Assembly (NCBI RefSeq): GCF_030296935.1 | Contig: NZ_AP028032.1 | Coordinates: 2,666,001-2,730,000 of the forward strand | Reading direction: 5' to 3' | Origin: Coprobacter fastidiosus | Lineage (GTDB): Bacteria; Bacteroidota; Bacteroidia; Bacteroidales; Coprobacteraceae | Length of the DNA: 64,000 nt | In this document: positions 1-64,000 of the stretch, in pieces | How positions within the stretch are numbered: position 1 is the stretch's first letter | Layout: the number at the start of each line of letters is the position of its first letter | Program-made: the position numbers and the translations under genes | Notes under the pieces: model-generated | Told to the model about the DNA's origin: nothing | Seen by the model: the letters and a program-made list of their open reading frames with translations, nothing else | Databases searched by the model: none

Positions 1-1
1 T

Positions 2-139
2 ACTGCTTTCGGTATCGGTACTGGTGCGTTAGCCGTTATTTCATATAACTTCTTTACCAGCAAAATCGATAAAATTACCTATGCTATTGATGAAGTAGGT
101 TTCTCTATCGTACAAACTTATGCAGCAACTCACAAATAA
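2..139 (+). CDS. exbB: MotA/TolQ/ExbB proton channel family protein, C-terminal end (partial)
   Basis: Only the last 45 codons are present, in an open frame entering from the left edge and stopping at TAA 137-139. The visible part has a glycine-rich hydrophobic helix (GIGTGALAVISY) followed by an amphipathic tail, as expected for the end of ExbB/TolQ. ExbB forms the inner-membrane channel whose proton flow powers TonB. The assignment rests mainly on context: two ExbD genes and tonB follow at once on the same strand with short gaps, which is the standard Bacteroidetes order. Confidence 0.75.
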   Translation, partial: TAFGIGTGALAVISYNFFTSKIDKITYAIDEVGFSIVQTYAATHK

Positions 140-158
140 TTAAAGACCTGTTGAGATT

Positions 159-776
159 ATGCCAAAAATAAAAGTAAAAAGGAAAAGCACGTTCATCGAC
201 ATGACGGCGATGAGTGACGTGACTGTACTTTTGCTTACGTTTTTTATGTTGACTTCTACTTTCGTACAGAAAGAACCTGTGCAAGTAGCGACTCCGGCAT
301 CTGTTTCGGAAATTAAGATCCCCGAAACAAATATATTGCAGATTCTGGTAGATCCGAAAGGTAAAATCTTTATGAGTCTGGATAATCAGGATAATCGGGT
401 CGATGTATTGCAAAATGTAGGCAGAGAATACGGTATTGAGTTTACTCCTGAAGAGATCAATAAATTTAAACTGATGAATTCTTTCGGAGTTCCTCTTGCC
501 CAGATGAAGTCTTTTTTAGCTCTTCCGACGGACAGGCAGGACGCTATCTTGAAAGATTACGGGATTCCTATCGATACGACGGCCAATCCTTCTAACGAGT
601 TTAAAGCTTGGGTTAAAACGGCAAGGAATGTAAACGGAGATTTGAGAATTGCAATTAAGGCGGACAGAACGACTCCTTATTCCAGAATAAAAGAGATTAT
701 GTCATCTTTACAGGATATTAGGGAGAATCGTTATAATCTGATTACTACGCTTAAGAGTATTCCCGCAGATAATTAA
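159..776 (+). CDS. exbD: ExbD/TolR family biopolymer transport protein (first copy)
   Basis: The protein has 205 residues: a short basic N-terminus, one membrane helix at about residues 18-36 and a periplasmic domain. The proton-relay aspartate expected at the start of the helix is D20, in the motif AMSDVTVLLLTFFML. ExbD works with ExbB to convert proton-motive force into motion of TonB. The gene starts 19 bp after exbB and is followed 24 bp later by a second exbD, so all are probably cotranscribed. It is longer than E. coli ExbD (about 140 residues), with an extended periplasmic part, as is usual in Bacteroidetes. Confidence 0.9.
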   Translation: MPKIKVKRKSTFIDMTAMSDVTVLLLTFFMLTSTFVQKEPVQVATPASVSEIKIPETNILQILVDPKGKIFMSLDNQDNRVDVLQNVGREYGIEFTPEEINKFKLMNSFGVPLAQMKSFLALPTDRQDAILKDYGIPIDTTANPSNEFKAWVKTARNVNGDLRIAIKADRTTPYSRIKEIMSSLQDIRENRYNLITTLKSIPADN

Positions 777-800
777 TAACAGTCATAAAGGAAAAATATT

Positions 801-1469
801 ATGGCAGAAGTACAACAAAAAGATAACGGGGGAGGCAAAGGTAAGCAGAAGAAGATGACGATTCGCGTGGACTTCACTCCTATGGTGGACATGAATATGC
901 TTTTGATCACATTTTTCATGCTTTGTACATCATTGAGTAAGCCGCAGACGATGGAAATCAGTATGCCTTCCAATGATAAGTCTATTACAGAAGAAGACCA
1001 GACGAAAGTTAAAGCATCTCGTGCTATTACGTTGATTTTGGGAGGAGATGACCGAGTATTTTATTATACCGGTGAGCCTAATTATGAGGATTACACCTCA
1101 TTGAAAGAAACTACGTATGAAGCCGATGGTCTGAGAGCTATGTTGATGGGACGTAATGCAGATATCGTTGCCAAAATAAAAGCTTTGAAAGCTGAAAAGT
1201 TGGAAAAGAAATTTTCAGATGAAGAGTATAATGAAAGGGCGATGAAGATCAAGGATGTAAATACTGCTCCCGTAGTAATGATAAAGGCAACAGATGATGC
1301 GACTTATGAGAATCTTGTAGATGCTCTTGATGAGATGCAGATTTGCAGCATCAGTAAGTATGCGATTGTTGATATAACCGAAGGTGATGAGTTTTTGTTG
1401 GATAACCTTGAACAGAAAGGAAAACTGACGGAAAATATCGATCGGGATCAAATTAAGAAAACTAATTAG
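801..1469 (+). CDS. exbD: ExbD/TolR family biopolymer transport protein (second copy)
   Basis: The protein has 222 residues, with a Gly/Lys-rich cytoplasmic N-terminus, one membrane helix at about residues 28-46 and a periplasmic domain. The conserved aspartate is D30 in FTPMVDMNMLLITFFM, the classic ExbD pattern. It is a diverged paralogue of the preceding gene. Paired ExbD genes between exbB and tonB are common in Bacteroidetes and may form mixed ExbD dimers in one complex; that last point is inference. tonB begins 23 bp downstream. Confidence 0.9.
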   Translation: MAEVQQKDNGGGKGKQKKMTIRVDFTPMVDMNMLLITFFMLCTSLSKPQTMEISMPSNDKSITEEDQTKVKASRAITLILGGDDRVFYYTGEPNYEDYTSLKETTYEADGLRAMLMGRNADIVAKIKALKAEKLEKKFSDEEYNERAMKIKDVNTAPVVMIKATDDATYENLVDALDEMQICSISKYAIVDITEGDEFLLDNLEQKGKLTENIDRDQIKKTN

Positions 1470-1492
1470 TACTCATTTAAAAAAGAAGAAAA

Positions 1493-2323
1493 ATGGCAAA
1501 AATAGATTTAACTTCGAAAGAATGGTGCGATTTGGTTTTTGAAGGACGTAATAAGAGCTATGGAGCATACGATTTGCGTATGACTTCTTCGAAACGACAT
1601 AATGTTGCAATGCTTATTATATTGATTGTAGCAGTTGTAGGTTTCTCGCTCCCTTCTTTGATTCGTATTATGACTCCTGAAAAAGTAGAAGATTTTACAG
1701 TTACAGAAGTAACACAGTTGTCAGATCTTCCTAAGGCAGAAGTCAAGAAAAACGAAGAATTGAAGCCGATGGCTCCGACGACTCCTCCTCCTCCTTTGAA
1801 GAGCTCTATCAAATTTACGGCTCCGGTCATAAAAGATGATAGTGAGGTTTCCGATGAAGAAGATATCAAATCGCAGGATGAATTGGCTGCTAACAGTAAG
1901 ATCGCTATTTCTATCGCCGATGTAAAAGGTAATGATGAGATCAACGGACAGGATATTGCGGATTTCAAGGAATTCGTTCAGCCTGAAGCTCCGGTAGAAG
2001 AAGAAAAACCGTATCAGGCTGTAGAACAGATGCCTCAGTTCCCTGGTGGTGAAGCAGCATTGCTGAAGTTTATCAATGAAAAGATCAAATATCCTATTCC
2101 TGCACAGGAAGCGGGTATTCAGGGACGTGTGGTAGTACGTTTCGTAGTTTCTAAAACCGGTGAAATCAAGGATGTAACGGTTTTGAGAAGCGTCGAATCC
2201 TCTTTGGATAAAGAAGCAGTACGAGTTATCCAAATGATGCCTAAATGGATTCCGGGGAAACAGAACGGTAATAATGTTGCTGTTTATTTTACAGTTCCTG
2301 TAGTGTTTAAACTTATGCAGTAA
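1493..2323 (+). CDS. tonB: Energy transducer TonB
   Basis: The protein has 276 residues. The N-terminus (SKEWCDLVFEGRNKSYGAYDLR) is typical of Bacteroidetes TonB. It is followed by a membrane helix at about 38-58, a proline-rich spacer near 92-101 (PTTPPPP), an acidic linker and a C-terminal TonB domain from about residue 190 (YPIPAQEAGIQGRVVVRFVV and the later PKWIPGKQNG). It spans the periplasm and opens outer-membrane TonB-dependent receptors using energy from the ExbB/ExbD proteins encoded just upstream. Confidence 0.95.
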   Translation: MAKIDLTSKEWCDLVFEGRNKSYGAYDLRMTSSKRHNVAMLIILIVAVVGFSLPSLIRIMTPEKVEDFTVTEVTQLSDLPKAEVKKNEELKPMAPTTPPPPLKSSIKFTAPVIKDDSEVSDEEDIKSQDELAANSKIAISIADVKGNDEINGQDIADFKEFVQPEAPVEEEKPYQAVEQMPQFPGGEAALLKFINEKIKYPIPAQEAGIQGRVVVRFVVSKTGEIKDVTVLRSVESSLDKEAVRVIQMMPKWIPGKQNGNNVAVYFTVPVVFKLMQ

Positions 2324-2352
2324 GATTGTTGTTATTATATTAACAATATCAC

Positions 2353-2405
2353 CTAAAATACTCCGCACCTCTATGTCTCCAGATGTAGGGCTGCGGGTAT
2401 TTTAG
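2353..2405 (+). terminator. Imperfect hairpin after tonB
   Basis: The arms CTAAAATACTCCGCA and TGCGGGTATTTTAG pair with one mismatch, separated by a structured 24-base loop. There is no long T-run after it. It may be a partial terminator or an RNA-processing/stability structure that lowers expression of the distal genes relative to exbB-tonB. Confidence 0.5.
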
Positions 2406-2422
2406 ATTAAATACCTATAGTT

Positions 2423-2659
2423 ATGGAAACAGAAAATGATCTTCAAAAGCCGCAGAAACCCACAAAAAAAATTAATATGGGTTATATTTTCGGGATATTT
2501 ATGATCTTGATTTACTTTGGGATGGCTTATCTTTTAATCTTCACACCTCTTTTTGAAAACACTTTTTCAGAAATATTTCGGTATAGTATAGGAATTGTTT
2601 TCGCAATATATGGTATCTTTAGGGCCTATAGACAAATTAGAAACCAGAGGTATAGTTAG
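2423..2659 (+). CDS. Small membrane protein of unknown function in the TonB operon
   Basis: This is a 78-residue protein with a charged, lysine-rich N-terminus and two predicted membrane helices (about residues 20-42 and 53-68) separated by a short loop. I do not recognise a named family. It lies between the tonB hairpin and the PstS-like lipoprotein gene, only 11 bp before the latter, so it is probably translated from the same message. A role in assembly or regulation of the TonB complex is possible, but nothing in the sequence shows it. Confidence 0.65.
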   Translation: METENDLQKPQKPTKKINMGYIFGIFMILIYFGMAYLLIFTPLFENTFSEIFRYSIGIVFAIYGIFRAYRQIRNQRYS

Positions 2660-2670
2660 GAGATTTTATA

Positions 2671-3630
2671 ATGAAAATAAAAAGATCGTTTTGTTTTTCA
2701 GTTTGTGCGGTATTTATCCTTGCTGGGATTTTTGCAGCATGTAACTCCTCTAAGAAAAAAGGGATTACCGAAACCCCTACGTCAGGACTTATTAAAATAA
2801 GTGCGGACCAAACCTTTGAGCCGATTATGGAGCAGGAGATAGATGTTTTTGAAGGACTATATCCTAAAGCTAATATAATACCGGTTTATGCCGACGAGGT
2901 GGATGTTATAACCTCTCTCTTGCAAGATAGTGTGAGATTGGCAGTTACGACTCGGAGGCTTTCTCCGAAAGAAGTAGAGACTTTGAATGCTCGGAAACTT
3001 TATCCGAAAGAAGTAAAAATCGCTACGGACGGAGTTGCCCTTATCGTAAATAAAGCAAATCCTGATACATTGATTACTATGGATCAGCTTCGGCGGATTC
3101 TTACGGGAGAAGTTACGGAATGGAATCAGGTTTATCCTGAATCTAAATTAGGTAAATTGCAACTTGTATTCGATAATCCGAATTCGAGTACGGTGCGTTT
3201 TGCAATAGATTCTATTTGTGCGGGAAAACCTTTGTCGAAGAATCTGAATGCTCAGGATAATAATGAAAATGTAATCGATTATGTTTCGGAAGTGCCTAAT
3301 GCTATTGGTGTAATCGGAGCTAGTTGGATCGGAAATAAAAATGATTCGACGCGTCTCTCTTTCTCAGATAAAATTACGGTGATGGGTATTAGTCGGGATG
3401 ATGTGGCTTATCCATCGAACAGTTATCAGCCTTATCAGGCTTATTTGGCAATGGGATTATATCCATTGACCAGAGATGTTTATATAATAACTACCGATCC
3501 CAAAAGCGGTTTGCCAAGTGGGTTTACTACATTTGTCGGATCGGATAAAGGTCAGCGGATTATTTTGAAGACCGGGATTGTTCCGGCGACACAAGCAATC
3601 CGTATCGTAAACGTGAGAGAAAATTTATAA
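2671..3630 (+). CDS. PstS-like substrate-binding lipoprotein
   Basis: The protein has 319 residues with a lipoprotein signal (hydrophobic stretch, then IFAAC with the lipid-modified Cys at 24). The rest resembles PstS-type phosphate-binding proteins: an early strand KISADQTFEPIMEQ, VDVITSLLQDSVRLAVTTRR, DGVALIVNKANPD, and TEWNQVYPE followed by NPNSSTVRFAID. No pstC, pstA or pstB lies nearby. In Bacteroidetes this PstS-like gene sits regularly in exbB-exbD-tonB operons next to a TPR gene, so a phosphate-uptake role should not be assumed. Its target is unknown. Confidence 0.8.
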   Translation: MKIKRSFCFSVCAVFILAGIFAACNSSKKKGITETPTSGLIKISADQTFEPIMEQEIDVFEGLYPKANIIPVYADEVDVITSLLQDSVRLAVTTRRLSPKEVETLNARKLYPKEVKIATDGVALIVNKANPDTLITMDQLRRILTGEVTEWNQVYPESKLGKLQLVFDNPNSSTVRFAIDSICAGKPLSKNLNAQDNNENVIDYVSEVPNAIGVIGASWIGNKNDSTRLSFSDKITVMGISRDDVAYPSNSYQPYQAYLAMGLYPLTRDVYIITTDPKSGLPSGFTTFVGSDKGQRIILKTGIVPATQAIRIVNVRENL

Positions 3631-3661
3631 TAATAATATATAATAGAAAACTATAGAAATT

Positions 3662-5314
3662 ATGCGAACTAAGTCAATGTTACTTGCTTCTTTCCTTTTT
3701 GTTGGAGGGGTGGTGAGTTCTGCTTTTGCAGAATCGTATACGGATGGTATCGAATATTTTAAATCAGGACAACCTGACAGGGCGAAGATAATTTTGGATA
3801 AAACTTTGAATGACCCGTCTACTAAAAAGGCCGAAGCATATTTTTATTTAGGAGAAATTTATTCGGGAATGAATAAATTGGATTCTGCCGGAATGTATTA
3901 TGACATGGGCTTGCAGGCAGATCCTCTTTATCCTTATAATTCGATCGGTAAGGGCAAATTGATGTTGAAAAATAATAAAAAAGAGGCTGAAGCTCTTTTC
4001 AAAGCTGTAATCAAATCGGATAAAAAAAATCCGGAGATTTATCTGGCCATTTCAAAAGCAGATCATGAGAATGTAATGCCTGAATATCAGAAATATTTGG
4101 ATAAAGCCTTGGATGCAGATAAAGAGTATGCACCTATTTATGTATTCGAAGGTGATATTTTGGTTAAAGATAAGAAATATGGCGAAGCGTGCGGTTTTTA
4201 TGAAATGGCACAAAACTTCGATGAAAACTGTCTGGAAGCTTATGTGAAATATTCGAATATTTATTTCCCTATTAATGCGAGTCTTGCTATCGCCAAGTTG
4301 GAAGATCTGTTGAAATTGAAACCTAATTCTGCTATTGCACAACGCGAATTGGCCGAAGCATATTTTAAGGATAGCAAATATAATCAAGCAGTAGAAGCTT
4401 ATGCACGTTATATGGCTAATCCCAATCATTTCGAAAGCGATCAGTCTCGTTATGCAGCACTGCTTTTCTTTGATAAGAAGTATCAAGAATCTCTGGATCT
4501 TGTAGATAAAATGATTGTAAAAAATCCAAATGATTTTATTTTGAAACGTTTGGCGATGTATGACAATTATGAGCTGAAAAATTATGATAAAGCTCTCACT
4601 GCAGCAGAGACATTTATGAATACTCCGGGAAATCCCCAATTCAATACGCAAGATTATATTATTTATGCAAATATATTGATTGAAAACAAATTGGCGGATA
4701 AAGCTATTCCGGTATTGGAAAAAGCGATTTCTCTCGATCAGGAAAAAATCGAACTTTATAAAGAACTGAGCGAGGCATATCGTGCTGCCGGAGATATGTT
4801 GAAAAGTGCTGATGCATATAATGAATATATGAAACGGAATCAGGATGTCAGCCTGACAGATTACTTCTTCTTGGGTACGATTTATTATCGTGCCGCTTCT
4901 GCCGAAGCACCGGCTGCCGAAGCGACTCCAGAGGAAAAGGCTGCAAAACTTGCTATTCAAAAGCCGATATATCAAAAAGCCGACAGTTTATTTGCTATTG
5001 TAGCAGAGAGAGCACCGGAAGATTATCGTGGACATTTATGGAGAGCCCGTGCGAATTCCGGTCTTGATCCTGAAACGACAGAAGGATTGGCAAAGCCATA
5101 TTACGAAGCTCTATTGACTGTTCTTGAAAAGGCTCAGAATCCGAATAAGGCGGCGTTACTAGAGGCTTATAAATATATCGGTTTCTATAATTATCAAAAA
5201 GAGTATGCTGCAGGAAAGAATGTTTATCCTGAGACCCGCAAATGGTGGAGTAAGATGTTGACTATCGATCCTAATAATGAGATCAAAGCTCTTTTGGATC
5301 AACTGCCTCAATAA
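3662..5314 (+). CDS. Tetratricopeptide repeat protein, exported
   Basis: The protein has 550 residues with a Sec signal peptide (about residues 1-23, ending SSAFA|ES). It is followed by many helical TPR-type repeats with the usual A/Y/G/A pattern, for example AEAYFYLGEIYSGMNKLDSA near 60 and AIPVLEKAISLDQEKIELYK near 340. An Ala/Glu-rich insertion (AEAPAAEATPEEKAA) interrupts the series at about residue 415. It is the last gene of the TonB operon and ends at a clear terminator. It probably acts as a periplasmic scaffold for the transduction machinery; the partner is not identifiable from sequence. Confidence 0.85.
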   Translation: MRTKSMLLASFLFVGGVVSSAFAESYTDGIEYFKSGQPDRAKIILDKTLNDPSTKKAEAYFYLGEIYSGMNKLDSAGMYYDMGLQADPLYPYNSIGKGKLMLKNNKKEAEALFKAVIKSDKKNPEIYLAISKADHENVMPEYQKYLDKALDADKEYAPIYVFEGDILVKDKKYGEACGFYEMAQNFDENCLEAYVKYSNIYFPINASLAIAKLEDLLKLKPNSAIAQRELAEAYFKDSKYNQAVEAYARYMANPNHFESDQSRYAALLFFDKKYQESLDLVDKMIVKNPNDFILKRLAMYDNYELKNYDKALTAAETFMNTPGNPQFNTQDYIIYANILIENKLADKAIPVLEKAISLDQEKIELYKELSEAYRAAGDMLKSADAYNEYMKRNQDVSLTDYFFLGTIYYRAASAEAPAAEATPEEKAAKLAIQKPIYQKADSLFAIVAERAPEDYRGHLWRARANSGLDPETTEGLAKPYYEALLTVLEKAQNPNKAALLEAYKYIGFYNYQKEYAAGKNVYPETRKWWSKMLTIDPNNEIKALLDQLPQ

Positions 5315-5357
5315 AAATCATTTTCTTTCGGAATCGTTCCGATAATTAAATATTAAG

Positions 5358-5391
5358 AACTCCCGGTAGATATTGTCTGTCGGGAGTTTTT
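5358..5391. terminator. Terminator between the TonB operon and pabC
   Basis: The stem AACTCCCG / CGGGAGTT is followed by a T-run on the + strand, and A residues precede it, so it could also end the convergent pab transcript. It overlaps the last codon of the minus-strand gene. Confidence 0.8.
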
Positions 5392-5980
5392 AAATATTTA
5401 TACTTGTTATGGGTAAGATGATTTCTCCGAAACCGATCATTGCATTAAATAGAGAAATATGTTTGTATTTGCTAATATCATCGGTAGAAATACGAGCTTC
5501 ATGTATTGTGCTTTGTTTTAGCAGGCATTCCCTTTGTATCCCTTTCAGTAGAGGGCTTTCCGGAGTTTCCCATCTGTTCCCATCCGAAAAAGCCACGTTG
5601 CAGATAGAGGTGTCGGTAATCAGATCGTTTTTGACGATTAGAATATCATCATATTTTTGTCTGGATGCAAATAATCGGTTTATTGTTTCCCTATTCGTTG
5701 TTTTCCATGAATATTCGATAGTATTATCTTTTACCAGTCTCAAAGACGATACAGGACGTACTTGATAAGGGATATATTCTATGGATACTATTTCTTTGTT
5801 ATAGATAATGCGGCATTTAGTTAATTCTTTATAAGGGGAAGGGTCGATTATATTATCGATATTTATTTCATCTATCTTTCCGAAAAAGTGTAGTCGAGTA
5901 GAATTTAATCTTTGATTGTGTAGATCGATATTGAACGCTTTACCGTCAATAATTCGTATGGTTTCAATGAATAGGGACAT
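5390..5980 (-). CDS. pabC: Aminotransferase class IV, probable 4-amino-4-deoxychorismate lyase
   Basis: The protein has 196 residues, shorter than E. coli PabC (269) but normal for the compact class IV enzymes of Bacteroidetes. The probable PLP lysine is K93 in YSWKTTNR. The motif DTSICNVAF and the later SPLLKGIQR match the cofactor and substrate loops of fold-type IV enzymes. It would split aminodeoxychorismate into p-aminobenzoate and pyruvate for folate synthesis. The start overlaps the end of the upstream pabB-like gene by 17 bp, which points to translational coupling and supports the assignment. Confidence 0.8.
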   Translation of the reverse strand: MSLFIETIRIIDGKAFNIDLHNQRLNSTRLHFFGKIDEINIDNIIDPSPYKELTKCRIIYNKEIVSIEYIPYQVRPVSSLRLVKDNTIEYSWKTTNRETINRLFASRQKYDDILIVKNDLITDTSICNVAFSDGNRWETPESPLLKGIQRECLLKQSTIHEARISTDDISKYKHISLFNAMIGFGEIILPITSINI

Positions 5981-6947
5981 ATACTTTTTGTTTCATTTCA
6001 TTATATTCTTTAATCACATCGCTTTGTGCGGTTATGCCTCCTCCGCTTTTAAAAATCTTTTTATTTCCTTGTTGTTCTATAAATCTTATCATAACGGCGC
6101 TTTCTAATGTCGATTTATTGCAATATCCCATGATCCCGGTGTAAAATCCTCGATTATAAGTTTCGGCAGACCGTATAATTTTCATGGTAGCCTTTTTAGG
6201 TGCACCTGTAATTGAGCCGGCAGGGAGAAGATTGTAGAGAATATCTCCGACTTTTTCAGGGAAGACGAGCTTAAGCTTTCCTCGTATTTCGGAACTGACT
6301 TGTAGAAGTTCTCCTTTATTGGTTATAATTTTGTCTATATACCGATATCGGGGTACGTGTACATTATTGGCTATTTTGCTCAAATCATTTCGTATGAGAT
6401 CTACGATCGTTGCATGTTCTGCACTTTCTTTAGGATCATTTAATATTTGCATTTCGGCATCCGGAACTCTGGAATCTATCGTTCCTTTCATTGGAAAAGA
6501 AGATATTTCATCATTGCAAATTTGAATAAAGATTTCCGGAGAAAATACGGTTAGCTGATTTTTTATCCAAAGGCGATAAGGGGCTTGGCTATGTTCGAAA
6601 ATTTCTTTTAATGAAAGATTCGTTTCTACCGAAGTTGCACAAGTCAGGTTCGTTAAATACGAATTACCTCGTAATATATTTTCTTCTATTATAGAAAACG
6701 AGTGCCGATATTCACTGAAAGGGATAAATTGAGGTTTCCATGTTATCGGTAAAGAGATATTTTTGTGACCTTTCGGACAGTTCGTTACTCCGTTAAAGTC
6801 ATATAGAATTAAGTCGGGATCAATATCGGATAGTTCGAGAATGTAGGCTTCGTCTCCTTGATAATTGATGATAAATATAAATTCTTTTCTGTATTTTCCG
6901 AGATTATTTAACTCTTTAATAATATCGGTTTGTGAGAATAAGTGCAT
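5964..6947 (-). CDS. pabB: Aminodeoxychorismate synthase component I
   Basis: This is a chorismate-binding enzyme of 327 residues from the chosen start. Diagnostic motifs in order are SSFPMKGTIDSR, DLIRNDLSKI, GSITGAPKKATMKII, RGFYTGIMGY and SAVMIRFIEQ. It makes aminodeoxychorismate from chorismate and ammonia, feeding the overlapping pabC. The open frame extends to 7055, but those extra 36 codons run towards the dispersed repeat at 7018-7181 and read MIVFFIEKF, which is not enzyme-like, so I chose Met at 6947 (MHLFSQTDII). No pabA glutaminase gene is nearby. Confidence 0.88.
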   Translation of the reverse strand: MHLFSQTDIIKELNNLGKYRKEFIFIINYQGDEAYILELSDIDPDLILYDFNGVTNCPKGHKNISLPITWKPQFIPFSEYRHSFSIIEENILRGNSYLTNLTCATSVETNLSLKEIFEHSQAPYRLWIKNQLTVFSPEIFIQICNDEISSFPMKGTIDSRVPDAEMQILNDPKESAEHATIVDLIRNDLSKIANNVHVPRYRYIDKIITNKGELLQVSSEIRGKLKLVFPEKVGDILYNLLPAGSITGAPKKATMKIIRSAETYNRGFYTGIMGYCNKSTLESAVMIRFIEQQGNKKIFKSGGGITAQSDVIKEYNEMKQKVYVPIH

Positions 6948-7017
6948 AAGTTGGTAGATTTGTTTTGCAAAAATAAGGGCTGTACTCTGATTTTTATGAA
7001 AAATATATTTGAATTTT

Positions 7018-7181
7018 AAGGCCAGTCTAAATTTTTCAATGAAAAATACTATCAAGTTATCTATTGTTTTTCGGCCTATTTTCCCTACTTCGCAGTCATG
7101 TTGCTGCGTTTCTTAGCAGAAAAAATATTCTCGAAACAGTTCTCAAAAAATATGTCCATATAAAATTTAGACAGGTTCTTA
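7018..7181 (+). repeat. Dispersed intergenic repeat, copy 1
   Basis: The left end is AGTCTAAATTTTT and the right end is AAAATTTAGACAGGTTCTTA. The ends are imperfect inverted repeats of each other, about 164 bp apart. The inside is AT-rich with CTCGAAACAGTTCTCAAAAA near the right end, as in other copies. It lies between the divergent pabB and regulator genes and supplies the spurious N-terminal extension of the pabB frame. Confidence 0.75.
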
Positions 7182-7217
7182 GATGTATGATTTGTGTTGA
7201 TTCTTGAGAATAATTTT

Positions 7218-7225
7218 TATATTTG
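7218..7225 (+). promoter_or_regulatory. Bacteroidetes -7 promoter box (TATATTTG)
   Basis: TATATTTG matches the TAnnTTTG consensus exactly. A TTG at 7197-7199 could be the -33 element. It lies 20 bp before the chosen start of the regulator gene, which supports the ATG at 7245. Confidence 0.6.
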
Positions 7226-7244
7226 TCTCAAACTACTATTCCCC

Positions 7245-9554
7245 ATGAAACTCTTAGTCTTTATTTTATCATTGGCTATTATAAATATTCCGGTTTGCTT
7301 ATCTCAGGGGAAAAAGGTATTGCAAATCAGTTCTTATACTGTTGACGACGGATTATCTCATCGAGTGATATCTAATATAATACAGGACTCTAAAGGATAT
7401 ATCTGGATGGCGACATGGAATGGGTTGTGCCGCTATGACGCTTCTCGTTTTGAAACATGGAATATGTTACCGAACGGTTCGACGATAGGAAGATTACTTC
7501 GAATAGCAGAAACAGAAGACGGGCATATTTATTGTCATAATTATAATGATAGCGTTTATATTTTTGATCCAGTTACTTGTAGATTTATGCAGTGTACAGG
7601 AGCTGAGCAATTAATTTCTTATCCGCCTAATCCTTATTTATTGCAAGTCGAGCAAGGCGGATTGCTTATTATCCACCGTGATTCTGGAGAGCGATATTTT
7701 CTTCCTGTGAAGAGTAATAAACGGTTGAAGAATACTTTGCATGCCTCATTTTTTGATAGACAGGGTAATTTTTGGGTCAATTTTGATGATGTTTTATATA
7801 AATTATCGTTTTTACCGGAATCTTATACTTACCGGACACATATAAAGACAGAGAATTCTTTACTTTTTGGAGATGAGATCAGAGCGATTGCATGTAGTGC
7901 AAAATCCGGACGATTGTGGATCGGTGCTAAAAGCGGAGATATTTATGTTTATAGTAAGGAGGGAGATTTTGAGGGGTATCTTTCGAAAAATGGGTCTGTA
8001 ACGCAAGTTCCTGTCCATTTCGGTGCTAATGCGTATGTGATAAAAGAGGATAGATCGGGAAGAATATGGATCGGGACAAAAGGAGATGGCCTTTATAGCC
8101 TTGTCCCTGAGGAAGATAAAAAATATACTGTCAGTCATTATACGCAAAAGTCTCATGGGTTGGCTGATGATCGGATATATTCCTTGTTTTTTGATGATTC
8201 GGACAGATTGTGGATCGGGACGTTTGGTAATGGATTTTCTATTGTCTCTGTGAGGGGGAATAGTGTGAATTTATTAAAGAACGGACTTCCCGGACAGCGT
8301 ATCAGGTGTATAGGGCCTTTTGAGGCGGGTCTTATTTGTGCCTCAACTAATGGATTGTATCTTGTTGACAGCTCAGGAAGGGTGTTGCAAAAAATCGGGA
8401 ACTCCGATTTTACATTTGTTCATAAGGCCAATAGAGGGGATATATATGTTTCTACGATTGGGGCGGGTATTTTCAGATTGTGTTCAGAATCCGGACATTG
8501 GCAGCTTATTCCTGTTAGATTAGGAAATGTTTCTTATGATGTCGTATTATCCATTGCAGAAGAACTTTCGGGAAATATTTGGTTTGTGTCTGATAATAGT
8601 CTGGTGCGGTTGTTTACAGATGGAAACATACAAACTTTCAATCAAGATTTTTTCGGGAAAAATATCACTTTCTCAGAAGGTATTCCCATGCTGAAGGATA
8701 ATAAGCTTTTCTTAGGTACGGCGGACGGTTTTATAGAAATGAGTTTAGAATCTTCGGAAAAATTTCTTCCTCCTTTATATTGGAGATATATTCAGGTCGA
8801 GGACTCTTTGATTGTCCCGACAGATAGTTTGTTGACCGTTCGTTTGGGAGAACATGTCCGGATAAGTCCTGTGGCTCTGGATTATCGGCCGGGAACTATA
8901 CGTTATAGTTATCGTTTGGATGCTGATACCGTTTGGCGAGATCTTGATTATGGTAAAGTTATAGAGTTGGATAATTTGTCAGAAGGCAGCCATGTGTTGA
9001 CGGTCCGTTCTACGGATAGTTACGGTATGTGGATGAATAATGATCGTGCGTTTATAATTGACGTACGCTCTTCCTTTTATAAAGGAGTAGTATGGTTTAT
9101 TGTGATAGGCTTATTGGTCGTTGTTTCGATTTTCTTGTTTTATAATCGTCTACCTTTTGTTTCGAGGAATTCATTGCCAGATATATCTCCTTCATTGCCA
9201 AAAGTGGACTTTTCTCCTGACGAGCAATTTTTGGAAGCGGCAAAATTGTTTGTAGAGTCGAATATGGATAAGCCGGAATTGTCTGTTGATGATTTTGCTG
9301 CTTATATGGGGATGAGTCGTACGATTTTGTATAACCGTATGAAAGATTTGCTTGATAAGACTCCGGCGAATTTCATAAAAGAGATGAGAATTAAACGAGC
9401 GGTACAATTGTTGAAATTAAATATATATACTGTTTCGGAAATAGCTGATATGACCGGTTTTAATGATGCAAAATATTTCAGTAAGGTTTTTAAGAGAGAG
9501 ATTGGTGTTTCTCCGATGTCTTATGTTGATGAACAAGTGCGAACTAAGAATTGA
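7245..9554 (+). CDS. Membrane-bound propeller sensor with AraC-type DNA-binding domain (SusR-like)
   Basis: The protein has 769 residues from the ATG at 7245; the frame opens earlier, but the signal peptide MKLLVFILSLAIINIPVCLS begins here. Order: signal peptide, periplasmic two-component-regulator propeller repeats (GYIWMATWNGL, GRIWIGTKGDGLY, DRLWIGTFGNGF), a Y_Y_Y-type beta domain (RYSYRLDADTVWRDL), a membrane helix near residue 620, then a C-terminal AraC helix-turn-helix pair (VDDFAAYMGMSRTILYNRMK, IADMTGFNDAKYFSKVFK). Histidine-kinase and receiver domains are absent, so it is not a full hybrid two-component system. It resembles SusR, which senses a glycan and activates genes directly. 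No polysaccharide-utilisation genes adjoin it. Confidence 0.88.
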   Translation: MKLLVFILSLAIINIPVCLSQGKKVLQISSYTVDDGLSHRVISNIIQDSKGYIWMATWNGLCRYDASRFETWNMLPNGSTIGRLLRIAETEDGHIYCHNYNDSVYIFDPVTCRFMQCTGAEQLISYPPNPYLLQVEQGGLLIIHRDSGERYFLPVKSNKRLKNTLHASFFDRQGNFWVNFDDVLYKLSFLPESYTYRTHIKTENSLLFGDEIRAIACSAKSGRLWIGAKSGDIYVYSKEGDFEGYLSKNGSVTQVPVHFGANAYVIKEDRSGRIWIGTKGDGLYSLVPEEDKKYTVSHYTQKSHGLADDRIYSLFFDDSDRLWIGTFGNGFSIVSVRGNSVNLLKNGLPGQRIRCIGPFEAGLICASTNGLYLVDSSGRVLQKIGNSDFTFVHKANRGDIYVSTIGAGIFRLCSESGHWQLIPVRLGNVSYDVVLSIAEELSGNIWFVSDNSLVRLFTDGNIQTFNQDFFGKNITFSEGIPMLKDNKLFLGTADGFIEMSLESSEKFLPPLYWRYIQVEDSLIVPTDSLLTVRLGEHVRISPVALDYRPGTIRYSYRLDADTVWRDLDYGKVIELDNLSEGSHVLTVRSTDSYGMWMNNDRAFIIDVRSSFYKGVVWFIVIGLLVVVSIFLFYNRLPFVSRNSLPDISPSLPKVDFSPDEQFLEAAKLFVESNMDKPELSVDDFAAYMGMSRTILYNRMKDLLDKTPANFIKEMRIKRAVQLLKLNIYTVSEIADMTGFNDAKYFSKVFKREIGVSPMSYVDEQVRTKN

Positions 9555-9602
9555 TTTTCTAATGAGATTATCTGATGCGTGAAGTTTTTCGAAGTTGTAA
9601 AA

Positions 9603-9636
9603 AAATAGCGATGATAAGATTTTATCACCGCTATTT
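9603..9636. terminator. Bidirectional terminator
   Basis: The stem AAATAGCG-TGATAA / TTATCA-CGCTATTT has A-rich sequence before and T-rich sequence after it. It lies between the convergent regulator and aldolase genes and can serve both. Confidence 0.75.
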
Positions 9637-9655
9637 CTTTATTTACTATTTTTGC

Positions 9656-10663
9656 TTAACAGCAACAACCACCTTTTCCTGCGCTACCCAAAACATCTTC
9701 GATTTTGTGTTTATACAGTTTCTTCATGTTGTCGCGAGCCGGACCTAAATATTTACGAGGGTCAAATTCTGCCGGTTTTGTAGCAAATACTTCACGAACA
9801 GCAGCAGTCATAGCCAAACGGCTGTCAGAGTCGATGTTGATTTTGCAAACTGCCGATTTAGCTGCTTTACGCAATTGTTCTTCGGGAATTCCGATTGCAT
9901 CTTTCAAAGCACCTCCATATTTATTGATTGTAGCGACTTCTTCTTGAGGTACAGATGATGCACCGTGAAGAACGATGGGGAATCCCGGAAGTTCTTTTTC
10001 TACACCTTCCAATACGTCGAAGCGCAAGGGGGGAGGAACGAGGATTCCGTCAGCATTACGGGTACATTGTTCCGGTTTGAATTTGTTAGCACCATGAGAT
10101 GTTCCGATAGAAATAGCCAAACTGTCGCATCCGGTTTTGGTAACGAAATCTACTACTTCTTCGGGTTTGGTGTAGGTATGATGTTCTGCAGAAACTTCAT
10201 CTTCGACACCGGCCAATACACCGAGTTCTCCTTCTACGGTTACATCGAACTGATGAGCATATTCTACTACTTTCTTAGTAAGTGCTACATTTTCGTCGTA
10301 AGGAAGGTGAGATCCGTCGATCATTACAGACGAGAATCCCATGTCGATACAGGATTTGCATAATTCAAAAGAATCTCCATGATCAAGATGAAGAACAATC
10401 TGAGGATTTTTGCAACCTAATTCTTTGGCGTATTCAACTGCGCCTTCGGCCATATAGCGAAGCAACGTCTGATTGGCATATTGACGAGCTCCTTTTGAAA
10501 CTTGAAGAATAACCGGAGAGTTGGTTTCTACTGCAGCTTGGATAATAGCTTGCAACTGTTCCATATTATTGAAGTTGAAAGCCGGAATCGCATAGCCACC
10601 TTTAATAGCCTTAGCAAACATCTCTCTGGTGTTTACGAGGCCTAAATCTTTGTAACTAACCAT
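9656..10663 (-). CDS. fba: Class II fructose-bisphosphate aldolase
   Basis: The protein has 335 residues. Class II features are the zinc/substrate motifs QIVLHLDHGDS (about residues 88-98), SVMIDGSHLPYDENV, VEGELGVLAGVED, and the phosphate-binding regions LAISIGTSHGANK and FPIVLHGASS. It cleaves fructose-1,6-bisphosphate to dihydroxyacetone phosphate and glyceraldehyde-3-phosphate in glycolysis and gluconeogenesis. It ends with a Cys cluster (GGCCC), a small oddity of the C-terminus. The gene stands alone between two promoters and a terminator. Confidence 0.95.
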   Translation of the reverse strand: MVSYKDLGLVNTREMFAKAIKGGYAIPAFNFNNMEQLQAIIQAAVETNSPVILQVSKGARQYANQTLLRYMAEGAVEYAKELGCKNPQIVLHLDHGDSFELCKSCIDMGFSSVMIDGSHLPYDENVALTKKVVEYAHQFDVTVEGELGVLAGVEDEVSAEHHTYTKPEEVVDFVTKTGCDSLAISIGTSHGANKFKPEQCTRNADGILVPPPLRFDVLEGVEKELPGFPIVLHGASSVPQEEVATINKYGGALKDAIGIPEEQLRKAAKSAVCKINIDSDSRLAMTAAVREVFATKPAEFDPRKYLGPARDNMKKLYKHKIEDVLGSAGKGGCCC

Positions 10664-10700
10664 TTTTTTAATGTATTTGCGTTAATAAATAAAAACTACA

Positions 10701-10708
10701 CAAAGGTA
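10701..10708 (-). promoter_or_regulatory. -7 promoter box for the aldolase gene (TACCTTTG)
   Basis: On the minus strand TACCTTTG matches TAnnTTTG, 38 bases upstream of the start codon. A T-rich stretch (TTTCGGTTTG) lies at the -33 region, although the spacing is shorter than usual. Confidence 0.55.
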
Positions 10709-10832
10709 CTAAAATTCTTACAAACCGAAACATCCGAAACTTAAAAAAATATGTGAAAGCACTCTGGCCTGCAATATCATGATAGAGCCCGATAAATTTA
10801 GGTTTCTTCTTTTCCCTTTCATTTTTTATAAG

Positions 10833-10840
10833 TATTTTTG
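10833..10840 (+). promoter_or_regulatory. -7 promoter box for speA (TATTTTTG)
   Basis: TATTTTTG fits TAnnTTTG and lies 100 bp before speA, implying a leader of about 90 nt. No clear -33 TTTG is visible. Confidence 0.45.
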
Positions 10841-10940
10841 CCCACTTAATAATTATAAAAACCGTTTAGAGTGTCTAATGGTTTAATTTTCTGTAATTAA
10901 GTTCGTTATTAATTTATAAAACATTTCAGATTAAAAGAGA

Positions 10941-12836
10941 ATGAGAAGATGGCGTATTGAGGATTCGGCCGAGCTGTATAATATTAACGGATGGGGGCTG
11001 AAATATTTTTCTATTAATGACAAGGGTCATGTGGCGGTAACACCTCGTGAGGGGAATGCTTCGGTCGATCTGAAGGAGTTAATGGATGAGTTGCAGGTAA
11101 GAGATGTTACATCACCTGTTCTGGTACGTTTCCCGGATATTCTGGATAACCGGATCGAGAAAATCTCAAAATGTTTTGAGCAGGCTGCGGAGGAGTATGG
11201 CTACACGGCACAGAATTTTATCATTTATCCGATAAAAGTAAATCAGATGCGTCCGGTAGTGGAGGAGATCGTTAGCCACGGTAAAAAATTCAATATCGGA
11301 CTTGAGGCGGGGTCTAAGCCTGAATTGCATGCTGTTTTGGCTATTAATATCGATGAAAATTCCCTGATAATCTGTAACGGTTATAAGGATGAGAATTATA
11401 TCGAGTTGGCTTTGTTGGCGCAAAAAATGGGTCGTCGTATTTTTCTGGTGGTGGAAAAATTGAATGAGCTGAAATTAATCGCTTCTATTTCTAAACGGTT
11501 GAAGATACGTCCGAATATCGGTATTCGTATAAAACTTGCGAGTTCGGGCAGCGGCAAATGGGAAGAGTCGGGAGGTGATGTCAGTAAATTCGGACTTAAT
11601 TCCAGCGAATTGCTTGAAGCATTGGATATTCTGGAAAAGAATAAAATGCAAGATTGTTTGCATCTGATACATTTTCATATAGGTAGTCAGGTTACCAAAA
11701 TCCGTCGTATAAAAAATGCTCTACGCGAGGCTTCTCAATTCTATGTACAGCTTCATAATATGGGCTTCAATATCGATTTTGTCGATATCGGAGGCGGATT
11801 GGGAGTCGATTATGACGGGACTCGCTCTTCTTCGAGCGAGAGCAGTATGAACTATTCGATACAGGAATATGTGAATGACTCTATTTCTGCATTAGTGGAT
11901 GCTTGTGTGAAGAACGATATTCCTCAGCCTAATATTATTACGGAGTCGGGACGTTCCCTGACCGCCCATCATTCTGTCCTTATATTTGAAGTTCTTGAAA
12001 CGACGACTTTACCTTCGTGGTCAGAAGATGAGTCTGTTTCGGAAAAAGATCATGAATTGGTTCAGGAGTTGTATAAATTGTGGGATACAATGAATCAACC
12101 CCGCCTTATCGAAACTTGGCATGATGCCCTGCAGATACGGGAGGAAGCTCTCGACTTGTTCGGACTCGGAATGCTCGATTTACGTACCCGTGCCCAAGTG
12201 GAGCGTCTTTTTTGGTCGATAGCGCGCGAAGTATATGAAATGGCTAATGAGATAAAGCATTCTCCTGAAGAATTGAAGAAGATTGCCAAAATGTTGCCGG
12301 ATAAGTATTTCTGTAACTTCTCATTATTCCAGTCTTTACCTGATTCTTGGGCGATAGACCAGATATTTCCGATAATGCCGATAAGCCGGTTGGATGAGAA
12401 ACCTGAACGTACCGCAACCATACAGGATATAACTTGCGACTCGGATGGTAAAATCGATAACTTTATTTCTACCCGGAATTTTAATTATCACCTTCCGGTA
12501 CATAGCCTTACTAAAGATCCCTACTATATAGGAGTATTTCTTGTCGGGGCTTATCAGGAAATTCTGGGAGACCTGCACAATCTGTTCGGAGATACGAATG
12601 CCGTGCATGTAAGTGTATATAAAGATCATTATGAAATCGACCAGGTAATTGACGGAGAGACGGTTGCAGAAGTATTGGATTATGTACAGTTTAATCCGAA
12701 AAAGATGGTTCGGAGTGTAGAGACTTGGGTAACGACTTCTATGAAATCCGGTATTATAACACCGGAGGAGGGACGTGAGTTTTTATCGAATTACAGATCG
12801 GGATTATACGGCTATACCTATCTTGAGAAAGATTGA
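10941..12836 (+). CDS. speA: Biosynthetic arginine decarboxylase
   Basis: The protein has 631 residues, the normal length for SpeA. The PLP lysine is K99 in IIYPIKVNQ. Further motifs are LIHFHIGSQV, VDIGGGLGVDYDG, ESGRSLTAHHSVL and the C-terminal catalytic cysteine region QDITCDSDGKID. It converts arginine to agmatine, the first step of polyamine synthesis by the agmatine route. It is followed 33 bp later by truA on the same strand. Confidence 0.96.
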   Translation: MRRWRIEDSAELYNINGWGLKYFSINDKGHVAVTPREGNASVDLKELMDELQVRDVTSPVLVRFPDILDNRIEKISKCFEQAAEEYGYTAQNFIIYPIKVNQMRPVVEEIVSHGKKFNIGLEAGSKPELHAVLAINIDENSLIICNGYKDENYIELALLAQKMGRRIFLVVEKLNELKLIASISKRLKIRPNIGIRIKLASSGSGKWEESGGDVSKFGLNSSELLEALDILEKNKMQDCLHLIHFHIGSQVTKIRRIKNALREASQFYVQLHNMGFNIDFVDIGGGLGVDYDGTRSSSSESSMNYSIQEYVNDSISALVDACVKNDIPQPNIITESGRSLTAHHSVLIFEVLETTTLPSWSEDESVSEKDHELVQELYKLWDTMNQPRLIETWHDALQIREEALDLFGLGMLDLRTRAQVERLFWSIAREVYEMANEIKHSPEELKKIAKMLPDKYFCNFSLFQSLPDSWAIDQIFPIMPISRLDEKPERTATIQDITCDSDGKIDNFISTRNFNYHLPVHSLTKDPYYIGVFLVGAYQEILGDLHNLFGDTNAVHVSVYKDHYEIDQVIDGETVAEVLDYVQFNPKKMVRSVETWVTTSMKSGIITPEEGREFLSNYRSGLYGYTYLEKD

Positions 12837-12869
12837 TAAAAAACGGTACAGATCAAAGGAGAGGTTACA

Positions 12870-13628
12870 GTGCAACGTTATTTTTTGTATTTGGCTTATA
12901 ACGGTACTCGATATCACGGTTGGCAGGTACAACCTAATGGTGTGACAGTACAGGAGCGTATAGAGGAAGCTTTGACTTTATTATTACGGAGAGAGACGAC
13001 GATTGTCGGGGCGGGAAGAACGGATGCCGGAGTACATGCCCGTTTGATGGTCGCACATTTTGATACGGAAGATGTGCTTCAGGATCTTCAAGGGTTAGTA
13101 GAGAAGTTGAACCGGGTATTGCCTTCTGATATTTCTGTCTATAAAATCGTTCCGGTACGGGCGGATGCTCATAGTCGGTTCGATGCCTTGTCCCGCACTT
13201 ACCGTTATTATCTGATCGACCGTAAAGATCCGTTTTTCGGGATGTATGCTTGGCGTTATCATGGAAATCTCGACTTCGAAAAGATGAATGAGGCAGCCTC
13301 TTGTTTGTTCCGTTATACCGATTTTACAAGTTTCAGTAAGTTGCATACCGATGTGAAGACCAATAATTGCCGTATTATGAAGGCTTGTTGGAAAAAAGAA
13401 AACGATTTGTGGGTGTTTGAAATTAAGGCAGACCGTTTTTTACGAAATATGGTGAGAGCGATTGTCGGCACTCTTTATGATGTGGGAAGAGGGCGACTTT
13501 CGGTCGGGGATTTTTGTCGGGTTATAGAAGATAAGAATCGTTGCAAAGCCGGAACTTCAGCTCCCGGGAATGCTCTCTTTCTTGTGAATATAGAATATCC
13601 TGAAGAAATATTCGATGTGCAATTTTAG
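12870..13628 (+). CDS. truA: tRNA pseudouridine(38-40) synthase
   Basis: The protein has 252 residues. The catalytic aspartate is D52 in [11 protein letters not shown], and the family motifs [18 protein letters not shown] and [16 protein letters not shown] are present. The enzyme makes pseudouridine at positions 38-40 of tRNA anticodon arms. The start is GTG at 12870; GGAGAGG ten bases upstream is one of the few Shine-Dalgarno-like sites in the window and supports that start. Confidence 0.95.
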
Positions 13629-13700
13629 CGCCTGTTTAAGTCTTGTTCGGGTCAGGTTTGTGATTTTCTTTCGAGAATGTTTTTTGAGAAAATTTGTGAT
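13629..13700 (+). repeat. Fragment of the dispersed intergenic repeat (copy 2, degenerate)
   Basis: The segment begins GCCTGTTTAAG, like the left end of the family, and carries TTTCGAGAATG...TTGAGAAAATTTGTG, like its interior. The right inverted end is missing or too diverged to see. Confidence 0.4.
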
Positions 13701-13735
13701 CGCAGAGACGTTATGCTTTTGAATGATTAATCGAT

Positions 13736-14638
13736 ATGTGGCTTACATTTGCTTTTATTTCGGCAACCCTTTTGGGGATGTATGAAGTTTTTAAAAAGAT
13801 GGCGTTGGAAGGAAACGCTGTGATTCCCGTACTTTTTCTGAATACGGTATTTTGTAGTTTGTTGTTTCTTCCTGTTATTTTATTATCTCGTTTCTGTCCG
13901 GAAATGATGCAGGATACCCTTGTATATGTTCCCAAAGTTTCTTTTGAAACGCATCTTTTTATAATATTAAAAGCCGTAATCGTATTGGCTTCGTGGATTT
14001 TTGCATATTATGCGATGAAGCATTTGCCTATTACGATTGCAGCAACGATCAAAGCATCCCAGCCGGTTCTTACATTGTTGGGCGCTTTATTGGTTTTTGG
14101 AGAACGGTTGAATTTGTATCAGTGGATCGGGGTTACGATCGCCATTGTCTCTTTCTTTATGTTGTCGTCTGCCGGGAAAAAGGAAGGAATCAGTTTCGTT
14201 CATAATCGTTGGATATGGTTTATTGTTCTGGCGACTATAACGGGATCGATGAGCGGGTTGTATGATAAATATCTGATGTCAAACGGTTTTGACCGTATGA
14301 CTGTTCAAGTGTGGTACACCTATTATCAAATGGTGATCATGTTTTTTATTTTACTGTTCTTGTGGTATCCTCATCGAAAAAAGACTACGCCGTTTCGGTG
14401 GCGGAACAGTATTTTTCTTATTTCCCTGTTTCTTGTTGTCGCAGATTTTGTTTATTTCTATGCGCTGAGTTTTCCCGATTCCATGATTTCTATAGTCTCT
14501 ATGGCGAGACGTAGCGGAGTCGTAGTCAGTTTTGTCTTCGGCGTATTCTTTTTCCGGGAGAAGAATATCAAGGATAAAGCTATCGATTTGATATTGGTAT
14601 TGATCGGTATGTATTTTCTCTATTTGGGAAGCCGGTAA
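13736..14638 (+). CDS. EamA/DMT-family transporter
   Basis: The protein has 300 residues with about ten hydrophobic helices arranged as two EamA repeats (first repeat ending LTLLGALLVFGERL, second ending VVVSFVFGVFFFREKNI). This is the drug/metabolite transporter fold of the inner membrane. The substrate cannot be told from sequence. It follows truA after a 107-bp gap holding repeat debris, so it may have its own promoter. Confidence 0.88.
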   Translation: MWLTFAFISATLLGMYEVFKKMALEGNAVIPVLFLNTVFCSLLFLPVILLSRFCPEMMQDTLVYVPKVSFETHLFIILKAVIVLASWIFAYYAMKHLPITIAATIKASQPVLTLLGALLVFGERLNLYQWIGVTIAIVSFFMLSSAGKKEGISFVHNRWIWFIVLATITGSMSGLYDKYLMSNGFDRMTVQVWYTYYQMVIMFFILLFLWYPHRKKTTPFRWRNSIFLISLFLVVADFVYFYALSFPDSMISIVSMARRSGVVVSFVFGVFFFREKNIKDKAIDLILVLIGMYFLYLGSR

Positions 14639-14774
14639 ACATCTTGTTACTCGTTTTCGATCACGGCAGATGGCTGTCGGACAAGATTTGAACAAGAGTT
14701 ATGTCTTTATTCTTTTTCCGTTTTACCGTCTTCTCGTTTTTATTGTTTATCTTTGTTTTTCAAAGAAAGATGTT

Positions 14775-15404
14775 ATGAACAGAGTTATTCTTGCTTTTTG
14801 TTTTCTATTATGTATATCGGGGCTGAAAGCCCAACAAGTCGCCGCTTATTTTGTCTCTATGCCGGAAGAATTGTTGCTTCAGATAGAGCCGAACCGCCGT
14901 AAGGATATGATAGATTTTTTTCAACACGGACAGAAAGGAGGCATTACGAATGCTTTGGGCGGAAATTCCGAGATCACGGCGATGTCGGATAAATATATGT
15001 CTGTATCTCTTTCTGATGTCTCTAAAATGGAGATATGTGTTTTGTCTAAAGATACGGCGGATATTATTGCGGTAGTTCGTACGGTGTGTGCTCCCGCATG
15101 CGATAGTCGGATAAGCTTTTATGATGAACAGTGGCAGCTTCTCGACACGAAAGATTTTCTACAGCTTCCCGTCAATGCCGATTTTTTTGTCGCTCAAGAA
15201 GTTTCCGGCAGAGATGAAGCTTTGGGAATGGTAGATATGATGCTTGCCGAATATCGTTTTTCTCCGGATAATGATGTATTGACGGTTGATTGTACGATAA
15301 AAGATTATCTTCCGGATGAGATTTATAAACAAATCGCCCCTTTTTTGAAAAAAGAGGCGTTACAATATTATTGGAACGGAAAACGATATGAATTAAAAAA
15401 TTGA
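14775..15404 (+). CDS. DUF3256 family protein, exported
   Basis: The protein has 209 residues from Met 14775, where a Sec signal peptide begins (MNRVILAFCFLLCISGLKAQ). The frame opens at 14670, but those 35 codons lack protein-like character. The mature part (YFVSMPEELLLQIEPNRRKDMIDF, SDKYMSVSLSDVSKMEICVL) matches the Bacteroidales family DUF3256, of unknown function. It probably resides in the periplasm or is surface-associated. It lies tail-to-tail with the CorC/HlyC-type gene. Confidence 0.82.
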   Translation: MNRVILAFCFLLCISGLKAQQVAAYFVSMPEELLLQIEPNRRKDMIDFFQHGQKGGITNALGGNSEITAMSDKYMSVSLSDVSKMEICVLSKDTADIIAVVRTVCAPACDSRISFYDEQWQLLDTKDFLQLPVNADFFVAQEVSGRDEALGMVDMMLAEYRFSPDNDVLTVDCTIKDYLPDEIYKQIAPFLKKEALQYYWNGKRYELKN

Positions 15405-15422
15405 TCGTCTTAAACGTGTTTT

Positions 15423-16709
15423 TTATTCGTCTTCTTCGTGATCGTTTATCCGGGTAGCCAGAACTTTATCGATACGGGCTGAGTCCATATCGACAATTTC
15501 GAATTCGAATCCTTGCCATTGGAATTTTTCTCCTGTAGTGGGAATATGTTCCAATACCCCTAAGATAAGCCCGCTTAACGTATTATAATTATATTCATTA
15601 TATAGACCCTCCAGATCGAAGTGTGCCAAAAAGTCATAGAAAGAACATTGTCCGTCTACGAGACATGACCCGTCTTCTCTGACAACGATATCCGGTTCTT
15701 CTCCCAATTCGGGAAGTGCGCCGAGCAAGGCCTCCATAATATCTCCCGAAGTGACGATTCCTTGAATGCTTCCGAACTCATCTGTTACCAGACCGTACTT
15801 TATCCTTTCTTTTTTCATTTTTTCCAGTGCATTATATACGCTCATCGTTTCGGGAATATAATGCGGCGGGATAATATGCTGCCAAATTGAAAAATCGGGA
15901 GAGTCTATTTTTCCAAACAAGTCCTTTGATTGAAGTATACCTACGACATGATCAAGCTTTCCGTCGGATACAGGATATACATGATAAAAATTTTGGCTTA
16001 TCTCTTTTTTCAAAGTTTCTTTATCGGTAGAAATGTCTATCCATGTGAGTTCATTTCGGTGAGTCATGATAGAGCCGACATTTCTGTCTCCCAAATTAAA
16101 GACCCGTTCGACGATATCTTGTTCTACTTCTTGTACCTCACCGTCTTCAGTCCCTTCTCTGATAATCGCTTTAATCTCATCTTCGGTGACTTTCCCTTCT
16201 TCATTGGGATTTATGCCTAATAATTTCAAAACTAAGGCTGTACTTTTTGTTAATAATATTACGAACGGAGCTGCAATTTTCGATATAAAATACATCGGCT
16301 TGGATACGATGCGGGCAACACGTTCGGCTGCTGCCATACCGATTCGTTTGGGGACAAGTTCCCCGATGATTAAAGTCAGATAGGTGACGATCGTAACGAT
16401 TATTATTTTGGCTATGGCTAATGAGTATGGAGCTAACGGCTCTATTTGAGCGATTATTACGGCAAAGTTCCCGGCAAAAGATTCTCCGGAATAAAGACCT
16501 GTAAGAATTCCGATGAGAGTGATCCCGATTTGAATGGTAGAAAGGAATCTGTCAGGCTCGTTAGCCAATTTTAATGCAGTACGGGCAGTTTTGCTACCCC
16601 GTTTGGCGTCAGCCTCAAGTCGGGATTTCCTTGCCGATACGAGGGCGATTTCCGACATAGATAAAGTTCCGTTTAAAATGATAAGAATAAGAATAATGAT
16701 AATTTCCAT
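15423..16709 (-). CDS. CNNM/CorC-HlyC family membrane protein with CBS domains
   Basis: The protein has 428 residues: an N-terminal DUF21/CNNM membrane domain with about four helices (MEIIIILILIILNGTLSMSE; TYLTLIIGELVPKRIGM), then a CBS pair (about 215-340; VGSIMTHRNELTWID and YGLVTDEFGSIQGIVTSGDI), then a CorC_HlyC C-terminal domain (CLVDGQCSFYDF; YNTLSGLILGVLEHIPTTGE). Such proteins are annotated as hemolysins, but known members act in magnesium or cobalt efflux and homeostasis. Ion specificity is not decided by the sequence. Confidence 0.9.
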   Translation of the reverse strand: MEIIIILILIILNGTLSMSEIALVSARKSRLEADAKRGSKTARTALKLANEPDRFLSTIQIGITLIGILTGLYSGESFAGNFAVIIAQIEPLAPYSLAIAKIIIVTIVTYLTLIIGELVPKRIGMAAAERVARIVSKPMYFISKIAAPFVILLTKSTALVLKLLGINPNEEGKVTEDEIKAIIREGTEDGEVQEVEQDIVERVFNLGDRNVGSIMTHRNELTWIDISTDKETLKKEISQNFYHVYPVSDGKLDHVVGILQSKDLFGKIDSPDFSIWQHIIPPHYIPETMSVYNALEKMKKERIKYGLVTDEFGSIQGIVTSGDIMEALLGALPELGEEPDIVVREDGSCLVDGQCSFYDFLAHFDLEGLYNEYNYNTLSGLILGVLEHIPTTGEKFQWQGFEFEIVDMDSARIDKVLATRINDHEEDE

Positions 16710-16795
16710 AAATTAATCTTTAATTTCCCGAAGATAATGCAATTCATAAAAAAACTCATAATTTCAGAAAGATAATTTGCAAACTTTATTTTAAT

Positions 16796-16980
16796 AGGTC
16801 TGTTTAAAGCCTGTTGTTTGAATTTCTCGATTAGGGTATGTTATCTGGTCGTTTTTGCATTTTTTTCCAGTCTTTCTCCTGTTTTATGAGGAGGATAGTC
16901 CGTTATTTTTTATAAAAACAGAAAAACAATCTCGAAAAAATTTCTCAAATCTGGTCCGAGTAAAATTTAGACAGTCTCCA
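16796..16980 (+). repeat. Dispersed intergenic repeat, copy 3
   Basis: The left end is AGGTCTGTTTAAAGCCTG, the interior has GTTTTTGCATTTTTTTCCAGTC, and the right part is TTTCTCAAATCTGGTCCGAG followed by TAAAATTTAGACAGTCTCC. The right half is almost the same as copies at 34676 and 52068. A 105-codon open frame across it is not a gene. Confidence 0.75.
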
Positions 16981-17130
16981 AGGGTGAAATATTCTTTAAT
17001 TATTGTATATAAGGGTGTTTGTTTGAAAAATTATTACGATATTTGCAGTCACGTTCTGTTCGGAACATGGAGAAATAATGGTTTTTGTAAAAATATGGGA
17101 GTTTCCTTTTCTTGTGAAAAGAAAAAGCTA

Positions 17131-17138
17131 TATATTTG
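17131..17138 (+). promoter_or_regulatory. -7 promoter box for the HU gene (TATATTTG)
   Basis: An exact TAnnTTTG match lies 59 bp before the HU start, with TTG at 17112-17114 as a possible -33 element. A second candidate (GATATTTG near 17038) lies further upstream, so two promoters are possible. Confidence 0.6.
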
Positions 17139-17196
17139 CAAGCCAAAAAATTATAAACAAAGAATTATATAATCATAATAAAAAAATCGTAGAAAA

Positions 17197-17469
17197 ATGA
17201 CTAAGGCAGACATTGTAAACGAGATTTCAAAAAACACAGGAATTGAAAAAGCGCTCGTTCTGGCAACAGTAGAACAATTCATGGATTCGGTAAAAAGCTC
17301 GTTGGCAAAAGGTGATAATGTGTATCTGAGAGGATTCGGAAGCTTCATTGTGAAAAAAAGAGCTCAGAAAACTGCAAGAAATATCTCTAAAAATACGACG
17401 ATTATTATTCCGGAACACAATATCCCGGCATTTAAACCTGCTAAAACTTTCATGGGAGAAGTGAAGTAA
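17197..17469 (+). CDS. HU/IHF family DNA-binding protein
   Basis: The protein has 90 residues, the standard HU length. The N-terminus MTKADIVNEISKNTGIEK and the beta-arm region RGFGSFIVKKRAQKTARN (with Phe-Gly-Ser-Phe) identify the family; the arm includes the proline used to kink DNA (PEHNIPAFKP). It packages and bends DNA as a dimer. It lies upstream of the tiny basic AURKAIP1/COX24-like gene and RNase G. Confidence 0.95.
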   Translation: MTKADIVNEISKNTGIEKALVLATVEQFMDSVKSSLAKGDNVYLRGFGSFIVKKRAQKTARNISKNTTIIIPEHNIPAFKPAKTFMGEVK

Positions 17470-17505
17470 TTTATTATAGTATTAATTATTTAAACGCATA
17501 AGATC

Positions 17506-17598
17506 ATGCCAAGCGGAAAAAAAAGAAAAGGACACAAGATGTCCACGCATAAGCGCAAAAAAAGACTGAGAAAAAATAGACATAAGAAGAAAAAATAA
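17506..17598 (+). CDS. AURKAIP1/COX24 domain-containing protein (30 residues)
   Basis: ATG at 17506 and TAA at 17596-17598 enclose 30 codons, rich in Lys, Arg and His (MPSGKKRKGHKMSTHKRKKR at the start, then RKNRHKKKK). This matches the tiny, highly basic Bacteroidetes proteins with an AURKAIP1/COX24 domain, related to the mitochondrial ribosomal protein mS38. A ribosome-associated role is therefore likely, but it is inferred. The position between HU and RNase G fits. It is below usual gene-finder length cut-offs and is easily missed. Confidence 0.8.
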   Translation: MPSGKKRKGHKMSTHKRKKRLRKNRHKKKK

Positions 17599-17614
17599 TG
17601 TCTGTCTTTTCATA

Positions 17615-17694
17615 AAAAAACAGAGAACCCAAAGAGCAAACTTATGGAAGAACATTCAAAAGTTTGTTCTTTGTTCTTTATAGTCCTCTGTTTT
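17615..17694 (+). promoter_or_regulatory. Long imperfect inverted repeat upstream of RNase G
   Basis: The arms AAAACAGAG-AACCCAAAGAGCAAACTT and AAGTTTGTTCTTTGTTCT...CTCTGTTTT fold into a hairpin of about 25 interrupted pairs with a 16-base loop. It ends in TTTT, so it could terminate the HU/COX24 transcript. If read through, it would be a structured leader for the RNase G message. Confidence 0.6.
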
Positions 17695-17748
17695 AACAAG
17701 TCGTATTATTTGTATTTAGCATTTAACAATAACCTAAAACGTATTGAT

Positions 17749-19320
17749 GTGTCCACTGAATTAGTAGTTGATGTCCAACCCAAGGAGGTTTCGATCGCTT
17801 TGCTCGATGACAAACGTCTTGTAGAGTTGCAGAAAGAAGCCCGGAATATATCGTTTTCGGTAGGCGATATTTATTTGGGAAGGGTGAAGAAGCTGATGCC
17901 TGGACTAAATGCCGCGTTTGTGGATGTAGGTTATGAAAAAGATGCTTTTCTTCATTATCTGGACTTAGGTTCTCAATTTAACTCATGCGAGAAGTTTATT
18001 AAGCAGTCGCTTTCGGATCGTAAGCGGGTTTTGTCGATCTCTAAATTTAACATGTTGCCGGAGATCGATAAAGAGGGTACGGTAAGCGAAACGCTTAAAG
18101 TGGGACAAGAAATCTTGGTGCAAATATCTAAAGAACCGATTTCGTCCAAAGGCCCTCGGTTGACTGCGGAAATTTCTTTTGCAGGTCGTTTTCTGGTGTT
18201 GCTGCCTTTTTCCGATAAGGTCTCGATTTCTCAGAAAATAAAGTCTAACGAGGAAAAAGCGCGTCTGAAACAGTTGATACAGAGTATTAAGCCAAAGAAT
18301 TTTGGAGTAATCGTGCGTACTGTTGCAGAAAATAAACGAGTTGCCGAGCTGGACAATGAGTTAAAGACTTTGGTCAAATGTTGGGAAGATTGTCTGGTAA
18401 AATTGCAAAAGGCTAAAACTCCTTCTCTTATTTTTGAAGAAACCGGTCGTACGGTGGGCGTTTTGAGGGACATTTTCAGTCCGTCATTTGAAAATATATA
18501 TGTTAATGATGAGGATGCCTATCAGCAGATCTATAATTATGTGAGCTTGATTGCTCCCGAACGGAAGGATATTGTCAAACTGTATAAGGGGGATCTCCCT
18601 ATTTTTGATAACTTTGCTATTACCAAACAGATAAAATCTTCATTTGGAAAAACGGTTTCGTTTAAGAACGGGGCATACCTGATTATAGAACATACCGAGG
18701 CATTGCATGTCATCGATGTGAATAGCGGTAATCGGTCAAAATCGACCGCCGGCCAGGAAAGTAACGCATTGGATGTGAATCTTGCCGCTGCAGAGGAGAT
18801 TGCCCGTCAATTGCGACTGAGAGATATGGGGGGGATTATCGTTATCGATTATATCGATATGATGGAGCCTGATAATCGTCAGAAGTTGTATGACCGGATG
18901 AAAGAATTAATGGCACAGGACAGAGCCAGACATAACATTTTGCCGTTAAGTAAATTCGGATTAATGCAGATTACCCGTCAAAGGGTACGTCCGGCATTGG
19001 ATATAAATACCAGTGAAGATTGTCCTACTTGTTATGGGAAGGGTACGATTCGCCCTTCAATCCTTTTTACCGACCGTCTTGAAGATAAGATATCTTATTT
19101 AGTACATAAGCTCAAAGTAAAGAAGTTCTCTTTACATGTACATCCTTTTATTGCGGCGTTTATTAATAAGGGATTTTTTTCCCTGAAATGGCAATGGAGA
19201 TGCAAATATGCATTCCGCTTCAAGTTGATACCGAATCAATCTCTCGCGTTTCTGGAGTATAAATTTTATGATGGGAATAACAGTGAGATAGATTTAAAGG
19301 AAGAGATCGAGATTAAATGA
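17749..19320 (+). CDS. rng: Ribonuclease E/G family protein
   Basis: The protein has 523 residues from GTG 17749 (STELVVDVQPKEVSIAL), the usual Bacteroidetes N-terminus. The frame reaches ATG 17644, but that codon sits in the loop of the upstream hairpin and the extra residues (SLFFIVLCFNKSYYLYL) are not RNase-like. Motifs: S1 region VGDIYLGRVKKLMPGLNAAFVDVGY, catalytic aspartates in LHVIDVNSGNRS and IIVIDYIDMM, and the zinc-link CPTCYGKG. It cleaves single-stranded RNA in rRNA maturation and mRNA decay, and may act on its own hairpin leader. Confidence 0.92.
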   Translation: MSTELVVDVQPKEVSIALLDDKRLVELQKEARNISFSVGDIYLGRVKKLMPGLNAAFVDVGYEKDAFLHYLDLGSQFNSCEKFIKQSLSDRKRVLSISKFNMLPEIDKEGTVSETLKVGQEILVQISKEPISSKGPRLTAEISFAGRFLVLLPFSDKVSISQKIKSNEEKARLKQLIQSIKPKNFGVIVRTVAENKRVAELDNELKTLVKCWEDCLVKLQKAKTPSLIFEETGRTVGVLRDIFSPSFENIYVNDEDAYQQIYNYVSLIAPERKDIVKLYKGDLPIFDNFAITKQIKSSFGKTVSFKNGAYLIIEHTEALHVIDVNSGNRSKSTAGQESNALDVNLAAAEEIARQLRLRDMGGIIVIDYIDMMEPDNRQKLYDRMKELMAQDRARHNILPLSKFGLMQITRQRVRPALDINTSEDCPTCYGKGTIRPSILFTDRLEDKISYLVHKLKVKKFSLHVHPFIAAFINKGFFSLKWQWRCKYAFRFKLIPNQSLAFLEYKFYDGNNSEIDLKEEIEIK

Positions 19321-19346
19321 TGAAATTTCTCTTCGAAGAAAAAATA

Positions 19347-19376
19347 ACGGACTCTTTTCTTTGGAAAAGAGTCCGT
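19347..19376. terminator. Bidirectional terminator
   Basis: A perfect 12-bp stem CGGACTCTTTTC / GAAAAGAGTCCG with a four-base loop lies between the convergent rng and nucleoside phosphorylase genes. A-rich sequence precedes it and T-rich sequence follows. Confidence 0.85.
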
Positions 19377-19380
19377 CTTG

Positions 19381-20253
19381 TTATATACGATCCAAAACTA
19401 TTTCGATAAGATCTTTGATCGAATTTTTATAATTGCTATTGGCATGGTGAGCTACGCGATTGGCGATAATCGTGCATACGGTCATGGCTTTATGTCCCAT
19501 AAGCTTGGATAGCCCGGCAAGAGCAGAGCTTTCCATCTCGTAATTAGTGATCACATGTCCGTCTTTATACTTGAACGCTTCTATTTTTTTATTCAGGTTC
19601 TTGTCTGCCAGAGGAACCCTCAGTTCCCGTCCTTGAGGTCCGTAAAATCCGTTTGCAGAAATCGTTACACCTTTTACCATCTCGCCTTTCCCAATTTGCT
19701 CTACCAGTTCTTTGTCTGCATCGATTACATAAGGAGCGGCCCAAAGAGAGTTCCATTCGACAAAATCGCAGAAAGCCTTTTCGAATTCGAGATCGCAAAC
19801 TTCATTGCGCCCGGCATAAAAATTCAATACTCCGTCAAAACCGATCGATTTTTCTGATATGACGAATGTTCCTATGGGGACATGTGGTTGCAAACCTCCC
19901 GAAGTTCCGATACGCACCATTGTCAGTTGCCTGAATTCAGGCTTTTCGTTCCGGGTTTCAAAATCGATGTTGGCAAGAGCATCCAGCTCGTTTACAACAA
20001 TGTCGATATTGTCTGTTCCTATTCCATGAGAAACGACGGTGATGCGTTTCCCTTTATAAGTACCTGTTATGGTATGGAATTCACGACTGCTTATATCACA
20101 TTCTTTTGTGTCGAAAAATGACGCTACAAGATCTACTCGGCCGGGATCGCCTACCAGAATGATTTTATCCGATAATTGTTCGGGACGTACGTGCAAGTGA
20201 AAAGCACTTCCGTCTTGGTTGATAATTAGTTCTGATTCCGGAAAATGTTTCAT
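19381..20253 (-). CDS. Nucleoside phosphorylase (uridine phosphorylase-like)
   Basis: The protein has 290 residues of the PNP/UDP family: the phosphate site KIILVGDPGRVD, the ribose region GIGTDNIDIVVNELDAL, the central MVRIGTSGGLQPHVPIG, and the substrate pocket YEMESSALAGLSKLMGH. It splits nucleosides with phosphate to base and ribose-1-phosphate. The EMES segment and overall pattern fit uridine phosphorylase better than the hexameric purine enzymes, but the base preference is inferred. Confidence 0.88.
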   Translation of the reverse strand: MKHFPESELIINQDGSAFHLHVRPEQLSDKIILVGDPGRVDLVASFFDTKECDISSREFHTITGTYKGKRITVVSHGIGTDNIDIVVNELDALANIDFETRNEKPEFRQLTMVRIGTSGGLQPHVPIGTFVISEKSIGFDGVLNFYAGRNEVCDLEFEKAFCDFVEWNSLWAAPYVIDADKELVEQIGKGEMVKGVTISANGFYGPQGRELRVPLADKNLNKKIEAFKYKDGHVITNYEMESSALAGLSKLMGHKAMTVCTIIANRVAHHANSNYKNSIKDLIEIVLDRI

Positions 20254-20305
20254 AGCTTTCGGTTTTATGTTTATAACTTAAAATACGAATATAAGCATTA
20301 TTTTT

Positions 20306-20493
20306 AAGAGCCCGGTTGAGAATATGTATAAATTTTCCAATAAAAAATACTATCGGGGAGTCTTTGTGTTTTCTTCCGCTCTGTTCTACCGTCTTTTATA
20401 CATCAGGTAGGCTGTTTATTCTTTATCGGAAAGGAAAAACATCTGCGAAGACGACTTTCAAGAATGTCTGTGCAAGATTCAAGCAGATTTTGG
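20306..20493 (+). repeat. Dispersed intergenic repeat, copy 4
   Basis: The left end is AAGAGCCCGGTTGAGAATAT...AAATTTTCCAATAAAAAATACTATC, the interior has TTTGTGTTTTCTTCCGCTCTG, and the right end is TGTCTGTGCAAGATTCAAGCAGATTTTGG. It fills most of the 389-bp gap before hisS. The small open frame across it is spurious. Confidence 0.7.
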
Positions 20494-20559
20494 AACGGGA
20501 AGTCCCGAAGGTTAAAAAGTTTATCTATATGTCCCTATATCGTGAAAATAAAAAAGTCG

Positions 20560-20567
20560 TATATTTG
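20560..20567 (+). promoter_or_regulatory. -7 promoter box for hisS (TATATTTG)
   Basis: An exact TAnnTTTG match lies 76 bp before the hisS start and just after repeat copy 4. No convincing -33 element is visible. Confidence 0.55.
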
Positions 20568-20642
20568 CAATCATATATAAAAATATTTTTGATTGTTTTA
20601 GTTATGTAAAATATCCCTATTGGGAGATTTCAAAATAAAAAT

Positions 20643-22004
20643 ATGGCAACAAAACCTGCAATACCTAAAGGAACCCGGGATTTTTCTCCGGAAGAGATGG
20701 CGAAACGGAATTATATATTCGATACGATCAGCGAAGTTTTCCATTTATTCGGATTTCAACAGATCGAAACTCCCGCGATGGAGAATCTTTCTACTTTGAT
20801 GGGAAAGTATGGAGAAGAAGGCGACAAGCTGTTGTTCAAAGTGCTGAATTCCGGAGACTTTCTTTCAGGAGTGACGGATGAGGAGTTGTCTGCTCGTAAT
20901 ACGAACAAACTTGCCTCCATGTTGTGCGAGAAAGGATTGCGTTATGATCTTACCGTTCCTTTTGCCCGTTTTGTCGTCATGCATAGGAATGAAATCGGTT
21001 TCCCTTTTAAGAGGTATCAGATACAACCGGTTTGGCGTGCCGACCGACCGCAAAAAGGCCGTTATCGTGAATTTTATCAGTGCGATGCCGATGTTGTCGG
21101 TTCTGATTCGTTGTTGAACGAGGTAGAATTGTTGCAATTGATGGATGAGGTATATTCCCGCTTCGGAATACGTGTCGCCATCAAGTTAAATAATCGCAAG
21201 ATATTGAGCGGTATTGCTGAAGTCATCGGAGAACCTGAAAAGATTGTCGATATAACCGTTGCAATCGATAAACTCGACAAAATCGGTTTGGAGAAGGTCA
21301 ACGAAGAGTTGAGGGAAAAAGGTATATCGGAAAAGGCGGTGGCCATGTTGCAACCTATTATCTTGCTGGAGGGATCGAATCGTGAGAAACTGGCTACTTT
21401 GAAAAATGTTCTTGTCGATTCGGATACCGGTTTGAAGGGTGTTTCGGAATTGGAGTATATTCTGGATCATTTGGAACCGTCTCCTTTGCGTTCTGCTTTG
21501 GAAATCGATCTTACTTTGGCAAGAGGTTTGAATTATTATACCGGGGCTATTGTGGAAGTAAAAGCTCTTGATGTTCAGATAGGAAGTATTACCGGAGGCG
21601 GGCGATATGATAATCTGACCGGGGTATTCGGGATGCCGGGTGTTTCGGGTGTAGGCATATCTTTCGGTGCAGATCGTATTTTTGACGTATTGAATCAGCT
21701 CGACCTATATCCGAAAGATTCTTTGTCTGCAACGCAAATAATGTTTGTCAATTTCGGAGAAAAAGAACAGTCGATTTGTATGGAACATGCATTCCGGTTG
21801 CGTCGTTGCGGTATTCGTACGGAGATTTATCCGGAGGCGGCCAAAATGAAAAAGCAGATGGGATATGCCGATTCAAAGAAGATTCCGTACGTGGCTCTTG
21901 TCGGGGAAAACGAAATAGCAGCCGGTAAAATTACGGTAAAAAATATGACTACCGGGGAACAGCAAATGTTGACCGTAAGTGAATTAGCGGATTTTTTGAA
22001 ATAA
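20643..22004 (+). CDS. hisS: Histidine--tRNA ligase
   Basis: The protein has 453 residues. Class II signatures are motif 2 ([23 protein letters not shown]), the histidine-binding loops [15 protein letters not shown] and [12 protein letters not shown], motif 3 ([15 protein letters not shown]), and a C-terminal anticodon domain ([20 protein letters not shown]). It charges tRNA-His. The small acetyltransferase gene follows after 6 bp and is probably cotranscribed. Confidence 0.96.
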
Positions 22005-22010
22005 ACTATT

Positions 22011-22511
22011 ATGATACGTTCGAGAAAAGCCGGAATAGAAGATATTCCTCTAATCAGGAATTTGGCGGAAAGATCATTTTTGCCTACTTATAAAGAAATT
22101 CTTTCTGCCGATCAGCTTAACTGGATGTTTGACTGGATGTATTCTGTTGATAGTCTTCAGCAACAGATTGAGGACGGTCATGTTTTCTTCATCGCTTATG
22201 AAGGAGATTTGCCTTGCGGTTACGTCTCGGTCGAGCGGCAGGGAGATGCGTTGTTTCATTTGCAGAAAATATATGTTCTTCCCGATTTTCAGGGGAAACA
22301 TGTGGGGCAGTATCTCGTGCAGTTGGTATTTGATTATGTAAAATCTCTTTGTCCCGGAGAATGTAGTACGGTAGAGTTGAATGTAAACCGGAATAATAAA
22401 GCCAAGTCTTTTTATGAGCACATGGGATTTTCCGTTGCCCGTAGCGGGGACTTTCCGATAGGGAACGGTTATTATATGAATGATTATATAATGGCTATTA
22501 AATTGTCTTGA
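22011..22511 (+). CDS. GNAT family N-acetyltransferase
   Basis: The protein has 166 residues with the GNAT fold: N-terminal IRSRKAGIEDIPLIRNLAERSF, then the acetyl-CoA-binding motif LQKIYVLPDFQGKHVGQYLV (Q-x-x-G-x-x-G type), and C-terminal LNVNRNNKAKSFYEHMGF. The substrate is not identifiable; such genes include RimI-like protein acetylases and small-molecule acetylases. It lies 6 bp downstream of hisS, so translation may be coupled. Confidence 0.9.
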   Translation: MIRSRKAGIEDIPLIRNLAERSFLPTYKEILSADQLNWMFDWMYSVDSLQQQIEDGHVFFIAYEGDLPCGYVSVERQGDALFHLQKIYVLPDFQGKHVGQYLVQLVFDYVKSLCPGECSTVELNVNRNNKAKSFYEHMGFSVARSGDFPIGNGYYMNDYIMAIKLS

Positions 22512-22540
22512 TATTTAAAAAATAGATTATATCGAGCTCA

Positions 22541-22572
22541 GGTTTATTGGAAAATTTTAGACAGATTCTTAA
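22541..22572 (+). repeat. Right-end fragment of the dispersed repeat, copy 5
   Basis: The segment GGTTTATTGGAAAATTTTAGACAGATTCTTAA holds only the family's inverted end. It lies just after the GNAT stop and next to the end of the convergent MutS-like gene. Confidence 0.6.
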
Positions 22573-22580
22573 GTAAGTTT

Positions 22581-24386
22581 CTATTCTTTGGGGATAATTC
22601 CCATTTTTTCCATTAAAAAACAGGCATTCATATTTTGTGCGACTCCCGGTTGCAATTTATAAGAAAAGGATAACTCGTTGTCGTTTATATCTGCTTCGAA
22701 TCTGAAATTTTCGATAGTGTCCGGCCATTTTTCGGCTAAACTTCCTAATAGCAGATCATGAGTTGCAATAACTCCGGCAGCATTGAGTTTTACCAGTTTT
22801 TGAACCAAAGCCAAAGAGCCTTTTTGCTTATCTGTGGAATTTGTTCCCTTTAATATTTCATCTAAGATGATGAACAGTTTTTCTCCCGATTCAAGTCTGT
22901 CTATAATTTGTTTCAACCGTTTCAATTCAGCGAAAAAGTAGGATTCCTGATCGCTCAGGGAGTCTGTTGTCCGTAAACTTGTAAATAATTTGCATGGAGA
23001 CAGTTGCATTTCTTTTGCACAGACCGGTGCACCGATACATGCCAAAAGATGATTGATTCCGATCGTTCTCAAATAAGTGCTTTTCCCTGCCATATTAGCT
23101 CCTGTTATTACGAGGAAGGAAGGGCGTTGCAGCATCTCTACAGGATTGCAAACACATCGTTCGGGTTCTATCAGCGGATGTCCTAATTCCGTTGCTTTCA
23201 TTACCGGATTATCGTTGTCGTTCAATACGGGAAATATATATTCAGGATGATTGAACCGGAATGTGGCGAGAGAGCAGAGAGCATCGAAACGGGCAATAGT
23301 TTCTATCCATCCGGGTAGAAATTTCCCGTTGTTGCGTATCCATTTTTCTATTGCTGCCAACTGTTTGAAATCCCAGAGGAAAAATCCGTTTAATATTGCA
23401 AATCCTATGGCATTGTATCTTTGATCGAGGTTACGCAGATATTTTCCTAATTGTTTTATGCGGGATGATACGGGAATTCCCTCTGTGTGCAAATCTGTAC
23501 GGATGTTCTGAAGTAGCGAACTCGAGAATTCCGATTTTTCGAGTTGTTCGATAAGTCCGGCGTAAGTATTTAAAGATTTCAGCCCTTCGTTCAGTTTGTT
23601 TTGTGTACGGCTTACTCGTCCGGAAAGGATTGTCGCATAGCAGAAACATGTTAAAAATAGGAAAAGAATATAGTTTCCCGTCCCGACACCGAAGATCCAC
23701 ATCAGGATTAGAATTCCGAAAATCCAAGGGATAAAAGACAAGATTATGTGTAGCCATTTAGAAACATAAATCGGTGAATCGTTCGATAATTCTGAAATGA
23801 TCTGTGCATCTGTTTTACTTTCCCGGGAGGTCATTCCGTTTGCCAAGAAGTCGATTCGGAGCTCAGTCAATAGAGAAAGTTCTTCGACCGCCTGTTGCCT
23901 GTTGCGTATTTTATCGGGATCGGTTAGCGGATGGGTTATCCATTCGACTAGTTTTTGCTGTCCGATGATAGATGCACTTCGGTTCAGATAGGCGAAAAGA
24001 GATTTTTTTCCGAAAATATCCAAATCGTTCGAAAAGTCATGTGTCGGATCTATATATTCTTTTCCGGTATCGATTCCTTCAAAATCGTATCTTTTCAGTT
24101 GCAGCTCTTTTTTGCAAATGGAAATCTTTGCTTCCAAAAAACTTTTTCGGGCAAAAAAACGATCATGGATACGCATCATTCCTAAAAAACAAGCTATACC
24201 GACAATAATCACACCGATAATAATTCCGGTATTGTATCCCCATAAGAAATAAAGAACGGTTAAAGTCAGAATAACCCAGCATAGACGTAAAGTTCCGATG
24301 CTGTAGATTTTTTTTCGAATACGAACAAGGGCTTGCTGCGTTATTTCGAGCAAATGGTTATAATAGTGAACTGAATTATCGGTCAT
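22581..24386 (-). CDS. MutS-like ATPase with membrane helices
   Basis: The protein has 601 residues. The C-terminus is a MutS domain V ATPase: Walker A GANMAGKSTYLRT (429-441), LRTTDSLSDQESYFFAELKR, Walker B LFIILDEILKGTN (about 504-516) and THDLLLGSL. Domain I, the mismatch-reading part of MutS, is absent. Instead there are hydrophobic segments at about 33-70 (two helices) and 211-252 (two helices), so the protein is probably in the inner membrane. It belongs to a Bacteroidetes MutS-related group of unknown role and is unlikely to replace MutS in mismatch repair. Confidence 0.85.
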   Translation of the reverse strand: MTDNSVHYYNHLLEITQQALVRIRKKIYSIGTLRLCWVILTLTVLYFLWGYNTGIIIGVIIVGIACFLGMMRIHDRFFARKSFLEAKISICKKELQLKRYDFEGIDTGKEYIDPTHDFSNDLDIFGKKSLFAYLNRSASIIGQQKLVEWITHPLTDPDKIRNRQQAVEELSLLTELRIDFLANGMTSRESKTDAQIISELSNDSPIYVSKWLHIILSFIPWIFGILILMWIFGVGTGNYILFLFLTCFCYATILSGRVSRTQNKLNEGLKSLNTYAGLIEQLEKSEFSSSLLQNIRTDLHTEGIPVSSRIKQLGKYLRNLDQRYNAIGFAILNGFFLWDFKQLAAIEKWIRNNGKFLPGWIETIARFDALCSLATFRFNHPEYIFPVLNDNDNPVMKATELGHPLIEPERCVCNPVEMLQRPSFLVITGANMAGKSTYLRTIGINHLLACIGAPVCAKEMQLSPCKLFTSLRTTDSLSDQESYFFAELKRLKQIIDRLESGEKLFIILDEILKGTNSTDKQKGSLALVQKLVKLNAAGVIATHDLLLGSLAEKWPDTIENFRFEADINDNELSFSYKLQPGVAQNMNACFLMEKMGIIPKE

Positions 24387-24573
24387 ACTGTTGTTTATTT
24401 TGTCGGTAAAGATACCAATTTGTTAGCATCTGTCTGCATTTTACACAAAATCAAAAGAGTTTAAATATATAATTTTTTGTCCTAAGATTCAGACCGGCAT
24501 ATATGAGGCTTCCCTTTTTCGGTTTATTTATGATAAACTTTGCAAAGAGGAGAGTCTTTAAAACATAAAATTG

Positions 24574-24581
24574 TATTTTTG
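24574..24581 (+). promoter_or_regulatory. -7 promoter box (TATTTTTG) for the DUF1573 pair
   Basis: TATTTTTG fits TAnnTTTG, 29 bp upstream of the first DUF1573 start codon. A -33 element is not clear. Confidence 0.5.
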
Positions 24582-24609
24582 TGATTGTCTAATGTAATTA
24601 AAAACGATT

Positions 24610-24996
24610 ATGAAGCGTATTTATTGTTTGATGATTTTGTTGTTGTGTGCAACATCTGTCCTTTTGGCTCAAAAAAAAGCTGAAATAGAATTTAAGCAGA
24701 CAAAGTATGATTTTCACGAGATAGCTGAGGAAAATGGTGATGTGTCCCATGTATTTACATTTATCAATAAAGGAAATGCCCCGTTGATTATTACCCGTGC
24801 TTCGGCAAATTGCGGGTGTACCAAGCCCGAATATCCGGTAAAGCCGGTTGCCCCCGGTAAAGAAGGTCAGATCAAAGTGACTTATCAGCCGAAAGGCCGT
24901 CCCGGCAGTTTCTCGAAAAATATTTATGTATATACCAATGGAGAGCCGGAACGGGTGGTATTGTTAATTACAGGAACAGTGATCCCAAAACCTTAA
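24610..24996 (+). CDS. DUF1573 domain-containing protein, exported (short)
   Basis: The protein has 128 residues: a signal peptide (about 1-20, ending VLLAQ) and one DUF1573 domain with the hallmark motifs FHEIAEENGDVSHVFTFINKG, TRASANCGCTKPEYP and VTYQPKGRPGSFSKNIYV. The domain has an Ig-like fold. The function of the family is unknown. It is followed 15 bp later by a longer paralogue with nearly the same domain, so this is a recent tandem duplication or a two-component secreted pair. Confidence 0.85.
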   Translation: MKRIYCLMILLLCATSVLLAQKKAEIEFKQTKYDFHEIAEENGDVSHVFTFINKGNAPLIITRASANCGCTKPEYPVKPVAPGKEGQIKVTYQPKGRPGSFSKNIYVYTNGEPERVVLLITGTVIPKP

Positions 24997-25011
24997 AAAA
25001 AAACGAATTTT

Positions 25012-26100
25012 ATGATAAGACGGAGTACTACCTTATTGCTATTTGCAGTTCTGTTCGTTTCCGGAGTTTATGCACAAAAGACGGCTAAAATATCTTTTTT
25101 GGAGACAACGCATAATTTCGGTTCTTTTTCTGAAAAACTGGGGAGTGTAAGTTGTGTTTTTTCGTTTGTGAATACGGGGGATGCGCCATTGATTATAACT
25201 CGTGCAACGGCATCGTGCGGGTGTACTCGTCCTGAATTTCCGATGCAGCCGGTAGCTCCGGGAGACAGCGGGCAAATAAAAGTGACTTATAATGCAGTAG
25301 GACGTCCCGGCAGTTTTGAGAAGAATATTTCGGTGTATGCCAATACCGATCCGGAACGTACGACTTTGATAATTAAGGGGAGTGTGATTCCGGTTCAACG
25401 TAGTGTCGCTCCGGCTTACGGATATACGATGGGGACTTTGGGGCTGAAAGCCGTACATGTTCCCTTTTTTGAAGTATATACCAATAAAACCAAAGTAGAG
25501 AAGATCGATATTATAAACAACGGAAAGACGCCTCTCACATTAGAATTTGACAAAGTTCCTCGCCATTTGGACGTTTCGGTATTGCCTGAGACTTTGTCTC
25601 CGGGAGAAAAAGGCCGGATATTGATAACTTATCATGCCGACAGGGCTAAGGATTGGGGAATCCGCCGGGATGAGTTTTGGGTAAAACTGCCTTCTTCCGA
25701 TAAACCGCAGCCTCAAAATAAAATAACTGTTTCTGCAGATATTCAGGAAGATTATTCGGGAATGACTCCCGACCAAATTGCAAAAGCTCCTCATCTTGAA
25801 ATTGGTAACGATTTAGTGGATTTCGGAACTATAAAAGGAAATACTGCAGTTTCTAAATCGGTGAGTTTGACTAATACAGGCGTTTCTAATCTCCAGATCC
25901 GCAAGGTCAATAACGAATCGCAAGTTGTTTCGGTATCTCTCCCGCAGATGAGTATACAGTCAGGAAAATCGATAGATATGAAAATAATGGTGAGGCCTTC
26001 GAAATCTCGCAGCCGCTTATTGAACCATCGCATTTTCATTATTACTAACGACCCTGCAAGGCCTACGATATCATTGCCTGTTGTTGCGACATTTGAATAA
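25012..26100 (+). CDS. DUF1573 domain-containing protein, exported (long)
   Basis: The protein has 362 residues with a signal peptide (about 1-21, ending GVYAQ). The first domain (20-128) is a close copy of the preceding gene (TRATASCGCTRPEFP, VTYNAVGRPGSFEKNISV). Two further Ig-like segments follow (about 150-245 and 255-362), the last resembling DUF1573 again (VDFGTIKGNTAVSKSVSLTNTG). This is a multi-domain periplasmic or surface protein of unknown role, cotranscribed with the short version. Confidence 0.82.
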   Translation: MIRRSTTLLLFAVLFVSGVYAQKTAKISFLETTHNFGSFSEKLGSVSCVFSFVNTGDAPLIITRATASCGCTRPEFPMQPVAPGDSGQIKVTYNAVGRPGSFEKNISVYANTDPERTTLIIKGSVIPVQRSVAPAYGYTMGTLGLKAVHVPFFEVYTNKTKVEKIDIINNGKTPLTLEFDKVPRHLDVSVLPETLSPGEKGRILITYHADRAKDWGIRRDEFWVKLPSSDKPQPQNKITVSADIQEDYSGMTPDQIAKAPHLEIGNDLVDFGTIKGNTAVSKSVSLTNTGVSNLQIRKVNNESQVVSVSLPQMSIQSGKSIDMKIMVRPSKSRSRLLNHRIFIITNDPARPTISLPVVATFE

Positions 26101-26138
26101 TATATTATATTATTTTATTTTATTGGAGAATTATTACT

Positions 26139-27236
26139 ATGGAACACATCGAGAACGATAATAAATATGAGGGATTAGCGGTTAATAAGGGTGTAGCGCA
26201 ACCTCCTGCCGTAAATCCGTATTTAAATAAAATCAGAAAGGTTCGCAGGCGGCAATATACGGCAGCCGAATATACCGAGCATATTTTAAAGGGTGATATT
26301 ACGGTGTTGAGTCAGGCTGTTACGTTGGTAGAAAGTAATTTGCCCGATCATCAGATACTTGCGCAAGAAGTAATCGAGAAATGTCTGCCTTATGCAGGGA
26401 GCTCGGTACGAGTAGGCATCACCGGTGTTCCCGGATCGGGTAAAAGTACATCGATCGATGCGTTCGGACTTCATGTCCTTAAAAAAGGAGGTAAACTTGC
26501 CGTGTTGGCGATAGACCCGAGTAGCGAGCTTTCAAAAGGAAGTATTTTGGGAGATAAAACCCGGATGGAAAAACTTTCTGTTGCAGATAATGCCTTTATA
26601 AGGCCTTCACCTTCTGCCGGATCTTTGGGAGGTGTAGCTCGTAAAACCCGTGAAACGATCGTTTTATGTGAGGCTGCCGGATTCGATAATATATTTGTGG
26701 AAACTGTCGGAGTCGGGCAGTCTGAAACAGCGGTGCATTCTATGGTCGATTTTTTTCTTTTAATACAGTTGGCCGGAACAGGTGACGAGTTACAGGGAAT
26801 TAAGCGGGGAATTATGGAGATGGCTGATGGAATCGTGATTAACAAAGCAGACGGCAGTAATATCGAAAAGGCGAAACTTGCACAAGCACATTTTCGCAAT
26901 GCGTTGCATCTTTTTCCACCGACTCCGTCCGGTTGGATACCGCAAGTGCTGACTTATTCCGGGTACTATGAGATCGGTATCGGAGAAGTGTGGAATATGA
27001 TTGATGAATATATCGCTTTTGTTAAGAAGAACGGTTATTTTGAGCATAAACGTCAAGAACAGGCAAAATATTGGATGCTGGAAACCATAAATGATCAGTT
27101 GAAATCTCATTTTTATCAAAATTCTGAAATAGTATCGTTGCTCCAAGAAAAAGAAAATAGAGTTTTGCATTCGATACAAAGTCCTTTTACTGCAGCTAAA
27201 GAGGTGTTGGATTTTTATTTCGGTAAAATTCTTTGA
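26139..27236 (+). CDS. meaB: Methylmalonyl-CoA mutase-associated GTPase MeaB
   Basis: The protein has 365 residues. GTPase motifs: Walker A GVPGSGKST (96-104), LAVLAIDPSSELSKGSILGDKTRM (switch/Mg region), FVETVGVGQSE (G3) and VINKADGSN (G4). MeaB is a G3E-family chaperone that loads and protects the B12-dependent methylmalonyl-CoA mutase used for propionate formation. The mutase genes are not in this window. A Lys/Arg-rich N-terminal extension of about 40 residues precedes the core, which is common in this family. Confidence 0.93.
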   Translation: MEHIENDNKYEGLAVNKGVAQPPAVNPYLNKIRKVRRRQYTAAEYTEHILKGDITVLSQAVTLVESNLPDHQILAQEVIEKCLPYAGSSVRVGITGVPGSGKSTSIDAFGLHVLKKGGKLAVLAIDPSSELSKGSILGDKTRMEKLSVADNAFIRPSPSAGSLGGVARKTRETIVLCEAAGFDNIFVETVGVGQSETAVHSMVDFFLLIQLAGTGDELQGIKRGIMEMADGIVINKADGSNIEKAKLAQAHFRNALHLFPPTPSGWIPQVLTYSGYYEIGIGEVWNMIDEYIAFVKKNGYFEHKRQEQAKYWMLETINDQLKSHFYQNSEIVSLLQEKENRVLHSIQSPFTAAKEVLDFYFGKIL

Positions 27237-27317
27237 TATTGGGGAGAGTATAGTTCCGGTGTATAATAATCTGTCGGGTAGTTATTTACAAAATCGATTC
27301 GCAATCCGTTTAAAAGT

Positions 27318-29357
27318 ATGCAGTTTTCAGAATTTAGTTTACAGTTACCTGTTACCGATCCGACTTTAATATTCTTTCTCGTACTTGTCATCATTCTTTT
27401 CGCTCCGGTGATATTGGAGCGTTTGCATATTCCTCATATTGTCGGGCTGATTTTGGCAGGAGTCCTTGTAGGACAGCATGGTTTCAATATTTTGAAACAA
27501 GATAGCAGTTTTGATTTGTTCGGGAAAGTGGGGCTGTACTATATAATGTTTCTGGCAGGTCTGGAAATGAATATGGAGGATTTTAAAAGTATCCGAGTTA
27601 AGGCTACGGTATTGGGGCTTCTTGCTTTTATATTTCCTCTGGGTATAGGGATTTGGACTAATATGCATTTGCTTGAATATAGCCTCGTGACCTCTGTGCT
27701 ACTTGCCAGTATGTATGCTTCGCACACCTTGATATCTTATCCGATAGTTCTCAGATATGGCATCAATAGCCAGCGCTCTGTCGGCATTGCCGTGGGGGGA
27801 ACTGCCGTCACCGATACGTTGACATTGTTGGTATTGGCGGTAATAAGCGGTTTATATAAGGAAGAAGCATCTGATCTGTTTTGGGTATGGCTGCTTGTGA
27901 AGGTGGTTGTATTGAGTTTGGTTATCATGTATCTTTTCCCTCGCATTTGTCGATGGTTTTTCCATCGCTATAATGATAACATTGTGCAATATATCTTTGT
28001 CATGGCTCTTGTGTTTTTGGGCGCAGGATTGATGGAGCTTATCGGAATGGAAGGGATTCTCGGCGCATTCCTTGTCGGATTGGTCTTAAATAAGTTGATA
28101 CCTCATGTTTCTCCTTTGATGAGTCACTTGGAGTTTGTCGGAAATGCTTTGTTCATTCCTTATTTTCTGATTGGAGTAGGAATGTTGATTAATATTAAAG
28201 TGTTGTTCGGACATTTTGATTCACTTAAAGTAGCTTTTGTAATGATTGTCGTAGCTCTTTCGGGAAAATGGATTGCTTCTTGGTTGACTCAGAAGATATA
28301 TAAAATGCGGGCTGTCGAGCGGGAGTTGATGTTCGGATTGAGTAATGCGCAAGCTGCCGCAACATTAGCTGCCGTATTGGTAGGGTATAATATTATTCTT
28401 CCTGATGGACAGCGTTTGCTGAATGAAGATGTTCTGAATGGTACGATTTTATTGATTCTTGTAACATGTGTAGTAAGTTCGTTTATTACCGAATATGCTG
28501 CGAAACGTATTGTGATGGATCGTGCCGTTGAAGTGGTCAGTGAAAAAATACAGAAAAAAGAGAAATTTTTGATTCCTCTGGCTAATCCCAGAACTTTGGA
28601 ACAGCTTGTCGGTTTTTCTTTGTTGTTAAGGGATAAAAAAGATAAAGACAGTCTTGTTGCTCTTAATGTTATAAATGACGATAACGATTCATTGAAACAA
28701 GAACTTCAAGGGAAACATTCTCTGGAAAGGGCCGCTCAAATAATGACAGAAGTGGATGTAGAGCCGAAAACCGTAATGCGTTTTGACCTGAATATTGCGA
28801 CCGGTATTTTTCATACGGCAAAAGAGCATGATGTAACGGACATTGTTATCGGATTGCATCATAGGAAGAGTATTGTCGATTCGTTTCTGGGGACATTGTC
28901 TGAAAATCTGTTGAAAAAAACGTGTATGCAAGTTATGATAGCTCGTTTTCATATTCCGGTCACTTCTTTGCAATGTATTATTGTTGCTGTTCCTCCGAAG
29001 GCGGAATTTGAATGTGGGTTTGTTAAGTGGATTTCCCATTTGTGTCGTATGAGTAAGCATTTAGATTGTCAGATTCATTTTTATGCACATCCGCAAACAT
29101 CGGGATATATTCGTAAATATATTCGAAAGAAACATAAAGATATAAATGTTGTTTATACCGACCTTGTCAGTTGGGAAGATTTGCTGATACTGACCGGGCA
29201 AATGAATTATGAATGTTTGTTGGTGATTGTTTCGGCACGGCGGGGAGCGATTTCCTACGACTCTTCTTTTGAAAAGCTCCCGGGACAAATATCCCGATAT
29301 TTTAACAATAATAGTGTCGTACTGCTTTTCCCTGAACAGAATGGGGAACAGCAATAA
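27318..29357 (+). CDS. Monovalent cation:proton antiporter, CPA2/Kef type
   Basis: The protein has 679 residues. The first 400 or so form about twelve membrane helices of the Na+/H+ exchanger fold (FLVLVIILFAPVILERLHIP; GLYYIMFLAGLEMNM; AVTDTLTLLVLAVI; GLSNAQAAATLAAVLVGYN). The remaining 270 residues are cytoplasmic and resemble two universal-stress-protein-like modules rather than the RCK/TrkA domain of classic KefB/C. It exchanges K+ or Na+ for protons. The last codon TAA is also the first three bases of repeat copy 6. Confidence 0.88.
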   Translation: MQFSEFSLQLPVTDPTLIFFLVLVIILFAPVILERLHIPHIVGLILAGVLVGQHGFNILKQDSSFDLFGKVGLYYIMFLAGLEMNMEDFKSIRVKATVLGLLAFIFPLGIGIWTNMHLLEYSLVTSVLLASMYASHTLISYPIVLRYGINSQRSVGIAVGGTAVTDTLTLLVLAVISGLYKEEASDLFWVWLLVKVVVLSLVIMYLFPRICRWFFHRYNDNIVQYIFVMALVFLGAGLMELIGMEGILGAFLVGLVLNKLIPHVSPLMSHLEFVGNALFIPYFLIGVGMLINIKVLFGHFDSLKVAFVMIVVALSGKWIASWLTQKIYKMRAVERELMFGLSNAQAAATLAAVLVGYNIILPDGQRLLNEDVLNGTILLILVTCVVSSFITEYAAKRIVMDRAVEVVSEKIQKKEKFLIPLANPRTLEQLVGFSLLLRDKKDKDSLVALNVINDDNDSLKQELQGKHSLERAAQIMTEVDVEPKTVMRFDLNIATGIFHTAKEHDVTDIVIGLHHRKSIVDSFLGTLSENLLKKTCMQVMIARFHIPVTSLQCIIVAVPPKAEFECGFVKWISHLCRMSKHLDCQIHFYAHPQTSGYIRKYIRKKHKDINVVYTDLVSWEDLLILTGQMNYECLLVIVSARRGAISYDSSFEKLPGQISRYFNNNSVVLLFPEQNGEQQ

Positions 29358-29572
29358 GAGCCAGTCGTCTAAATTTTCCGACAAAAAAATATTGTCAGGT
29401 CTTCTTTGCGTTTTCTTCCGGTCAGTTTTTATCGTGTATTCTTAATGCCTACCGTCTAAGATTCTACTCTTTTATGAATTTTATTTGTTTTCTTGAAATG
29501 GCGGTCTGCTAATTGTCGATACAGATAATTTTTTCGGGAAGAAATCGAGGTAGAATATTTTCAGATTCTTAA
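29355..29572 (+). repeat. Dispersed intergenic repeat, copy 6
   Basis: The left end is TAAGAGCCAGTCGTCTAAATTTTCCG, the interior has TTCTTTGCGTTTTCTTCCGGTC, and the right end is degenerate, ending TTTTCAGATTCTTA. It starts in the stop codon of the antiporter gene and occupies most of the 346-bp gap. Confidence 0.65.
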
Positions 29573-29703
29573 AATAGATTAAATAGCAGGATATATATAT
29601 AAAATCTTTTCCTGCTAAGTTTTTTTTAATCGGGATTTTAATTGTTGCGTTCTTTTTTTGTACTCGTTTCGTACCGGAATGATGAACACACACATATACG
29701 ATT

Positions 29704-31974
29704 ATGAATTTAAAATTACGTTTTTTCTCTCTATTATTCATTGCGTTTTTATTCCCGAAATGTCTTTTTGCGAGTTCCACGCTTCTACATCTGGATTGGA
29801 AAAATTATCTGGCAAAATATGACTTGCTTTGGAATCGTTTACCGGAGAAACTCTGGCAGTCTCCTTTTATGGGGAATGGAATGTTAGGCACGTATATCGT
29901 GTATGAGGAAGATTGTAATTCGATGCGTTTTGAGGTGTGCCGGAGCGATGTTCACGATCATCGTGCCGTACCTGAGACAGGAGACGGGAATATATTGTTC
30001 AATCGTTCCCGTCTTATGATCGGACATTTTTTGATGAAGCCGTGCGGTCGCATTCTGAAGTGTGACATGCGTACAGATATTTATAATGCGGAGACGTCAG
30101 GGACAATTATAACGGATAAAGGCTCGATACGATTTGAAGTTTTTGTGCATTCGCTTGATATGGGGATTATCGTAAAGACTGATGCGTCGTCCGGAGAAAA
30201 CGGGTTTACATGGCAATGGGTCTCGGATTCTCCGAATTCTCCTCGGTATGATAAGTTTAAAGCAAGCGGGAATACTTCAAAGGTGGTACGGGAATATAAA
30301 GAAAATGCTCCGGCTGTTGTAGATGAAGAAAACCGGACGGCATTGTTTACTTATTTGAATGGCGGGCAGACTGCTGTCCGTTGGCATATTTCGGGAAAAG
30401 GCAGTGCCCGGAGTCTATATGTGACTTGCGCCCATTCTTATCCTAATCATAATGCTTTGCAATTGTCTCGAGAATACCTTGACCGAATCTTGAAACCATC
30501 ATATTCGAAGTTGAAAAAAACGCATCGGGAGTGGTGGAATAACTTTTATCAGAAAAGTTTTGTTTCTTTACCGGATAAGAGAATCGAGAATTTTTATTGG
30601 ATACAATTATATAAATTGGGATCGGCTACCCGTGCGGATCGGGGGATTATCGATAATACAGGACCTTGGATGGCTTTGACGCAATGGCCTGCTGCATGGT
30701 GGAATTTGAATGTGCAGCTTTCTTATTGGACAACTTATCCTTCTAATCATTTGGAACTTTCCCGCTCTTTGTCCAATACGATTTTTGCAGGAGAAAAGAA
30801 CTTGATTCTAAATGTTCCGAAGAAATATAGATATAATTCTGCTGCTTTAGCACGGGCTACAGCTCCTGATTTGGTCGGATGGGTACGTGAAGCCGGAGCT
30901 TCGAAAGACGGTCCGGAGATCGGTTTATTGACATGGGTTTGTCATAATATATGGCTGGAATATCGTTATTCTATGGATAAGGAAATTTTAAAAAAGTTGT
31001 TTCCTATATTGAAACGTTCGGTCAACTATTATCTGCATTTTTTGAAAGAAGAAGATGATAAGCGGTTTCATCTGCCTTCTACTTATTCTCCGGAATACGG
31101 CAGCGCCTCGGATTGCAATTTTGATTTGTCGTTGTTGAAATGGGGGTGTAAAACACTTTTGGAAGCGGATTCTATTCTTGGCAAAAATGATAGTTTGCGC
31201 TCTCGTTGGAAAGATGTTTATGCAAGACTGGCAGATTTCCCTTCCGATCCGGATGAAGGTTGGATGATAGGTCGGAATCGACCGTATGATATGTCGCACA
31301 GACATTATTCTCATTTGTTGATGGCTTATCCGCTATATCTTGTAAACCGAGACCAACCGGGAGGTAAAGAGATGATCGTTAGGAGTGTAAACCATTGGCA
31401 AAGTATAAAAGGTGCTCTTGAAGGATATTCGCGTACAGGGGCGGCTTCTTTATATGCTTCTGTCGGGGAAGGGGATAAGGCTTTAGCTTATTTGGAGGAA
31501 TTTATGCAAAAGTCGATGCAGCCGAATACTTGCTATCAGGAGGGCGGGAATCCGGTGATAGAGACACCTCTTTCAGGTGCTCGGGCTTTATTGGATATGG
31601 CATTGCAGAGCTGGGACGGTAAAATTCGTATTTTTCCGGCGATTCCCGGAATATGGAGGGACTTCGCCTTTGATAATTTACTGGCAGAAGGAGCCTTTGA
31701 AGTGAGTGCCGTTCGTAAAAACGGTAAGGTCGCATGGATACGTATTCACAGTTTGGCGGGAGAACCGTGTTTGGTCGAGTGTGATTTTTCGGGAGAACTG
31801 TATCAAAAAGGGAAGCGGAGATATAAGATCGATCGAATTTCCGATACTCTTTTTAGCTTGGACCTGAAAGCCGGAGAAGAGGTCGTTCTATATGGAGATC
31901 CGTCTTTTAAAGATTTTAGAATAGGACCTGTTTCCGGTACTGAAAACAAAAAACCTTTTGGTTTTTACAACTGA
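29704..31974 (+). CDS. Glycoside hydrolase, GH95-like (putative alpha-L-fucosidase or relative), exported
   Basis: The protein has 756 residues with a signal peptide (about 1-24, ending CLFAS). Features of the GH95/clan with an (alpha/alpha)6 barrel: N-terminal RLPEKLWQSPFMGNGMLGTYIVYEE and SDVHDHRAVPETGDGNILFN, central GPWMALTQWPAAWWNLNVQLSYW, STYSPEYGSASDCNFDLSLL, the DMSHRHYSHLLMAYPLYLV block, and a beta-sandwich C-terminus. The family removes terminal alpha-L-fucose or alpha-L-galactose from glycans. A neighbouring GH43 gene suggests a joint role on plant or host glycans. The exact sugar is not decided. Confidence 0.75.
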   Translation: MNLKLRFFSLLFIAFLFPKCLFASSTLLHLDWKNYLAKYDLLWNRLPEKLWQSPFMGNGMLGTYIVYEEDCNSMRFEVCRSDVHDHRAVPETGDGNILFNRSRLMIGHFLMKPCGRILKCDMRTDIYNAETSGTIITDKGSIRFEVFVHSLDMGIIVKTDASSGENGFTWQWVSDSPNSPRYDKFKASGNTSKVVREYKENAPAVVDEENRTALFTYLNGGQTAVRWHISGKGSARSLYVTCAHSYPNHNALQLSREYLDRILKPSYSKLKKTHREWWNNFYQKSFVSLPDKRIENFYWIQLYKLGSATRADRGIIDNTGPWMALTQWPAAWWNLNVQLSYWTTYPSNHLELSRSLSNTIFAGEKNLILNVPKKYRYNSAALARATAPDLVGWVREAGASKDGPEIGLLTWVCHNIWLEYRYSMDKEILKKLFPILKRSVNYYLHFLKEEDDKRFHLPSTYSPEYGSASDCNFDLSLLKWGCKTLLEADSILGKNDSLRSRWKDVYARLADFPSDPDEGWMIGRNRPYDMSHRHYSHLLMAYPLYLVNRDQPGGKEMIVRSVNHWQSIKGALEGYSRTGAASLYASVGEGDKALAYLEEFMQKSMQPNTCYQEGGNPVIETPLSGARALLDMALQSWDGKIRIFPAIPGIWRDFAFDNLLAEGAFEVSAVRKNGKVAWIRIHSLAGEPCLVECDFSGELYQKGKRRYKIDRISDTLFSLDLKAGEEVVLYGDPSFKDFRIGPVSGTENKKPFGFYN

Positions 31975-32012
31975 TGAAGAGATTATTTAATTCACATTAA
32001 AATTATGATTAT

Positions 32013-33005
32013 ATGAAAAAAAAATTGCTGTTTGTCTCATTGCTTATGGTAGCAGTAGCCGGAATGACGGTTTTCGAGGTGTCCGGAGCGGATGCTAAGA
32101 AAAAGAAAAAAGCATCGGTGACTTTGGGCCCTAACCCTTTTGTAACCCATATATTTACAGCAGATCCTTCTGCCCATGTATGGAAAGACGGGCGTTTGTA
32201 TGTATATCCCTCACACGACGTAGATCCGCCTCGAGGGTGTGACTTGATGGATCGTTATCATGTGTTTTCTACGGATGATATGGTAAACTGGACTGATCAC
32301 GGGGAGATTTTGAATTCGAGTCAAGTGCCGTGGGGACGTCCTGAGGGCGGTTTTATGTGGGCTCCCGATTGTGCTTATAAGAATGGAACTTATTATTTTT
32401 ATTTTCCTCATCCGAGCGGTACGGATTGGAACAATACGTGGAAAGTCGGAATTGCGACAAGCAAGTATCCGGCAAAAGATTTTAAAGTACAGGGATATAT
32501 CGAGGGACTCGGTGATGCTTTTGCCATGATCGATCCTTGTGTATTTGTGGATGATGATGGTCAGGCGTATTTTTATTATGGCGGTGGCGGAAGATGTATC
32601 GGCGCCAGACTGAAAGATAATATGGTAGAATTGGCAGAAAAGCCGCGTAAGATGGAGGGGCTTTCCGATTTTCACGAGGCTGCTTGGGTACATAAGAGAA
32701 ACGGTATTTATTATTTGTCTTATTCTGATAATGTCCCTCATCCCAATGGCAACAGAATGTATTATGCCACCAGTACGAGCCCGTTAGGACCATGGACTTA
32801 TCGCGGAGTGATTTTGGAGGCTACGGGTTCGGGAACAAGTCACGGATCTATCGTGGAATATAAAGGGGAATGGTATTTGTTTTATCATGATTGTTCTATT
32901 TCAGGAAGGGGAAATCTGCGTTCGATCTGTGTAGATAAATTATATTATAATCCAGACGGAAGCATTCAATTGGTAAAACAAACAAAGGGCGGAATTAAGA
33001 AATAA
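32013..33005 (+). CDS. Glycoside hydrolase family 43 protein, exported
   Basis: The protein has 330 residues: a signal peptide (about 1-26) then a Lys-rich linker and a single five-bladed beta-propeller. The expected acidic triad is visible: D51 in FTADPSAHVW, D174 in AMIDPCVFVDDDG (pKa modulator) and E222 in SDFHEAAWVHKRNG (general acid). GH43 enzymes release arabinose, xylose or galactose residues from plant polysaccharides. It starts 38 bp after the GH95-like gene and is probably in the same operon. No SusC/SusD genes adjoin the pair. Confidence 0.9.
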   Translation: MKKKLLFVSLLMVAVAGMTVFEVSGADAKKKKKASVTLGPNPFVTHIFTADPSAHVWKDGRLYVYPSHDVDPPRGCDLMDRYHVFSTDDMVNWTDHGEILNSSQVPWGRPEGGFMWAPDCAYKNGTYYFYFPHPSGTDWNNTWKVGIATSKYPAKDFKVQGYIEGLGDAFAMIDPCVFVDDDGQAYFYYGGGGRCIGARLKDNMVELAEKPRKMEGLSDFHEAAWVHKRNGIYYLSYSDNVPHPNGNRMYYATSTSPLGPWTYRGVILEATGSGTSHGSIVEYKGEWYLFYHDCSISGRGNLRSICVDKLYYNPDGSIQLVKQTKGGIKK

Positions 33006-33029
33006 AGTTTTGTATTGAATCGGAAAGAG

Positions 33030-33060
33030 AAAGGGACTGTTCAGAAAAAACAGTCCCTTT
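33030..33060. terminator. Bidirectional terminator
   Basis: A perfect 11-bp stem AAAGGGACTGT / ACAGTCCCTTT with a nine-base loop lies between the convergent GH43 and gadC genes. Confidence 0.85.
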
Positions 33061-33078
33061 GTTGTGATTAATTGAATA

Positions 33079-34608
33079 TTATTCGGTCGTATTTTTGTTG
33101 ACAGGTTTTTGCTCTGTTTGTGTAGCTATTGTTGTTCCGGTTTCGGGTGCTGTCGTATTTTCTTCCCAATGAAATGGTGCGAACTCGGTGTCTTCACTTT
33201 TCCATGATGGTTTACGAGCGGCATAGATGATAAACGGAGCTGCTACAACGACGATACAGCCTATGATAAGAACAGAGAACCATACGGTATTATTTCCTGT
33301 CGATATTTGACTGGGAGGGATGAAACTTAATATGAAAGCGAGTAATGATCCGCAGAATCCGAGTCCGGCAACAAACCAGATCAATCCGTTGCCTTTACTT
33401 CCGATGCGGAAAGGCCGGTCTGCTTTTTTCATGTTATACCGCAAATAGATGGCTGCAGCAAACATCATCAAGTACATGATGAGGTAGAGCAGAACGGTGA
33501 GCTGAGAGAGAATTTGGTAAAAACTTTGAACAGAGGGCATTACGACAAAAAGCAAGCTTAAAAGAGTGACGGCAAGCCCTTGGATGTACAGAATGTTTTT
33601 TTGCACGCCTATTTTATTCGTTTTTTGGAAGAATGGAGGCAGATACCCGGCTTTTCCTACGGCAAATATACCTTTTGACGGACCTGCAACCCAAGTTAGT
33701 ACTCCGGCTAATACTCCGAAAGCCAGCGCTACGGCGATGACCGGCGATAACCATGACATGCGGATAAAGCTGAAATAGTTGTCGAATCCTTCCAGTAAGC
33801 TTTGGGTTAGGTTGATATCTTTTTGAGGAATGATGATTCCGAGAGAAAATGTTCCTAATATAAAAATGATAACCGTAATGGCTGAACCTATAAATACGGC
33901 TTTAGGATAATTTTTTGCAGGATTGTTTATATCTTTAACATGTATCCCGCCCATTTCCATACCGGCATAAAACAAAAATATGCTGGCTGCTAATACCAGA
34001 TTGTCGAATTTTGAAAAGTCCGGAAGAAAGTCTCCGGAGAAGTCCATTTGAGATTGTCCGCCCATTGCCAGATAGACAATGGCAAGTATAACCAACAAGG
34101 CTGCTGGGATAATAGTCCCTACCATACCGCCGATTTTAGCGACTTTACCGACCCAGTTCAATCCTTTCAGGGAGATAAAGGTAGCCAACCAGTATATGAT
34201 CAGTACGACGACCAACGTGTAAATTTTATTAGATGCCAACAACATGTCCTGAGAGTGATCCATTCCTATAAATGCAATAGAGACAGCTCCGAAGGTAAGC
34301 ACGGTCGGATACCAGATCGTACTTTCTATCCATTGTAACCAGATGGCGAGAAATCCGAATTTTTTACCGAACGCTTCCCCTACCCATCGAAATACTCCGC
34401 CTTGTTTATCTTGAAACATGGCTGCCAGTTCTGCCGCGACCAATGCCGTCGGGATTAAAAATACGATTGCTGCAAACAGATAATAGAATGCCGAGCTTAA
34501 TCCATATTCTGCTTCTGCCGGAAGTCCCCGTAGTGATACTACAGCCGTGACGTTCATGATCGCTAAAGTGAAGACTCCGAGTTTTACTGTTTTTCCAATA
34601 TTTGCCAT
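33079..34608 (-). CDS. gadC: Glutamate:gamma-aminobutyrate antiporter
   Basis: The protein has 509 residues, an APC-superfamily transporter with about twelve helices. The N-terminus (TLAIMNVTAVVSLRGLPAEAEYGLSS) and later AIWLQWIESTIWYPTVLTF match GadC. The C-terminus is a charged tail of about 30 residues; in E. coli GadC a C-terminal plug closes the channel at neutral pH. It imports glutamate and exports GABA, removing one proton per cycle together with GadB, encoded 2.3 kb away. The channel gene and glsA lie between. Confidence 0.9.
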   Translation of the reverse strand: MANIGKTVKLGVFTLAIMNVTAVVSLRGLPAEAEYGLSSAFYYLFAAIVFLIPTALVAAELAAMFQDKQGGVFRWVGEAFGKKFGFLAIWLQWIESTIWYPTVLTFGAVSIAFIGMDHSQDMLLASNKIYTLVVVLIIYWLATFISLKGLNWVGKVAKIGGMVGTIIPAALLVILAIVYLAMGGQSQMDFSGDFLPDFSKFDNLVLAASIFLFYAGMEMGGIHVKDINNPAKNYPKAVFIGSAITVIIFILGTFSLGIIIPQKDINLTQSLLEGFDNYFSFIRMSWLSPVIAVALAFGVLAGVLTWVAGPSKGIFAVGKAGYLPPFFQKTNKIGVQKNILYIQGLAVTLLSLLFVVMPSVQSFYQILSQLTVLLYLIMYLMMFAAAIYLRYNMKKADRPFRIGSKGNGLIWFVAGLGFCGSLLAFILSFIPPSQISTGNNTVWFSVLIIGCIVVVAAPFIIYAARKPSWKSEDTEFAPFHWEENTTAPETGTTIATQTEQKPVNKNTTE

Positions 34609-34675
34609 AATTTATGTATTAAAGAAATTATTTGTATATCTGCTTTTGGTATAACAAATTCTTGTACTGTTGGTT

Positions 34676-34843
34676 TAGAGCCTATCTAAAATTTCCAATA
34701 AAGAAATATTATCAGTTCTTTTTTGCATTTTTTTTCCGTGTTTCACTTGTCAGATAGCCTGTGCTATCCTCCTCGTAAAAACGACAAAACTTCTTCGAAA
34801 GAAACTCTCAAATTTGGTCTGAGTAAAATTTAGATAGGCTACT
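34676..34843 (+). repeat. Dispersed intergenic repeat, copy 7
   Basis: The left end is TAGAGCCTATCTAAAATTTCC, the interior is TTTTTTGCATTTTTTTTCCGTG and TTCGAAAGAAACTCTCAAAT, and the right end is AAAATTTAGATAGGCTACT. The end pair is nearly perfect, making this one of the best-preserved copies. It lies between the divergent gadC and channel genes. Confidence 0.8.
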
Positions 34844-34935
34844 AGTCGGATAAAACCACTTTGGTTAAACAAACTTGCAGGAAGGGTTGTTTTTAGGGAA
34901 AACAATATTGAATATTATTATATTAAAAAATAAAT

Positions 34936-35703
34936 ATGAAGTCTGCGTTATCTGATTTTGTTTATGAGAAGAAGGGAATATACGGCATTTTGCATGTCAT
35001 TATCTTGTTACTGTCTCTATTTTTGATCATAAGTATCTCTATCGATACGTTCAAGAATCTGCCTTTTTTGACACAGGGCAGTTATTTGAAAATTCAGTTA
35101 TGGATATGTACTTTTTTTATATTCGATTTTATCTTGGAATTTTTCCTTTCACATCGGAAGCTTCATTATTTACGTACTCATTTTGTATTTTTGATTATTT
35201 CGATCCCGTATATTAATATATTTGATTATTATCATGTAGCATTTTCTCCGGAAATCCGTTATTTTTTACGTTTTATACCTTTGATACGGGGAGGCTATGC
35301 CTTGGCGATAGTCGTGGGCTGGTTATCCTATAATAAAGCTTCGAGCCTGTTTACTTCATATCTGACGATGTTGTTGGCTACCGTATATTTTTCGAGTCTT
35401 ATATTTTTCGTATTGGAACATAAGGTGAATCCTCTTGTTCCCGATTATGGTGAAGCCTTGTGGTGGGCTTTTATGGATGTGACGACGGTGGGTTCGAATA
35501 TTTATGCCGTAACGGTTACAGGAAAAGTGCTTTCGGTGCTGTTGGCCGCGTTGGGAATGATGATGTTCCCTATATTTACGGTATATGTGACGAGTTTGGT
35601 ACAGAAGGCGAATTTGGATAAAAAAGAATATCTTCAACAAACAAGTGACAATTCTGTATCTGCAGGAAGGTCTACTCAGACCCAAACAGAAACAAACCCG
35701 TAA
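34936..35703 (+). CDS. Ion channel of the voltage-gated potassium-channel fold with altered filter
   Basis: The protein has 255 residues with six hydrophobic segments, including an S4-like helix with spaced arginines (R108, R112, R118 in IRYFLRFIPLIRGG) and a pore region ALWWAFMDVTTVGSNIYAVT (174-193). The K+ selectivity signature TVGYG is replaced by TVGSN (184-188), so ordinary potassium selectivity is doubtful. The related gad cluster of Bacteroides thetaiotaomicron also contains a potassium-channel-type gene, so the link to acid resistance looks conserved. It is transcribed opposite to gadC, glsA and gadB. Confidence 0.8.
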   Translation: MKSALSDFVYEKKGIYGILHVIILLLSLFLIISISIDTFKNLPFLTQGSYLKIQLWICTFFIFDFILEFFLSHRKLHYLRTHFVFLIISIPYINIFDYYHVAFSPEIRYFLRFIPLIRGGYALAIVVGWLSYNKASSLFTSYLTMLLATVYFSSLIFFVLEHKVNPLVPDYGEALWWAFMDVTTVGSNIYAVTVTGKVLSVLLAALGMMMFPIFTVYVTSLVQKANLDKKEYLQQTSDNSVSAGRSTQTQTETNP

Positions 35704-35732
35704 ACAGGAATTTCTGTTTACAGGTTTGTTTC
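35689..35732. terminator. Bidirectional terminator overlapping the channel stop codon
   Basis: GAAACAAACC-GTAAACAG pairs with CTGTTTAC-GGTTTGTTTC around a six-base loop (about 18 pairs). The TAA stop of the channel gene (35701-35703) is inside the left arm. It lies 16 bp from the end of the convergent glsA. Confidence 0.85.
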
Positions 35733-35748
35733 GGAATGTTTTTTACGC

Positions 35749-36714
35749 CTATTCGACTATTGTAACTTGGTCTCCACTGAATGCCGATAGCCCTAATTTA
35801 TTCATAATATGTTTAATTGCTAATTGGGCTTTTACCGAATTTCCGGCATTGTCGATGGGTGGTGCGAAAGCTGCAATCCCGAATAATCCGGGAAGTGTAC
35901 CCATTACACCGCCCCCGACTCCTGTTTTTGCAGGAATGCCGGAAGTATAAAGCCAGTCGCCTGTATGTTCATAGAACCCTACGGTAGCGATAAGTGAAGT
36001 TATTTTGGGAGAGAGTGCCGTATCGAATATCTGTTTCCGGGTAACCGGATTTGTTCCGTTATTGGCAATCGTAGCCCCGCATATCGATAATTGGGTTGCC
36101 GTGATTCCTAATGAACATTGCCGGGTATAAAGGTCGAGAGACATTGTCGGATCGTCATAGATGCGGTTATAATTTTTAAGTAGCCATGTTATAGACCGGT
36201 TGTTGAAATTTGTCTCCGATTCCGATTTGTATAACTCATCGATCAATTGAGGGGCGCTTCCACATAAATCGGTAATGTTATCGACGATTGCTTTCCATTT
36301 GTTTTCGGGATCAGCTATCGGTTTTACCATACTGCATGCAGCGATTGCTCCTGCGTTGACCAAAGGTGTGGAGGGATGATCATTTTCCAATAAAATGGCG
36401 AATATCGAATTAAATGGTAATCCGGTGGCGTCTGCTCCGATTTTTTCGAGGAGTTGTTGAGCTCCGTATTGCCGGAGAACTAAAATGGCTGTGTGAACTT
36501 TAGAGACCGATTCTATTCCGAACTTATATTCCGTGTCTCCTAATTGAATGGTCTGTCCATTGAGCAGGCATATACTGATCCCGAACAGATTTTTATTTAT
36601 ATTGGCCAAGTAAGGGATATAATCGGCGTTTTTCCCGTCGGTATTTGTTTTATACAGGTCAAAAGCCTCTTGAGCCGCATCTTTGATTTGGGAAATGGAA
36701 ATTTTCTTTTGCAT
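35749..36714 (-). CDS. glsA: Glutaminase A
   Basis: The protein has 321 residues, the usual length for the serine-dependent glutaminase family (beta-lactamase-like fold). The nucleophile motif is GIESVSKVHTAIL (S-x-x-K), and PLVNAGAIAACSM, AMSLDLYTRQCS-type and GIPAKTGVGGGVMG segments follow. It converts glutamine to glutamate and ammonia. In the gad cluster it both supplies glutamate to GadB and releases ammonia that takes up protons. It lies downstream of gadB on the same strand, with a terminator structure between them. Confidence 0.93.
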   Translation of the reverse strand: MQKKISISQIKDAAQEAFDLYKTNTDGKNADYIPYLANINKNLFGISICLLNGQTIQLGDTEYKFGIESVSKVHTAILVLRQYGAQQLLEKIGADATGLPFNSIFAILLENDHPSTPLVNAGAIAACSMVKPIADPENKWKAIVDNITDLCGSAPQLIDELYKSESETNFNNRSITWLLKNYNRIYDDPTMSLDLYTRQCSLGITATQLSICGATIANNGTNPVTRKQIFDTALSPKITSLIATVGFYEHTGDWLYTSGIPAKTGVGGGVMGTLPGLFGIAAFAPPIDNAGNSVKAQLAIKHIMNKLGLSAFSGDQVTIVE

Positions 36715-36737
36715 ACCTTTTCTGTAATTAAAAAAAA

Positions 36738-36850
36738 CGGGAGCTGTTTTTTTATCCGGGAATGTTATTGTCCCGTTTGAGAGCCTATCTAAATTTTACC
36801 GATAATATTTTTTGCCGGAAAATTTAGGCAGGCTCTTAGAACAGCTCCCG
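36738..36850 (-). terminator. gadB terminator with a repeat element in its loop
   Basis: Read on the minus strand, CGGGAGCTGTT (36840-36850) pairs perfectly with AACAGCTCCCG (36738-36748), which is followed by a run of seven or more T. This is a rho-independent terminator stem for gadB with a loop of about 90 bases. The loop contains the solo repeat palindrome and a small CGGGA/TCCCG hairpin. Confidence 0.7.
36779..36838 (+). repeat. Minimal copy of the dispersed repeat (ends only), copy 8
   Basis: AGAGCCTATCTAAATTTT and AAAATTTAGGCAGGCTCT are joined by only about 22 bases, so the whole element is a 60-base hairpin. The interior found in other copies is missing. Confidence 0.8.
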
Positions 36851-36866
36851 AGAGTTCTTATATTTA

Positions 36867-38309
36867 TTATTTCTTTTTCCGGCCTGAGCCTGTATGGGTA
36901 AATACAGACCCTTTGATCTCGATATTTTTTTCTTGCGCAATGCGGGTCGGAGTCGGGTATTCGAGTTTTTCGAGCTCGGCAATTGCACTGTTAATGTCAT
37001 TTAGCAACATATCTGCCATATCTCGGCTAAATCCTTGACGTACGACAATACGCATTACGATGTAATTTTGAATGTTTTCGGGAAGAGTATATGCCGGAAC
37101 CATCCATCCGCCTTGTTTCAGTTTATCTTGTAAATCATAGAGAGTCCATTTTGCTGTTTTTGCATATTCCGGTTTCATGTACCAGATGAACAGCGGATTG
37201 ACTACTTCAGGGCTATAATTAACAAACGGTTTCATCTGTCCGATTTGCTGGTGCAAGTATTTGGCAATTTCCATGCCGTTTTGTTGAATAGCCTTATATC
37301 CTTCGAATCCGAGTCGGATAAATTGATAATATTGACCTAATATTTGTGCTGCCGGACGGGAGAAGTTCAGACCTACTTGAGTAATATTCGCTCCCAAATA
37401 GTTGACGCTGAAAGACATTTCTTCCGGCAAATATTTGGCGTCTTTCCAGACAACCCAGCCGAGTCCCGGATATACCAATCCGAATTTATGTCCCGATGTA
37501 CTGATTGACAATACCCATTTTAACCGGAAATCCCATTTTAATTCAGGCTGTAGGAATGGTAGAATAAAACCTCCGCTGGCTGCGTCTACATGAATAGGGA
37601 TGTCGAATCCTGTTTTGGCATTATATGCGTCGAGAGCCTTGTCGAGAGCTTCGACGTCATCGTTCAATCCTGTCCAAGTAACCCCCTCGATAGGGACGAT
37701 GCAAATTGTGTTTTCGTCACACATTTTCAGTGCAGCTTCGGGGTCTAACGTCGTCTTTTCGAGAGTCAGAGGAACTTGTCTCATCTCGATTTGCCATAAT
37801 TGGGCGAATTTTTCCCACACGACTTGAAATCCGGAAGAAATTACGAAATTCGGTTTGTCTGTCGGTTTACCTTGTGCCTGCCTTTTTTTACGCCATCGTA
37901 GCCAGGCTGCCACTCCGCCTAACATACACGCTTCGGAAGAACCGATAGCTAAAGCTCCGCTCTTCCATTTTGCCTGTTCGGGAGTGTTCCATAAATTGGC
38001 TATAATATTGATGCATTTCGCATTCATTACGGCTATGCGGGGATACTCCGTCTCATCGATATAATTGATGTCGATAGCTTCGTTCATCAATTTGGTGGCA
38101 TAATCATCCATGTAAGTCGTTACGAATGTTGCCAGATTTAACCGGGGTTGCGTCTGCGCAAATGTTTCATCTTTTACCATCTGGTATGCGATCTGCGGTG
38201 TGGTAGGACCATCGGGAATTTTATCGACAGGGGAGGGTTGCAACATCTCGTTTGATCCGAAAATAGCGGTTTTGGCATCTCCGTTTCTGAAATTTTGATC
38301 TTTCATCAT
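36867..38309 (-). CDS. gadB: Glutamate decarboxylase
   Basis: The protein has 480 residues, close to E. coli GadB (466). PLP-binding motifs: IHVDAASGGFI (239-249) and SISTSGHKFGLVYPGLGW with the cofactor lysine K275. It turns glutamate into GABA and CO2, using a cytosolic proton, and works with GadC. C-terminal residues NIEIKGSVFTHTGSGRKKK resemble the E. coli C-terminus that closes the active site at neutral pH. ATG codons at 38309 and 38306 are both usable. Confidence 0.95.
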   Translation of the reverse strand: MMKDQNFRNGDAKTAIFGSNEMLQPSPVDKIPDGPTTPQIAYQMVKDETFAQTQPRLNLATFVTTYMDDYATKLMNEAIDINYIDETEYPRIAVMNAKCINIIANLWNTPEQAKWKSGALAIGSSEACMLGGVAAWLRWRKKRQAQGKPTDKPNFVISSGFQVVWEKFAQLWQIEMRQVPLTLEKTTLDPEAALKMCDENTICIVPIEGVTWTGLNDDVEALDKALDAYNAKTGFDIPIHVDAASGGFILPFLQPELKWDFRLKWVLSISTSGHKFGLVYPGLGWVVWKDAKYLPEEMSFSVNYLGANITQVGLNFSRPAAQILGQYYQFIRLGFEGYKAIQQNGMEIAKYLHQQIGQMKPFVNYSPEVVNPLFIWYMKPEYAKTAKWTLYDLQDKLKQGGWMVPAYTLPENIQNYIVMRIVVRQGFSRDMADMLLNDINSAIAELEKLEYPTPTRIAQEKNIEIKGSVFTHTGSGRKKK

Positions 38310-38445
38310 TGAATTGTTTTTATAGGGTTCAACATAAATTGCCGATATGATACTTATTCATATCATAGTCAAAACACTTGTGATTGCGTAATGTTTCCCG
38401 GTTTTGAATATTGCTACACTATTTGGGGTTTATTAAAAAACAGAT

Positions 38446-38602
38446 TTCTGAGAACCTTTCTGAATCTTTAAACGAGAAAATGTTATCCGGCCATTTTTGT
38501 GTTTTCTTCCGGTCCATAACGATGTTGGAGTTTCCTCCTGGGAGAGGCAGGGGGGGTATTTTTTTCAAACTTTGTCTGTGCAAAATTCAGCCAGACTCTC
38601 TA
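38446..38602 (+). repeat. Dispersed intergenic repeat, copy 9
   Basis: The left end is degenerate (TGAGAACCTTTCTGAATCTTT), the interior is TTTTTGTGTTTTCTTCCGGTCC, and the right end is TTTGTCTGTGCAAAATTCAGCCAGACTCTCTA. It fills the region between the gadB start and the MFS gene. A 76-codon frame inside is spurious. Confidence 0.65.
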
Positions 38603-38650
38603 AACATTCGAAGTTTTTGTTTGTTTTTTATTGTTGAATAAAAACTGAAT

Positions 38651-39877
38651 ATGGAAATAAAAACCGGAGAGGGAACTATACCTCTCGTTACCCTGATCGG
38701 CATCTGGTCTATTTCGGCCTTGAATGCATTACCCGGATTGGCAGTTTCTCCTATCTTGGGTCAACTGTCACAGATTTTTCCTCATGCTACGGAGCTGGAT
38801 ATTCAAATGCTGACTTCGTTACCCTCTTTATTGATAATTCCGTTCATACTTCTTTCGGGAACATTGACCGAACGGGTGAATAACATACGGCTGTTGCAAA
38901 TAGGATTAGGAATATTTGCAGCCAGCGGGGTGTTATATTTGCTTTCGGATCGAATGTGGCAGCTGATTGCCGTAAGTGCCTTGCTGGGAGCTGGATCGGG
39001 ATTGATCGTGCCGTTATCTACCGGATTCATTACTCGTTTTTTTAAAGGTTCTTACCGGGTAAAGCAGTTCGGATTGAGTTCGGCTATTACGAATATCACT
39101 TTAGTAATCGCAACTGTTATAACCGGTTATTTGGCAGAGGTTGACTGGCATTTGCCCTTTATCGTGTATTTATTACCGATTATTTCGATATTTCTCTCAT
39201 CTTATTTAAGAGAAGCTTCGGGGACGACAAAAAAAATATCCGAAAGTAATCGAACATCTGCCATCGTTGCAGGGAAACAGTCAGATACGGGAGATTTTAT
39301 AAATAGAAAAAGACTCGTACAGTTAATGGCTTTTTATGGACTTTGTACTTATTTGGTCATTATTGTTAGCTTTAATTTACCGTTTTTGATGGAAGAGTAT
39401 CATTTTTCGAGCGGTAATTCGGGCATAATGATTTCACTTTTCTTTTTGGCAATTATGACACCAGGTTTATTCTTGAACCAAATTATCGGATGGTGGAAGC
39501 AAAGAACGGAATTTTATAGTTTGTTATGTATCGCTGTAGGTTTGGGACTTATTATACTTTCCCGGTTGGAATGGTGGATCGGATCGGGGTGTCTTTTTGC
39601 CGGTTTTGGTTATGGAGTGATACAGCCTGTTGTATATGATAAGACGACAAGAACCGCATCTTCTCGAAAGGTGACTTTGGCATTGGCGTTTGTAATGGCG
39701 ATGAATTATCTGGCGATTTTGCTATGTCCTTTTATTATTGATTGGGCCGGTTTTATTTTTCGAGTACATACTCAGCAATTTGCATTTATTTTTAATCTGG
39801 TTGTAACTGTCTTGGCTGCCGGATGGGCATATTGGAAGCGGAATTCGTTTGTGTTTAGCGAAAATACGGAAGAATAG
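38651..39877 (+). CDS. Major facilitator superfamily transporter
   Basis: The protein has 408 residues with twelve predicted helices in two halves joined by a charged loop near residues 185-220. MFS-type features are LSGTLTERVNNIRLL (loop 2-3 region) and LGAGSGLIVPLSTGFITRFF (helices 4-5). The substrate is unknown; the overall pattern is that of efflux or sugar/drug permeases. It is followed 38 bp later by an EamA transporter gene on the same strand. Confidence 0.88.
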   Translation: MEIKTGEGTIPLVTLIGIWSISALNALPGLAVSPILGQLSQIFPHATELDIQMLTSLPSLLIIPFILLSGTLTERVNNIRLLQIGLGIFAASGVLYLLSDRMWQLIAVSALLGAGSGLIVPLSTGFITRFFKGSYRVKQFGLSSAITNITLVIATVITGYLAEVDWHLPFIVYLLPIISIFLSSYLREASGTTKKISESNRTSAIVAGKQSDTGDFINRKRLVQLMAFYGLCTYLVIIVSFNLPFLMEEYHFSSGNSGIMISLFFLAIMTPGLFLNQIIGWWKQRTEFYSLLCIAVGLGLIILSRLEWWIGSGCLFAGFGYGVIQPVVYDKTTRTASSRKVTLALAFVMAMNYLAILLCPFIIDWAGFIFRVHTQQFAFIFNLVVTVLAAGWAYWKRNSFVFSENTEE

Positions 39878-39915
39878 GAATATCGGTTATTTGCACTATA
39901 AATTTGGAATGAGTC

Positions 39916-40827
39916 GTGAAAAATAAAATTGTTGAAGCAAATATCTGTATGGTTATATCTAAAGGGTTTAGCGGATTGAATATGAATGCGTTGAAATATT
40001 TACTCCCTTTTTGGATAAGCCCGTTTACAGGTGTTGCGTTGCGTTGTGTATTTGCTGCCGTTGCGTTCTGGATTATAAGTTTTTTTGTACCGTCGGAACA
40101 TTCTACGGGAAAACAAAAAGTTCAGATTTTTTTATTGGGAGCCTTGGGGGTGTATGGATATATGTGTTTGTATTTGGTCGGGTTGAGTAAGACGACACCG
40201 GTATCGAGTTCTATTTTTTCGACTTTGCAGCCGGTATGGGTATTCTTAATTGCTGTTTTATTTTATCAGGAGAAAGTAACGTGGATGAAAGTAGTGGGAA
40301 TCCTTATCGGTTTGGGAGGTGCATTACTCTGTATCTCTACGCAACAGAGCGATGATTTGGCATCGGATGCTTTGACCGGAAATCTTTTGTGTCTGGGTAG
40401 TTCTGTAATGTATGCCGTGTATCTGGTCATCAGTAATCGAATATTGAAATCGGTAGGGATGTTTACTTTATTGAAATATGTATTTACAGGAGCTGCTTTT
40501 TCAAGCCTTATCATGGCCTGTTTTATAAAATTTGATGCGCCGGTTTTAACGCTTCCGATACATTGGTTACCGCTTTGTGTTTTATTATTTGTTCTTATTT
40601 TTCCGACGGTAATCAGCTATTTGCTGATACCGCTAGGATTGAAATATCTGAATACGACCATTGTTGCCATATACGGTTATTTAATTTTGATAGTAGCGAC
40701 TATTGTTTCTTTATCTATCGGGCAAGATCGGTTTAGTTGGACTCAACTTTCTGCTATGCTTTTGATTTGCATTGGAGTATATTTGGTGGAGATTGCCGAA
40801 CGAAAGACTCCTGTTACTGAGAAATAA
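39916..40827 (+). CDS. EamA/DMT-family transporter
   Basis: The protein has 303 residues with ten predicted helices in two EamA repeats (first ending AVLFYQEKVTWMKVVGILIGLGGA; second ending VSLSIGQDRFSWTQLSAMLLICIG). The start is GTG at 39916 (KNKIVEANICMVISKGFSG); the in-frame ATG at 39949 is an alternative but would cut the first helix. It probably exports a metabolite or amino acid. It is likely cotranscribed with the MFS gene. Confidence 0.87.
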   Translation: MKNKIVEANICMVISKGFSGLNMNALKYLLPFWISPFTGVALRCVFAAVAFWIISFFVPSEHSTGKQKVQIFLLGALGVYGYMCLYLVGLSKTTPVSSSIFSTLQPVWVFLIAVLFYQEKVTWMKVVGILIGLGGALLCISTQQSDDLASDALTGNLLCLGSSVMYAVYLVISNRILKSVGMFTLLKYVFTGAAFSSLIMACFIKFDAPVLTLPIHWLPLCVLLFVLIFPTVISYLLIPLGLKYLNTTIVAIYGYLILIVATIVSLSIGQDRFSWTQLSAMLLICIGVYLVEIAERKTPVTEK

Positions 40828-40849
40828 AAAAGAATTCTTATCGGAGCTG

Positions 40850-41018
40850 AAGCATCCTTGAGAACAGATCTTATAAAAATATCTGTGCAAAGTTTTAGAA
40901 AAATCCACAAGAATAATTTGTTCTCTTCTGGGGAGTGGAACACTGATAACTATAGATCGGAAGAAAACATAAAAATATCTGGATAGTATTTTTATTGGAA
41001 AATTTAGGCTGCTTATAA
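40850..41018 (-). repeat. Dispersed intergenic repeat, copy 10 (inverted)
   Basis: Read on the minus strand it begins AGCCTAAATTTTCCAATAAA, continues with a TGTTTTCTTCCGATC motif and ends TTTGCACAGATATTTTTATA...GTTCTCAAGGA. It is thus the family in opposite orientation to most copies. Confidence 0.65.
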
Positions 41019-41080
41019 GTATTAGACAGAGAAAAACATTATCTTTATCGATGATAAATAAGATAATGATTTGTTGAAAT

Positions 41081-42058
41081 ATGGGTAGATATATATGGCT
41101 TATTGTTGTTATTGGGTTAGGTGCTATTGTACCGGTTTGGGGACAAAATTTGAAATTCGACTCGGCAGGGCATTTTAAAATTGTACAGTTTACAGATGTC
41201 CATTATGTCCCGAATAATCCGAAATCGAAAGCTGCCATTCATCTGATCGAAAAGGTTTTGGATTTAGAAAACCCTGATTTGGTCGTGTTGACCGGGGATA
41301 TAGTAACTGGACGTCCTGCTCGGATAGGTTGGGACAGTGTGCTCGATCCGATATTACGGCGGAATATCCCTTTTATTGTGACATTGGGAAATCATGATGA
41401 TGAGCAGGATCTGTCCCGTAGACAGGTAGCTGAGCTGGTTACTTCATATCCTTTAAATTTGAATACGGTGCGTGTAGATAGTGTGACCGGATATTTGAAT
41501 GGAGTGTTTCCCGTATTGGGTCATTTATCGGATAAACCGGCTTTATTGCTTTACGGGCTGGATTCTAATAGTTATTCCTCTATCCAAGCTATAAAGGGGT
41601 ATGCTTGGTTCACTCCCGATCAAATAGAATGTTATAATTTATGGAGTCGTTATTATACCGGACTGAATGGGGGAAAACCTATTCCTGCATTGGCATTTTT
41701 TCATATCCCTCTTCCGGAGTATCGTGTTGCTTATAATATTCGAGAAAACAGGCAATCCGGAAAACGTAGAGAAAAGGAATGTGCACCAGAACTAAATACG
41801 GGAATGTATGCGGCAATGCTGTTGAATGGAGATGTGATGGGGATGTTTACCGGACATGATCATGGAAATGATTATATAGCATTATATAACGGTATAGCTT
41901 TGGCTTATGGACGTTTTTCCGGTGGAAAGACGACTTATACGAAAACTTCTAATGGTGCAAGAGTTATTGAGATTCGAGAAGGTGTGCGGGGGTTTTCTTC
42001 TTATATCCGGTTATCGAATAGAAAGATTGTCGATGTGTACGATTATAAACAGAATTGA
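41081..42058 (+). CDS. Calcineurin-like metallophosphoesterase, exported
   Basis: The protein has 325 residues with a signal peptide (about 1-21, ending PVWGQ). The metal-binding motifs of the superfamily are in order: FTDVHY (D-x-H), LTGDIV (G-D), TLGNHDDE (G-N-H-D), FFHIPL (H) and TGHDHGNDY (G-H-x-H). It resembles the purple-acid-phosphatase-type phosphohydrolases of Bacteroidetes that act in the periplasm on phosphoesters. The natural substrate is unknown. Repeat copies flank it on both sides. Confidence 0.9.
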   Translation: MGRYIWLIVVIGLGAIVPVWGQNLKFDSAGHFKIVQFTDVHYVPNNPKSKAAIHLIEKVLDLENPDLVVLTGDIVTGRPARIGWDSVLDPILRRNIPFIVTLGNHDDEQDLSRRQVAELVTSYPLNLNTVRVDSVTGYLNGVFPVLGHLSDKPALLLYGLDSNSYSSIQAIKGYAWFTPDQIECYNLWSRYYTGLNGGKPIPALAFFHIPLPEYRVAYNIRENRQSGKRREKECAPELNTGMYAAMLLNGDVMGMFTGHDHGNDYIALYNGIALAYGRFSGGKTTYTKTSNGARVIEIREGVRGFSSYIRLSNRKIVDVYDYKQN

Positions 42059-42099
42059 TTTTAAAAGAACATATATCCGGATTTTATGAATCTCTTTAC

Positions 42100-42213
42100 G
42101 GCTTATTTTCTTGTTCCTTTACGTCACGTAAGTCGCCATGCTCTTTATCGGAATTGAAAACTCCCTTAAAGAGAGTCTCAAAAAATCTGTGTAAAAATTA
42201 GACAGGTTTTTAA
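42100..42213 (+). repeat. Dispersed intergenic repeat, copy 11 (left end lost)
   Basis: The interior CATGCTCTTTATCGGAATTGAAAA and the right end CTCAAAAAATCTGTGTAAAAATTAGACAGGTTTTT match copies 1 and 13. The left inverted end is not recognisable. Confidence 0.55.
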
Positions 42214-42304
42214 ACAGCTTCTTATTTTGTTACGTTAATTCTCCTTGTAGATTTGCAGTGATTATAAATAACAAACATATTTATTAAATTAAAGCATTCG
42301 TTTT

Positions 42305-42715
42305 ATGAAAAAACTATTATTGTCATCACTCATTATTGTGAACTGTATTTTTGCTTCTTATGGTCAAATGGAGAAGAACGATACTATAAAAAGTAACCAG
42401 TTTCTCTATTGTGAAATTGTTGGTGAAAGTAACTTGTTGCAAACAAAGGTAAGAGTTGCCGTTGATTTCGGACAAGAAATAAATTATTGGACTCAGTATA
42501 GAGATAAATTTCTTGTAGATGAAAATGGGAAGAGGATAAAGTTCAATTCTATGATCGACGCTTTGAATTATATGGCTAAATTGGGATGGAAGTTTGAACA
42601 AGCGTATGTCGTTTCTACGCAGAATCAACTTGTTTATCATTATCTTTTAAGTAAAAAAGGAACTCTTTCTGATGTAAAGAATGGATTGACTGTCAAGAGA
42701 GATCTGGAAGATTGA
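42305..42715 (+). CDS. Small exported protein of unknown function
   Basis: The protein has 136 residues with a signal peptide (about 1-21, ending ASYGQ). The mature part is mostly polar, with RVAVDFGQEINYWTQYRDKF followed by ALNYMAKLGWKFEQAYVV and a C-terminal LVYHYLLSKKG. Similar short secreted proteins are common in Bacteroidales, but I do not recognise a named domain. It stands alone between repeat debris and the tRNA-Pro gene. Confidence 0.7.
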   Translation: MKKLLLSSLIIVNCIFASYGQMEKNDTIKSNQFLYCEIVGESNLLQTKVRVAVDFGQEINYWTQYRDKFLVDENGKRIKFNSMIDALNYMAKLGWKFEQAYVVSTQNQLVYHYLLSKKGTLSDVKNGLTVKRDLED

Positions 42716-42843
42716 AAGGGTAAATACTCTGAGAAATGAGCAATAACGGAAATTTTGTTACTTGGGTATTTTCTATTTCCCTTGTAGAAGATACTTAAAT
42801 ATAGAATACTCTCTCCCGTATTTCTCCCGGCATAAAATAGCGA

Positions 42844-42884
42844 CATGGGCATAACTTATTGAGTATTAATAAGTTATGCCCATG
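42844..42884 (-). terminator. Perfect 17-bp palindrome downstream of tRNA-Pro
   Basis: CATGGGCATAACTTATT and AATAAGTTATGCCCATG are exact inverted repeats around a seven-base loop. It begins 4 bases beyond the tRNA-Pro 3' end. No long T-run follows on the minus strand, but the stem is strong; it could terminate or protect the tRNA precursor. Confidence 0.6.
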
Positions 42885-42888
42885 TGTG

Positions 42889-42961
42889 TCGGGGTGAGAA
42901 GACTCGAACTTCCGACCTCCACGTCCCGAACGTGGCGCGCTGCCAACTGTGCTACACCCCG
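42889..42961 (-). tRNA. tRNA-Pro (anticodon CGG)
   Basis: On the minus strand the acceptor arms CGGGGTG/CACCCCG pair, the anticodon stem is CCACG/CGTGG with loop TTCGGGA (anticodon CGG, proline), and the T-loop reads TTCGAGT. It is 73 bases long with discriminator A. The CCA end is not encoded. Confidence 0.95.
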
Positions 42962-43145
42962 ATTGACAATTGCGAGTGCAAATGTAATGTATTCCTTTTA
43001 AAAGACAAAAAACATAAGGTAAAAATTTTATTCTTTTCTCAATTTTTCATCAGTTGGCATAAAAATGGACTTTTTCAACAAAAAAGTTTCTGTATAATTA
43101 GGTAGTTTCAAAAACTTGTCATACATTTGCACACGCAAAAACGAT

Positions 43146-43218
43146 GGTGCCATAGCTCAGTTGGTAGAGCAAAGGACTGAAAATCCTTGTGTCCCCGGTT
43201 CGATTCCTGGTGGCACCA
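43146..43218 (+). tRNA. tRNA-Phe (anticodon GAA)
   Basis: The acceptor GGTGCCA pairs with TGGCACC, the anticodon stem is AAGGA/TCCTT with loop CTGAAAA (anticodon GAA), and the T-loop reads TTCGATT. It is 73 bases long with discriminator A. Its last 22 bases are the left boundary of a genomic island whose right boundary repeats them. Confidence 0.97.
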
Positions 43219-43222
43219 CTTT
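43197..43222 (+). other. attL of the tRNA-Phe island
   Basis: GGTTCGATTCCTGGTGGCAC plus CACTTT, which regenerates the tRNA-Phe 3' end. It matches attR except for one base (C here, T in attR, in GGCAyCAC). Confidence 0.8.
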
Positions 43223-43242
43223 GAAGAAAAGCAAATAGCAGT

Positions 43243-43279
43243 AAACTCCTGATTCCAAAGCGAAATCGGGAGTTTTTGT
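43243..43279 (+). terminator. Terminator after tRNA-Phe (island side)
   Basis: AAACTCC-TGATT pairs with AATCG-GGAGTTT and is followed by TTTTTGTTTT. It lies 24 bases beyond the tRNA end, inside the island, so the element brings its own terminator for the tRNA transcript. Confidence 0.7.
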
Positions 43280-43350
43280 TTTCCGGGGGAACGCAAAAAT
43301 CGGCAGAATATTACGATTGCTAGTGTTCCAAAAGGTGGAGCAAAATAGGT

Positions 43351-43384
43351 TGGAAAATATAAAGCCCGTTGCCCCACTATTATA
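43351..43384 (+). repeat. Left terminal inverted repeat of the IS21 element
   Basis: The segment matches 45955-45988 in inverted orientation at 33 of 34 positions. Confidence 0.85.
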
Positions 43385-43478
43385 TTCCCAATTGATCCAT
43401 CAAAAAACATTGGATTTATGAAAAGAAAAATGCATTTTAACCCGGGTCAGTTTTAGTTATAATTATCTACCACAGATG

Positions 43479-44258
43479 TTACTTCTTTTTGGCATTTATT
43501 TTTCTTACAGAATCTCCAGTAAGTTCAATCTTGTGTGCAGAGTGTACAATTCTGTCCAGTATTGCGTCAGCTACGGTAGGATCACCAATTGCATCATACC
43601 AACTTTCGACAGGAAGTTGTGATGTTATTATGATTGATTTTAGTCCGTGCCTGTCTTCTATTATTTCCATAAGGATCGACCTTTCCTTTGCGTCCAACCC
43701 AATAAGAAACAGATCGTCAAGAATCAACAGTGGGCACTTTTCAATTTTTTTCATCTCAGATTCTATTGTACCCTTATTTTTGGCCATTTTAAGATGTCCC
43801 ATAAGCTTTGATGCATTGGAATACAACGTCTTGACTCCATTTTTACACGCTTCATATCCTATGGCTGAAGCCAGGTAGCTTTTACCAGTTCCAGAGCTGC
43901 CTGTTATAAAAATATTCTGTCCGTCTCTTATAAAATCAAGAGAGGCAAGTCTTTCGAGCTGATTCCGGTCAAGGTTACGTTTTATTGTATAGTCTATTTT
44001 CTCCATATATGCCTTATATCTGAAGTTTGCAGACTTTATCAGTCGTTCAATGCTTACATTGCGCCTGTAATCATTCTCGCTTTCTAGAAGCCATTTAAGA
44101 AACTCATCATTTGTCATACCATCTGAAGATGTAGTCCTGCAGTCGTTTCTGTATGTTTCAAGCATACCGTAAAAACGTAGCTTGGAGAGTAGTTCCATTA
44201 TTCTGTCCATATTTTTTTCGACAGTTCTATTTGTCTTATTATTACTTGTCATTTTCAT
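43479..44258 (-). CDS. istB: IS21 helper ATPase
   Basis: The protein has 259 residues from Met 44258. The frame extends further upstream but inside istA, and homologous IstB proteins start near SNNKTNRTVEKNMDRIMELL. It has the AAA+ Walker A GSSGTGKSYLASAIG, Walker B LLILDDLFLIG and the IstB C-terminal HSAHKIELTGDSVRK. IstB assembles at target DNA and recruits the IstA transposase. The start overlaps the istA stop by 17 bp, so translation is coupled. Confidence 0.93.
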   Translation of the reverse strand: MKMTSNNKTNRTVEKNMDRIMELLSKLRFYGMLETYRNDCRTTSSDGMTNDEFLKWLLESENDYRRNVSIERLIKSANFRYKAYMEKIDYTIKRNLDRNQLERLASLDFIRDGQNIFITGSSGTGKSYLASAIGYEACKNGVKTLYSNASKLMGHLKMAKNKGTIESEMKKIEKCPLLILDDLFLIGLDAKERSILMEIIEDRHGLKSIIITSQLPVESWYDAIGDPTVADAILDRIVHSAHKIELTGDSVRKINAKKK

Positions 44259-45807
44259 CACTGTTTTTAGAGTTAAAATAATCCTTACCTCTGAGATTTT
44301 TATGTTTAGGAGTAAGCTCAGGGACCTGTCTCTCCATTTGGACATGATACTTTTCATCTTCCCTGTTTATCAGAATGCTTTCAATTTCGTTGTATCCAAA
44401 CATATTGGATTCCATTGCTATCTGGTATGCAAGAACCAATCTGTCGCGCCCAAAACGTTCCACAAGACTTAATATGTCATCGGATGAACGTACGGCTTGA
44501 ATCGGATATTTTTTGGCAACGGCCACTAGTTTTATGTACTCTTCCACTACCGAATCGATTTCACGTGCCTTACGGTATATATCATCCATTCTACTTCTAC
44601 ATTCATGTAGTACTCCCGGAAGTTTATGGGACTGTTTTTCTGAATAAGTAAAAGGTGTATCATCCCTGCGATGTGTCGTTATATGTCTGAATTTATGATA
44701 TATTTCCACTGTGTCCCCATCATACAGCAATTCTACAGTATCGCCGATATACTCTTTGGGGACACTGTAATAGTGATTGTTAAGCGAGACATAACTGTTT
44801 CTCATGCCAGTCGCCGTTTTCCGGTTTTTTGATATAAACCTTGTAGCGGGCAAAGTGTGCAGCCTGTCTTTCTCGACTTCGAGGAAGCGCTCCCTGCGGC
44901 TGTAACTGCGGTTGTACATCTTTCGGTTGTTCAACGCATCTGTATGTTTTACAATCTCTATGTTCAAGGCTTCAAGGTCATTGAACTTCAATCCCATCAT
45001 CTTTGAATAGACCTCCCTATAGAGCAATCTTACAGCATTCTCAACCAAGGCCTTGTCTTTTGGTTTACGTACCCTTGCCGGAAAGACAACACAACCGTAA
45101 TGGTCTGCAAATGCAGCAAAGTCATCATTGATTACAGGTTCAATCCCTCCGGGCTTTATTACGGCAGACTTGAGATTGTCGGGAACTATAGCATTAGGTA
45201 CACCTCCAAAATAATGGAAAGCATTTTCACATGCCTGGATAAAATATTCTTTCTTCTGCGATGGTACAGCCTCATAATAAGTAATCTGACTGCACGGAAG
45301 TATGGCAGCAAAAACTTCTACGGGAACCTTATCACCTGTCTTTTCGTCTGAAAGATAAAGTTTGTCACCGGCAAAATCCACATACATCTGATCACCGGCT
45401 ATATGATCTATGCGCCCAACGGGTACTTTTACTTCTCTTTCACGTCTGAGATATAGGCAAAATGAACAATAGCTGTAACCTTGAGGACGATTTTTCAGAT
45501 ACTCCTCATACAAGAACCTTCTTGTTGTTCCACGAGATTTAAGTCGTTTAAGGTACTCAGGTATATGTTCTTCAAGATACTTATACTCTGCAGATCTGGC
45601 TGATGCATTATCAATATCTACACCGAAAAGTTCATGCAGATGCTGTTCGTCCATTTTTAACAGGCGCTCCAGTTCTATACCCATATCTTCATATATACGG
45701 ATATACCGTTTGACTGTATTTCGTGAAATCAGAAGAGAAGAACTGATACTTCGGATACTCATTCCTGACTGATAGCAACGAAGGATGTGTTTGATTCTTA
45801 TTTTCAT
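44242..45807 (-). CDS. istA: IS21 transposase
   Basis: The protein has 521 residues: an N-terminal helix-turn-helix (MSIRSISSSLLISRNTVKRY, 16-35) and a DDE integrase core with D144 (YVDFAGDKL), D210 (IVPDNLKS) and E256 (KDKALVENAVRLLYREVY), then a C-terminal beta domain (YYSVPKEYIGDTVELLYDGD). All three catalytic residues are present and the frame is intact, so the element may be active. Confidence 0.95.
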   Translation of the reverse strand: MKIRIKHILRCYQSGMSIRSISSSLLISRNTVKRYIRIYEDMGIELERLLKMDEQHLHELFGVDIDNASARSAEYKYLEEHIPEYLKRLKSRGTTRRFLYEEYLKNRPQGYSYCSFCLYLRREREVKVPVGRIDHIAGDQMYVDFAGDKLYLSDEKTGDKVPVEVFAAILPCSQITYYEAVPSQKKEYFIQACENAFHYFGGVPNAIVPDNLKSAVIKPGGIEPVINDDFAAFADHYGCVVFPARVRKPKDKALVENAVRLLYREVYSKMMGLKFNDLEALNIEIVKHTDALNNRKMYNRSYSRRERFLEVEKDRLHTLPATRFISKNRKTATGMRNSYVSLNNHYYSVPKEYIGDTVELLYDGDTVEIYHKFRHITTHRRDDTPFTYSEKQSHKLPGVLHECRSRMDDIYRKAREIDSVVEEYIKLVAVAKKYPIQAVRSSDDILSLVERFGRDRLVLAYQIAMESNMFGYNEIESILINREDEKYHVQMERQVPELTPKHKNLRGKDYFNSKNSDENDK

Positions 45808-45954
45808 ACTTAAAAAATATTTGGTAAATTATACCGGGTTAAAATGCTTTTTAATGTACAAAAACAAGAGTAAAATAAGATGTCTCTATAGGGTCAAATT
45901 CTATTATAATCTCAATGGAGCAGTTTAGATTATAAAGGTGGGTCAATAGACTTT

Positions 45955-45988
45955 TATAATAGTGGGTCAACGGGCTTTATATTTTCCA
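45955..45988 (-). repeat. Right terminal inverted repeat of the IS21 element
   Basis: It pairs with 43351-43384. A second partial copy of its inner GGGTCAAyrGrCTTT motif lies just inside, at about 45938-45953, as is usual for multi-repeat IS21 ends. Confidence 0.85.
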
Positions 45989-45997
45989 GTTAATCAC

Positions 45998-46036
45998 TAA
46001 CTTTGCAAATATCATCAATCAATTATCGTACATTTG
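45998..46036 (+). promoter_or_regulatory. Promoter of the island cassette
   Basis: Two -7 boxes are present, TAACTTTG (45998-46005) and TACATTTG (46029-46036); the TTTG of the first could be the -33 element of the second. They lie just outside the IS21 right end, 16 bp before the HTH gene, so the IS did not separate the cassette from its promoter. Confidence 0.6.
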
Positions 46037-46051
46037 CAATATAAGCCAAAT

Positions 46052-46264
46052 ATGGAAACAGCAAAGATAAACAGATTAAAAATAGTATTGGTAGAACAAG
46101 GCAAGACAGGGAAATGGCTGGCTGGACAGTTAGGAAAGAACGAGGCAACCATTTCCCGGTGGTGTTCCAATGTAAGCCAGCCTTCTTTGGAAATGCTAAT
46201 GAAGATAGCATCCATATTAGACATTGATGCAAGACGATTGATTGACAACGGAAAAGACGAATAA
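46052..46264 (+). CDS. Small Cro/XRE-type helix-turn-helix regulator
   Basis: The protein has 70 residues from ATG 46052. The helix-turn-helix reads GKWLAGQLGKNEATISRWCS (about residues 19-38), followed by the hydrophobic core SLEMLMKIASILDIDARRLI typical of the HTH_3 family. The methyltransferase gene follows after 5 bp. Small regulators of this kind (C proteins) time the expression of restriction-modification genes; here that role is inferred from position. The leader from the nearest promoter would be very short. Confidence 0.85.
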   Translation: METAKINRLKIVLVEQGKTGKWLAGQLGKNEATISRWCSNVSQPSLEMLMKIASILDIDARRLIDNGKDE

Positions 46265-46269
46265 AGAAT

Positions 46270-47316
46270 ATGGCAAAAAGGACTATAGATAAAGCTAAAG
46301 AAGCAAAAAAGGACGAGTTTTACACTCAACTTGAAGATATTAACAATGAACTGCGGCACTATCGTGAACATTTTCGCGGTAAAACGGTACTGTGTAATTG
46401 CGATGACCCACGTGTAAGCAACTTCTTTACTTATTTTGCTTATAACTTTGAGTTTCTTGGACTGAAAAAGTTGATTACTACTTGCTATAAAAATCAGAAC
46501 ATGGATTTGTTCAGCCAGAACAAAAGCGAACAAGCCGTATATTTGGTATATGAGGGGGACAAAAACGGAGACCATATCCCAACAGCCGATGAAATAGGAG
46601 TACACCCCTTAAAAGGCGACGGTGACTTCCGAAGCAAGGAATGTATTGAACTTCTCAAAGAAGCAGATATTGTGGTAACGAACCCACCCTTTTCTTTATT
46701 TCGTGAATATGTCGCACAATTGATGGAGTATAAAAAAGAATTTTTGATTATCGGTCATCAAAATGCATTATCATATAAAGAAATATTTCCATTGATTCAG
46801 AATAATAAAATGTGGTTAGGATACGGATTTAAAGGAGGCGCAGGACATTTTATTTCAAAATATGAAGATACAGCAACAGCAAGCAACCACAAGCAAGGAA
46901 TGATAAGAGTTTCAGGTGTAACGTGGTTTACTAATTTAGACATAAAGAAACGTCACGAAGATATCATATTATTTAAATTATATTCTCCAGAAGAATATCC
47001 TCATTATATAAATTATGATGCTATAGAAATATCGAAAACAGAATTTATACCAATGGATTATGACGGCATAATGGGAGTTCCTATTACATTCATGGATAAA
47101 TATAACCCAGAACAGTTTGAAATTATTGGCATTGGAAATGGTGGAGAATTAGGTGTCGCATGTGGAGTAAGTTCAAACTTAACAAATGCTGAATGCGAAC
47201 AATTATTTAAAGAAGATAAAAGTTTTAGAAGAGGAAAGCTATGTTATCGAGATAAAAACGGGGAATTAATAGGTTGTTATGCTCGTATTTTAATAAGAAA
47301 AAAACAACAATTATGA
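46270..47316 (+). CDS. EcoRI-family adenine-specific DNA methyltransferase
   Basis: The protein has 348 residues. It matches the EcoRI methylase family: KKDEFYTQLEDINNELRHYR, LCNCDDPRVSNFFTYF and the catalytic motif IV VVTNPPFSLFREY (NPPF at 138-141). It would methylate adenine in a specific site using S-adenosylmethionine. The stop overlaps the next start in ATGA (47313-47316), so production is coupled to the DUF262-HNH protein, which is the likely partner nuclease. No gene resembling the EcoRI endonuclease itself is present. Confidence 0.9.
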   Translation: MAKRTIDKAKEAKKDEFYTQLEDINNELRHYREHFRGKTVLCNCDDPRVSNFFTYFAYNFEFLGLKKLITTCYKNQNMDLFSQNKSEQAVYLVYEGDKNGDHIPTADEIGVHPLKGDGDFRSKECIELLKEADIVVTNPPFSLFREYVAQLMEYKKEFLIIGHQNALSYKEIFPLIQNNKMWLGYGFKGGAGHFISKYEDTATASNHKQGMIRVSGVTWFTNLDIKKRHEDIILFKLYSPEEYPHYINYDAIEISKTEFIPMDYDGIMGVPITFMDKYNPEQFEIIGIGNGGELGVACGVSSNLTNAECEQLFKEDKSFRRGKLCYRDKNGELIGCYARILIRKKQQL

Positions 47317-48422
47317 AAATAGAATTACAGTCCATAAAAATAGCGGACCTAATTGACGGTTATATAAACGACCCCGAAACAGGGGTAAAAGGGTTTCATG
47401 GAAAGTTGGACATTCGTCCGCCTTATCAGCGCGAGTTCCGTTATGATGAAAAGCAACAGCAAGCCGTTGTTGATACCATTCTTAAAGGCTTTCCACTCAA
47501 TATCATGTATTGGAGTGCAAATGCTGACGGTAATTTCGAAATGATAGACGGACAACAGCGCACCCTTTCAATATGCGGATTTTACACCCACGATTTTAAT
47601 ATCATTGACCCTGACCGAGGTACACTCTATTTCTCCACTCTTACGGATGAAGAAAAAAACAAATTCCTTAACTATGAGTTGACGGTTTATTTCTGTGAAG
47701 GAACAGATAAGGAGAAACTTGATTGGTTTCGTGTAATCAACATTGCAGGAGAAAAACTTCTTGACCAAGAATTGCTGAATGCCGTTTATGCCGGACCTTT
47801 TGTAACAGATGCCCGCAGGCATTTTTCAAAGAACGGATGTCCTGCTTATAAGATGGGAGCCGATTTTTTGAGCGGTAATGCCATAGAGCAGGCATATTTG
47901 GCTACTATCTTGAAATGGGCGGCTCGCCATGACGGTGTGGAAAGCATCGACAAGTATATGGCTTTGCACCAGTTTGACCCTAATGCCAATAAACTTTGGG
48001 CTTACTTTGTATCTATTATCACTTGGATACGTTCAACCTTTACCAAATACCGCCGTGAGATGAAAGGTTTGGATTGGGGAGCCATGTATGATGAGTTTAG
48101 TGAAAACGTATATGATACGGTCGTCCTCGAAAAGCAGATACACGATTTGATGGAGGATGATGAAATCATGAAGAAGTCCGGCATCTATCGCTACGTGCTG
48201 AGCGGCGACCTGCGCGACCTCAGTTTCCGCACTTTCGACAAGAAGCAGAAACGCGAAGCCTATGAGCGGCAGCACGGTATCTGTATTCATTGCGGCAAGC
48301 ACTTTGAATTGGAGGAAATGGAAGCTGACCATATTACGCCTTGGAAAGAAGGCGGTACGACTGTGGCGGGAAATTGCCAAATGCTTTGTAAGAATTGTAA
48401 TAGAATTAAAGGAGGAAAATAA
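47313..48422 (+). CDS. DUF262 and HNH endonuclease domain protein
   Basis: The protein has 369 residues from ATG 47313. The N-terminal DUF262 domain (ParB/sulfiredoxin-like NTPase fold) shows IRPPYQREFRYDEKQQQ (34-50) and DGQQR (79-83). The C-terminal HNH nuclease reads HGICIHCGKHF, EADHITPWKEGG and CQMLCKNCN, with zinc-binding CxxC pairs. The same combination of domains occurs in GmrSD/BrxU type IV restriction enzymes, although those use DUF1524 or variant HNH ends. Coupled to an adenine methyltransferase, it is the likely cutting part. Confidence 0.88.
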   Translation: MKIELQSIKIADLIDGYINDPETGVKGFHGKLDIRPPYQREFRYDEKQQQAVVDTILKGFPLNIMYWSANADGNFEMIDGQQRTLSICGFYTHDFNIIDPDRGTLYFSTLTDEEKNKFLNYELTVYFCEGTDKEKLDWFRVINIAGEKLLDQELLNAVYAGPFVTDARRHFSKNGCPAYKMGADFLSGNAIEQAYLATILKWAARHDGVESIDKYMALHQFDPNANKLWAYFVSIITWIRSTFTKYRREMKGLDWGAMYDEFSENVYDTVVLEKQIHDLMEDDEIMKKSGIYRYVLSGDLRDLSFRTFDKKQKREAYERQHGICIHCGKHFELEEMEADHITPWKEGGTTVAGNCQMLCKNCNRIKGGK

Positions 48423-48424
48423 GT

Positions 48425-49558
48425 ATGAATTGTCAATTTTGTGGACAGGAATTACCTGAAAATGCCAAGTTCTGTTTTAAGTGTAGAAGACAAATTATTT
48501 GTATGAACTGTGGAGAAAGGCTTATTGAAGGAGCTTCTATATGTGTTTTTTGCGGAAATGAAATAAGCATACCAAACAATAATATTGAACAGAATCATAT
48601 AAAATACAAAGAAACAAAAACTTTAAAATCATTTGAAGCGACATTTTCAAATGAAACTGCGGGTGCTGTAGCCAAAACATTCGCACAATTTCTTCCTCTG
48701 AAAAAGAATATTATTGGTGATACGAAAGAAATTTTTCATGATACACAAATTGAAGATGTAGAAGATATAACGCCTGCCAAAGCTTTACTTCCTGTAAAGC
48801 AGGAAGAATTAGCTGATAAAAATCCAAATATTAATGATATATTCAAAGTACGAGGAGACAATGATATATATTTGCATGAAACAAGCTTAAAAGCCAATAG
48901 CAAAGTTGATTATGCGGGGCGATTAACAATACTGTATTTATTTTATATGCAGTCAAATGGAACTACTGAAGTTCCCAAAACAGAAGTAATTGCTTTTTTG
49001 AAGAAAATAGGTTTCAATAATGATGGAAATTATCGCGGTTGGATGTCCAAAATGAAAGCTTTATATAATATCAACAATAATTGCTATTGTCTATGTAGAG
49101 CTGGAGAAGAACGTGCAAAAGAATATCTTAAAGATATTTTTGATGGAGACAAAGTTGATAATTGGAAACTCGGAGATACTTCAAAGGGAAATTATAGATT
49201 TAACAATAAGGCAAACAATATTCCAAAGAACTCTTATTCAATAGAAGGCTCTTTGAATTTAAATCCTTCAGATAATGAGTCTCTTAAATCTTTTATAGGG
49301 AAATTCAAAGCTTCAAATGGTTTTCAATACAATTTATTATTTGCATATTACTTACAAAAAGTTATTGGCAAAACTAATATTAACGCAAATCACATATATA
49401 CGTGCTATAAAAATGTAGGGGTGAAAATACCAAATAATCTATATCAAAGTCTTGTTGATACAAAAAATAAGAAGGGGTGGATAGATACCTCAGATATGAA
49501 TAATATAACGGTTACAATAAGTGGTGAAAATTGTGTAGAACAAGATTTGAAGAAATGA
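48425..49558 (+). CDS. Double zinc-ribbon protein with winged-helix-like repeats
   Basis: The protein has 377 residues. The first 43 hold two zinc ribbons (cysteines 3, 6, 17, 20 and 26, 29, 40, 43). A variable polar linker follows, then two domains of about 80 residues (about 155-240 and 285-370) that look like winged helices (SKVDYAGRLTILYLFYMQ... ; NGFQYNLLFAYYLQKVIGKT). The second resembles the N-terminus of the next protein. It is very AT-rich. I do not recognise the family. Position suggests a nucleic-acid-binding part of the cassette; it starts 2 bp after the nuclease and overlaps the next gene by 4 bp. Confidence 0.75.
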   Translation: MNCQFCGQELPENAKFCFKCRRQIICMNCGERLIEGASICVFCGNEISIPNNNIEQNHIKYKETKTLKSFEATFSNETAGAVAKTFAQFLPLKKNIIGDTKEIFHDTQIEDVEDITPAKALLPVKQEELADKNPNINDIFKVRGDNDIYLHETSLKANSKVDYAGRLTILYLFYMQSNGTTEVPKTEVIAFLKKIGFNNDGNYRGWMSKMKALYNINNNCYCLCRAGEERAKEYLKDIFDGDKVDNWKLGDTSKGNYRFNNKANNIPKNSYSIEGSLNLNPSDNESLKSFIGKFKASNGFQYNLLFAYYLQKVIGKTNINANHIYTCYKNVGVKIPNNLYQSLVDTKNKKGWIDTSDMNNITVTISGENCVEQDLKK

Positions 49559-50304
49559 TGACATTAGAAGAATTTATTATTAGAATTGACAACTTTCTAT
49601 CTTTGAAATCCTCTGAACAAATTCCGTATTTTGGATATTATATTTTGAAATACCAAAATAAAGAATCTTTTACAGCCAAAGAGATCGAAAAATGTTTTGC
49701 AGAAACTCACATTACACCTTATAGCAACATTTCGGCATATCTCTCGAAAGAAAAGAAAGCTAAACATATGTTATCTCATAAAAACGGAGGATATATTCTA
49801 ACTAGAACCGTTGAAAATCAAATATCTAATACCATAGGAGAAGTAAAGGTGAATGAACCATCTGGGAATTTATTTCCCCTTGAGTTATTTAATAACACAC
49901 GCACATATTTGCAGAAAACAGCTAAGCAAGCTATATTATGTTACGATTATCAAATATATGACGCTTGTTTGGTTATGATTAGACGATTGATAGAGACTTT
50001 GATAATAGAATTGTATGAACGATTTGAGATAAAAGAGCAAATACAAGATACAAAAGGGAACTATTTGTTTTGTTCTGACTTAATAGACAGGTTATTATCT
50101 GAGAAAAAGTTATGGACAATCGGTCGCAATTCAGCTAAAGCTCTCCCTGATATTAAAACAAAAGGCGATTTAAGTGCACATAATAGACGATTTAATGCAA
50201 TTAAAACTGATATCGATACTATTAAGGTTGGTTTGAGAGTAGTTTTAGAAGAACTTGTCCATCTAATAAACTATGAACAGTGGAATGCTAGCAAAAAAAA
50301 GTAA
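49555..50304 (+). CDS. DUF4145/HEPN-like protein with N-terminal winged-helix-like domain
   Basis: The protein has 249 residues from ATG 49555, which overlaps the previous stop (ATGA). Residues 1-85 resemble the winged-helix-like repeat of the preceding protein (FTAKEIEKCFAETHITPYSN, then KNGGYILT). Residues 110-245 are all-helical: AKQAILCYDYQIYDACLVMI, RRLIETLIIELYERF, then KTKGDLSAHN before the last helix. That pattern is like DUF4145 and HEPN-type proteins, several of which are toxins or RNases in defence systems. The assignment is by eye. A strict R-x4-6-H motif is not clear. Confidence 0.65.
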   Translation: MMTLEEFIIRIDNFLSLKSSEQIPYFGYYILKYQNKESFTAKEIEKCFAETHITPYSNISAYLSKEKKAKHMLSHKNGGYILTRTVENQISNTIGEVKVNEPSGNLFPLELFNNTRTYLQKTAKQAILCYDYQIYDACLVMIRRLIETLIIELYERFEIKEQIQDTKGNYLFCSDLIDRLLSEKKLWTIGRNSAKALPDIKTKGDLSAHNRRFNAIKTDIDTIKVGLRVVLEELVHLINYEQWNASKKK

Positions 50305-50308
50305 GTAT

Positions 50309-51691
50309 ATGCTAACCGAATCTCAAAACATAGAATTCAAAGAGTCTTGGCGCGACGAATACCAGAAATGGATTTGTGGTTTTGCCAATGCACAAGGCGG
50401 TATCCTTTATGTGGGCGTAAAGGATAATGGCGAGGTGTGCGGTGTGCATGATGCCAAGAAACTGATGGAAAACATTCCGAACAAGGTGCGCGACATGATG
50501 GGTATCTTGTTGGATGTCAATCTGAAAGAGAAAGACGGGAGGGCTTATCTGGAGATTGTGACGGAGGCTTATCCTTATCCCGTCAGTTTCCGTGGCAAGT
50601 ATTATCAACGGAGCGGTGCGACCAATCAGGAACTGAAAGGGGCGGCACTCGACCGCTTTATGCTTCGTAAACAAGGAAAGACATGGGACGGTGTGCCTGT
50701 ACCTTATCTGAAAGCGGAGGACTTGGACAACGCCACGTTTGATTTGTTCCGCAAGTATGCCAAACGGAGCGGACGCATGGAGGAAGCGGACTTAATGGAC
50801 GATAATCATGGACTGTTGGAGAAGCTCCGACTTTATGAAGGCAGTTACTTGAAACGTGCTGCTGCCTTACTATTCCATCCCGACCCGGAAAAGTATGTGA
50901 CCGGAGCGTTTGTAAAGGTCGGCTTCTTCCGTGAAGGTATGGATTTGGTGTATCAAGACGAAGTGCATGGCAATCTGTTCCAGCAAATTGTGAAGTTAAT
51001 GGACTTGCTGTGTACTAAATACATGAAAGCCGTCATTACTTACGAAGGCATCCATCGGATAGAGACATTGCCTATACCTCGTGAGGCGCTGCGTGAGGCG
51101 TTATTGAATGCTTGCATCAACAAAGACTATGCAGAACCTTCTCCCATTCAAATCCGTGTGTATGAAAACAAGTTGGAGATAATAAACGGTGGAGTATTGC
51201 CCGAAGGTTGGACTGTGGAAACCTTATTGTCCTCACATCGGAGTATGCCTTACAACCCTGATATTGCCAATACGTTCTTCCGTGCAGGTGAGATTGAGGC
51301 GTGGGGGCGCGGCATCGAGCGTATTATTATGGCTTGTAAGAATGACGGATTCTCCACGCCGGAATTCCGTTATGATGCTTCGGGTATCTGGACAACGTTC
51401 AAGTTTGAATACCCGGAAAGGGCTACGACCCAATACGACCCAGAAACGACCCAAAAGAACGACCCAGAAACGACCAGAGACCGACCAGAAACCGACCAGC
51501 AAAAGCAAGAAAACGTCATTCTTGAACTAATTAAAGAGAATCCTTATATACAAAGAAAAGAATTAGTAAGTCGCTTAGGCATACATGAAAGTAGCGTAAA
51601 ACGTCGGTTGGCTTCACTCCAAAAAAAGGGGATAATCAGACATGTCGGTCCGAATAAAGGCGGTTATTGGGAAGTCCAAAAAGGATTTTGA
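50309..51691 (+). CDS. AlbA_2 (Schlafen-like) DNA-binding and ATPase-like protein with C-terminal winged helix
   Basis: The protein has 460 residues from ATG 50309, 4 bp after the previous stop (the frame extends 36 bp further upstream into that gene). Residues 1-130 are an AlbA_2 domain (ESQNIEFKESW, CGFANAQGGILYVGVKDNGE). Then comes a COG2865-type GHKL-like domain with PREALREALLNACINKDY and EAWGRGIERI, then a Thr/Pro/Asp-rich linker with repeated DPETT, then a helix-turn-helix (QRKELVSRLGIHESSVKRRL). Such proteins are regulators or defence factors. The GC content is clearly higher than in the two genes before it, so it may have been acquired separately. Confidence 0.85.
   Translation: MLTESQNIEFKESWRDEYQKWICGFANAQGGILYVGVKDNGEVCGVHDAKKLMENIPNKVRDMMGILLDVNLKEKDGRAYLEIVTEAYPYPVSFRGKYYQRSGATNQELKGAALDRFMLRKQGKTWDGVPVPYLKAEDLDNATFDLFRKYAKRSGRMEEADLMDDNHGLLEKLRLYEGSYLKRAAALLFHPDPEKYVTGAFVKVGFFREGMDLVYQDEVHGNLFQQIVKLMDLLCTKYMKAVITYEGIHRIETLPIPREALREALLNACINKDYAEPSPIQIRVYENKLEIINGGVLPEGWTVETLLSSHRSMPYNPDIANTFFRAGEIEAWGRGIERIIMACKNDGFSTPEFRYDASGIWTTFKFEYPERATTQYDPETTQKNDPETTRDRPETDQQKQENVILELIKENPYIQRKELVSRLGIHESSVKRRLASLQKKGIIRHVGPNKGGYWEVQKGF
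51422..51505 (+). repeat. Short tandem repeats coding the protein linker
   Basis: Units of about 10-16 bases based on ACGACCCAGAAACGACC are repeated five or six times with drift. They encode the DPETT-like linker of the AlbA_2 protein and could change length by slippage. Confidence 0.65.
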
Positions 51692-51877
51692 ACCAAGGTG
51701 GAGAAGTTTTCATGATTACATGCCTGACTTTCAAAAGAAAGCAGTATATTTGTAATTGATAAAGGAAACCTCCACGCAATCTGTCGCAGAACGCTGCAAC
51801 AATTCGGTGGAGCAATAGCGGGAGATTATACTACTTGCTGATTCATAAATCAAAGATATTCAGCTACTTGGATAGAT
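51692..51877. other. Non-coding right end of the island
   Basis: There is no gene here. A -7-like box TATATTTG (51745-51752) points into empty sequence, and GGTGGAG occurs twice. A similar GGTGGAGCAA occurs near the left end (about 43335), so these may be recombinase arm sites or remnants of lost genes. Confidence 0.4.
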
Positions 51878-51903
51878 GGTTCGATTCCTGGTGGCATCAC
51901 TTT
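51878..51903 (+). other. attR of the tRNA-Phe island
   Basis: This is a direct repeat of the tRNA-Phe 3' end (GGTTCGATTCCTGGTGGCAT then CACTTT), one mismatch from attL. It is the remnant of the original tRNA end displaced by integration. Confidence 0.8.
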
Positions 51904-51927
51904 CTAAGAAAGAAGAACGATATAAAA

Positions 51928-51954
51928 TCCCTGAACCTCATCGAAGTTCAGGGA
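51928..51954 (+). terminator. Hairpin beyond attR (old tRNA-Phe terminator)
   Basis: TCCCTGAAC / GTTCAGGGA with a nine-base loop, then TCTTTCTTTT. It lies 24 bases beyond attR, at the same distance as the terminator beyond attL, so it is probably the original terminator of tRNA-Phe. Confidence 0.65.
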
Positions 51955-52067
51955 TCTTTCTTTTCCAAACATAGGCAGAATAGGTGGGATTAGAGCAAAC
52001 TTACGCCCTTGTTCGAGAAACTTCTTTTAAGCAAAAATGCTTCACTATGATGTAATTACTTAATATA

Positions 52068-52233
52068 TTGAGCTTTTTATAATACGGAAGTATTATCAGG
52101 CTATCCTACGTTTTTCTCCGCTCTGTTTTTCTGTTTTCGCTTGTGATAGTTTGCTATTTCCCTCGTAGATGCAGACGAGTATCTTCGAAAGAATCCCTCA
52201 AACCTGATCCGAACAAAATTTAGATAAGTTCTG
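52068..52233 (+). repeat. Dispersed intergenic repeat, copy 12
   Basis: The left end is weak (TTGAGCTTTTTATAATACGG), the interior is CGTTTTTCTCCGCTCTGTTTT and CTTCGAAAGAATCCCTCAAAC, and the right end is AAAATTTAGATAAGTTCTG. The right half is close to copies 3 and 7. It occupies the middle of the 691-bp gene-free stretch between the island cassette and the NYN gene. Confidence 0.7.
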
Positions 52234-52347
52234 AAGTTTTGCCTGATGATTAGTGTTTTTATGGAACAAAAAGAATATTTGAAGATCTGGATATAAAAAA
52301 TAGGCTGAAAATCAATCTTATTTTCTGTTTTGTCGGTAGATATTCAC

Positions 52348-52355
52348 TATATTTG
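52348..52355 (+). promoter_or_regulatory. -7 promoter box (TATATTTG) for the NYN gene
   Basis: An exact TAnnTTTG match lies 27 bp before the start codon; TTTTG at 52328-52332 is a possible -33 element with short spacing. Confidence 0.55.
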
Positions 52356-52382
52356 TTTATGGTTTAATATAAGAGTGAAGAG

Positions 52383-53144
52383 ATGAAGGATAATAAAGAC
52401 TTGAAGTTGGCGGTTTTGATAGATGCGGATAATATCCCGTATTCGAATGTAAAAGGAATGTTGAATGAGATTGCCAAGTTCGGTATTCCGACAATTAAAC
52501 GAATTTATGGAGATTGGACGAAACCTACAGTTTCCGGTTGGAAATCTTCTCTTTTGGAGAATGCAATCACTCCGATTCAGCAGTATAGTTATACTACAGG
52601 AAAGAATGCTACCGACTCGGCAATGATTATCGATGCCATGGATATATTGCATAGCGAAAAGGTCGATGGCTTTTGTATTGTTTCCAGTGATAGCGACTTT
52701 ACCCGATTGGCTACACGGTTACGGGAATCGGGGATGCTTGTTATCGGTATCGGTGAAAAGAAAACTCCGAATCCTTTTATCGTGTCATGTGATAAATTTA
52801 TTTATTTGGAGATTTTGAAGGTCGGGGATACTGATCTTCCGGGTAAAAAAGACTTTGGAGTTGATCTTTCGGTTCAGTCGGAAGCTACAGAAAAAGAGGT
52901 TATCGGGAAGGATCTGATCAATTTGTTCAGAACGACTATTGATGATTTGGCCGATGATACCGGTTGGGCATTTCTTGCTGAGGTGGGAGGTTTGATTATG
53001 AAGAAGAAACCTGATTTTGATCCCCGCAACTATGGTTTTTTAAAACTGACTCCGTTGATGAAGTCTTTGGATAAATATTTTCAGATAGAGGAACGTGAGG
53101 TTGAGAACAAACGTATCAAACATATTTATGTGAAGAATATATAA
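52383..53144 (+). CDS. NYN domain nuclease-like protein with OST-HTH/LOTUS domain
   Basis: The protein has 253 residues. Residues 8-150 are a NYN (PIN-like) domain with the expected acidic residues D14 and D16 (VLIDADNIPYSN), the pair in TDSAMIIDAMDIL, and VSSDSDFTRLATRLRESG. The C-terminus (about 178-250) is an OST-HTH/LOTUS domain (DDTGWAFLAEVGGLIMKKKP, LTPLMKSLDKYFQIEER) that binds RNA. It probably acts as an RNA nuclease or RNA-processing factor. It lies 4 bp before the sugar-kinase gene, so they share a message, though no functional link is evident. Confidence 0.88.
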   Translation: MKDNKDLKLAVLIDADNIPYSNVKGMLNEIAKFGIPTIKRIYGDWTKPTVSGWKSSLLENAITPIQQYSYTTGKNATDSAMIIDAMDILHSEKVDGFCIVSSDSDFTRLATRLRESGMLVIGIGEKKTPNPFIVSCDKFIYLEILKVGDTDLPGKKDFGVDLSVQSEATEKEVIGKDLINLFRTTIDDLADDTGWAFLAEVGGLIMKKKPDFDPRNYGFLKLTPLMKSLDKYFQIEEREVENKRIKHIYVKNI

Positions 53145-53148
53145 TGCC

Positions 53149-54036
53149 ATGAATGATGTTATTGTAGGAATGGGAGAAGTATTGTGGGATATGCTGCCTG
53201 AAGGGAAAAAGATTGGCGGAGCTCCTGCAAATTTTGCTTATCATGTGTCGCAATATGGTTTTGACGGCTATGTCGTGAGTGCTGTCGGTGATGATAAGTT
53301 AGGTAATGAAATTTTAGAAAGTTTCAATAACAGGCGTCTTAATTATCTGATTCAAAGAGTTCCTTATCCGACCGGTATGGTACAGATCGAGTTGGATGAA
53401 GCCGGAATTCCCTGTTATGAGATAAAGGAGAATGTAGCGTGGGATAATATTCCCTTTACGGTTGATTTGGAAAAGTTGGCAAAGAAGACTCGTGCGGTTT
53501 GTTTCGGTTCATTGGCCCAACGGAATACTGTCTCTCGTGAAACGATAAACCGCTTTCTTGATGTTATGTCCGATGCGGCAGGACAATACAGAGTATTCGA
53601 TGTGAATTTGCGGCAGGGGTTTTATGATAAGGAAATTCTCTGTAATTCTATGAAAAGATGCAATATCTTGAAAATTAATGATGAAGAGTTGATCGCGGTG
53701 AGTCGTATGTTTGAATATCCGGGCATCAATTTGGAGGATAAGTGTCGAGCTCTTTTATCAGAGTATGGTTTAGAAATTCTTATCTTGACATGTGGTGTAA
53801 ATGGAAGTTATGTTTTTACTCGGGAGAATGTCTCTTTTGTGAATACTCCGAAAATTGAGGTTGCCGATACAGTAGGTGCCGGTGATTCTTTTACGGCAAC
53901 GTTCATTTCTTCGATTTTAAAGGGGAAAAGTATACGGGAAGCTCATGAACTGGCGGTTGAGGTATCTGCTTATGTGTGTACTCAAAATGGGGCTATGCCT
54001 GAGTTGCCGATCTCGATAAAGTCCCGATTACTTTGA
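53149..54036 (+). CDS. PfkB-family carbohydrate kinase (fructokinase-like)
   Basis: The protein has 295 residues of the ribokinase/PfkB fold: N-terminal GEVLWDMLPEGKKIGGAPANFAYH, the glycine pair region SAVGDDKLGNEI, and the C-terminal signature DTVGAGDSFTATFIS with the catalytic aspartate. It phosphorylates a sugar, probably fructose, with ATP. It ends shortly before a terminator. Confidence 0.9.
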   Translation: MNDVIVGMGEVLWDMLPEGKKIGGAPANFAYHVSQYGFDGYVVSAVGDDKLGNEILESFNNRRLNYLIQRVPYPTGMVQIELDEAGIPCYEIKENVAWDNIPFTVDLEKLAKKTRAVCFGSLAQRNTVSRETINRFLDVMSDAAGQYRVFDVNLRQGFYDKEILCNSMKRCNILKINDEELIAVSRMFEYPGINLEDKCRALLSEYGLEILILTCGVNGSYVFTRENVSFVNTPKIEVADTVGAGDSFTATFISSILKGKSIREAHELAVEVSAYVCTQNGAMPELPISIKSRLL

Positions 54037-54084
54037 GGTTATCATTCACTGATGTTTTACTGTGGAGGTTGCTGATCAGCTTTT

Positions 54085-54115
54085 AAGAGGTTCTGTTGAC
54101 AGAAACCTCTTTTTT
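54085..54115 (+). terminator. Rho-independent terminator
   Basis: The stem AAGAGGTT / AACCTCTT (with extra pairs CTGTTGACAG inside) is followed by TTTTT. It ends the NYN-kinase transcript. Confidence 0.8.
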
Positions 54116-54202
54116 ATGCATTTTATATAATAATGTATATTGAGTTTTTACACAATAAGTCATACCTTTTATATGTTTGTTGTTAAATAACCATTATATT
54201 GT

Positions 54203-54233
54203 TGTATAATTACAATATTATTTTTATCTTTGC
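54203..54233 (+). promoter_or_regulatory. Promoter of the three-gene operon at 54.3 kb
   Basis: TTG (54203-54205) and TATCTTTG (54226-54233) are separated by 20 bases, a textbook Bacteroidetes spacing. The leader of about 65 nt contains a small hairpin CCGTTA/TAACGG. Confidence 0.65.
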
Positions 54234-54307
54234 CATATCCCAATAACATGAATACCGTTAGTGATTAACGGCAGAACCCAATACCTCGATCAAAAAAATG
54301 ATAGAGG

Positions 54308-54715
54308 ATGAAAAAAGATTATTTTAGAAAATTCAAAGAACAAGATTTTGTTCGGGCTTATGAAGATGAATTGAAATCACTCGGAACATCAGCTCCGTAT
54401 GTATCTCGTGATGATGTAATACTTAGGGCTTTGCATAGCGGTAAGGGCCGGTATTATATTTCTTTTGAAGAAGCGGCACGTAATGTCCGTCGCATTATGA
54501 ACCGTTTGCCTTTGGCTCGTCGTAACGAGCTCAAAGTATCTATGTATCAGGAACTGGCACAGCGGGTGGCAGAGTATATGAAAGAAAAGCCTTTGGCTTC
54601 TTTTAAAGATGCTTTGTTTACTATATTGGCTGAGGAGAACGCTTCCCGGTTCTTTTTCGGAATGCAGACAGCACGTCTCATTTTATATCGTAATCAGCGG
54701 GGAGAAACTGTATGA
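54308..54715 (+). CDS. Protein of unknown function, first gene of a three-gene operon
   Basis: This is a 135-residue soluble, basic, mostly helical protein (FRKFKEQDFVRAYEDELKSL, then ISFEEAARNVRRIMNRLPLA, then FFFGMQTARLILYRNQRGE). No domain is recognised. Its stop overlaps the next start in ATGA, so it is coupled to a spanin-like lipoprotein. It may be phage-derived, given similar genes in the phage-like region 3 kb downstream, but that is inference. Confidence 0.6.
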   Translation: MKKDYFRKFKEQDFVRAYEDELKSLGTSAPYVSRDDVILRALHSGKGRYYISFEEAARNVRRIMNRLPLARRNELKVSMYQELAQRVAEYMKEKPLASFKDALFTILAEENASRFFFGMQTARLILYRNQRGETV

Positions 54716-55176
54716 CGAAGTTATGTTGTATGTTATGTATTCTATTTTCTTTTTTTTCTTGCAGATCAACCCATCGGTTGTCCGATCAGAAAATAGAATC
54801 GGATACGGTTTCTGTTTCGCAGTTTATCGTGAGAGACTCGATAAAAGATTTGTTTTTCAAATCCGGATTTGATTCTCGGAGGTGGGATATTGTTTGGGAA
54901 CATGTCTTGTATGGCAGTGATGATACAGCTTCTTGTTTGCCTGTCAAGGAGAAGCGTACGGTCACGTTGCGTTCGCAATCTATGGCTAAACAGGAAGTTA
55001 TGTCGGAGAGTAAATCTATAAAGGATGTTCTATATGATCGGCTTGATAGTGTTCATGTGGAAGTAGATCGAAAAGAAAGTGTGGAAAAAGAACCGTTTTC
55101 CATTTCTCTTAATCTATTTTGGATATTGCTTGTTTTATTGGTTATGGGTATTTGTATTCGTGTATTGAAATCGTAA
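54712..55176 (+). CDS. Lipoprotein with C-terminal membrane helix (spanin-like)
   Basis: The protein has 154 residues. The N-terminus is a lipoprotein signal (MTKLCCMLCILFSFFSC, lipidated Cys near 17). The middle is polar and partly charged helix, and the C-terminus is a single membrane helix (about 129-150, LNLFWILLVLLVMGICI) ending in RVLKS. An outer-membrane lipid anchor plus an inner-membrane helix is the plan of unimolecular spanins, which fuse the two membranes at phage lysis. No holin or lysin gene is seen beside it, so the role remains open. Confidence 0.55.
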   Translation: MTKLCCMLCILFSFFSCRSTHRLSDQKIESDTVSVSQFIVRDSIKDLFFKSGFDSRRWDIVWEHVLYGSDDTASCLPVKEKRTVTLRSQSMAKQEVMSESKSIKDVLYDRLDSVHVEVDRKESVEKEPFSISLNLFWILLVLLVMGICIRVLKS

Positions 55177-55187
55177 AATTAGATGTT

Positions 55188-55670
55188 ATGAAAAAAATAT
55201 GTGTACATGTCGTCATTGGAGTAGATGAATTAATGCAGGAATTATTGAAGCGGACATCTTATATGGCGGTCTCTTTATCTTCTGATGGGGCGGCTACTGA
55301 GGGGTGGAGTGATCGCTGGATATTAACCGGTGATGAGTTGTTGTGGGCCCGTGATCGTATGCAGGAAGCTTGTGACCGAATTAATGGTGTTGTTTCTGCA
55401 TATCTTTCGGAGACATGCGTACCTCCTGTTCAGGAGGATACATTTAGTTTTGTTCTGGTATTGCCTGACGAAGTATTTCCGGGAACGGATGGGATAATAA
55501 AGCGTACGATACGTGAGGCTTTTATTTCCTATGTGTTGTTTTACTGGTATATCGATCGCATTCCCGATAAGGCATCCTATCAATTATCTCAATTTGAGGA
55601 AAATCTGAGCTTATTGAGGGTGCGTCTTAATAGGAGACGTGTGCCGATACGTCGGCCTGTAAGGTCTTGA
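55188..55670 (+). CDS. Protein of unknown function, third gene of the operon
   Basis: The protein has 160 residues from ATG 55188 (the frame opens earlier, inside the preceding gene). It has MKKICVHVVIGVDELMQELLK at the start, a central ARDRMQEACDRINGVVSAYL, an aromatic segment FISYVLFYWYIDRIP and an Arg-rich tail RLNRRRVPIRRPVRS. The layout is reminiscent of phage head-tail adaptor proteins, and of the gene at 61412, but I cannot name a family. Confidence 0.55.
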   Translation: MKKICVHVVIGVDELMQELLKRTSYMAVSLSSDGAATEGWSDRWILTGDELLWARDRMQEACDRINGVVSAYLSETCVPPVQEDTFSFVLVLPDEVFPGTDGIIKRTIREAFISYVLFYWYIDRIPDKASYQLSQFEENLSLLRVRLNRRRVPIRRPVRS

Positions 55671-55749
55671 AAAATATTAAATAAACTCTTATATTCTTCA
55701 AAATAAGACCTTTTTTTCAAGAGTATAATGTTAACAATTAAATAAATCT

Positions 55750-55757
55750 TATATTTG
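55750..55757 (+). promoter_or_regulatory. -7 promoter box (TATATTTG) for the Bax-inhibitor gene
   Basis: An exact TAnnTTTG match lies 39 bp before the start codon. Confidence 0.55.
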
Positions 55758-55796
55758 CGGTAGTACAAAATAGAAATAACTATATAATAATAGAAT

Positions 55797-56489
55797 ATGG
55801 ATACGAATTATGTTTCAAGTTATGAGATGAAAGCCGCACAAGCGACTCTTCTCAAAAATGTTTATTTATGGATGACCGTGGCATTGGCTATTACGGGAAT
55901 TACGGCGTTAGCCGTAGTAAACTCTCCGACATTGTCATCTTTGCTTTTCAGCGGTAGAGCTACGTTTTTTATTTTGTTAATAGCAGAACTCGGTTTAGTA
56001 TGGTATGTTTCGGCGCGAATCATGTCCTTATCCTTTACTACGGCGACCGGTTTGTTTATGCTTTATTCCTTATTAAACGGCCTTACGCTGTCTGTCCTTT
56101 TTGCCGTTTATACTCGTAGTTCGATAGCTTCAACCTTTTTTATTACGGCCGGAACTTTCGGAGCGATGAGTTTATATGGATATTTTACGAAAAAAGATTT
56201 GTCTTCTTGGGGAAATATCTTGATTATGGCGGTTATAGGTTTGATTATTGCATCGGTGGTTAATATCTTTATGCAGAGCGCAATGATATATTGGATCATA
56301 ACCTATGCAGGAGTGTTGATTTTTGTCGGTCTGACAGCTTATGATACACAAAAAATCAAACAGATGTTGGCTAATCAGGAAATAAATGAGCAGACCCAGA
56401 AGCTGGCATTGCTGGGAGCTCTGTCGTTATATCTTGATTTTATTAACTTGTTCTTGTATTTGTTGCGTATTTTCGGGGACAGGAAATAA
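55797..56489 (+). CDS. Bax inhibitor-1/YccA family membrane protein
   Basis: The protein has 230 residues with seven predicted helices. Motifs of the BI-1 family are NVYLWMTVALAITGITALAV at the first helix and the C-terminal ITYAGVLIFVGLTAYDTQKI with the conserved aspartate, then ALSLYLDFINLFLYLLRIFG. Bacterial members are inner-membrane proteins linked to calcium leak or proteolysis control (YccA with FtsH). It appears to be a chromosomal gene lying between two phage-like segments. Confidence 0.92.
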   Translation: MDTNYVSSYEMKAAQATLLKNVYLWMTVALAITGITALAVVNSPTLSSLLFSGRATFFILLIAELGLVWYVSARIMSLSFTTATGLFMLYSLLNGLTLSVLFAVYTRSSIASTFFITAGTFGAMSLYGYFTKKDLSSWGNILIMAVIGLIIASVVNIFMQSAMIYWIITYAGVLIFVGLTAYDTQKIKQMLANQEINEQTQKLALLGALSLYLDFINLFLYLLRIFGDRK

Positions 56490-56539
56490 GATAGTATTTT
56501 ATGGATGAAAGCTGGAAAGAGTTTTCCTGTTTTTTTCTA

Positions 56540-56586
56540 TCACAATAAAAAAGGCGCGATTACAATTCGTGCCTTTTTTATTGTGA
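56540..56586. terminator. Long bidirectional terminator
   Basis: TCACAATAAAAAAGGC-CGA pairs with TCG-GCCTTTTTTATTGTGA around a seven-base loop (about 19 pairs). It lies between the convergent Bax-inhibitor and fumarase genes. Confidence 0.9.
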
Positions 56587-56603
56587 TTTATGGAATGACC
56601 GAA

Positions 56604-58250
56604 TTAGAGTTTACAACCTCCGTTGCAACGGGGTTTTATCTGTTTAAAGAAGTCATTGCCTTTATTATCTACGAGGATAAATGCAGGGAAATCTTCTACT
56701 TCAATTTTCCAAATGGCTTCCATTCCCAGTTCAGGATATTCTAAGCATTCTACTTTTTTGATATTGTTTTGAGCCAGAATAGCTGCCGGTCCGCCTATAC
56801 TTCCAAGATAGAACCCTCCATGAGCTTTACATGCATCTGTCACTTGTTGGCTGCGGTTACCTTTTGCTATCATGATCATCGATCCTCCTTTTGATTGGAA
56901 TTGATCGACATAAGAATCCATTCGGCCTGCTGTTGTCGGACCGAAAGATCCGGATGCCATTCCTTTAGGTGTTTTTGCCGGACCGGCATAATAGATCGGA
57001 TGGCCTTTCAGATATTGAGGCATATCTTCACCGGCATCTAAGCGTTCTTTGATTTTTGCGTGGGCGATATCACGACCGACGATAATCGTTCCATTCAAAG
57101 AAAGTCGCGTAGCAACCGGATATTTGTCGAGTTCGGCAAGAATCTCTTTCATCGGACGGTTCAAGTCTATTTTAACAGCATTGCCTTCTCCTGCCTGACG
57201 TAATTCTTCCGGAATCAGTTCTCCGGGTTTATCATCAAGTTTTTCGATCCAAAGTCCGTCTTTGGTGATTTTAGCTTTAATGTTTCGGTCTGCCGAACAA
57301 GAAACTCCCATACCTACCGGACAAGAAGCTCCGTGTCGGGGCATGCGTATGATTCGTACATCATGTGCAAAATATTTGCCGCCGAATTGTGCTCCGATAC
57401 CAGATTCTTGAGCAGCTTTGAGAACTACTTTTTCGAGTTCGACATCTCTGAATGCCCGACCATATTCATTCCCGCTTGTAGGAAGATTGTCATAATACTT
57501 GGTCGATGCCAGTTTTACCGTTTTCAGATTGGTTTCGGCTGAAGTTCCGCCGATTACGAACGCTATATGATAAGGAGGGCATGCTGCCGTTCCTAAAGTT
57601 TTCATTTTCTCGACAAGGAATTTAACCAGAGTGTCGGGGTTAAGCAGAGCTTTTGTTTCTTGAAACAAGTAAGTTTTATTGGCAGAACCACCGCCTTTGG
57701 CTACAAAAAGAAATTTATATTCCATCCCGTCTACGGCATAAAGGTCGATTTGTGCGGGAAGATTGCAGCCGGTATTTACTTCTTTGTACATGTCTAACGG
57801 CGCATTTTGCGAGTAACGAAGGTTCTCTTCGGTATAGGTTTTATACACACCTAAAGAAAGAGCTTCTTCATCGCCACCTCCTGTCCACACCTGTTGGCCT
57901 TTTTTCCCGACAATAATTGCCGTTCCGGTATCCTGACAGAATGGAAGTTGTCCTTTACATGCAACTTCTGCATTTCGTAACATGGTGAGCGCTACGTATT
58001 TGTCGTTTTCGCTGGCTTCAGGATCATGAAGTATTTTGGCTACCATTTCGTTATGTTCGCGTCTCAACATAAATGCTACGTCACGGGTTGCCGTATTAGC
58101 CAAATGGGTAAGCGCTTCGGGCTCTACCACAAGAACTTCTTTACCGTGGCAGGTTTCTACCGATACACCATCTTTGGTAAGCAAATAATATTCGGTAGTG
58201 TCTTTTCCCAGAGGAAAAGGTTCTTGATACTTAAAAGGTTTTGTCGCCAT
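56604..58250 (-). CDS. fumA: Class I fumarate hydratase
   Basis: The protein has 548 residues, the length of the single-chain iron-sulfur fumarases. Cysteines likely to bind the 4Fe-4S cluster are in [11 protein letters not shown] (near 106), [10 protein letters not shown] and [10 protein letters not shown]. The C-terminal beta part contains [20 protein letters not shown]. It interconverts fumarate and malate, part of the reductive TCA branch that leads to succinate and propionate in Bacteroidales. It is oxygen-sensitive, as expected for an anaerobe. Confidence 0.94.
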
Positions 58251-58281
58251 ACTTTTTTATGTTTAAATAATTTGAATGTTC

Positions 58282-58444
58282 TAAGAGCCTGTCTAAATTT
58301 TCCGATAGCAAAAAATCTATCTGTCCTTTGGGAACTATTTCCCTGTATCTGCATGTTACGCAGTTCTCAATGCTCCTTGTCGGGACTGAAAAATGTCCTC
58401 AAAACAATCCCAAAAATGTCTGTGCAAAATTTTGACAGACTTTT
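58282..58444 (+). repeat. Dispersed intergenic repeat, copy 13
   Basis: The left end TAAGAGCCTGTCTAAATTTTCC matches the consensus best of all copies. The right end is TGTCTGTGCAAAATTTTGACAGACTTTT. It fills much of the 456-bp gap before the phage-like genes; the remaining 260 bp are AT-rich with no gene. Confidence 0.8.
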
Positions 58445-58706
58445 GTTTTTACAAAGGTACACGATCTTTTCATAACAAGAAAGTCGCTTCAGGATAATTT
58501 CTGTATATAAAACCTATAATTTAATATTCTTTGAATGGAGTCTCTCTTTTTTGGGGTTATTTAAATGGTATATAAACCATCTTTTTTGCTCAGATATGCT
58601 ATTTTTTATAATTATAGCATAGAACTTCTTCATTATGTTGTTTTCTTTGTGTTGTAAAAATACTACAATTGTATGGTTTTTATTATTTATTATTAAACAA
58701 ACGATT

Positions 58707-59474
58707 ATGAGAAGTTTTGAAGAAAGAGTGAATGAACGACCGAAAGCGAGTTCGCACCAGATTATTCTGGAGAAATTGAGAAAACGTTTTCCCGACCGTC
58801 TTTTAGACAGCGACGATACGTTTTTTGATGCTTTAGTAGAGTATGACACGCATTTGTGCGACCGGTATGAAAAGTTGCGGGATGACCAGACGAAACTTGC
58901 CACACTTTTTATCAGTAATCCGAAAATGGGAGGATTTATTTCTGATGTAATATCCGGAGAGGACGCATTGGTCGCTTGTGTGAGGTATTTCGGAAAAGAT
59001 GTATTGGAGTGTGCCAATGATGAAAATCGTATGGCGCAATTACAAAAAGAGAATGATGAGTTTCTTGCCCGTATGTCGGCAAACCGTAAACTTGAAAAGG
59101 AGATGGCCGAAAATTGGGAACACAGTAAGCGTGCGATCACCCGGTTTAAGGAATCGAAAAATATGAGTGACAATGATTTCGATAATTTTCTCGAGAGAGT
59201 GCATCATATCTGTGAACATGTGTTTATGAGCGACTTTACACCGGATGTTTTGGAAATATTATTCAAAGGGGTCAATTATGACAATGATCTGGGATGTGCA
59301 GAGAGGGCTGCAGAAGTAAGAGGTCGTAACGAACGCATTTTGCTGGAGAAAAGACAATCGGATGGAGACGCCTTGCCGGGATTGCATAATAACCGTTCGT
59401 CAAGGAGTGAAGAGGAAGAGAACCTGACTCCGGGATTCGGATTGAGACGTCGTCGCAGTGTGTGGGACATGTAA
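58707..59474 (+). CDS. Coiled-coil protein upstream of the capsid gene (possible scaffold)
   Basis: The protein has 255 residues from ATG 58707; the frame opens earlier, but the leading residues are hydrophobic and lie in AT-rich spacer. It is highly charged and helical, with likely coiled coils (CANDENRMAQLQKENDEFLA, KLEKEMAENWEHSKRAITRF), and an Arg/Ser-rich tail (GLRRRRSVWDM). A charged helical protein encoded immediately before a capsid gene suggests a scaffold, but no family is recognised. Confidence 0.55.
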   Translation: MRSFEERVNERPKASSHQIILEKLRKRFPDRLLDSDDTFFDALVEYDTHLCDRYEKLRDDQTKLATLFISNPKMGGFISDVISGEDALVACVRYFGKDVLECANDENRMAQLQKENDEFLARMSANRKLEKEMAENWEHSKRAITRFKESKNMSDNDFDNFLERVHHICEHVFMSDFTPDVLEILFKGVNYDNDLGCAERAAEVRGRNERILLEKRQSDGDALPGLHNNRSSRSEEEENLTPGFGLRRRRSVWDM

Positions 59475-59550
59475 AATCAAATAAACATTTAATGAATTAA
59501 CATCAGCAAGTATAATTAACCGATTATTTATCTTTTAAAAACAATTAGTA

Positions 59551-60939
59551 ATGAATAAAGTATTTAAGTTTTTGAAATCGAAAGATTTCTGGTTTTGGAT
59601 GGTTGCAATTCTGGTCATGATTTTATTGGTCGTGATTTATCGGGATTGTACGTTTGCAATGGCGGCGGTAATACCGGGTGTTTCGGGTGGAAAAATATTG
59701 ACCGGAGAACCGCTGACTACGGATATTAGTCGTCGTGAGAGCGAAGGGCTTCTCATGAGTGAGGTCGATAAACGGATTACCAAAATACGACCTATGTCCA
59801 CTCCGATAGATCAATTATCTCGTTGGACGGGAGCTCGCCGTTCGGGATCTATGATTGTCGACTATTATTCGGTAGATGTAAAACCTACTAAAGCGACATT
59901 GAATGTCGCTTATACAGAACCGACCTCTTCTGATGTTACGGCTGCTTCTCAGAAAGTCAAATTGAACACAACGAATAACGACATTTTCGAAGTTTCCGAG
60001 ACGATTCTCGTTCAAGGAGTTAAAGGGTATGAAGCAGACGGTGTGACGAAATCGAAAGCCGATTTGGTACTTTATATCTCCAGTAAAGAAGAAAATGGAG
60101 AATTGAATGTTTATGCAATCAACGGGAAAAAGATCGGATCGATTGAGAATTGTGTTCCATCTATCGATAAAGGTACGACATTTATACGGATGGGACGTGC
60201 CGCTACGGAGTTGGATGTGCAGACTGCGCAATTCGAAGCGCTTCCGGTGAAAGAACAGAATTTTTGTCAGATCTTTAAAATGCAGGTAGAACAATCTACT
60301 TTCCAGAAAATTGCGAATAAAGAGGTTGAATGGGACTTTTCTGATTCTGAGGAGGCCGCAATTTACGATATGCGTTTGGGAATGGAAAAAACATTCATGT
60401 TCGGTGTAAAACGTATGATATATGATTCTAAGAAAAAAGAAAATGTCTCTTTGACAGGTGGGATTTGGTGGCAAGCCGGAAAAGAATATGAATTTGATCC
60501 GAAATCAGAGCTTACTCAAAATGATCTTATCGATATTATGAAAGAGGCGTTTACCGGGAATGGGGGAAATAAACGAAAAGTGTTGATCGGCGGTTCGGAC
60601 TTTATCGGTCGCATAAACAAGCTGGAGATTACCAAAGTGGTATCAGCTAATGATGATTTTGTAAAATGGGGAATAGACTTTTCTGAAATTAAATCAAAAT
60701 TCGGTAAGCTCTTTATCTTGTATTCCGAGGTTTTTGATGACTGTGGTATGAGCGATTACGGGTTTATTTTCGATCCGGAGTTTATCTCAAAATGGGCTCA
60801 CGTACCATTCGGAAGTCAGAAACTCGATCTGAAGGGTGCTGGTATCCGGAATACCGATGCTCTTGTACTTACAGAAGCAAGTTGCTTGACCCTGCGCTAT
60901 CCGGCAGCTCATATGCGTATTGTACCTAAAACAGCATAA
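59551..60939 (+). CDS. SU10-type major capsid protein-like, with N-terminal hydrophobic segment
   Basis: The protein has 462 residues. The core resembles the SU10/DUF5309 major capsid group (HK97 fold): RPMSTPIDQLSRWTGARRSG, the EALPVKEQNFCQIFKMQVEQ belt, GGIWWQAGKEYEF, KRKVLIGGSDFIGRINKLE and the C-terminal AHMRIVPKTA. Before it, residues 12-36 form a membrane helix or signal (FWFWMVAILVMILLVVIY, then DCTFA|MAAV), unusual for a capsid subunit. An internal ATG at 59659 (MAAVIPGVSGG) would give a normal cytosolic protein. The identification is by pattern, not by search. Confidence 0.6.
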   Translation: MNKVFKFLKSKDFWFWMVAILVMILLVVIYRDCTFAMAAVIPGVSGGKILTGEPLTTDISRRESEGLLMSEVDKRITKIRPMSTPIDQLSRWTGARRSGSMIVDYYSVDVKPTKATLNVAYTEPTSSDVTAASQKVKLNTTNNDIFEVSETILVQGVKGYEADGVTKSKADLVLYISSKEENGELNVYAINGKKIGSIENCVPSIDKGTTFIRMGRAATELDVQTAQFEALPVKEQNFCQIFKMQVEQSTFQKIANKEVEWDFSDSEEAAIYDMRLGMEKTFMFGVKRMIYDSKKKENVSLTGGIWWQAGKEYEFDPKSELTQNDLIDIMKEAFTGNGGNKRKVLIGGSDFIGRINKLEITKVVSANDDFVKWGIDFSEIKSKFGKLFILYSEVFDDCGMSDYGFIFDPEFISKWAHVPFGSQKLDLKGAGIRNTDALVLTEASCLTLRYPAAHMRIVPKTA

Positions 60940-60951
60940 TTTTTTTGTAAT

Positions 60952-60982
60952 GATGATGTGATCTGTCCCGGATCACATCATC
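60952..60982 (+). terminator. Perfect hairpin after the capsid gene
   Basis: GATGATGTGATC and GATCACATCATC pair exactly around a seven-base loop. No T-run follows, so it may stabilise or attenuate the message between the abundant capsid product and the downstream genes. Confidence 0.55.
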
Positions 60983-61010
60983 TCGATTATTAATTTTCAG
61001 ATTTTAGAAT

Positions 61011-61397
61011 ATGAAGAATATAAAAACATACGAGACTCGTCATGGAAATTTAAGTACGGTTGTACAAGTCGGGAACCGTAACGTACGTATTCGTTTTATC
61101 TCGAAGGACAATGTTCACGGTTATTATGCGACGACAGATGTCGATTTGCAAAGAGCAATCGAGTCGGATAGTGGATATGGGCGCAAATTTTATTTGCTGG
61201 AGGAGACTTGCTCTTGTGATGAAAAAGAGATTGAATTAAAGCCGATCCCTTATATTAAAACTTGGCAGAATGCCAAAGAGTTGTTGAGAAAAAAGCCATA
61301 TTCTGTTCCTGAATATGAATTGTCTTCTCCTGAGAGAATTGAAAAGTCTGCAAAGAAGAATGGAATAGTGTTCCCTTTGTTGAAGAGTAATCTATAA
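61011..61397 (+). CDS. Small protein of the phage-like module, unknown function
   Basis: The protein has 128 residues. The N-terminal half looks like a beta domain (TVVQVGNRNVRIRFISKDNV, then GYYATTDVDLQRAIESDSGY) and the second half is charged. By position (between capsid and connector-like genes) it could be a head-decoration or completion protein; no family is recognised. Confidence 0.6.
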   Translation: MKNIKTYETRHGNLSTVVQVGNRNVRIRFISKDNVHGYYATTDVDLQRAIESDSGYGRKFYLLEETCSCDEKEIELKPIPYIKTWQNAKELLRKKPYSVPEYELSSPERIEKSAKKNGIVFPLLKSNL

Positions 61398-61411
61398 AAA
61401 CAGAAGTAGAT

Positions 61412-62047
61412 ATGCTGGAATCGGAAGAAAAGTGGTTGAAGAGAATCCGGACGAATATGGAAGAATTGCTTCCGGAGAATGAGACTGTTGAAATAGACAT
61501 TTTTGGAGTCGATGTGGGAGAGTATATTCGTGCTAAACTCCCGGATGCGATTGCCCGGGTATTTATTACAGCTCCGGTTCATCTGTTAGAAGGAAAGGAG
61601 TGTAAAGATGTTTTATTTCCGGAAAAACGCCAGGATGGCAGCGGCAGAGTGGTTTTCCCGGAAAAGGTGTTGAGAGTGCTTTCTTTTAAAATGAAAGGTT
61701 GGAATCGTCCGGTAACCCGGTTTATAAATTCTTGCCATGCAAAAAGCGAACTGCAATATAATCGGTATGTGCGAGGAGGGGTGAATAAGCCTGTTGCCGT
61801 TTTATCTATGTCTGCATCGGATAGGGTTGTTCTGGATTATTATTCGTTACCTGCGTCTTTACGTGTTCATGAGGTCGATAGTGCGGTGTATATACCTGTC
61901 CCGGAAATGCAGGATGGCGGTTATGATGTCCCGGCCAGGTTGGCGGATGCTGTTGGATATGTCTGCGCAGCTATGGTTTATGAGATATTGGGGCAACCGG
62001 ATATGGCGGCACAAATGGTTGGAAGAGTCGCATTGCCGGAATTATAG
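61412..62047 (+). CDS. Head-tail connector-like protein
   Basis: The protein has 211 residues. The C-terminal part ARLADAVGYVCAAMVYEILG followed by QPDMAAQMV is reminiscent of phage head-tail adaptor proteins, whose helical ends pack in a ring below the portal. The N-terminal part is acidic and helical (MLESEEKWLKRIRTNMEELL). It starts 14 bp after the previous gene. The function is inferred from position and pattern only. Confidence 0.5.
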   Translation: MLESEEKWLKRIRTNMEELLPENETVEIDIFGVDVGEYIRAKLPDAIARVFITAPVHLLEGKECKDVLFPEKRQDGSGRVVFPEKVLRVLSFKMKGWNRPVTRFINSCHAKSELQYNRYVRGGVNKPVAVLSMSASDRVVLDYYSLPASLRVHEVDSAVYIPVPEMQDGGYDVPARLADAVGYVCAAMVYEILGQPDMAAQMVGRVALPEL

Positions 62048-62078
62048 AATTATAAATAAGTTATTTAAGATCAGAAAA

Positions 62079-63443
62079 ATGTTTACACAAGGAAAATTTA
62101 TGGGATATTATTGGGGAGTCGGCGCATTTTTGTCCAGACACCCTAACGGAGGAATCCCCGGTGGTTTTTTCGTGAACGGAGAGACCAATTCGATATGGGT
62201 ATGGGATTTTCTCAACAAGAAATGGATAGACAGTAACCGGGTGGAAGGTCCGTTGCAAGGAGTGGTAGATGATCCGGCAACGTTTGAGCCGAATGCTAAA
62301 TTGGGAATAAAAACGACATATTTGTATGTGTCGAATAAGCCGGGTAACATCACATTTGCCAATTTTTTAAATGCGGGTGTTCCGATAGAGGTCTCTACCG
62401 AAACGAATGCTGTTATAATGTTATTTTGGAATGGCGATTATTGGGAGACGTCTGCCGTACCTATTTATGGAGATGTGTCGGACAAAGCCGACAAAGACTT
62501 GTCTAATGTTTCGGAAGAAGATTTGGTCAAGGTTCTTTATGGACCGGATTATGACAGCAGTACGGAAGCATTCAGGGAATTTATCACGACAGTACCGGAA
62601 TCGCTAAAAGTAATAAACAAGTCGGCAATAGACAATACCACATCTTCCGGCAGTTATATTGTCATCGATAAGCAAAAAACTGATAGCTCGTATTTGCTGC
62701 TGTTGGTAGATATGAGTGTAAATACGATAAACAGGGAAAAAACATATACACAGAAATTATTCGGAGACTCGTCCGGCGAAGTATTAGTAAGGGAAAAATC
62801 CGGAGACTCGGCATGGAGCGAATGGTCCTCCCCCTTTGTCCCCGTAGATCTGACGAATGTAGATAAAAAAGCAATTCAGGAGAAAGTTGGCATCTATGAA
62901 TCGGAATATACCAACGATACGGATGATTCCCGCCGCTTTATAGCATTAAAGGTTTGGGACGATGCCGATAATAACCGCAGTATTGGCATCACATCGGAAG
63001 GAGAGCCGTTCATAACCTTGTTGGATCCGGAGGAAAACCCGGAACGGATACCTCTTGCCCTTGCAAAAAATGCAAGTGATTTGGAAGCCGGTCTGATGCC
63101 TTCGTCGGACAAGCGGAAACTGGACTCGATCGAAATCATAGATATCGATCTCAATACCGCTGATGGTACAGAAGAAATAGCCGATGCAGATACCGCCATA
63201 CCGTTTTTAGGAAACGACACATTCAATGATATAATCACGAATGTTGAAACGGGGACAAGATACCTGTTCTATTATAAATATACCGTTGAAGATACGACCT
63301 ATACAGGAAATTTTGTTTTTGCGACAGAAAATGACGGAGAAACCGGTAAAATAACCTTTACCAATCCGGAATCTCTCGTCTCCATGATAATAGAGAAAAT
63401 AAGACCGGATATGCCAATCCAAATAGCAGTAACATTACCATAA
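62079..63443 (+). CDS. Tail-fibre-like protein
   Basis: The protein has 454 residues from ATG 62079; the frame opens 95 codons earlier inside the preceding gene. Middle region: DLSNVSEEDLVKVL, a repeat-like KADKDLSNV, and SGDSAWSEWSSPF. Later the typical fibre motif GLMPSSDKRKLDSIEI is seen (compare the GLMS-x-x-D-K-x-K-L-D-G pattern of many phage fibres). Base usage changes near 62.56 kb: the coding strand becomes richer in A and C, which suggests a recombined module in the fibre. Confidence 0.65.
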   Translation: MFTQGKFMGYYWGVGAFLSRHPNGGIPGGFFVNGETNSIWVWDFLNKKWIDSNRVEGPLQGVVDDPATFEPNAKLGIKTTYLYVSNKPGNITFANFLNAGVPIEVSTETNAVIMLFWNGDYWETSAVPIYGDVSDKADKDLSNVSEEDLVKVLYGPDYDSSTEAFREFITTVPESLKVINKSAIDNTTSSGSYIVIDKQKTDSSYLLLLVDMSVNTINREKTYTQKLFGDSSGEVLVREKSGDSAWSEWSSPFVPVDLTNVDKKAIQEKVGIYESEYTNDTDDSRRFIALKVWDDADNNRSIGITSEGEPFITLLDPEENPERIPLALAKNASDLEAGLMPSSDKRKLDSIEIIDIDLNTADGTEEIADADTAIPFLGNDTFNDIITNVETGTRYLFYYKYTVEDTTYTGNFVFATENDGETGKITFTNPESLVSMIIEKIRPDMPIQIAVTLP

Positions 63444-63461
63444 CGATAAAACCATAACAAT

Positions 63462-63728
63462 ATGAACAATATCATGCCCTTAGATAAGAACCTCAATCCC
63501 GTACCGGTATTGCCGATAGGAACAGCCCAAGACATCACGGACGGGACACTTCCGTCAGGAGCAAGCCGTATAATCCGGATAACGGCCGTTACCGACTGCC
63601 GGCTCTGGCAATATAGAGGAGATAAAACCGGCAGTGGAGTTCTCCTCCCGTCCGGACAGACAGAATACTTTTCGGTATATGAGGGGTATTCGATAGAGAT
63701 ATCGGGAACAGCAAATGTAATGGAATGA
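63462..63728 (+). CDS. Small protein following the tail-fibre gene
   Basis: The protein has 88 residues, probably all beta (IIRITAVTDCRLWQYRGDKT, LLPSGQTEYFSVYEGYSIEI). It resembles small virion or fibre-associated beta-sandwich proteins but matches no family I can name. Its stop overlaps the next start (ATGATGA), so the two are translated together. It shares the A/C-rich base usage of the fibre's second half. Confidence 0.6.
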   Translation: MNNIMPLDKNLNPVPVLPIGTAQDITDGTLPSGASRIIRITAVTDCRLWQYRGDKTGSGVLLPSGQTEYFSVYEGYSIEISGTANVME

Positions 63729-64000
63729 TGAACGGATTAGGGAACTTAGGACATTTAGGGAAGCTTGGTCACGCTTCAACCTCCGGGACGAACCATCCGG
63801 AAGTAGAGGCCTCCGGCCGAGCTTTTCCGATCTGGAACACGAAACCGGGAGACGATAAACTGTTGTCCCTATCGATACATGGGCTTACGGAACATATCGG
63901 CACACCGACTCCGGAGAATCCCGTACCTATGCGATCGGTAGGAGACAGTGGGCTGTTTTTGTCAGTCATGCCGGATAAAGCAGGAAGCGATTACCAGTTG
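63725..64000 (+). CDS. Tail or baseplate-type protein, N-terminal part (cut by the window end)
   Basis: Ninety-two codons are open to the window edge, starting at ATG 63725 (or ATG 63728). The N-terminus is Gly/Leu-rich (MNGLGNLGHLGKLGH), then RAFPIWNTKPGDDKLLSLSI and GTPTPENPVPMRSVGD. The G-T-P-x-P-E-N-P-V-P motif is common in phage tail proteins with carbohydrate-binding modules. The remainder lies outside the window. Confidence 0.6.
   Translation, partial: MMNGLGNLGHLGKLGHASTSGTNHPEVEASGRAFPIWNTKPGDDKLLSLSIHGLTEHIGTPTPENPVPMRSVGDSGLFLSVMPDKAGSDYQL

Follow-up and report, generated by a model that had tools for sequence, protein, structure and literature searches.

The six genes at 46,052-51,691 of the window, that is, of the whole 64,000-nucleotide stretch of Coprobacter fastidiosus DNA analysed here, are in our reading (probability roughly 0.6) a restriction-modification (RM) trio followed by a separable two-gene back-up module in a swap spot and by an AlbA_2/RecG-C gene, the whole lying on a mobile element. 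We favour a composite with an exchangeable insert because the parts are separable and because the methyltransferase (M) and nuclease (R) have matches among the named models of type II RM. The parts are of known kinds, and it is the exchange of companion genes at one fixed spot that is unusual. A defence role for the cassette is plausible from its sequence.

Gene layout and the restriction-modification trio

ORF analysis of the window confirmed six ORFs, all on the forward strand, and their coordinates and Pfam domains bear out the gene order of the initial annotation and its picture of a one-strand cluster with 2-5 bp gaps or ATGA overlaps. The cluster and its upstream region comprise:

46002..46036, forward strand, putative promoter TTTG-N23-TACATTTG, Bacteroidetes-like pattern
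46052..46264, forward strand, C (HTH), 70-aa Cro/CI-type helix-turn-helix protein (HTH_3 9.3e-9)
46270..47316, forward strand, M, EcoRI-family adenine methyltransferase (EcoRI_methylase PF13651 8.5e-137), 5 bp gap after C
47130..47312, forward strand, variable 3' end of M, approximately the last 60 codons
47313..48422, forward strand, R, GmrSD_N (DUF262) 2.6e-18 plus HNH 2.6e-13, 4-bp ATGA overlap with M
48425..49558, forward strand, slot gene 1 (ZnR), Zn_Ribbon_1 5e-8 and DZR 6.1e-7, 2 bp gap after R
49555..50304, forward strand, slot gene 2 (HEPN/DUF4145), DUF4145 2.2e-5, 4-bp overlap with the ZnR gene
50309..51691, forward strand, AlbA_2 (Schlafen) gene with RecG-C and winged-helix parts, SLFN_AlbA_2 6.5e-17, HATPase_c_4 2.3e-18 and HTH_24 4.6e-8, 4 bp gap after the HEPN gene

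Alternative AlbA_2 starts (ATG at 50285 or 50273) would make this gene overlap the HEPN gene. GC content is 0.43 in R, 0.301 in the ZnR gene, 0.307 in the HEPN gene and 0.47 in AlbA_2; since M is also low (0.339), low GC by itself is no marker of the slot. A single promoter had been proposed; we found one TTTG-N23-TACATTTG candidate, which resembles the Bacteroidetes promoter consensus, and a second -7-like box at 45998-46005. A TANNTTTG box precedes the HTH gene in four relatives.

The suggestion of a modification-guarded nuclease was upheld for genes 2 and 3: M matches PADLOC MTase_II (PDLC03297) at 7e-114 and the adjacent R matches REase_II (PDLC03418) at 2.4e-122 over residues 1-366 of 369, families that belong together in type II RM. 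These matches to named models count against reading the cassette as an undescribed system. M adjoins R at all seven plasmid loci examined (from Bacillota, Pseudomonadota, Actinomycetota, Bacteroidota and one uncultured source), the two being kept together there without further subunits, as in type II RM; the C, ZnR, HEPN and AlbA_2 proteins had no match at these seven loci at E <= 1e-3. In the Chryseobacterium plasmid record, M was matched in two unannotated pieces. A copy of C, 60-74% identical, stands before M in L032, L058, L106 and L107, and C is probably the RM controller. Taken together, C-M-R appears to be a type II-like RM of known kind.

At the 3' end of M, DNA homology to four relatives breaks off at 47129-47134 and returns at 47299-47313, and this last block of the protein shows 27-33% identity against 62-98% in the preceding part. 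Sequence searches of solved structures matched R through its HNH part only and returned none for M. GAATTC avoidance was considered as a clue to the recognition site and rejected, the signal (23 occurrences in the window against 36.35 expected, sd 5.73) being weak and non-specific.

The swap spot and the element at tRNA-Phe

Genes in the relatives' loci were called with a purpose-written ORF script. Seven loci carry an R at least 74.7% identical, namely the window, L031, L032, L058, L106, L107 and L120, with L031, L058 and L120 cut by contig ends. The closest relatives keep C-M-R and hold other genes directly after R. Homology to them ends at the R stop codon (48422-48426 for L106 and L032), and in these two it resumes at 50305-50307, at the AlbA_2 start. 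A same-strand ORF of 317-505 aa begins 1-17 bp past R in 7/7 of these loci, and among the 33 loci whose R is 36-58% identical none has an ORF of at least 150 aa within 30 bp of R.

Besides the ZnR/HEPN pair, the slot holds a 329-aa protein with a membrane protein, a 317-aa protein with a membrane protein and an NA37 protein, or a DUF4268/DUF4357 protein with a sub-threshold HSDR_N_2 match. Four different inserts thus stand behind the same RM backbone, two of which may be distantly related. The first slot protein of L032 was found in 2 of 149 genomes, G071 itself and, as a distant match, G125, where its downstream neighbours are a membrane protein (by eye) and an NA37 relative sharing 56% identity with the L107 protein; for the remaining slot proteins of L032 and L107, Pfam and PADLOC yielded nothing useful. 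Beyond the slot, AlbA_2 has no match in L107 or L120, a DUF4062-HATPase_c_4 gene takes its place in genome G185, and RhuM genes follow the slot in L032, L107 and, by eye, L106.

One part of the window's insert stands out in comparison with the Parabacteroides MAG contig L031:

49144..50304, forward strand, tract whose identity with L031 is 95-100% per 100 bp, the flanks reaching 84-95% (before) and 80-89% (after)

The dS to L031 is 0.055 for the HEPN gene, against 0.717 for the R part and 0.863 for the AlbA_2 part, and we read the tract as a probable recent recombination.

Judged from the surrounding sequence, the cassette is cargo of a decayed integrative mobilizable element (IME). Relatives carry an integrase and mobilization genes at this place; the window copy lacks both, and an IS21 copy sits there. 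Its features are:

43146..43219, forward strand, tRNA-Phe gene, integration target (ARAGORN; Rfam RF00005 68.4 bits)
43197..43222, forward strand, left att-like repeat, covering the tRNA-Phe 3' end and the bases that follow
43351..45988, reverse strand, IS21-type insertion sequence (IstB_IS21 3.7e-63, Mu-transpos_C_2 9.2e-13; 34-bp inverted ends)
43479-44357 (istB) and 44242-45807 (istA), reverse strand, within the IS21-type insertion sequence
51721..51903, forward strand, conserved right end of the element, including the right att-like repeat 51878-51903

The direct repeats at the tRNA 3' end are as expected of an IME, and between them no ORF for an integrase or relaxase was found in the window copy. 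The right end is common, wholly or partly, to L032, L106 and L107. The same 22-bp repeat core marks the left end in G290 (L126), where tRNA-Phe was called, and in G071 (L128), where the tRNA is cut by the contig edge and was not called. Pfam integrases occur in L126, L127 and L128 and relaxases in L127 and L128: G290 has tRNA-Phe, an integrase and MobC_2 with no relaxase seen, G071 an integrase and MobC/relaxase, and G388 an integrase and a disrupted-looking relaxase region. No empty tRNA-Phe site was seen in five genomes of the genus, because the right-flank gene occurs, apart from the own genome, only in G003, with no tRNA called near it.

The slot proteins and where they occur

The description of gene 4 as a double zinc ribbon/winged-helix protein stood in Pfam for the zinc ribbons, while its two winged helices are visible only in a predicted structure of poor quality (pLDDT 61.9), in which residues 50-134 have low model confidence and no established fold. 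This ZnR protein had no PADLOC match and a single relative, L031, in our genome contig collection; 8 of 295 genomes of the order had any match, several through the zinc ribbon only. We propose that it may act as a sensor or adaptor.

For gene 5, described as DUF4145/HEPN-like, model comparison supported the HEPN fold and left the Pfam part marginal. The model (pLDDT 87.7) shows a winged helix and a HEPN domain that aligns with 2hsb over 121 residues at Z 12.1 and rmsd 3.1, Roquin ROQ domains scoring nearly as well; Foldseek gave E 0.98 only, and a sequence profile against solved structures found E 0.21 at best. The DUF4145 match is marginal because its 24.9 bits barely exceed the cut-off of 23.1, and as this family is also absent from the relatives in L058, L061, L079 and L080 (E <= 1e-3), the HEPN identity rests mainly on the model. 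An RX4-6H motif ending at the conserved His, the mark of HEPN ribonucleases, is absent from 8 of 9 aligned proteins, the window's included; RRNSAAH is present only in L082, a different partner. L081 has another R-x6-H match further along the protein. The parts of PMC3710099 used here give RX4-6H as 80% conserved in DUF4145 and HEPN domains without it as probably RNA-binding. The RNA-targeting arm foreseen by the initial annotation is weakened, since the motif is missing and DUF4145 is marginal. The HEPN protein, which had one weak partial PADLOC match (E 0.0017), is proposed as a possible effector. Within PADLOC-DB 2.0.0 of 2023, to which this comparison was limited, there was no profile for both genes 4 and 5 such as a named anti-phage system would have.

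The pair is rare, occurring in 3 of 393 genomes of the order and 5 of 345 of the phylum, the own genome included in both (order, Bacteroidales, and phylum, Bacteroidota, being taken from the Parabacteroides L031). The HEPN protein was found in no plasmid or phage (tblastn, E <= 1e-5) and in no viral contig (pattern scan). In L061, L079 and L080, genes 4-5 occur with none of M, R and AlbA_2; RM-free copies lie in two other Bacteroidota genomes and, as a divergent copy, in another part of the host chromosome. In L060 no Pfam family matches the partner gene, which is HEPN-like by eye only.

We consider it rather unlikely that, instead of being an anti-phage back-up, genes 4-5 provide toxin-antitoxin-like maintenance of mobile elements or work as a regulator pair. 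They do overlap as a unit in which a protein of nucleic-acid-binding type is paired with one of HEPN type, but the usual antitoxins are smaller than the ZnR protein. Mobile genes are close to the copies in the window, L061 (where a relaxase gene precedes the pair), L059 (by eye, beside the end of a relaxase-like ORF) and L080 (adjoining an IS1595-type transposase), and TA genes are tabulated as IME cargo in the parts of PMC5704250 used here; against this, L079 has no recognised mobile gene among its ORFs and carries an opposite-strand HEPN_RES_NTD1-RES gene. Maintenance and defence roles are compatible and not mutually exclusive.

That all six genes form one integrated defence system, every part needed together, is improbable, and we rejected it. 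Tight packing speaks for it, as do the recurrence of C-M-R-ZnR-HEPN in G185 (L058; 58-80% identity) and of R-ZnR-HEPN-AlbA_2 in L031, whose contig ends cut R and AlbA_2, and both recurrences suggest that the genes are associated by more than chance. Other R loci differ: of 48 places matching R at E <= 1e-40, we searched 39 and the window (8 others fall outside this count, and L102 ends without downstream sequence), and genes 4-5 stand behind R in one of the 39, G185. The parts also occur apart, with M-R alone, the pair alone and AlbA_2 alone all seen (the last in 14/14 loci, which have none of genes 2-5), and the closest RM relatives carry different genes where the window has genes 4-5; the last three genes are not tied to the first three. 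Least probable of all is that genes 4-6 ride along passively and play no role tied to the RM, as the wide variation of slot contents and the decay of AlbA_2 (broken in L106, a remnant in L032) and of the L106 membrane-protein gene (broken) might suggest, given a dN/dS of 0.018-0.121 against L031 for the four genes compared and the tight coupling behind R in 7/7 close relatives.

Proposed working and relation to known systems

In the composite that we prefer, M would methylate adenine at a site in host DNA, R would cut incoming unmodified DNA, and C would set the timing of R. The ZnR/HEPN module would step in as a back-up once the RM had been evaded or overwhelmed: its ZnR protein would detect nucleic acid or damage and control the HEPN partner, which would stop growth, perhaps by means of a non-canonical site that attacks or binds RNA. 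Recombination among mobile elements would swap the back-up and retain the RM. More tentatively, and with the odds clearly against it, the position behind R may be a fixed docking spot for interchangeable back-up modules that all answer failure of R, with the RM as the common trigger.

The locus offers a defined arrangement with natural variants, one RM backbone with four inserts at one point, suited to asking whether failed restriction sets off different back-up effectors, an idea familiar from PrrC. On its own, the ZnR/HEPN pair is a small, uncharacterised Bacteroidota module and a candidate for defence or maintenance. Among the matches listed in a literature search, with bioRxiv preprints outside its scope, no title dealt with this gene order or swap spot.

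Like the type II RM pairs of PDLC03297 and PDLC03418, the window has an EcoRI-family methylase next to a DUF262-HNH nuclease, to which it adds a C-like HTH gene in front and, behind, an exchangeable module and AlbA_2. R shares DUF262 with DGQQR and an HNH-type nuclease part with GmrSD/BrxU (DUF262 plus DUF1524), type IV enzymes that target modified DNA according to the parts of PMC4619093 and PMC12707154 used here, but differs in its Pfam HNH (PF01844) and its partner methylase. With NBU1-type Bacteroides IMEs, as far as PMC5704250 was drawn upon, the element's relatives have in common a tyrosine integrase, a tRNA 3' end and MobC/relaxase; tRNA-Phe is not among the tabulated targets seen in that source, and in the window copy both integrase and mobilization genes are absent.

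That RM operons may carry HEPN genes as a back-up has been proposed before, and the same parts of PMC3710099 list at least 16 RM-linked HEPN clades, DUF4145 as an operon partner of R-M, and RhuM-like genes alongside PrrC/RloC and R-M. The window resembles PrrC-PrrI, RloC and these clades in having a HEPN-type gene in an RM operon with the same proposed second-line logic. It differs in that its RM is type II-like, with no ABC ATPase and a separate ZnR/winged-helix partner, and in that its HEPN protein is without RX4-6H and the contents of the spot exchange.

The six genes and the restriction-modification trio

Re-checking of the open reading frames bore out the six genes at 46052-51691, with the order, short gaps and ATGA overlaps reported in the initial annotation: C (helix-turn-helix), M (EcoRI-family methylase), R (DUF262-HNH nuclease), ZnR (zinc-ribbon/winged-helix protein), HEPN (winged-helix/HEPN protein) and AlbA_2. 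The domain names also held in our domain search, DUF4145 in HEPN just marginally. The same annotation had read the cassette as a single candidate defence system, a reading that is not supported since its parts are separable: M-R, the ZnR-HEPN pair and AlbA_2 are each found without the others. Judging by sequence, a defence role for the cassette is plausible.

The order C-M-R-ZnR-HEPN recurs in genome G185 (locus L058), with identities to the window of 67% (C), 75% (M), 80% (R), 58% (ZnR) and 74% (HEPN). R-ZnR-HEPN-AlbA_2 recurs in a Parabacteroides MAG contig (L031), against which dN/dS was 0.018 for part of R, 0.121 for both ZnR and HEPN and 0.049 for part of AlbA_2.

By their profile matches, genes 1-3 are a predicted type II-like restriction-modification (RM) system: M matches PF13651 and PADLOC MTase_II, and R matches PADLOC REase_II across residues 1-366 of 369. 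By analogy with RM controllers, we take C to be the controller. R homologues (E≤1e-40) occupy 48 places in 42 of the 393 order genomes, our own counted. R also matched 93 plasmid records at E≤1e-5, 43 of which cover at least 80% of the query. M adjoins R in all seven plasmid loci opened (7.2-11.1 kb; TBLASTN), where the C, ZnR, HEPN and AlbA_2 queries gave no match at E≤1e-3; in a Chryseobacterium plasmid locus M is unannotated and was matched as two pieces. AlbA_2 relatives (E≤1e-60) occur in 31 of 149 order genomes, again counting our own, and flanks of up to 1.5 kb at 14 loci of the 37 other places contained no M, R, ZnR or HEPN match. Behind the RM genes of genome G052 (L033:1749-4479) lie a C5 cytosine methylase and a HATPase_c_3 gene.

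The slot behind R and the element at tRNA-Phe

Homology of the window to L106 (genome G388) and L032 (G071) ends at the R stop (48422-48426) and restarts at the AlbA_2 start (50305-50307), just 178 bp of AlbA_2 homology being left in L032. The slot right behind R is variously filled.

Contents of the slot behind R
Window, L031 and L058: ZnR and HEPN
L032, and L106 with a broken membrane gene: 329-aa protein and 266-aa membrane protein (by eye)
L107:6440-8850 (G290): 317-aa protein, 150-aa membrane protein (by eye) and NA37 protein
L120: DUF4268/DUF4357 protein with a sub-threshold HSDR_N_2 match

A slot ORF lies 1-17 bp behind R in all seven loci whose R is at least 74.7% identical, and none of the 33 with R 36-58% identical has a same-strand ORF of at least 150 aa within 30 bp; this count leaves out L102 (where the sequence ends), does not include 8 of the 48 places and takes L031 from another collection. 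The two slot genes have a GC content of 0.301 and 0.307, against 0.431 for R and 0.466 for AlbA_2, but M is likewise low (0.339); the slots of L032, L058, L106 and L107 range from 0.25 to 0.33. Identity to L031 is 95-100% per 100 bp over 49144-50304, 84-95% before and 80-89% after, and dS runs 0.717 (R), 0.265 (ZnR), 0.055 (HEPN) and 0.863 (AlbA_2). From this identity jump and dS dip we read the tract as a putative recent exchange.

The L032/L106 and L107 sets may be distantly related, because the L032 slot protein matches (4.5e-11) a G125 protein in whose neighbourhood lies a relative of the L107 NA37 protein. The G125 set (L130) is partly related to the L107 set, R had no match in this short locus, and the two sets are a candidate separate module.

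The C-terminal ~60 residues of M (window 47130-47312) vary among relatives while R is conserved. This last block is 27-33% identical between relatives, L058 and L107 having a common variant (86%); it forms a second variable spot, possibly a specificity or inhibitor-evasion segment. In G071 a Bro-N gene (DinD-like by eye) lies between M and R (L032:5170-6027).

The 3' end of tRNA-Phe is repeated at 51878-51903 (25/26 bases), 8.7 kb away. Both ends of the G290 and G071 elements carry the repeat, the two copies lying 11.2 kb (G290) and 14.0 kb (G071) from each other and the right one differing at 1 and 3 of 22 positions, respectively. Enclosed by these copies are an integrase, C-M-R and, by eye, helix-turn-helix genes. 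The G071 element also carries MobC and relaxase genes; that of G290 has MobC_2 and a DUF3408 gene, no relaxase being seen. G388 has an integrase, a disrupted-looking relaxase region, the right repeat and a poorly matching left repeat (4 mismatches) at which no tRNA was called. Homology of the window to G290 and G388 restarts at 45990-45991, right behind an IS21 copy whose end is at 45988, which places the missing part of the element at the IS position.

The ZnR-HEPN pair elsewhere and its predicted folds

Genes 4-5 are, from their recurrence in sequence comparisons, a separable pair. It is present in L079 (G491; 9.0 kb) and L080 (G409; 11.5 kb), neither of which gave an M, R or AlbA_2 match. 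The second protein of the L079 pair shares 39% and that of the L080 pair 37% identity with HEPN over almost the full length; the first proteins match ZnR weakly (E 1.5e-4 and 7.7e-5), both with a Pfam double zinc ribbon. The stand-alone pair adjoins a HEPN_RES_NTD1-RES toxin-like gene in L079 (653-1828) and an IS1595-type transposase in L080. Our own genome has a divergent pair at 680 kb (L061; 26% and 42-43% identity for first and second proteins, the first without zinc ribbons). A 16-kb stretch there holds this pair, preceded by MobC and relaxase genes, together with tRNA-Lys and an integrase of the same family. These features and a SIR2 gene that matches Thoeris ThsA (PADLOC 3.2e-22) fall within L061:1871-11709 (~674-684 kb). 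In L059, from the same genus, a ZnR relative is followed by a Swt1-like HEPN protein (3e-10); the partner in L060 had no Pfam match. At a single chromosomal site with the same neighbours, the pair differs between two genomes of one genus (L081:5628-6814; L082:4856-6210): one version has a DUF5343 protein and a HEPN relative, the other a winged-helix-like protein whose partner contains RRNSAAH and has a PADLOC match to PD-T7-3 (1.3e-7). Profile matches were scarce (3/393 order and 5/345 phylum genomes, our own in both).

The HEPN model is good (pLDDT 87.7) and predicts an N-terminal winged helix (MntR, Z 7.7) and a C-terminal HEPN domain (2hsb, Z 12.1, rmsd 3.1, 121 residues), a score within the range, up to 13, that can be unspecific for helical bundles. 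Roquin domains score almost equally with 2hsb, Foldseek returned nothing at E≤0.001, and four relatives had no Pfam match to DUF4145. Overall confidence in the ZnR model is low (pLDDT 61.9), and its predicted winged-helix matches lie at ~154-243 and ~297-377 (Z ~8). Eight of nine aligned proteins lack RX4-6H at the conserved His; these eight keep a conserved K-D-S-H-R set, so that they may or may not be catalytic.

Comparison with published operons

None of the titles and abstract starts listed in our literature searches mentions the exact gene order or the swap spot. Passages of PMC3710099 place DUF4145 HEPN proteins in operons with R-M genes, link at least 16 HEPN clades to R-M and already propose a PrrC-like back-up; by these precedents, the principle of a HEPN back-up in an R-M operon is known. 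The same passages note R-M operons in which RhuM-like genes accompany PrrC/RloC; in L032 and L107 the slot is followed by RhuM genes.

Follow-up and report, generated by a model that had tools for sequence, protein, structure and literature searches.

Which nuclease serves a methylase of the M.EcoRI family in a genome without an EcoRI-type endonuclease, and which of the two partners would decide where DNA is cut? This question was raised by two adjacent genes of Coprobacter fastidiosus, here termed M and R (Table 1), that lie in the window, the whole stretch of 64,000 nucleotides that was analysed. M matched the EcoRI_methylase family (PF13651) with 456.5 bits over residues 6-345 (curated cut-off 26.4) and the PADLOC model MTase_II with 379 bits over nearly its whole length, and was 50% identical to M.EcoRI of E. 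coli pCol-4. Motif IV was intact, residues N138-P139-P140-F141 being invariant among 33 relatives. A fold search with the predicted model of M returned nothing at E 0.001 or better, and the model was poor at the two variable segments described below (block-mean pLDDT about 35-60 across much of both) and too weak for placing them on DNA.

The start of R was set at the ATG at 47313, compared to a TTG start and 382 aa in the mechanical list of open reading frames, and its stop codon ends at 48422. The protein combines a GmrSD_N/DUF262 domain at residues 34-159 (PF03235, 67 bits) with a C-terminal HNH domain at residues 324-367 (PF01844, 50 bits; PF14279 also matched), and the PADLOC model REase_II matched it over its full length with 407 bits. 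Its catalytic motifs are intact. Among 185 relatives, the DGQQR motif, which corresponds to the NTP pocket in GmrS/SspE according to PMC10952713, was invariant (185/185), D339, H340, and N354 were kept in at least 184, and N363 was kept in 177. The predicted model of R (pLDDT 89) had BrxU (7p9k) as its best fold neighbor in the PDB, followed by ParB with CDP, HNH nucleases, McrA, and, weakly, SspE. We know of no nuclease activity for any member of the DUF262-HNH family.

Table 1. Positions in the window of the methylase-nuclease pair, its motifs and segments, and the surrounding island.
Feature	Position	Strand	Basis
3' end of tRNA-Phe, left copy of att-like direct repeat	43197-43222	+	repeat comparison
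IS21-type element	43351-45988	-	family from ORF pair
Xre-type HTH gene, just upstream of M	46052-46264	+	HTH_3
M, M.EcoRI-family adenine methylase, 348 aa	46270-47316	+	PF13651 EcoRI_methylase
Methylase motif IV TNPPF, residues 137-141	46678-46692	+	NPPF invariant in relatives
Segment 1 of M, variable (residues 184-218); candidate target-recognition module	46819-46923	+	alignment with relatives
Segment 2 of M, variable (residues 287-336); candidate for a second such module	47128-47277	+	alignment with relatives
R, DUF262 (GmrSD_N) + helical middle + HNH, 369 aa	47313-48422	+	Pfam
DGQQR, nucleotide-pocket motif of DUF262	47547-47561	+	relatives and PMC10952713
HNH domain (C324, C327, D339, H340, N354, C359, C362, N363)	48282-48413	+	PF01844
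Zinc-ribbon protein, island cargo downstream	48425-49558	+	Pfam
DUF4145 protein, island cargo downstream	49531-50304	+	Pfam
AlbA_2/HATPase protein, island cargo downstream	50273-51691	+	Pfam
Right copy of tRNA-Phe 3' repeat	51878-51903	+	repeat comparison

A preliminary description of this DNA had read the locus as an EcoRI-type methylase coupled to a DUF262-HNH protein, which was confirmed: both frames are intact and overlap by ATGA (47313-47316), the TGA stop of M running into the ATG start of R. The same overlap had been taken as a sign of fixed stoichiometry, a reading that was given up because it was present in just 32 of about 90 loci, which suggests translational coupling instead; elsewhere among these loci the spacing ranged from -35 to +19 nt or a gene was inserted, near-contact being common and not universal. 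The pairing itself is obligate. The genome, a single contig of 3.44 Mb, holds one copy each of the methylase and the DUF262-HNH family, and in a sample of DUF262-HNH relatives from 80 genome contigs, representing at least a dozen phyla, and 80 viral contigs, a methylase was present in 79/80 and 78/80 loci, respectively (157/160), the three loci without one all beginning at a contig edge. A survey of 395 genomes spread over the phylum found the methylase in 20 and DUF262-HNH in 16, all 16 inside those 20 (hypergeometric p 4e-25). The pair also occurs on finished plasmids of Bacillota, Actinomycetota, and Pseudomonadota, and no natural fusion of M and R was found in the sampled loci. It is already catalogued as a putative Type II system (PADLOC; REBASE names), and no PMC paper linking DUF262 with an EcoRI methylase was found in the open-access literature.

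The Flavobacterium phage vB_FspS_laban6-1 (L012) carries methylase and DUF262-HNH as a pair. Whole genes lay between M and R in L030, L031, L036, L010, L065, L078, L020, L017, and L037, giving the junction a hotspot-like appearance; the inserts, named by eye, were Fic-like, BRO/Rha-like, ATPase plus RloB-like, and others, and a hidden R.EcoRI was sought among them and rejected, none being there. In an Enterococcus dispar plasmid (L007, pK205-4b-C) the optrA resistance gene sits between methylase and nuclease. In a Lactiplantibacillus plantarum plasmid (L097), which is without DUF262-HNH, the M.EcoRI-like methylase lies within one 700-codon frame whose annotation is dcm, a cytosine methyltransferase.

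The absence of an EcoRI-type nuclease, noted earlier from the letters of the locus, extended to the whole 3.44 Mb genome, in which PF02963 had no match. The accompanying idea that DUF262-HNH stands in place of the EcoRI-type nuclease proved to be the wrong way round: DUF262-HNH, not R.EcoRI, is the usual partner of the M.EcoRI-like methylase family, with 16 of the 20 methylase genomes in the survey holding the former, two R.EcoRI, one an orphan methylase, and one a decayed copy.

In M, an otherwise conserved scaffold is interrupted by two hypervariable segments, the first covering the position of M.EcoRI residues 186-225. With types defined at 60% identity, 34 segment 1 types and 77 segment 2 types occurred in 123 combinations among 156 loci; the segments are modular. 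The segment 1 type of M was common to 33/163 loci, its segment 2 type was seen in no other sampled locus, and neither was the EcoRI type. Similarity in segment 1 was uncorrelated with similarity in segment 2 (r = 0.04), and the nuclease tracked the methylase scaffold (r 0.53) and, with the scaffold allowed for, hardly either segment (partial r 0.05 and 0.07). Discrete types were well conserved in very distant loci, the segment 1 type of M being 72-89% identical across loci whose R fell to 41% identity, and for this reason the segments cannot be regarded as unconstrained or as products of drift. About 60 changes of segment 1 type were counted along the R tree, and codon-level DNA identity dropped sharply at each segment and recovered after it.

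Beside these shuffled segments the nuclease stays constant, an asymmetry that is the new result of this analysis. Three loci (L031, L034, and L036) combine R proteins 98-99% identical (4-6 differences per 369 residues) with three unrelated pairs of methylase segments. Between L061 and L162, R differs at four residues (99% identity), segment 1 has been replaced (28%), and segment 2 is 100% identical, while two systems within one genome (G212; L121 and L138) share R at 97% and the methylase scaffold at 90% with segments 1 and 2 at 22 and 11%. The pair described here and its relative in L019 have R 94% and segment 2 12% identical. Of 13 pairs sharing at least 90% identity in R, 12 differed in a segment, and in the clade of the C. 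fastidiosus pair a single nuclease column, with no cluster, followed segment type. Systems with R.EcoRI served as control: all pairs among seven R.EcoRI-paired methylases (21/21; R 58-92% identical) kept both segments at 0.6 or more, compared to 23/5935 DUF262-HNH pairs in that range of R, counts that stand as a contrast and not as probabilities, the loci not being phylogenetically independent. Chimeric metagenome-assembled genomes were rejected as the cause of the swaps, as finished isolate plasmids show the same pattern; R is 83% and segment 2 is 16% identical between plasmids of Gordonia amicalis and Rhodococcus ruber, and between those of Pseudarthrobacter and R. ruber R is less similar (79%) and segment 2 is 88% identical.

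From their position, the behavior of their types, and their conservation in EcoRI systems, the segments are putative target-recognition modules. Both follow the catalytic motifs, and segment 2 sits where gamma-type methylases have their target-recognition domains. For M.EcoRI, Tyr204 (mature numbering) has reportedly been photo-crosslinked to DNA, and this residue (Y205 counting Met) would fall in segment 1. Near-identical R proteins beside unrelated methylase segments indicate that R probably lacks a matching sequence specificity and is led by the methylase. Were the methylated sequence set by the segments, an R with a fixed site would kill its host after a segment change, and a constant R is therefore expected to be directed to its target by the methylase, by way of a complex or of the mark.

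The favored reading, with a probability of roughly 0.55, is methylase-guided, nucleotide-gated HNH cleavage that follows a Type I/III-like logic, the methylase alone setting the specificity of both activities. M would methylate an adenine at a site that it reads through its exchangeable segments, each of the two probably recognizing one part of that site. The DUF262-HNH protein would be a general restriction partner without matching specificity, brought or licensed by contact with the methylase at unmethylated sites, where nucleotide binding or hydrolysis by DUF262 would turn on the HNH nuclease and lead to cleavage. As the DUF262 domain of SspE and BrxU is a nucleotide switch (PMC10952713, PMC13251355), a similar switch may be expected in R. 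The preliminary description had offered a true restriction pair or a type IV-like enzyme; the former gained from the obligate pairing and the spread over at least a dozen phyla, plasmids, and phages, the latter lost with a methylase in every complete locus, and neither covered the option favored here, a nuclease that has no matching specificity and depends on the methylase.

Guidance by the methylase is opposed by L039/L040, in which R is 94% identical beside methylase scaffolds that are just 56% identical, and by the scaffold columns separating DUF262-HNH-paired from R.EcoRI-paired methylases, which number two and revealed no obvious docking patch on M. A tolerance of R for very different scaffolds and a methylase without a visible docking patch would suit the rival that survives best, although it is unlikely, namely that DUF262 senses host 6mA or its absence in a sequence-neutral manner and licenses the HNH domain without any complex with M. 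In SspE, whose DUF262 likewise carries DGQQR, recognition of the mark leads to GTP hydrolysis and licenses the HNH domain (PMC13251355, PMC10952713), and the SspABCD-SspE system resembles the pair in that its effector joins a DUF262 NTPase to HNH and relies on a modification encoded by neighboring genes. Its modification is a phosphorothioation at the fixed motif CPSCA, whereas the pair has a 6mA methylase whose motif must vary; in addition, a nuclease that judged DNA by sparse 6mA would have to scan for it, and a protein of 369 aa shows no evident mechanism for this. No sspABCD genes lie beside R, the adjacent genes coding for the HTH protein, the methylase, and the zinc-ribbon, DUF4145, and AlbA_2 proteins.

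A conventional Type II system, distinctly improbable in our estimate, would have R recognize one fixed site in all members, with every methylase variant covering at least that site. Its annotation as Type II by PADLOC and in REBASE style (PMC5608340) and the good conservation of R across phyla are in its favor, as is L078 (Rickettsiales), where both segments are of the EcoRI type, so that GAATTC is the predicted specificity, and the partner is nevertheless DUF262-HNH. All segment types in all of their combinations would then need a common site, near-identical R proteins stand beside unrelated segments, and the control systems that are truly Type II keep both segments.

L078 also bears on the origin of EcoRI. 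In a tree of 81 methylases, a quick one sampled mostly via the nuclease and with the root not inferred, the R.EcoRI-paired methylases formed a single branch nested in the DUF262-HNH-paired ones, beside L078 (SH-aLRT 98-99), and the unbiased survey of 395 genomes agreed in that DUF262-HNH was the common partner. Replacement of the partner is the likeliest route to EcoRI suggested by these sequences. The EcoRI system shares with the pair a methylase of the same family and, through L078, both segment types of M.EcoRI; it differs in its PD-(D/E)XK nuclease, unrelated to DUF262-HNH, in its gene order (R then M, compared to M then R), and in that its methylases keep segments that the DUF262-HNH-paired ones shuffle. 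A Rhodococcus pyridinivorans plasmid (L235) has a gene for a longer DUF262 protein 3' of a true R.EcoRI/M.EcoRI pair.

For the pair itself, GAATTC is probably not the specificity, because its segment 1 type differs from the EcoRI type and its segment 2 type is seen nowhere else. Site avoidance was dropped as a guide to the target: in a 460 kb sample of its own genome GAATTC was only mildly low (observed/expected 0.68, rank 7 of 64 palindromes) and not distinctive, and depletion was far stronger for CTAG (0.13) and CATATG (0.18). A possible parallel is Pin25611FORF1345P of Prevotella intermedia, described in 2017, in which a methylase 51% identical to M.EcoRI is followed downstream by a 1104 bp R gene (367 aa) (PMC5608340); this size matches DUF262-HNH and, on size alone, makes membership of the family probable. 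GAATTC was predicted for that pair but found unmethylated, and inactivity was proposed (PMC5608340); a different specificity is an alternative, and the unmethylated GAATTC is consistent with both.

A Type IV enzyme cutting modified phage DNA, with the methylase merely an incidental or protective neighbor, is very improbable. R does resemble GmrSD and BrxU, the latter its best fold match, in the ParB/Srx-fold DUF262 domain, the invariant DGQQR, and the C-terminal HNH-type nuclease. Those enzymes, of about 580 aa compared to the 369 aa of R, have DUF1524 as nuclease domain, and PF07510 (DUF1524) had no match in R at E 0.01, its HNH belonging to PF01844. GmrSD and BrxU work without a cognate methylase, whereas R is always coupled to a 6mA methylase; every complete locus examined holds one, for which an unrelated Type IV enzyme would have no need.

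In behavior only, the pair resembles Type I/III systems: its two putative recognition segments, matching HsdS in number, can be exchanged, and its restriction subunit is constant; it has no HsdS, Mod, Res, or HsdR homologues and no SF2 helicase-nuclease subunit, and unlike in those systems its recognition segments lie inside a single-chain methylase. More tentatively than the mechanism favored above, these features may define a distinct restriction-modification class, in which one methylase chain, carrying two half-site readers that can be exchanged independently, would act as specificity subunit to a small DUF262-HNH nuclease that is constant and switched by nucleotide, and classical EcoRI would be an offshoot that fixed one segment combination (GAATTC) and exchanged the general nuclease for a dedicated one. 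Where a site is asymmetric and methylated on one strand, such a system would have to act across two sites or by sliding, as the ParB-like fold hints.

The genomic context points to mobility. Two 26-base repeats of the tRNA-Phe 3' end, with one mismatch, bound an island of 8.7 kb; inside it lie the IS21-type element, the HTH gene, the pair, and three cargo genes, and no integrase is evident there. The IS21-type element has terminal inverted repeats at 43351-43384 and 45955-45988 (97% complementary) and transposition ORFs at 43479-44357 and 44242-45807; it ends 64 bases 5' of the HTH gene, and its insertion may affect expression of M and R. None of the neighbors qualified as a part of the system: the HTH protein was rejected as a conserved controller (C) protein with a relative in just one other locus, the zinc-ribbon and DUF4145 genes were in no related locus, and relatives of the AlbA_2 gene occurred only in L019 and, weakly, in L017. 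The system was absent from all four congeneric genomes searched. As part of the best explanation, and held with the same confidence, the pair would be a mobile defense module on this island in tRNA-Phe. Least probable of all is a different main role, for instance as an addiction module or in controlling plasmids that enter the cell, to which restriction would be subordinate, as the att-bounded island and the frequency of the pair on small plasmids and phages might suggest; addiction arises as a side effect of any ordinary restriction-modification system, and such a role leaves the segment shuffling unexplained.

To our knowledge, freely exchangeable specificity with a nuclease that follows is a property of large Type I, III, and IIG enzymes and not of a pair of Type II size. 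If the favored reading is true, it would be realized among these methylases in a small two-gene module, and the target choice of a compact restriction system would be programmable through segment exchange. It would also provide a handle on the reading of modification state by DUF262 nucleases and an account of the origin of EcoRI that can be tested. For annotation, methylase homology alone would be insufficient to assign GAATTC to such pairs.
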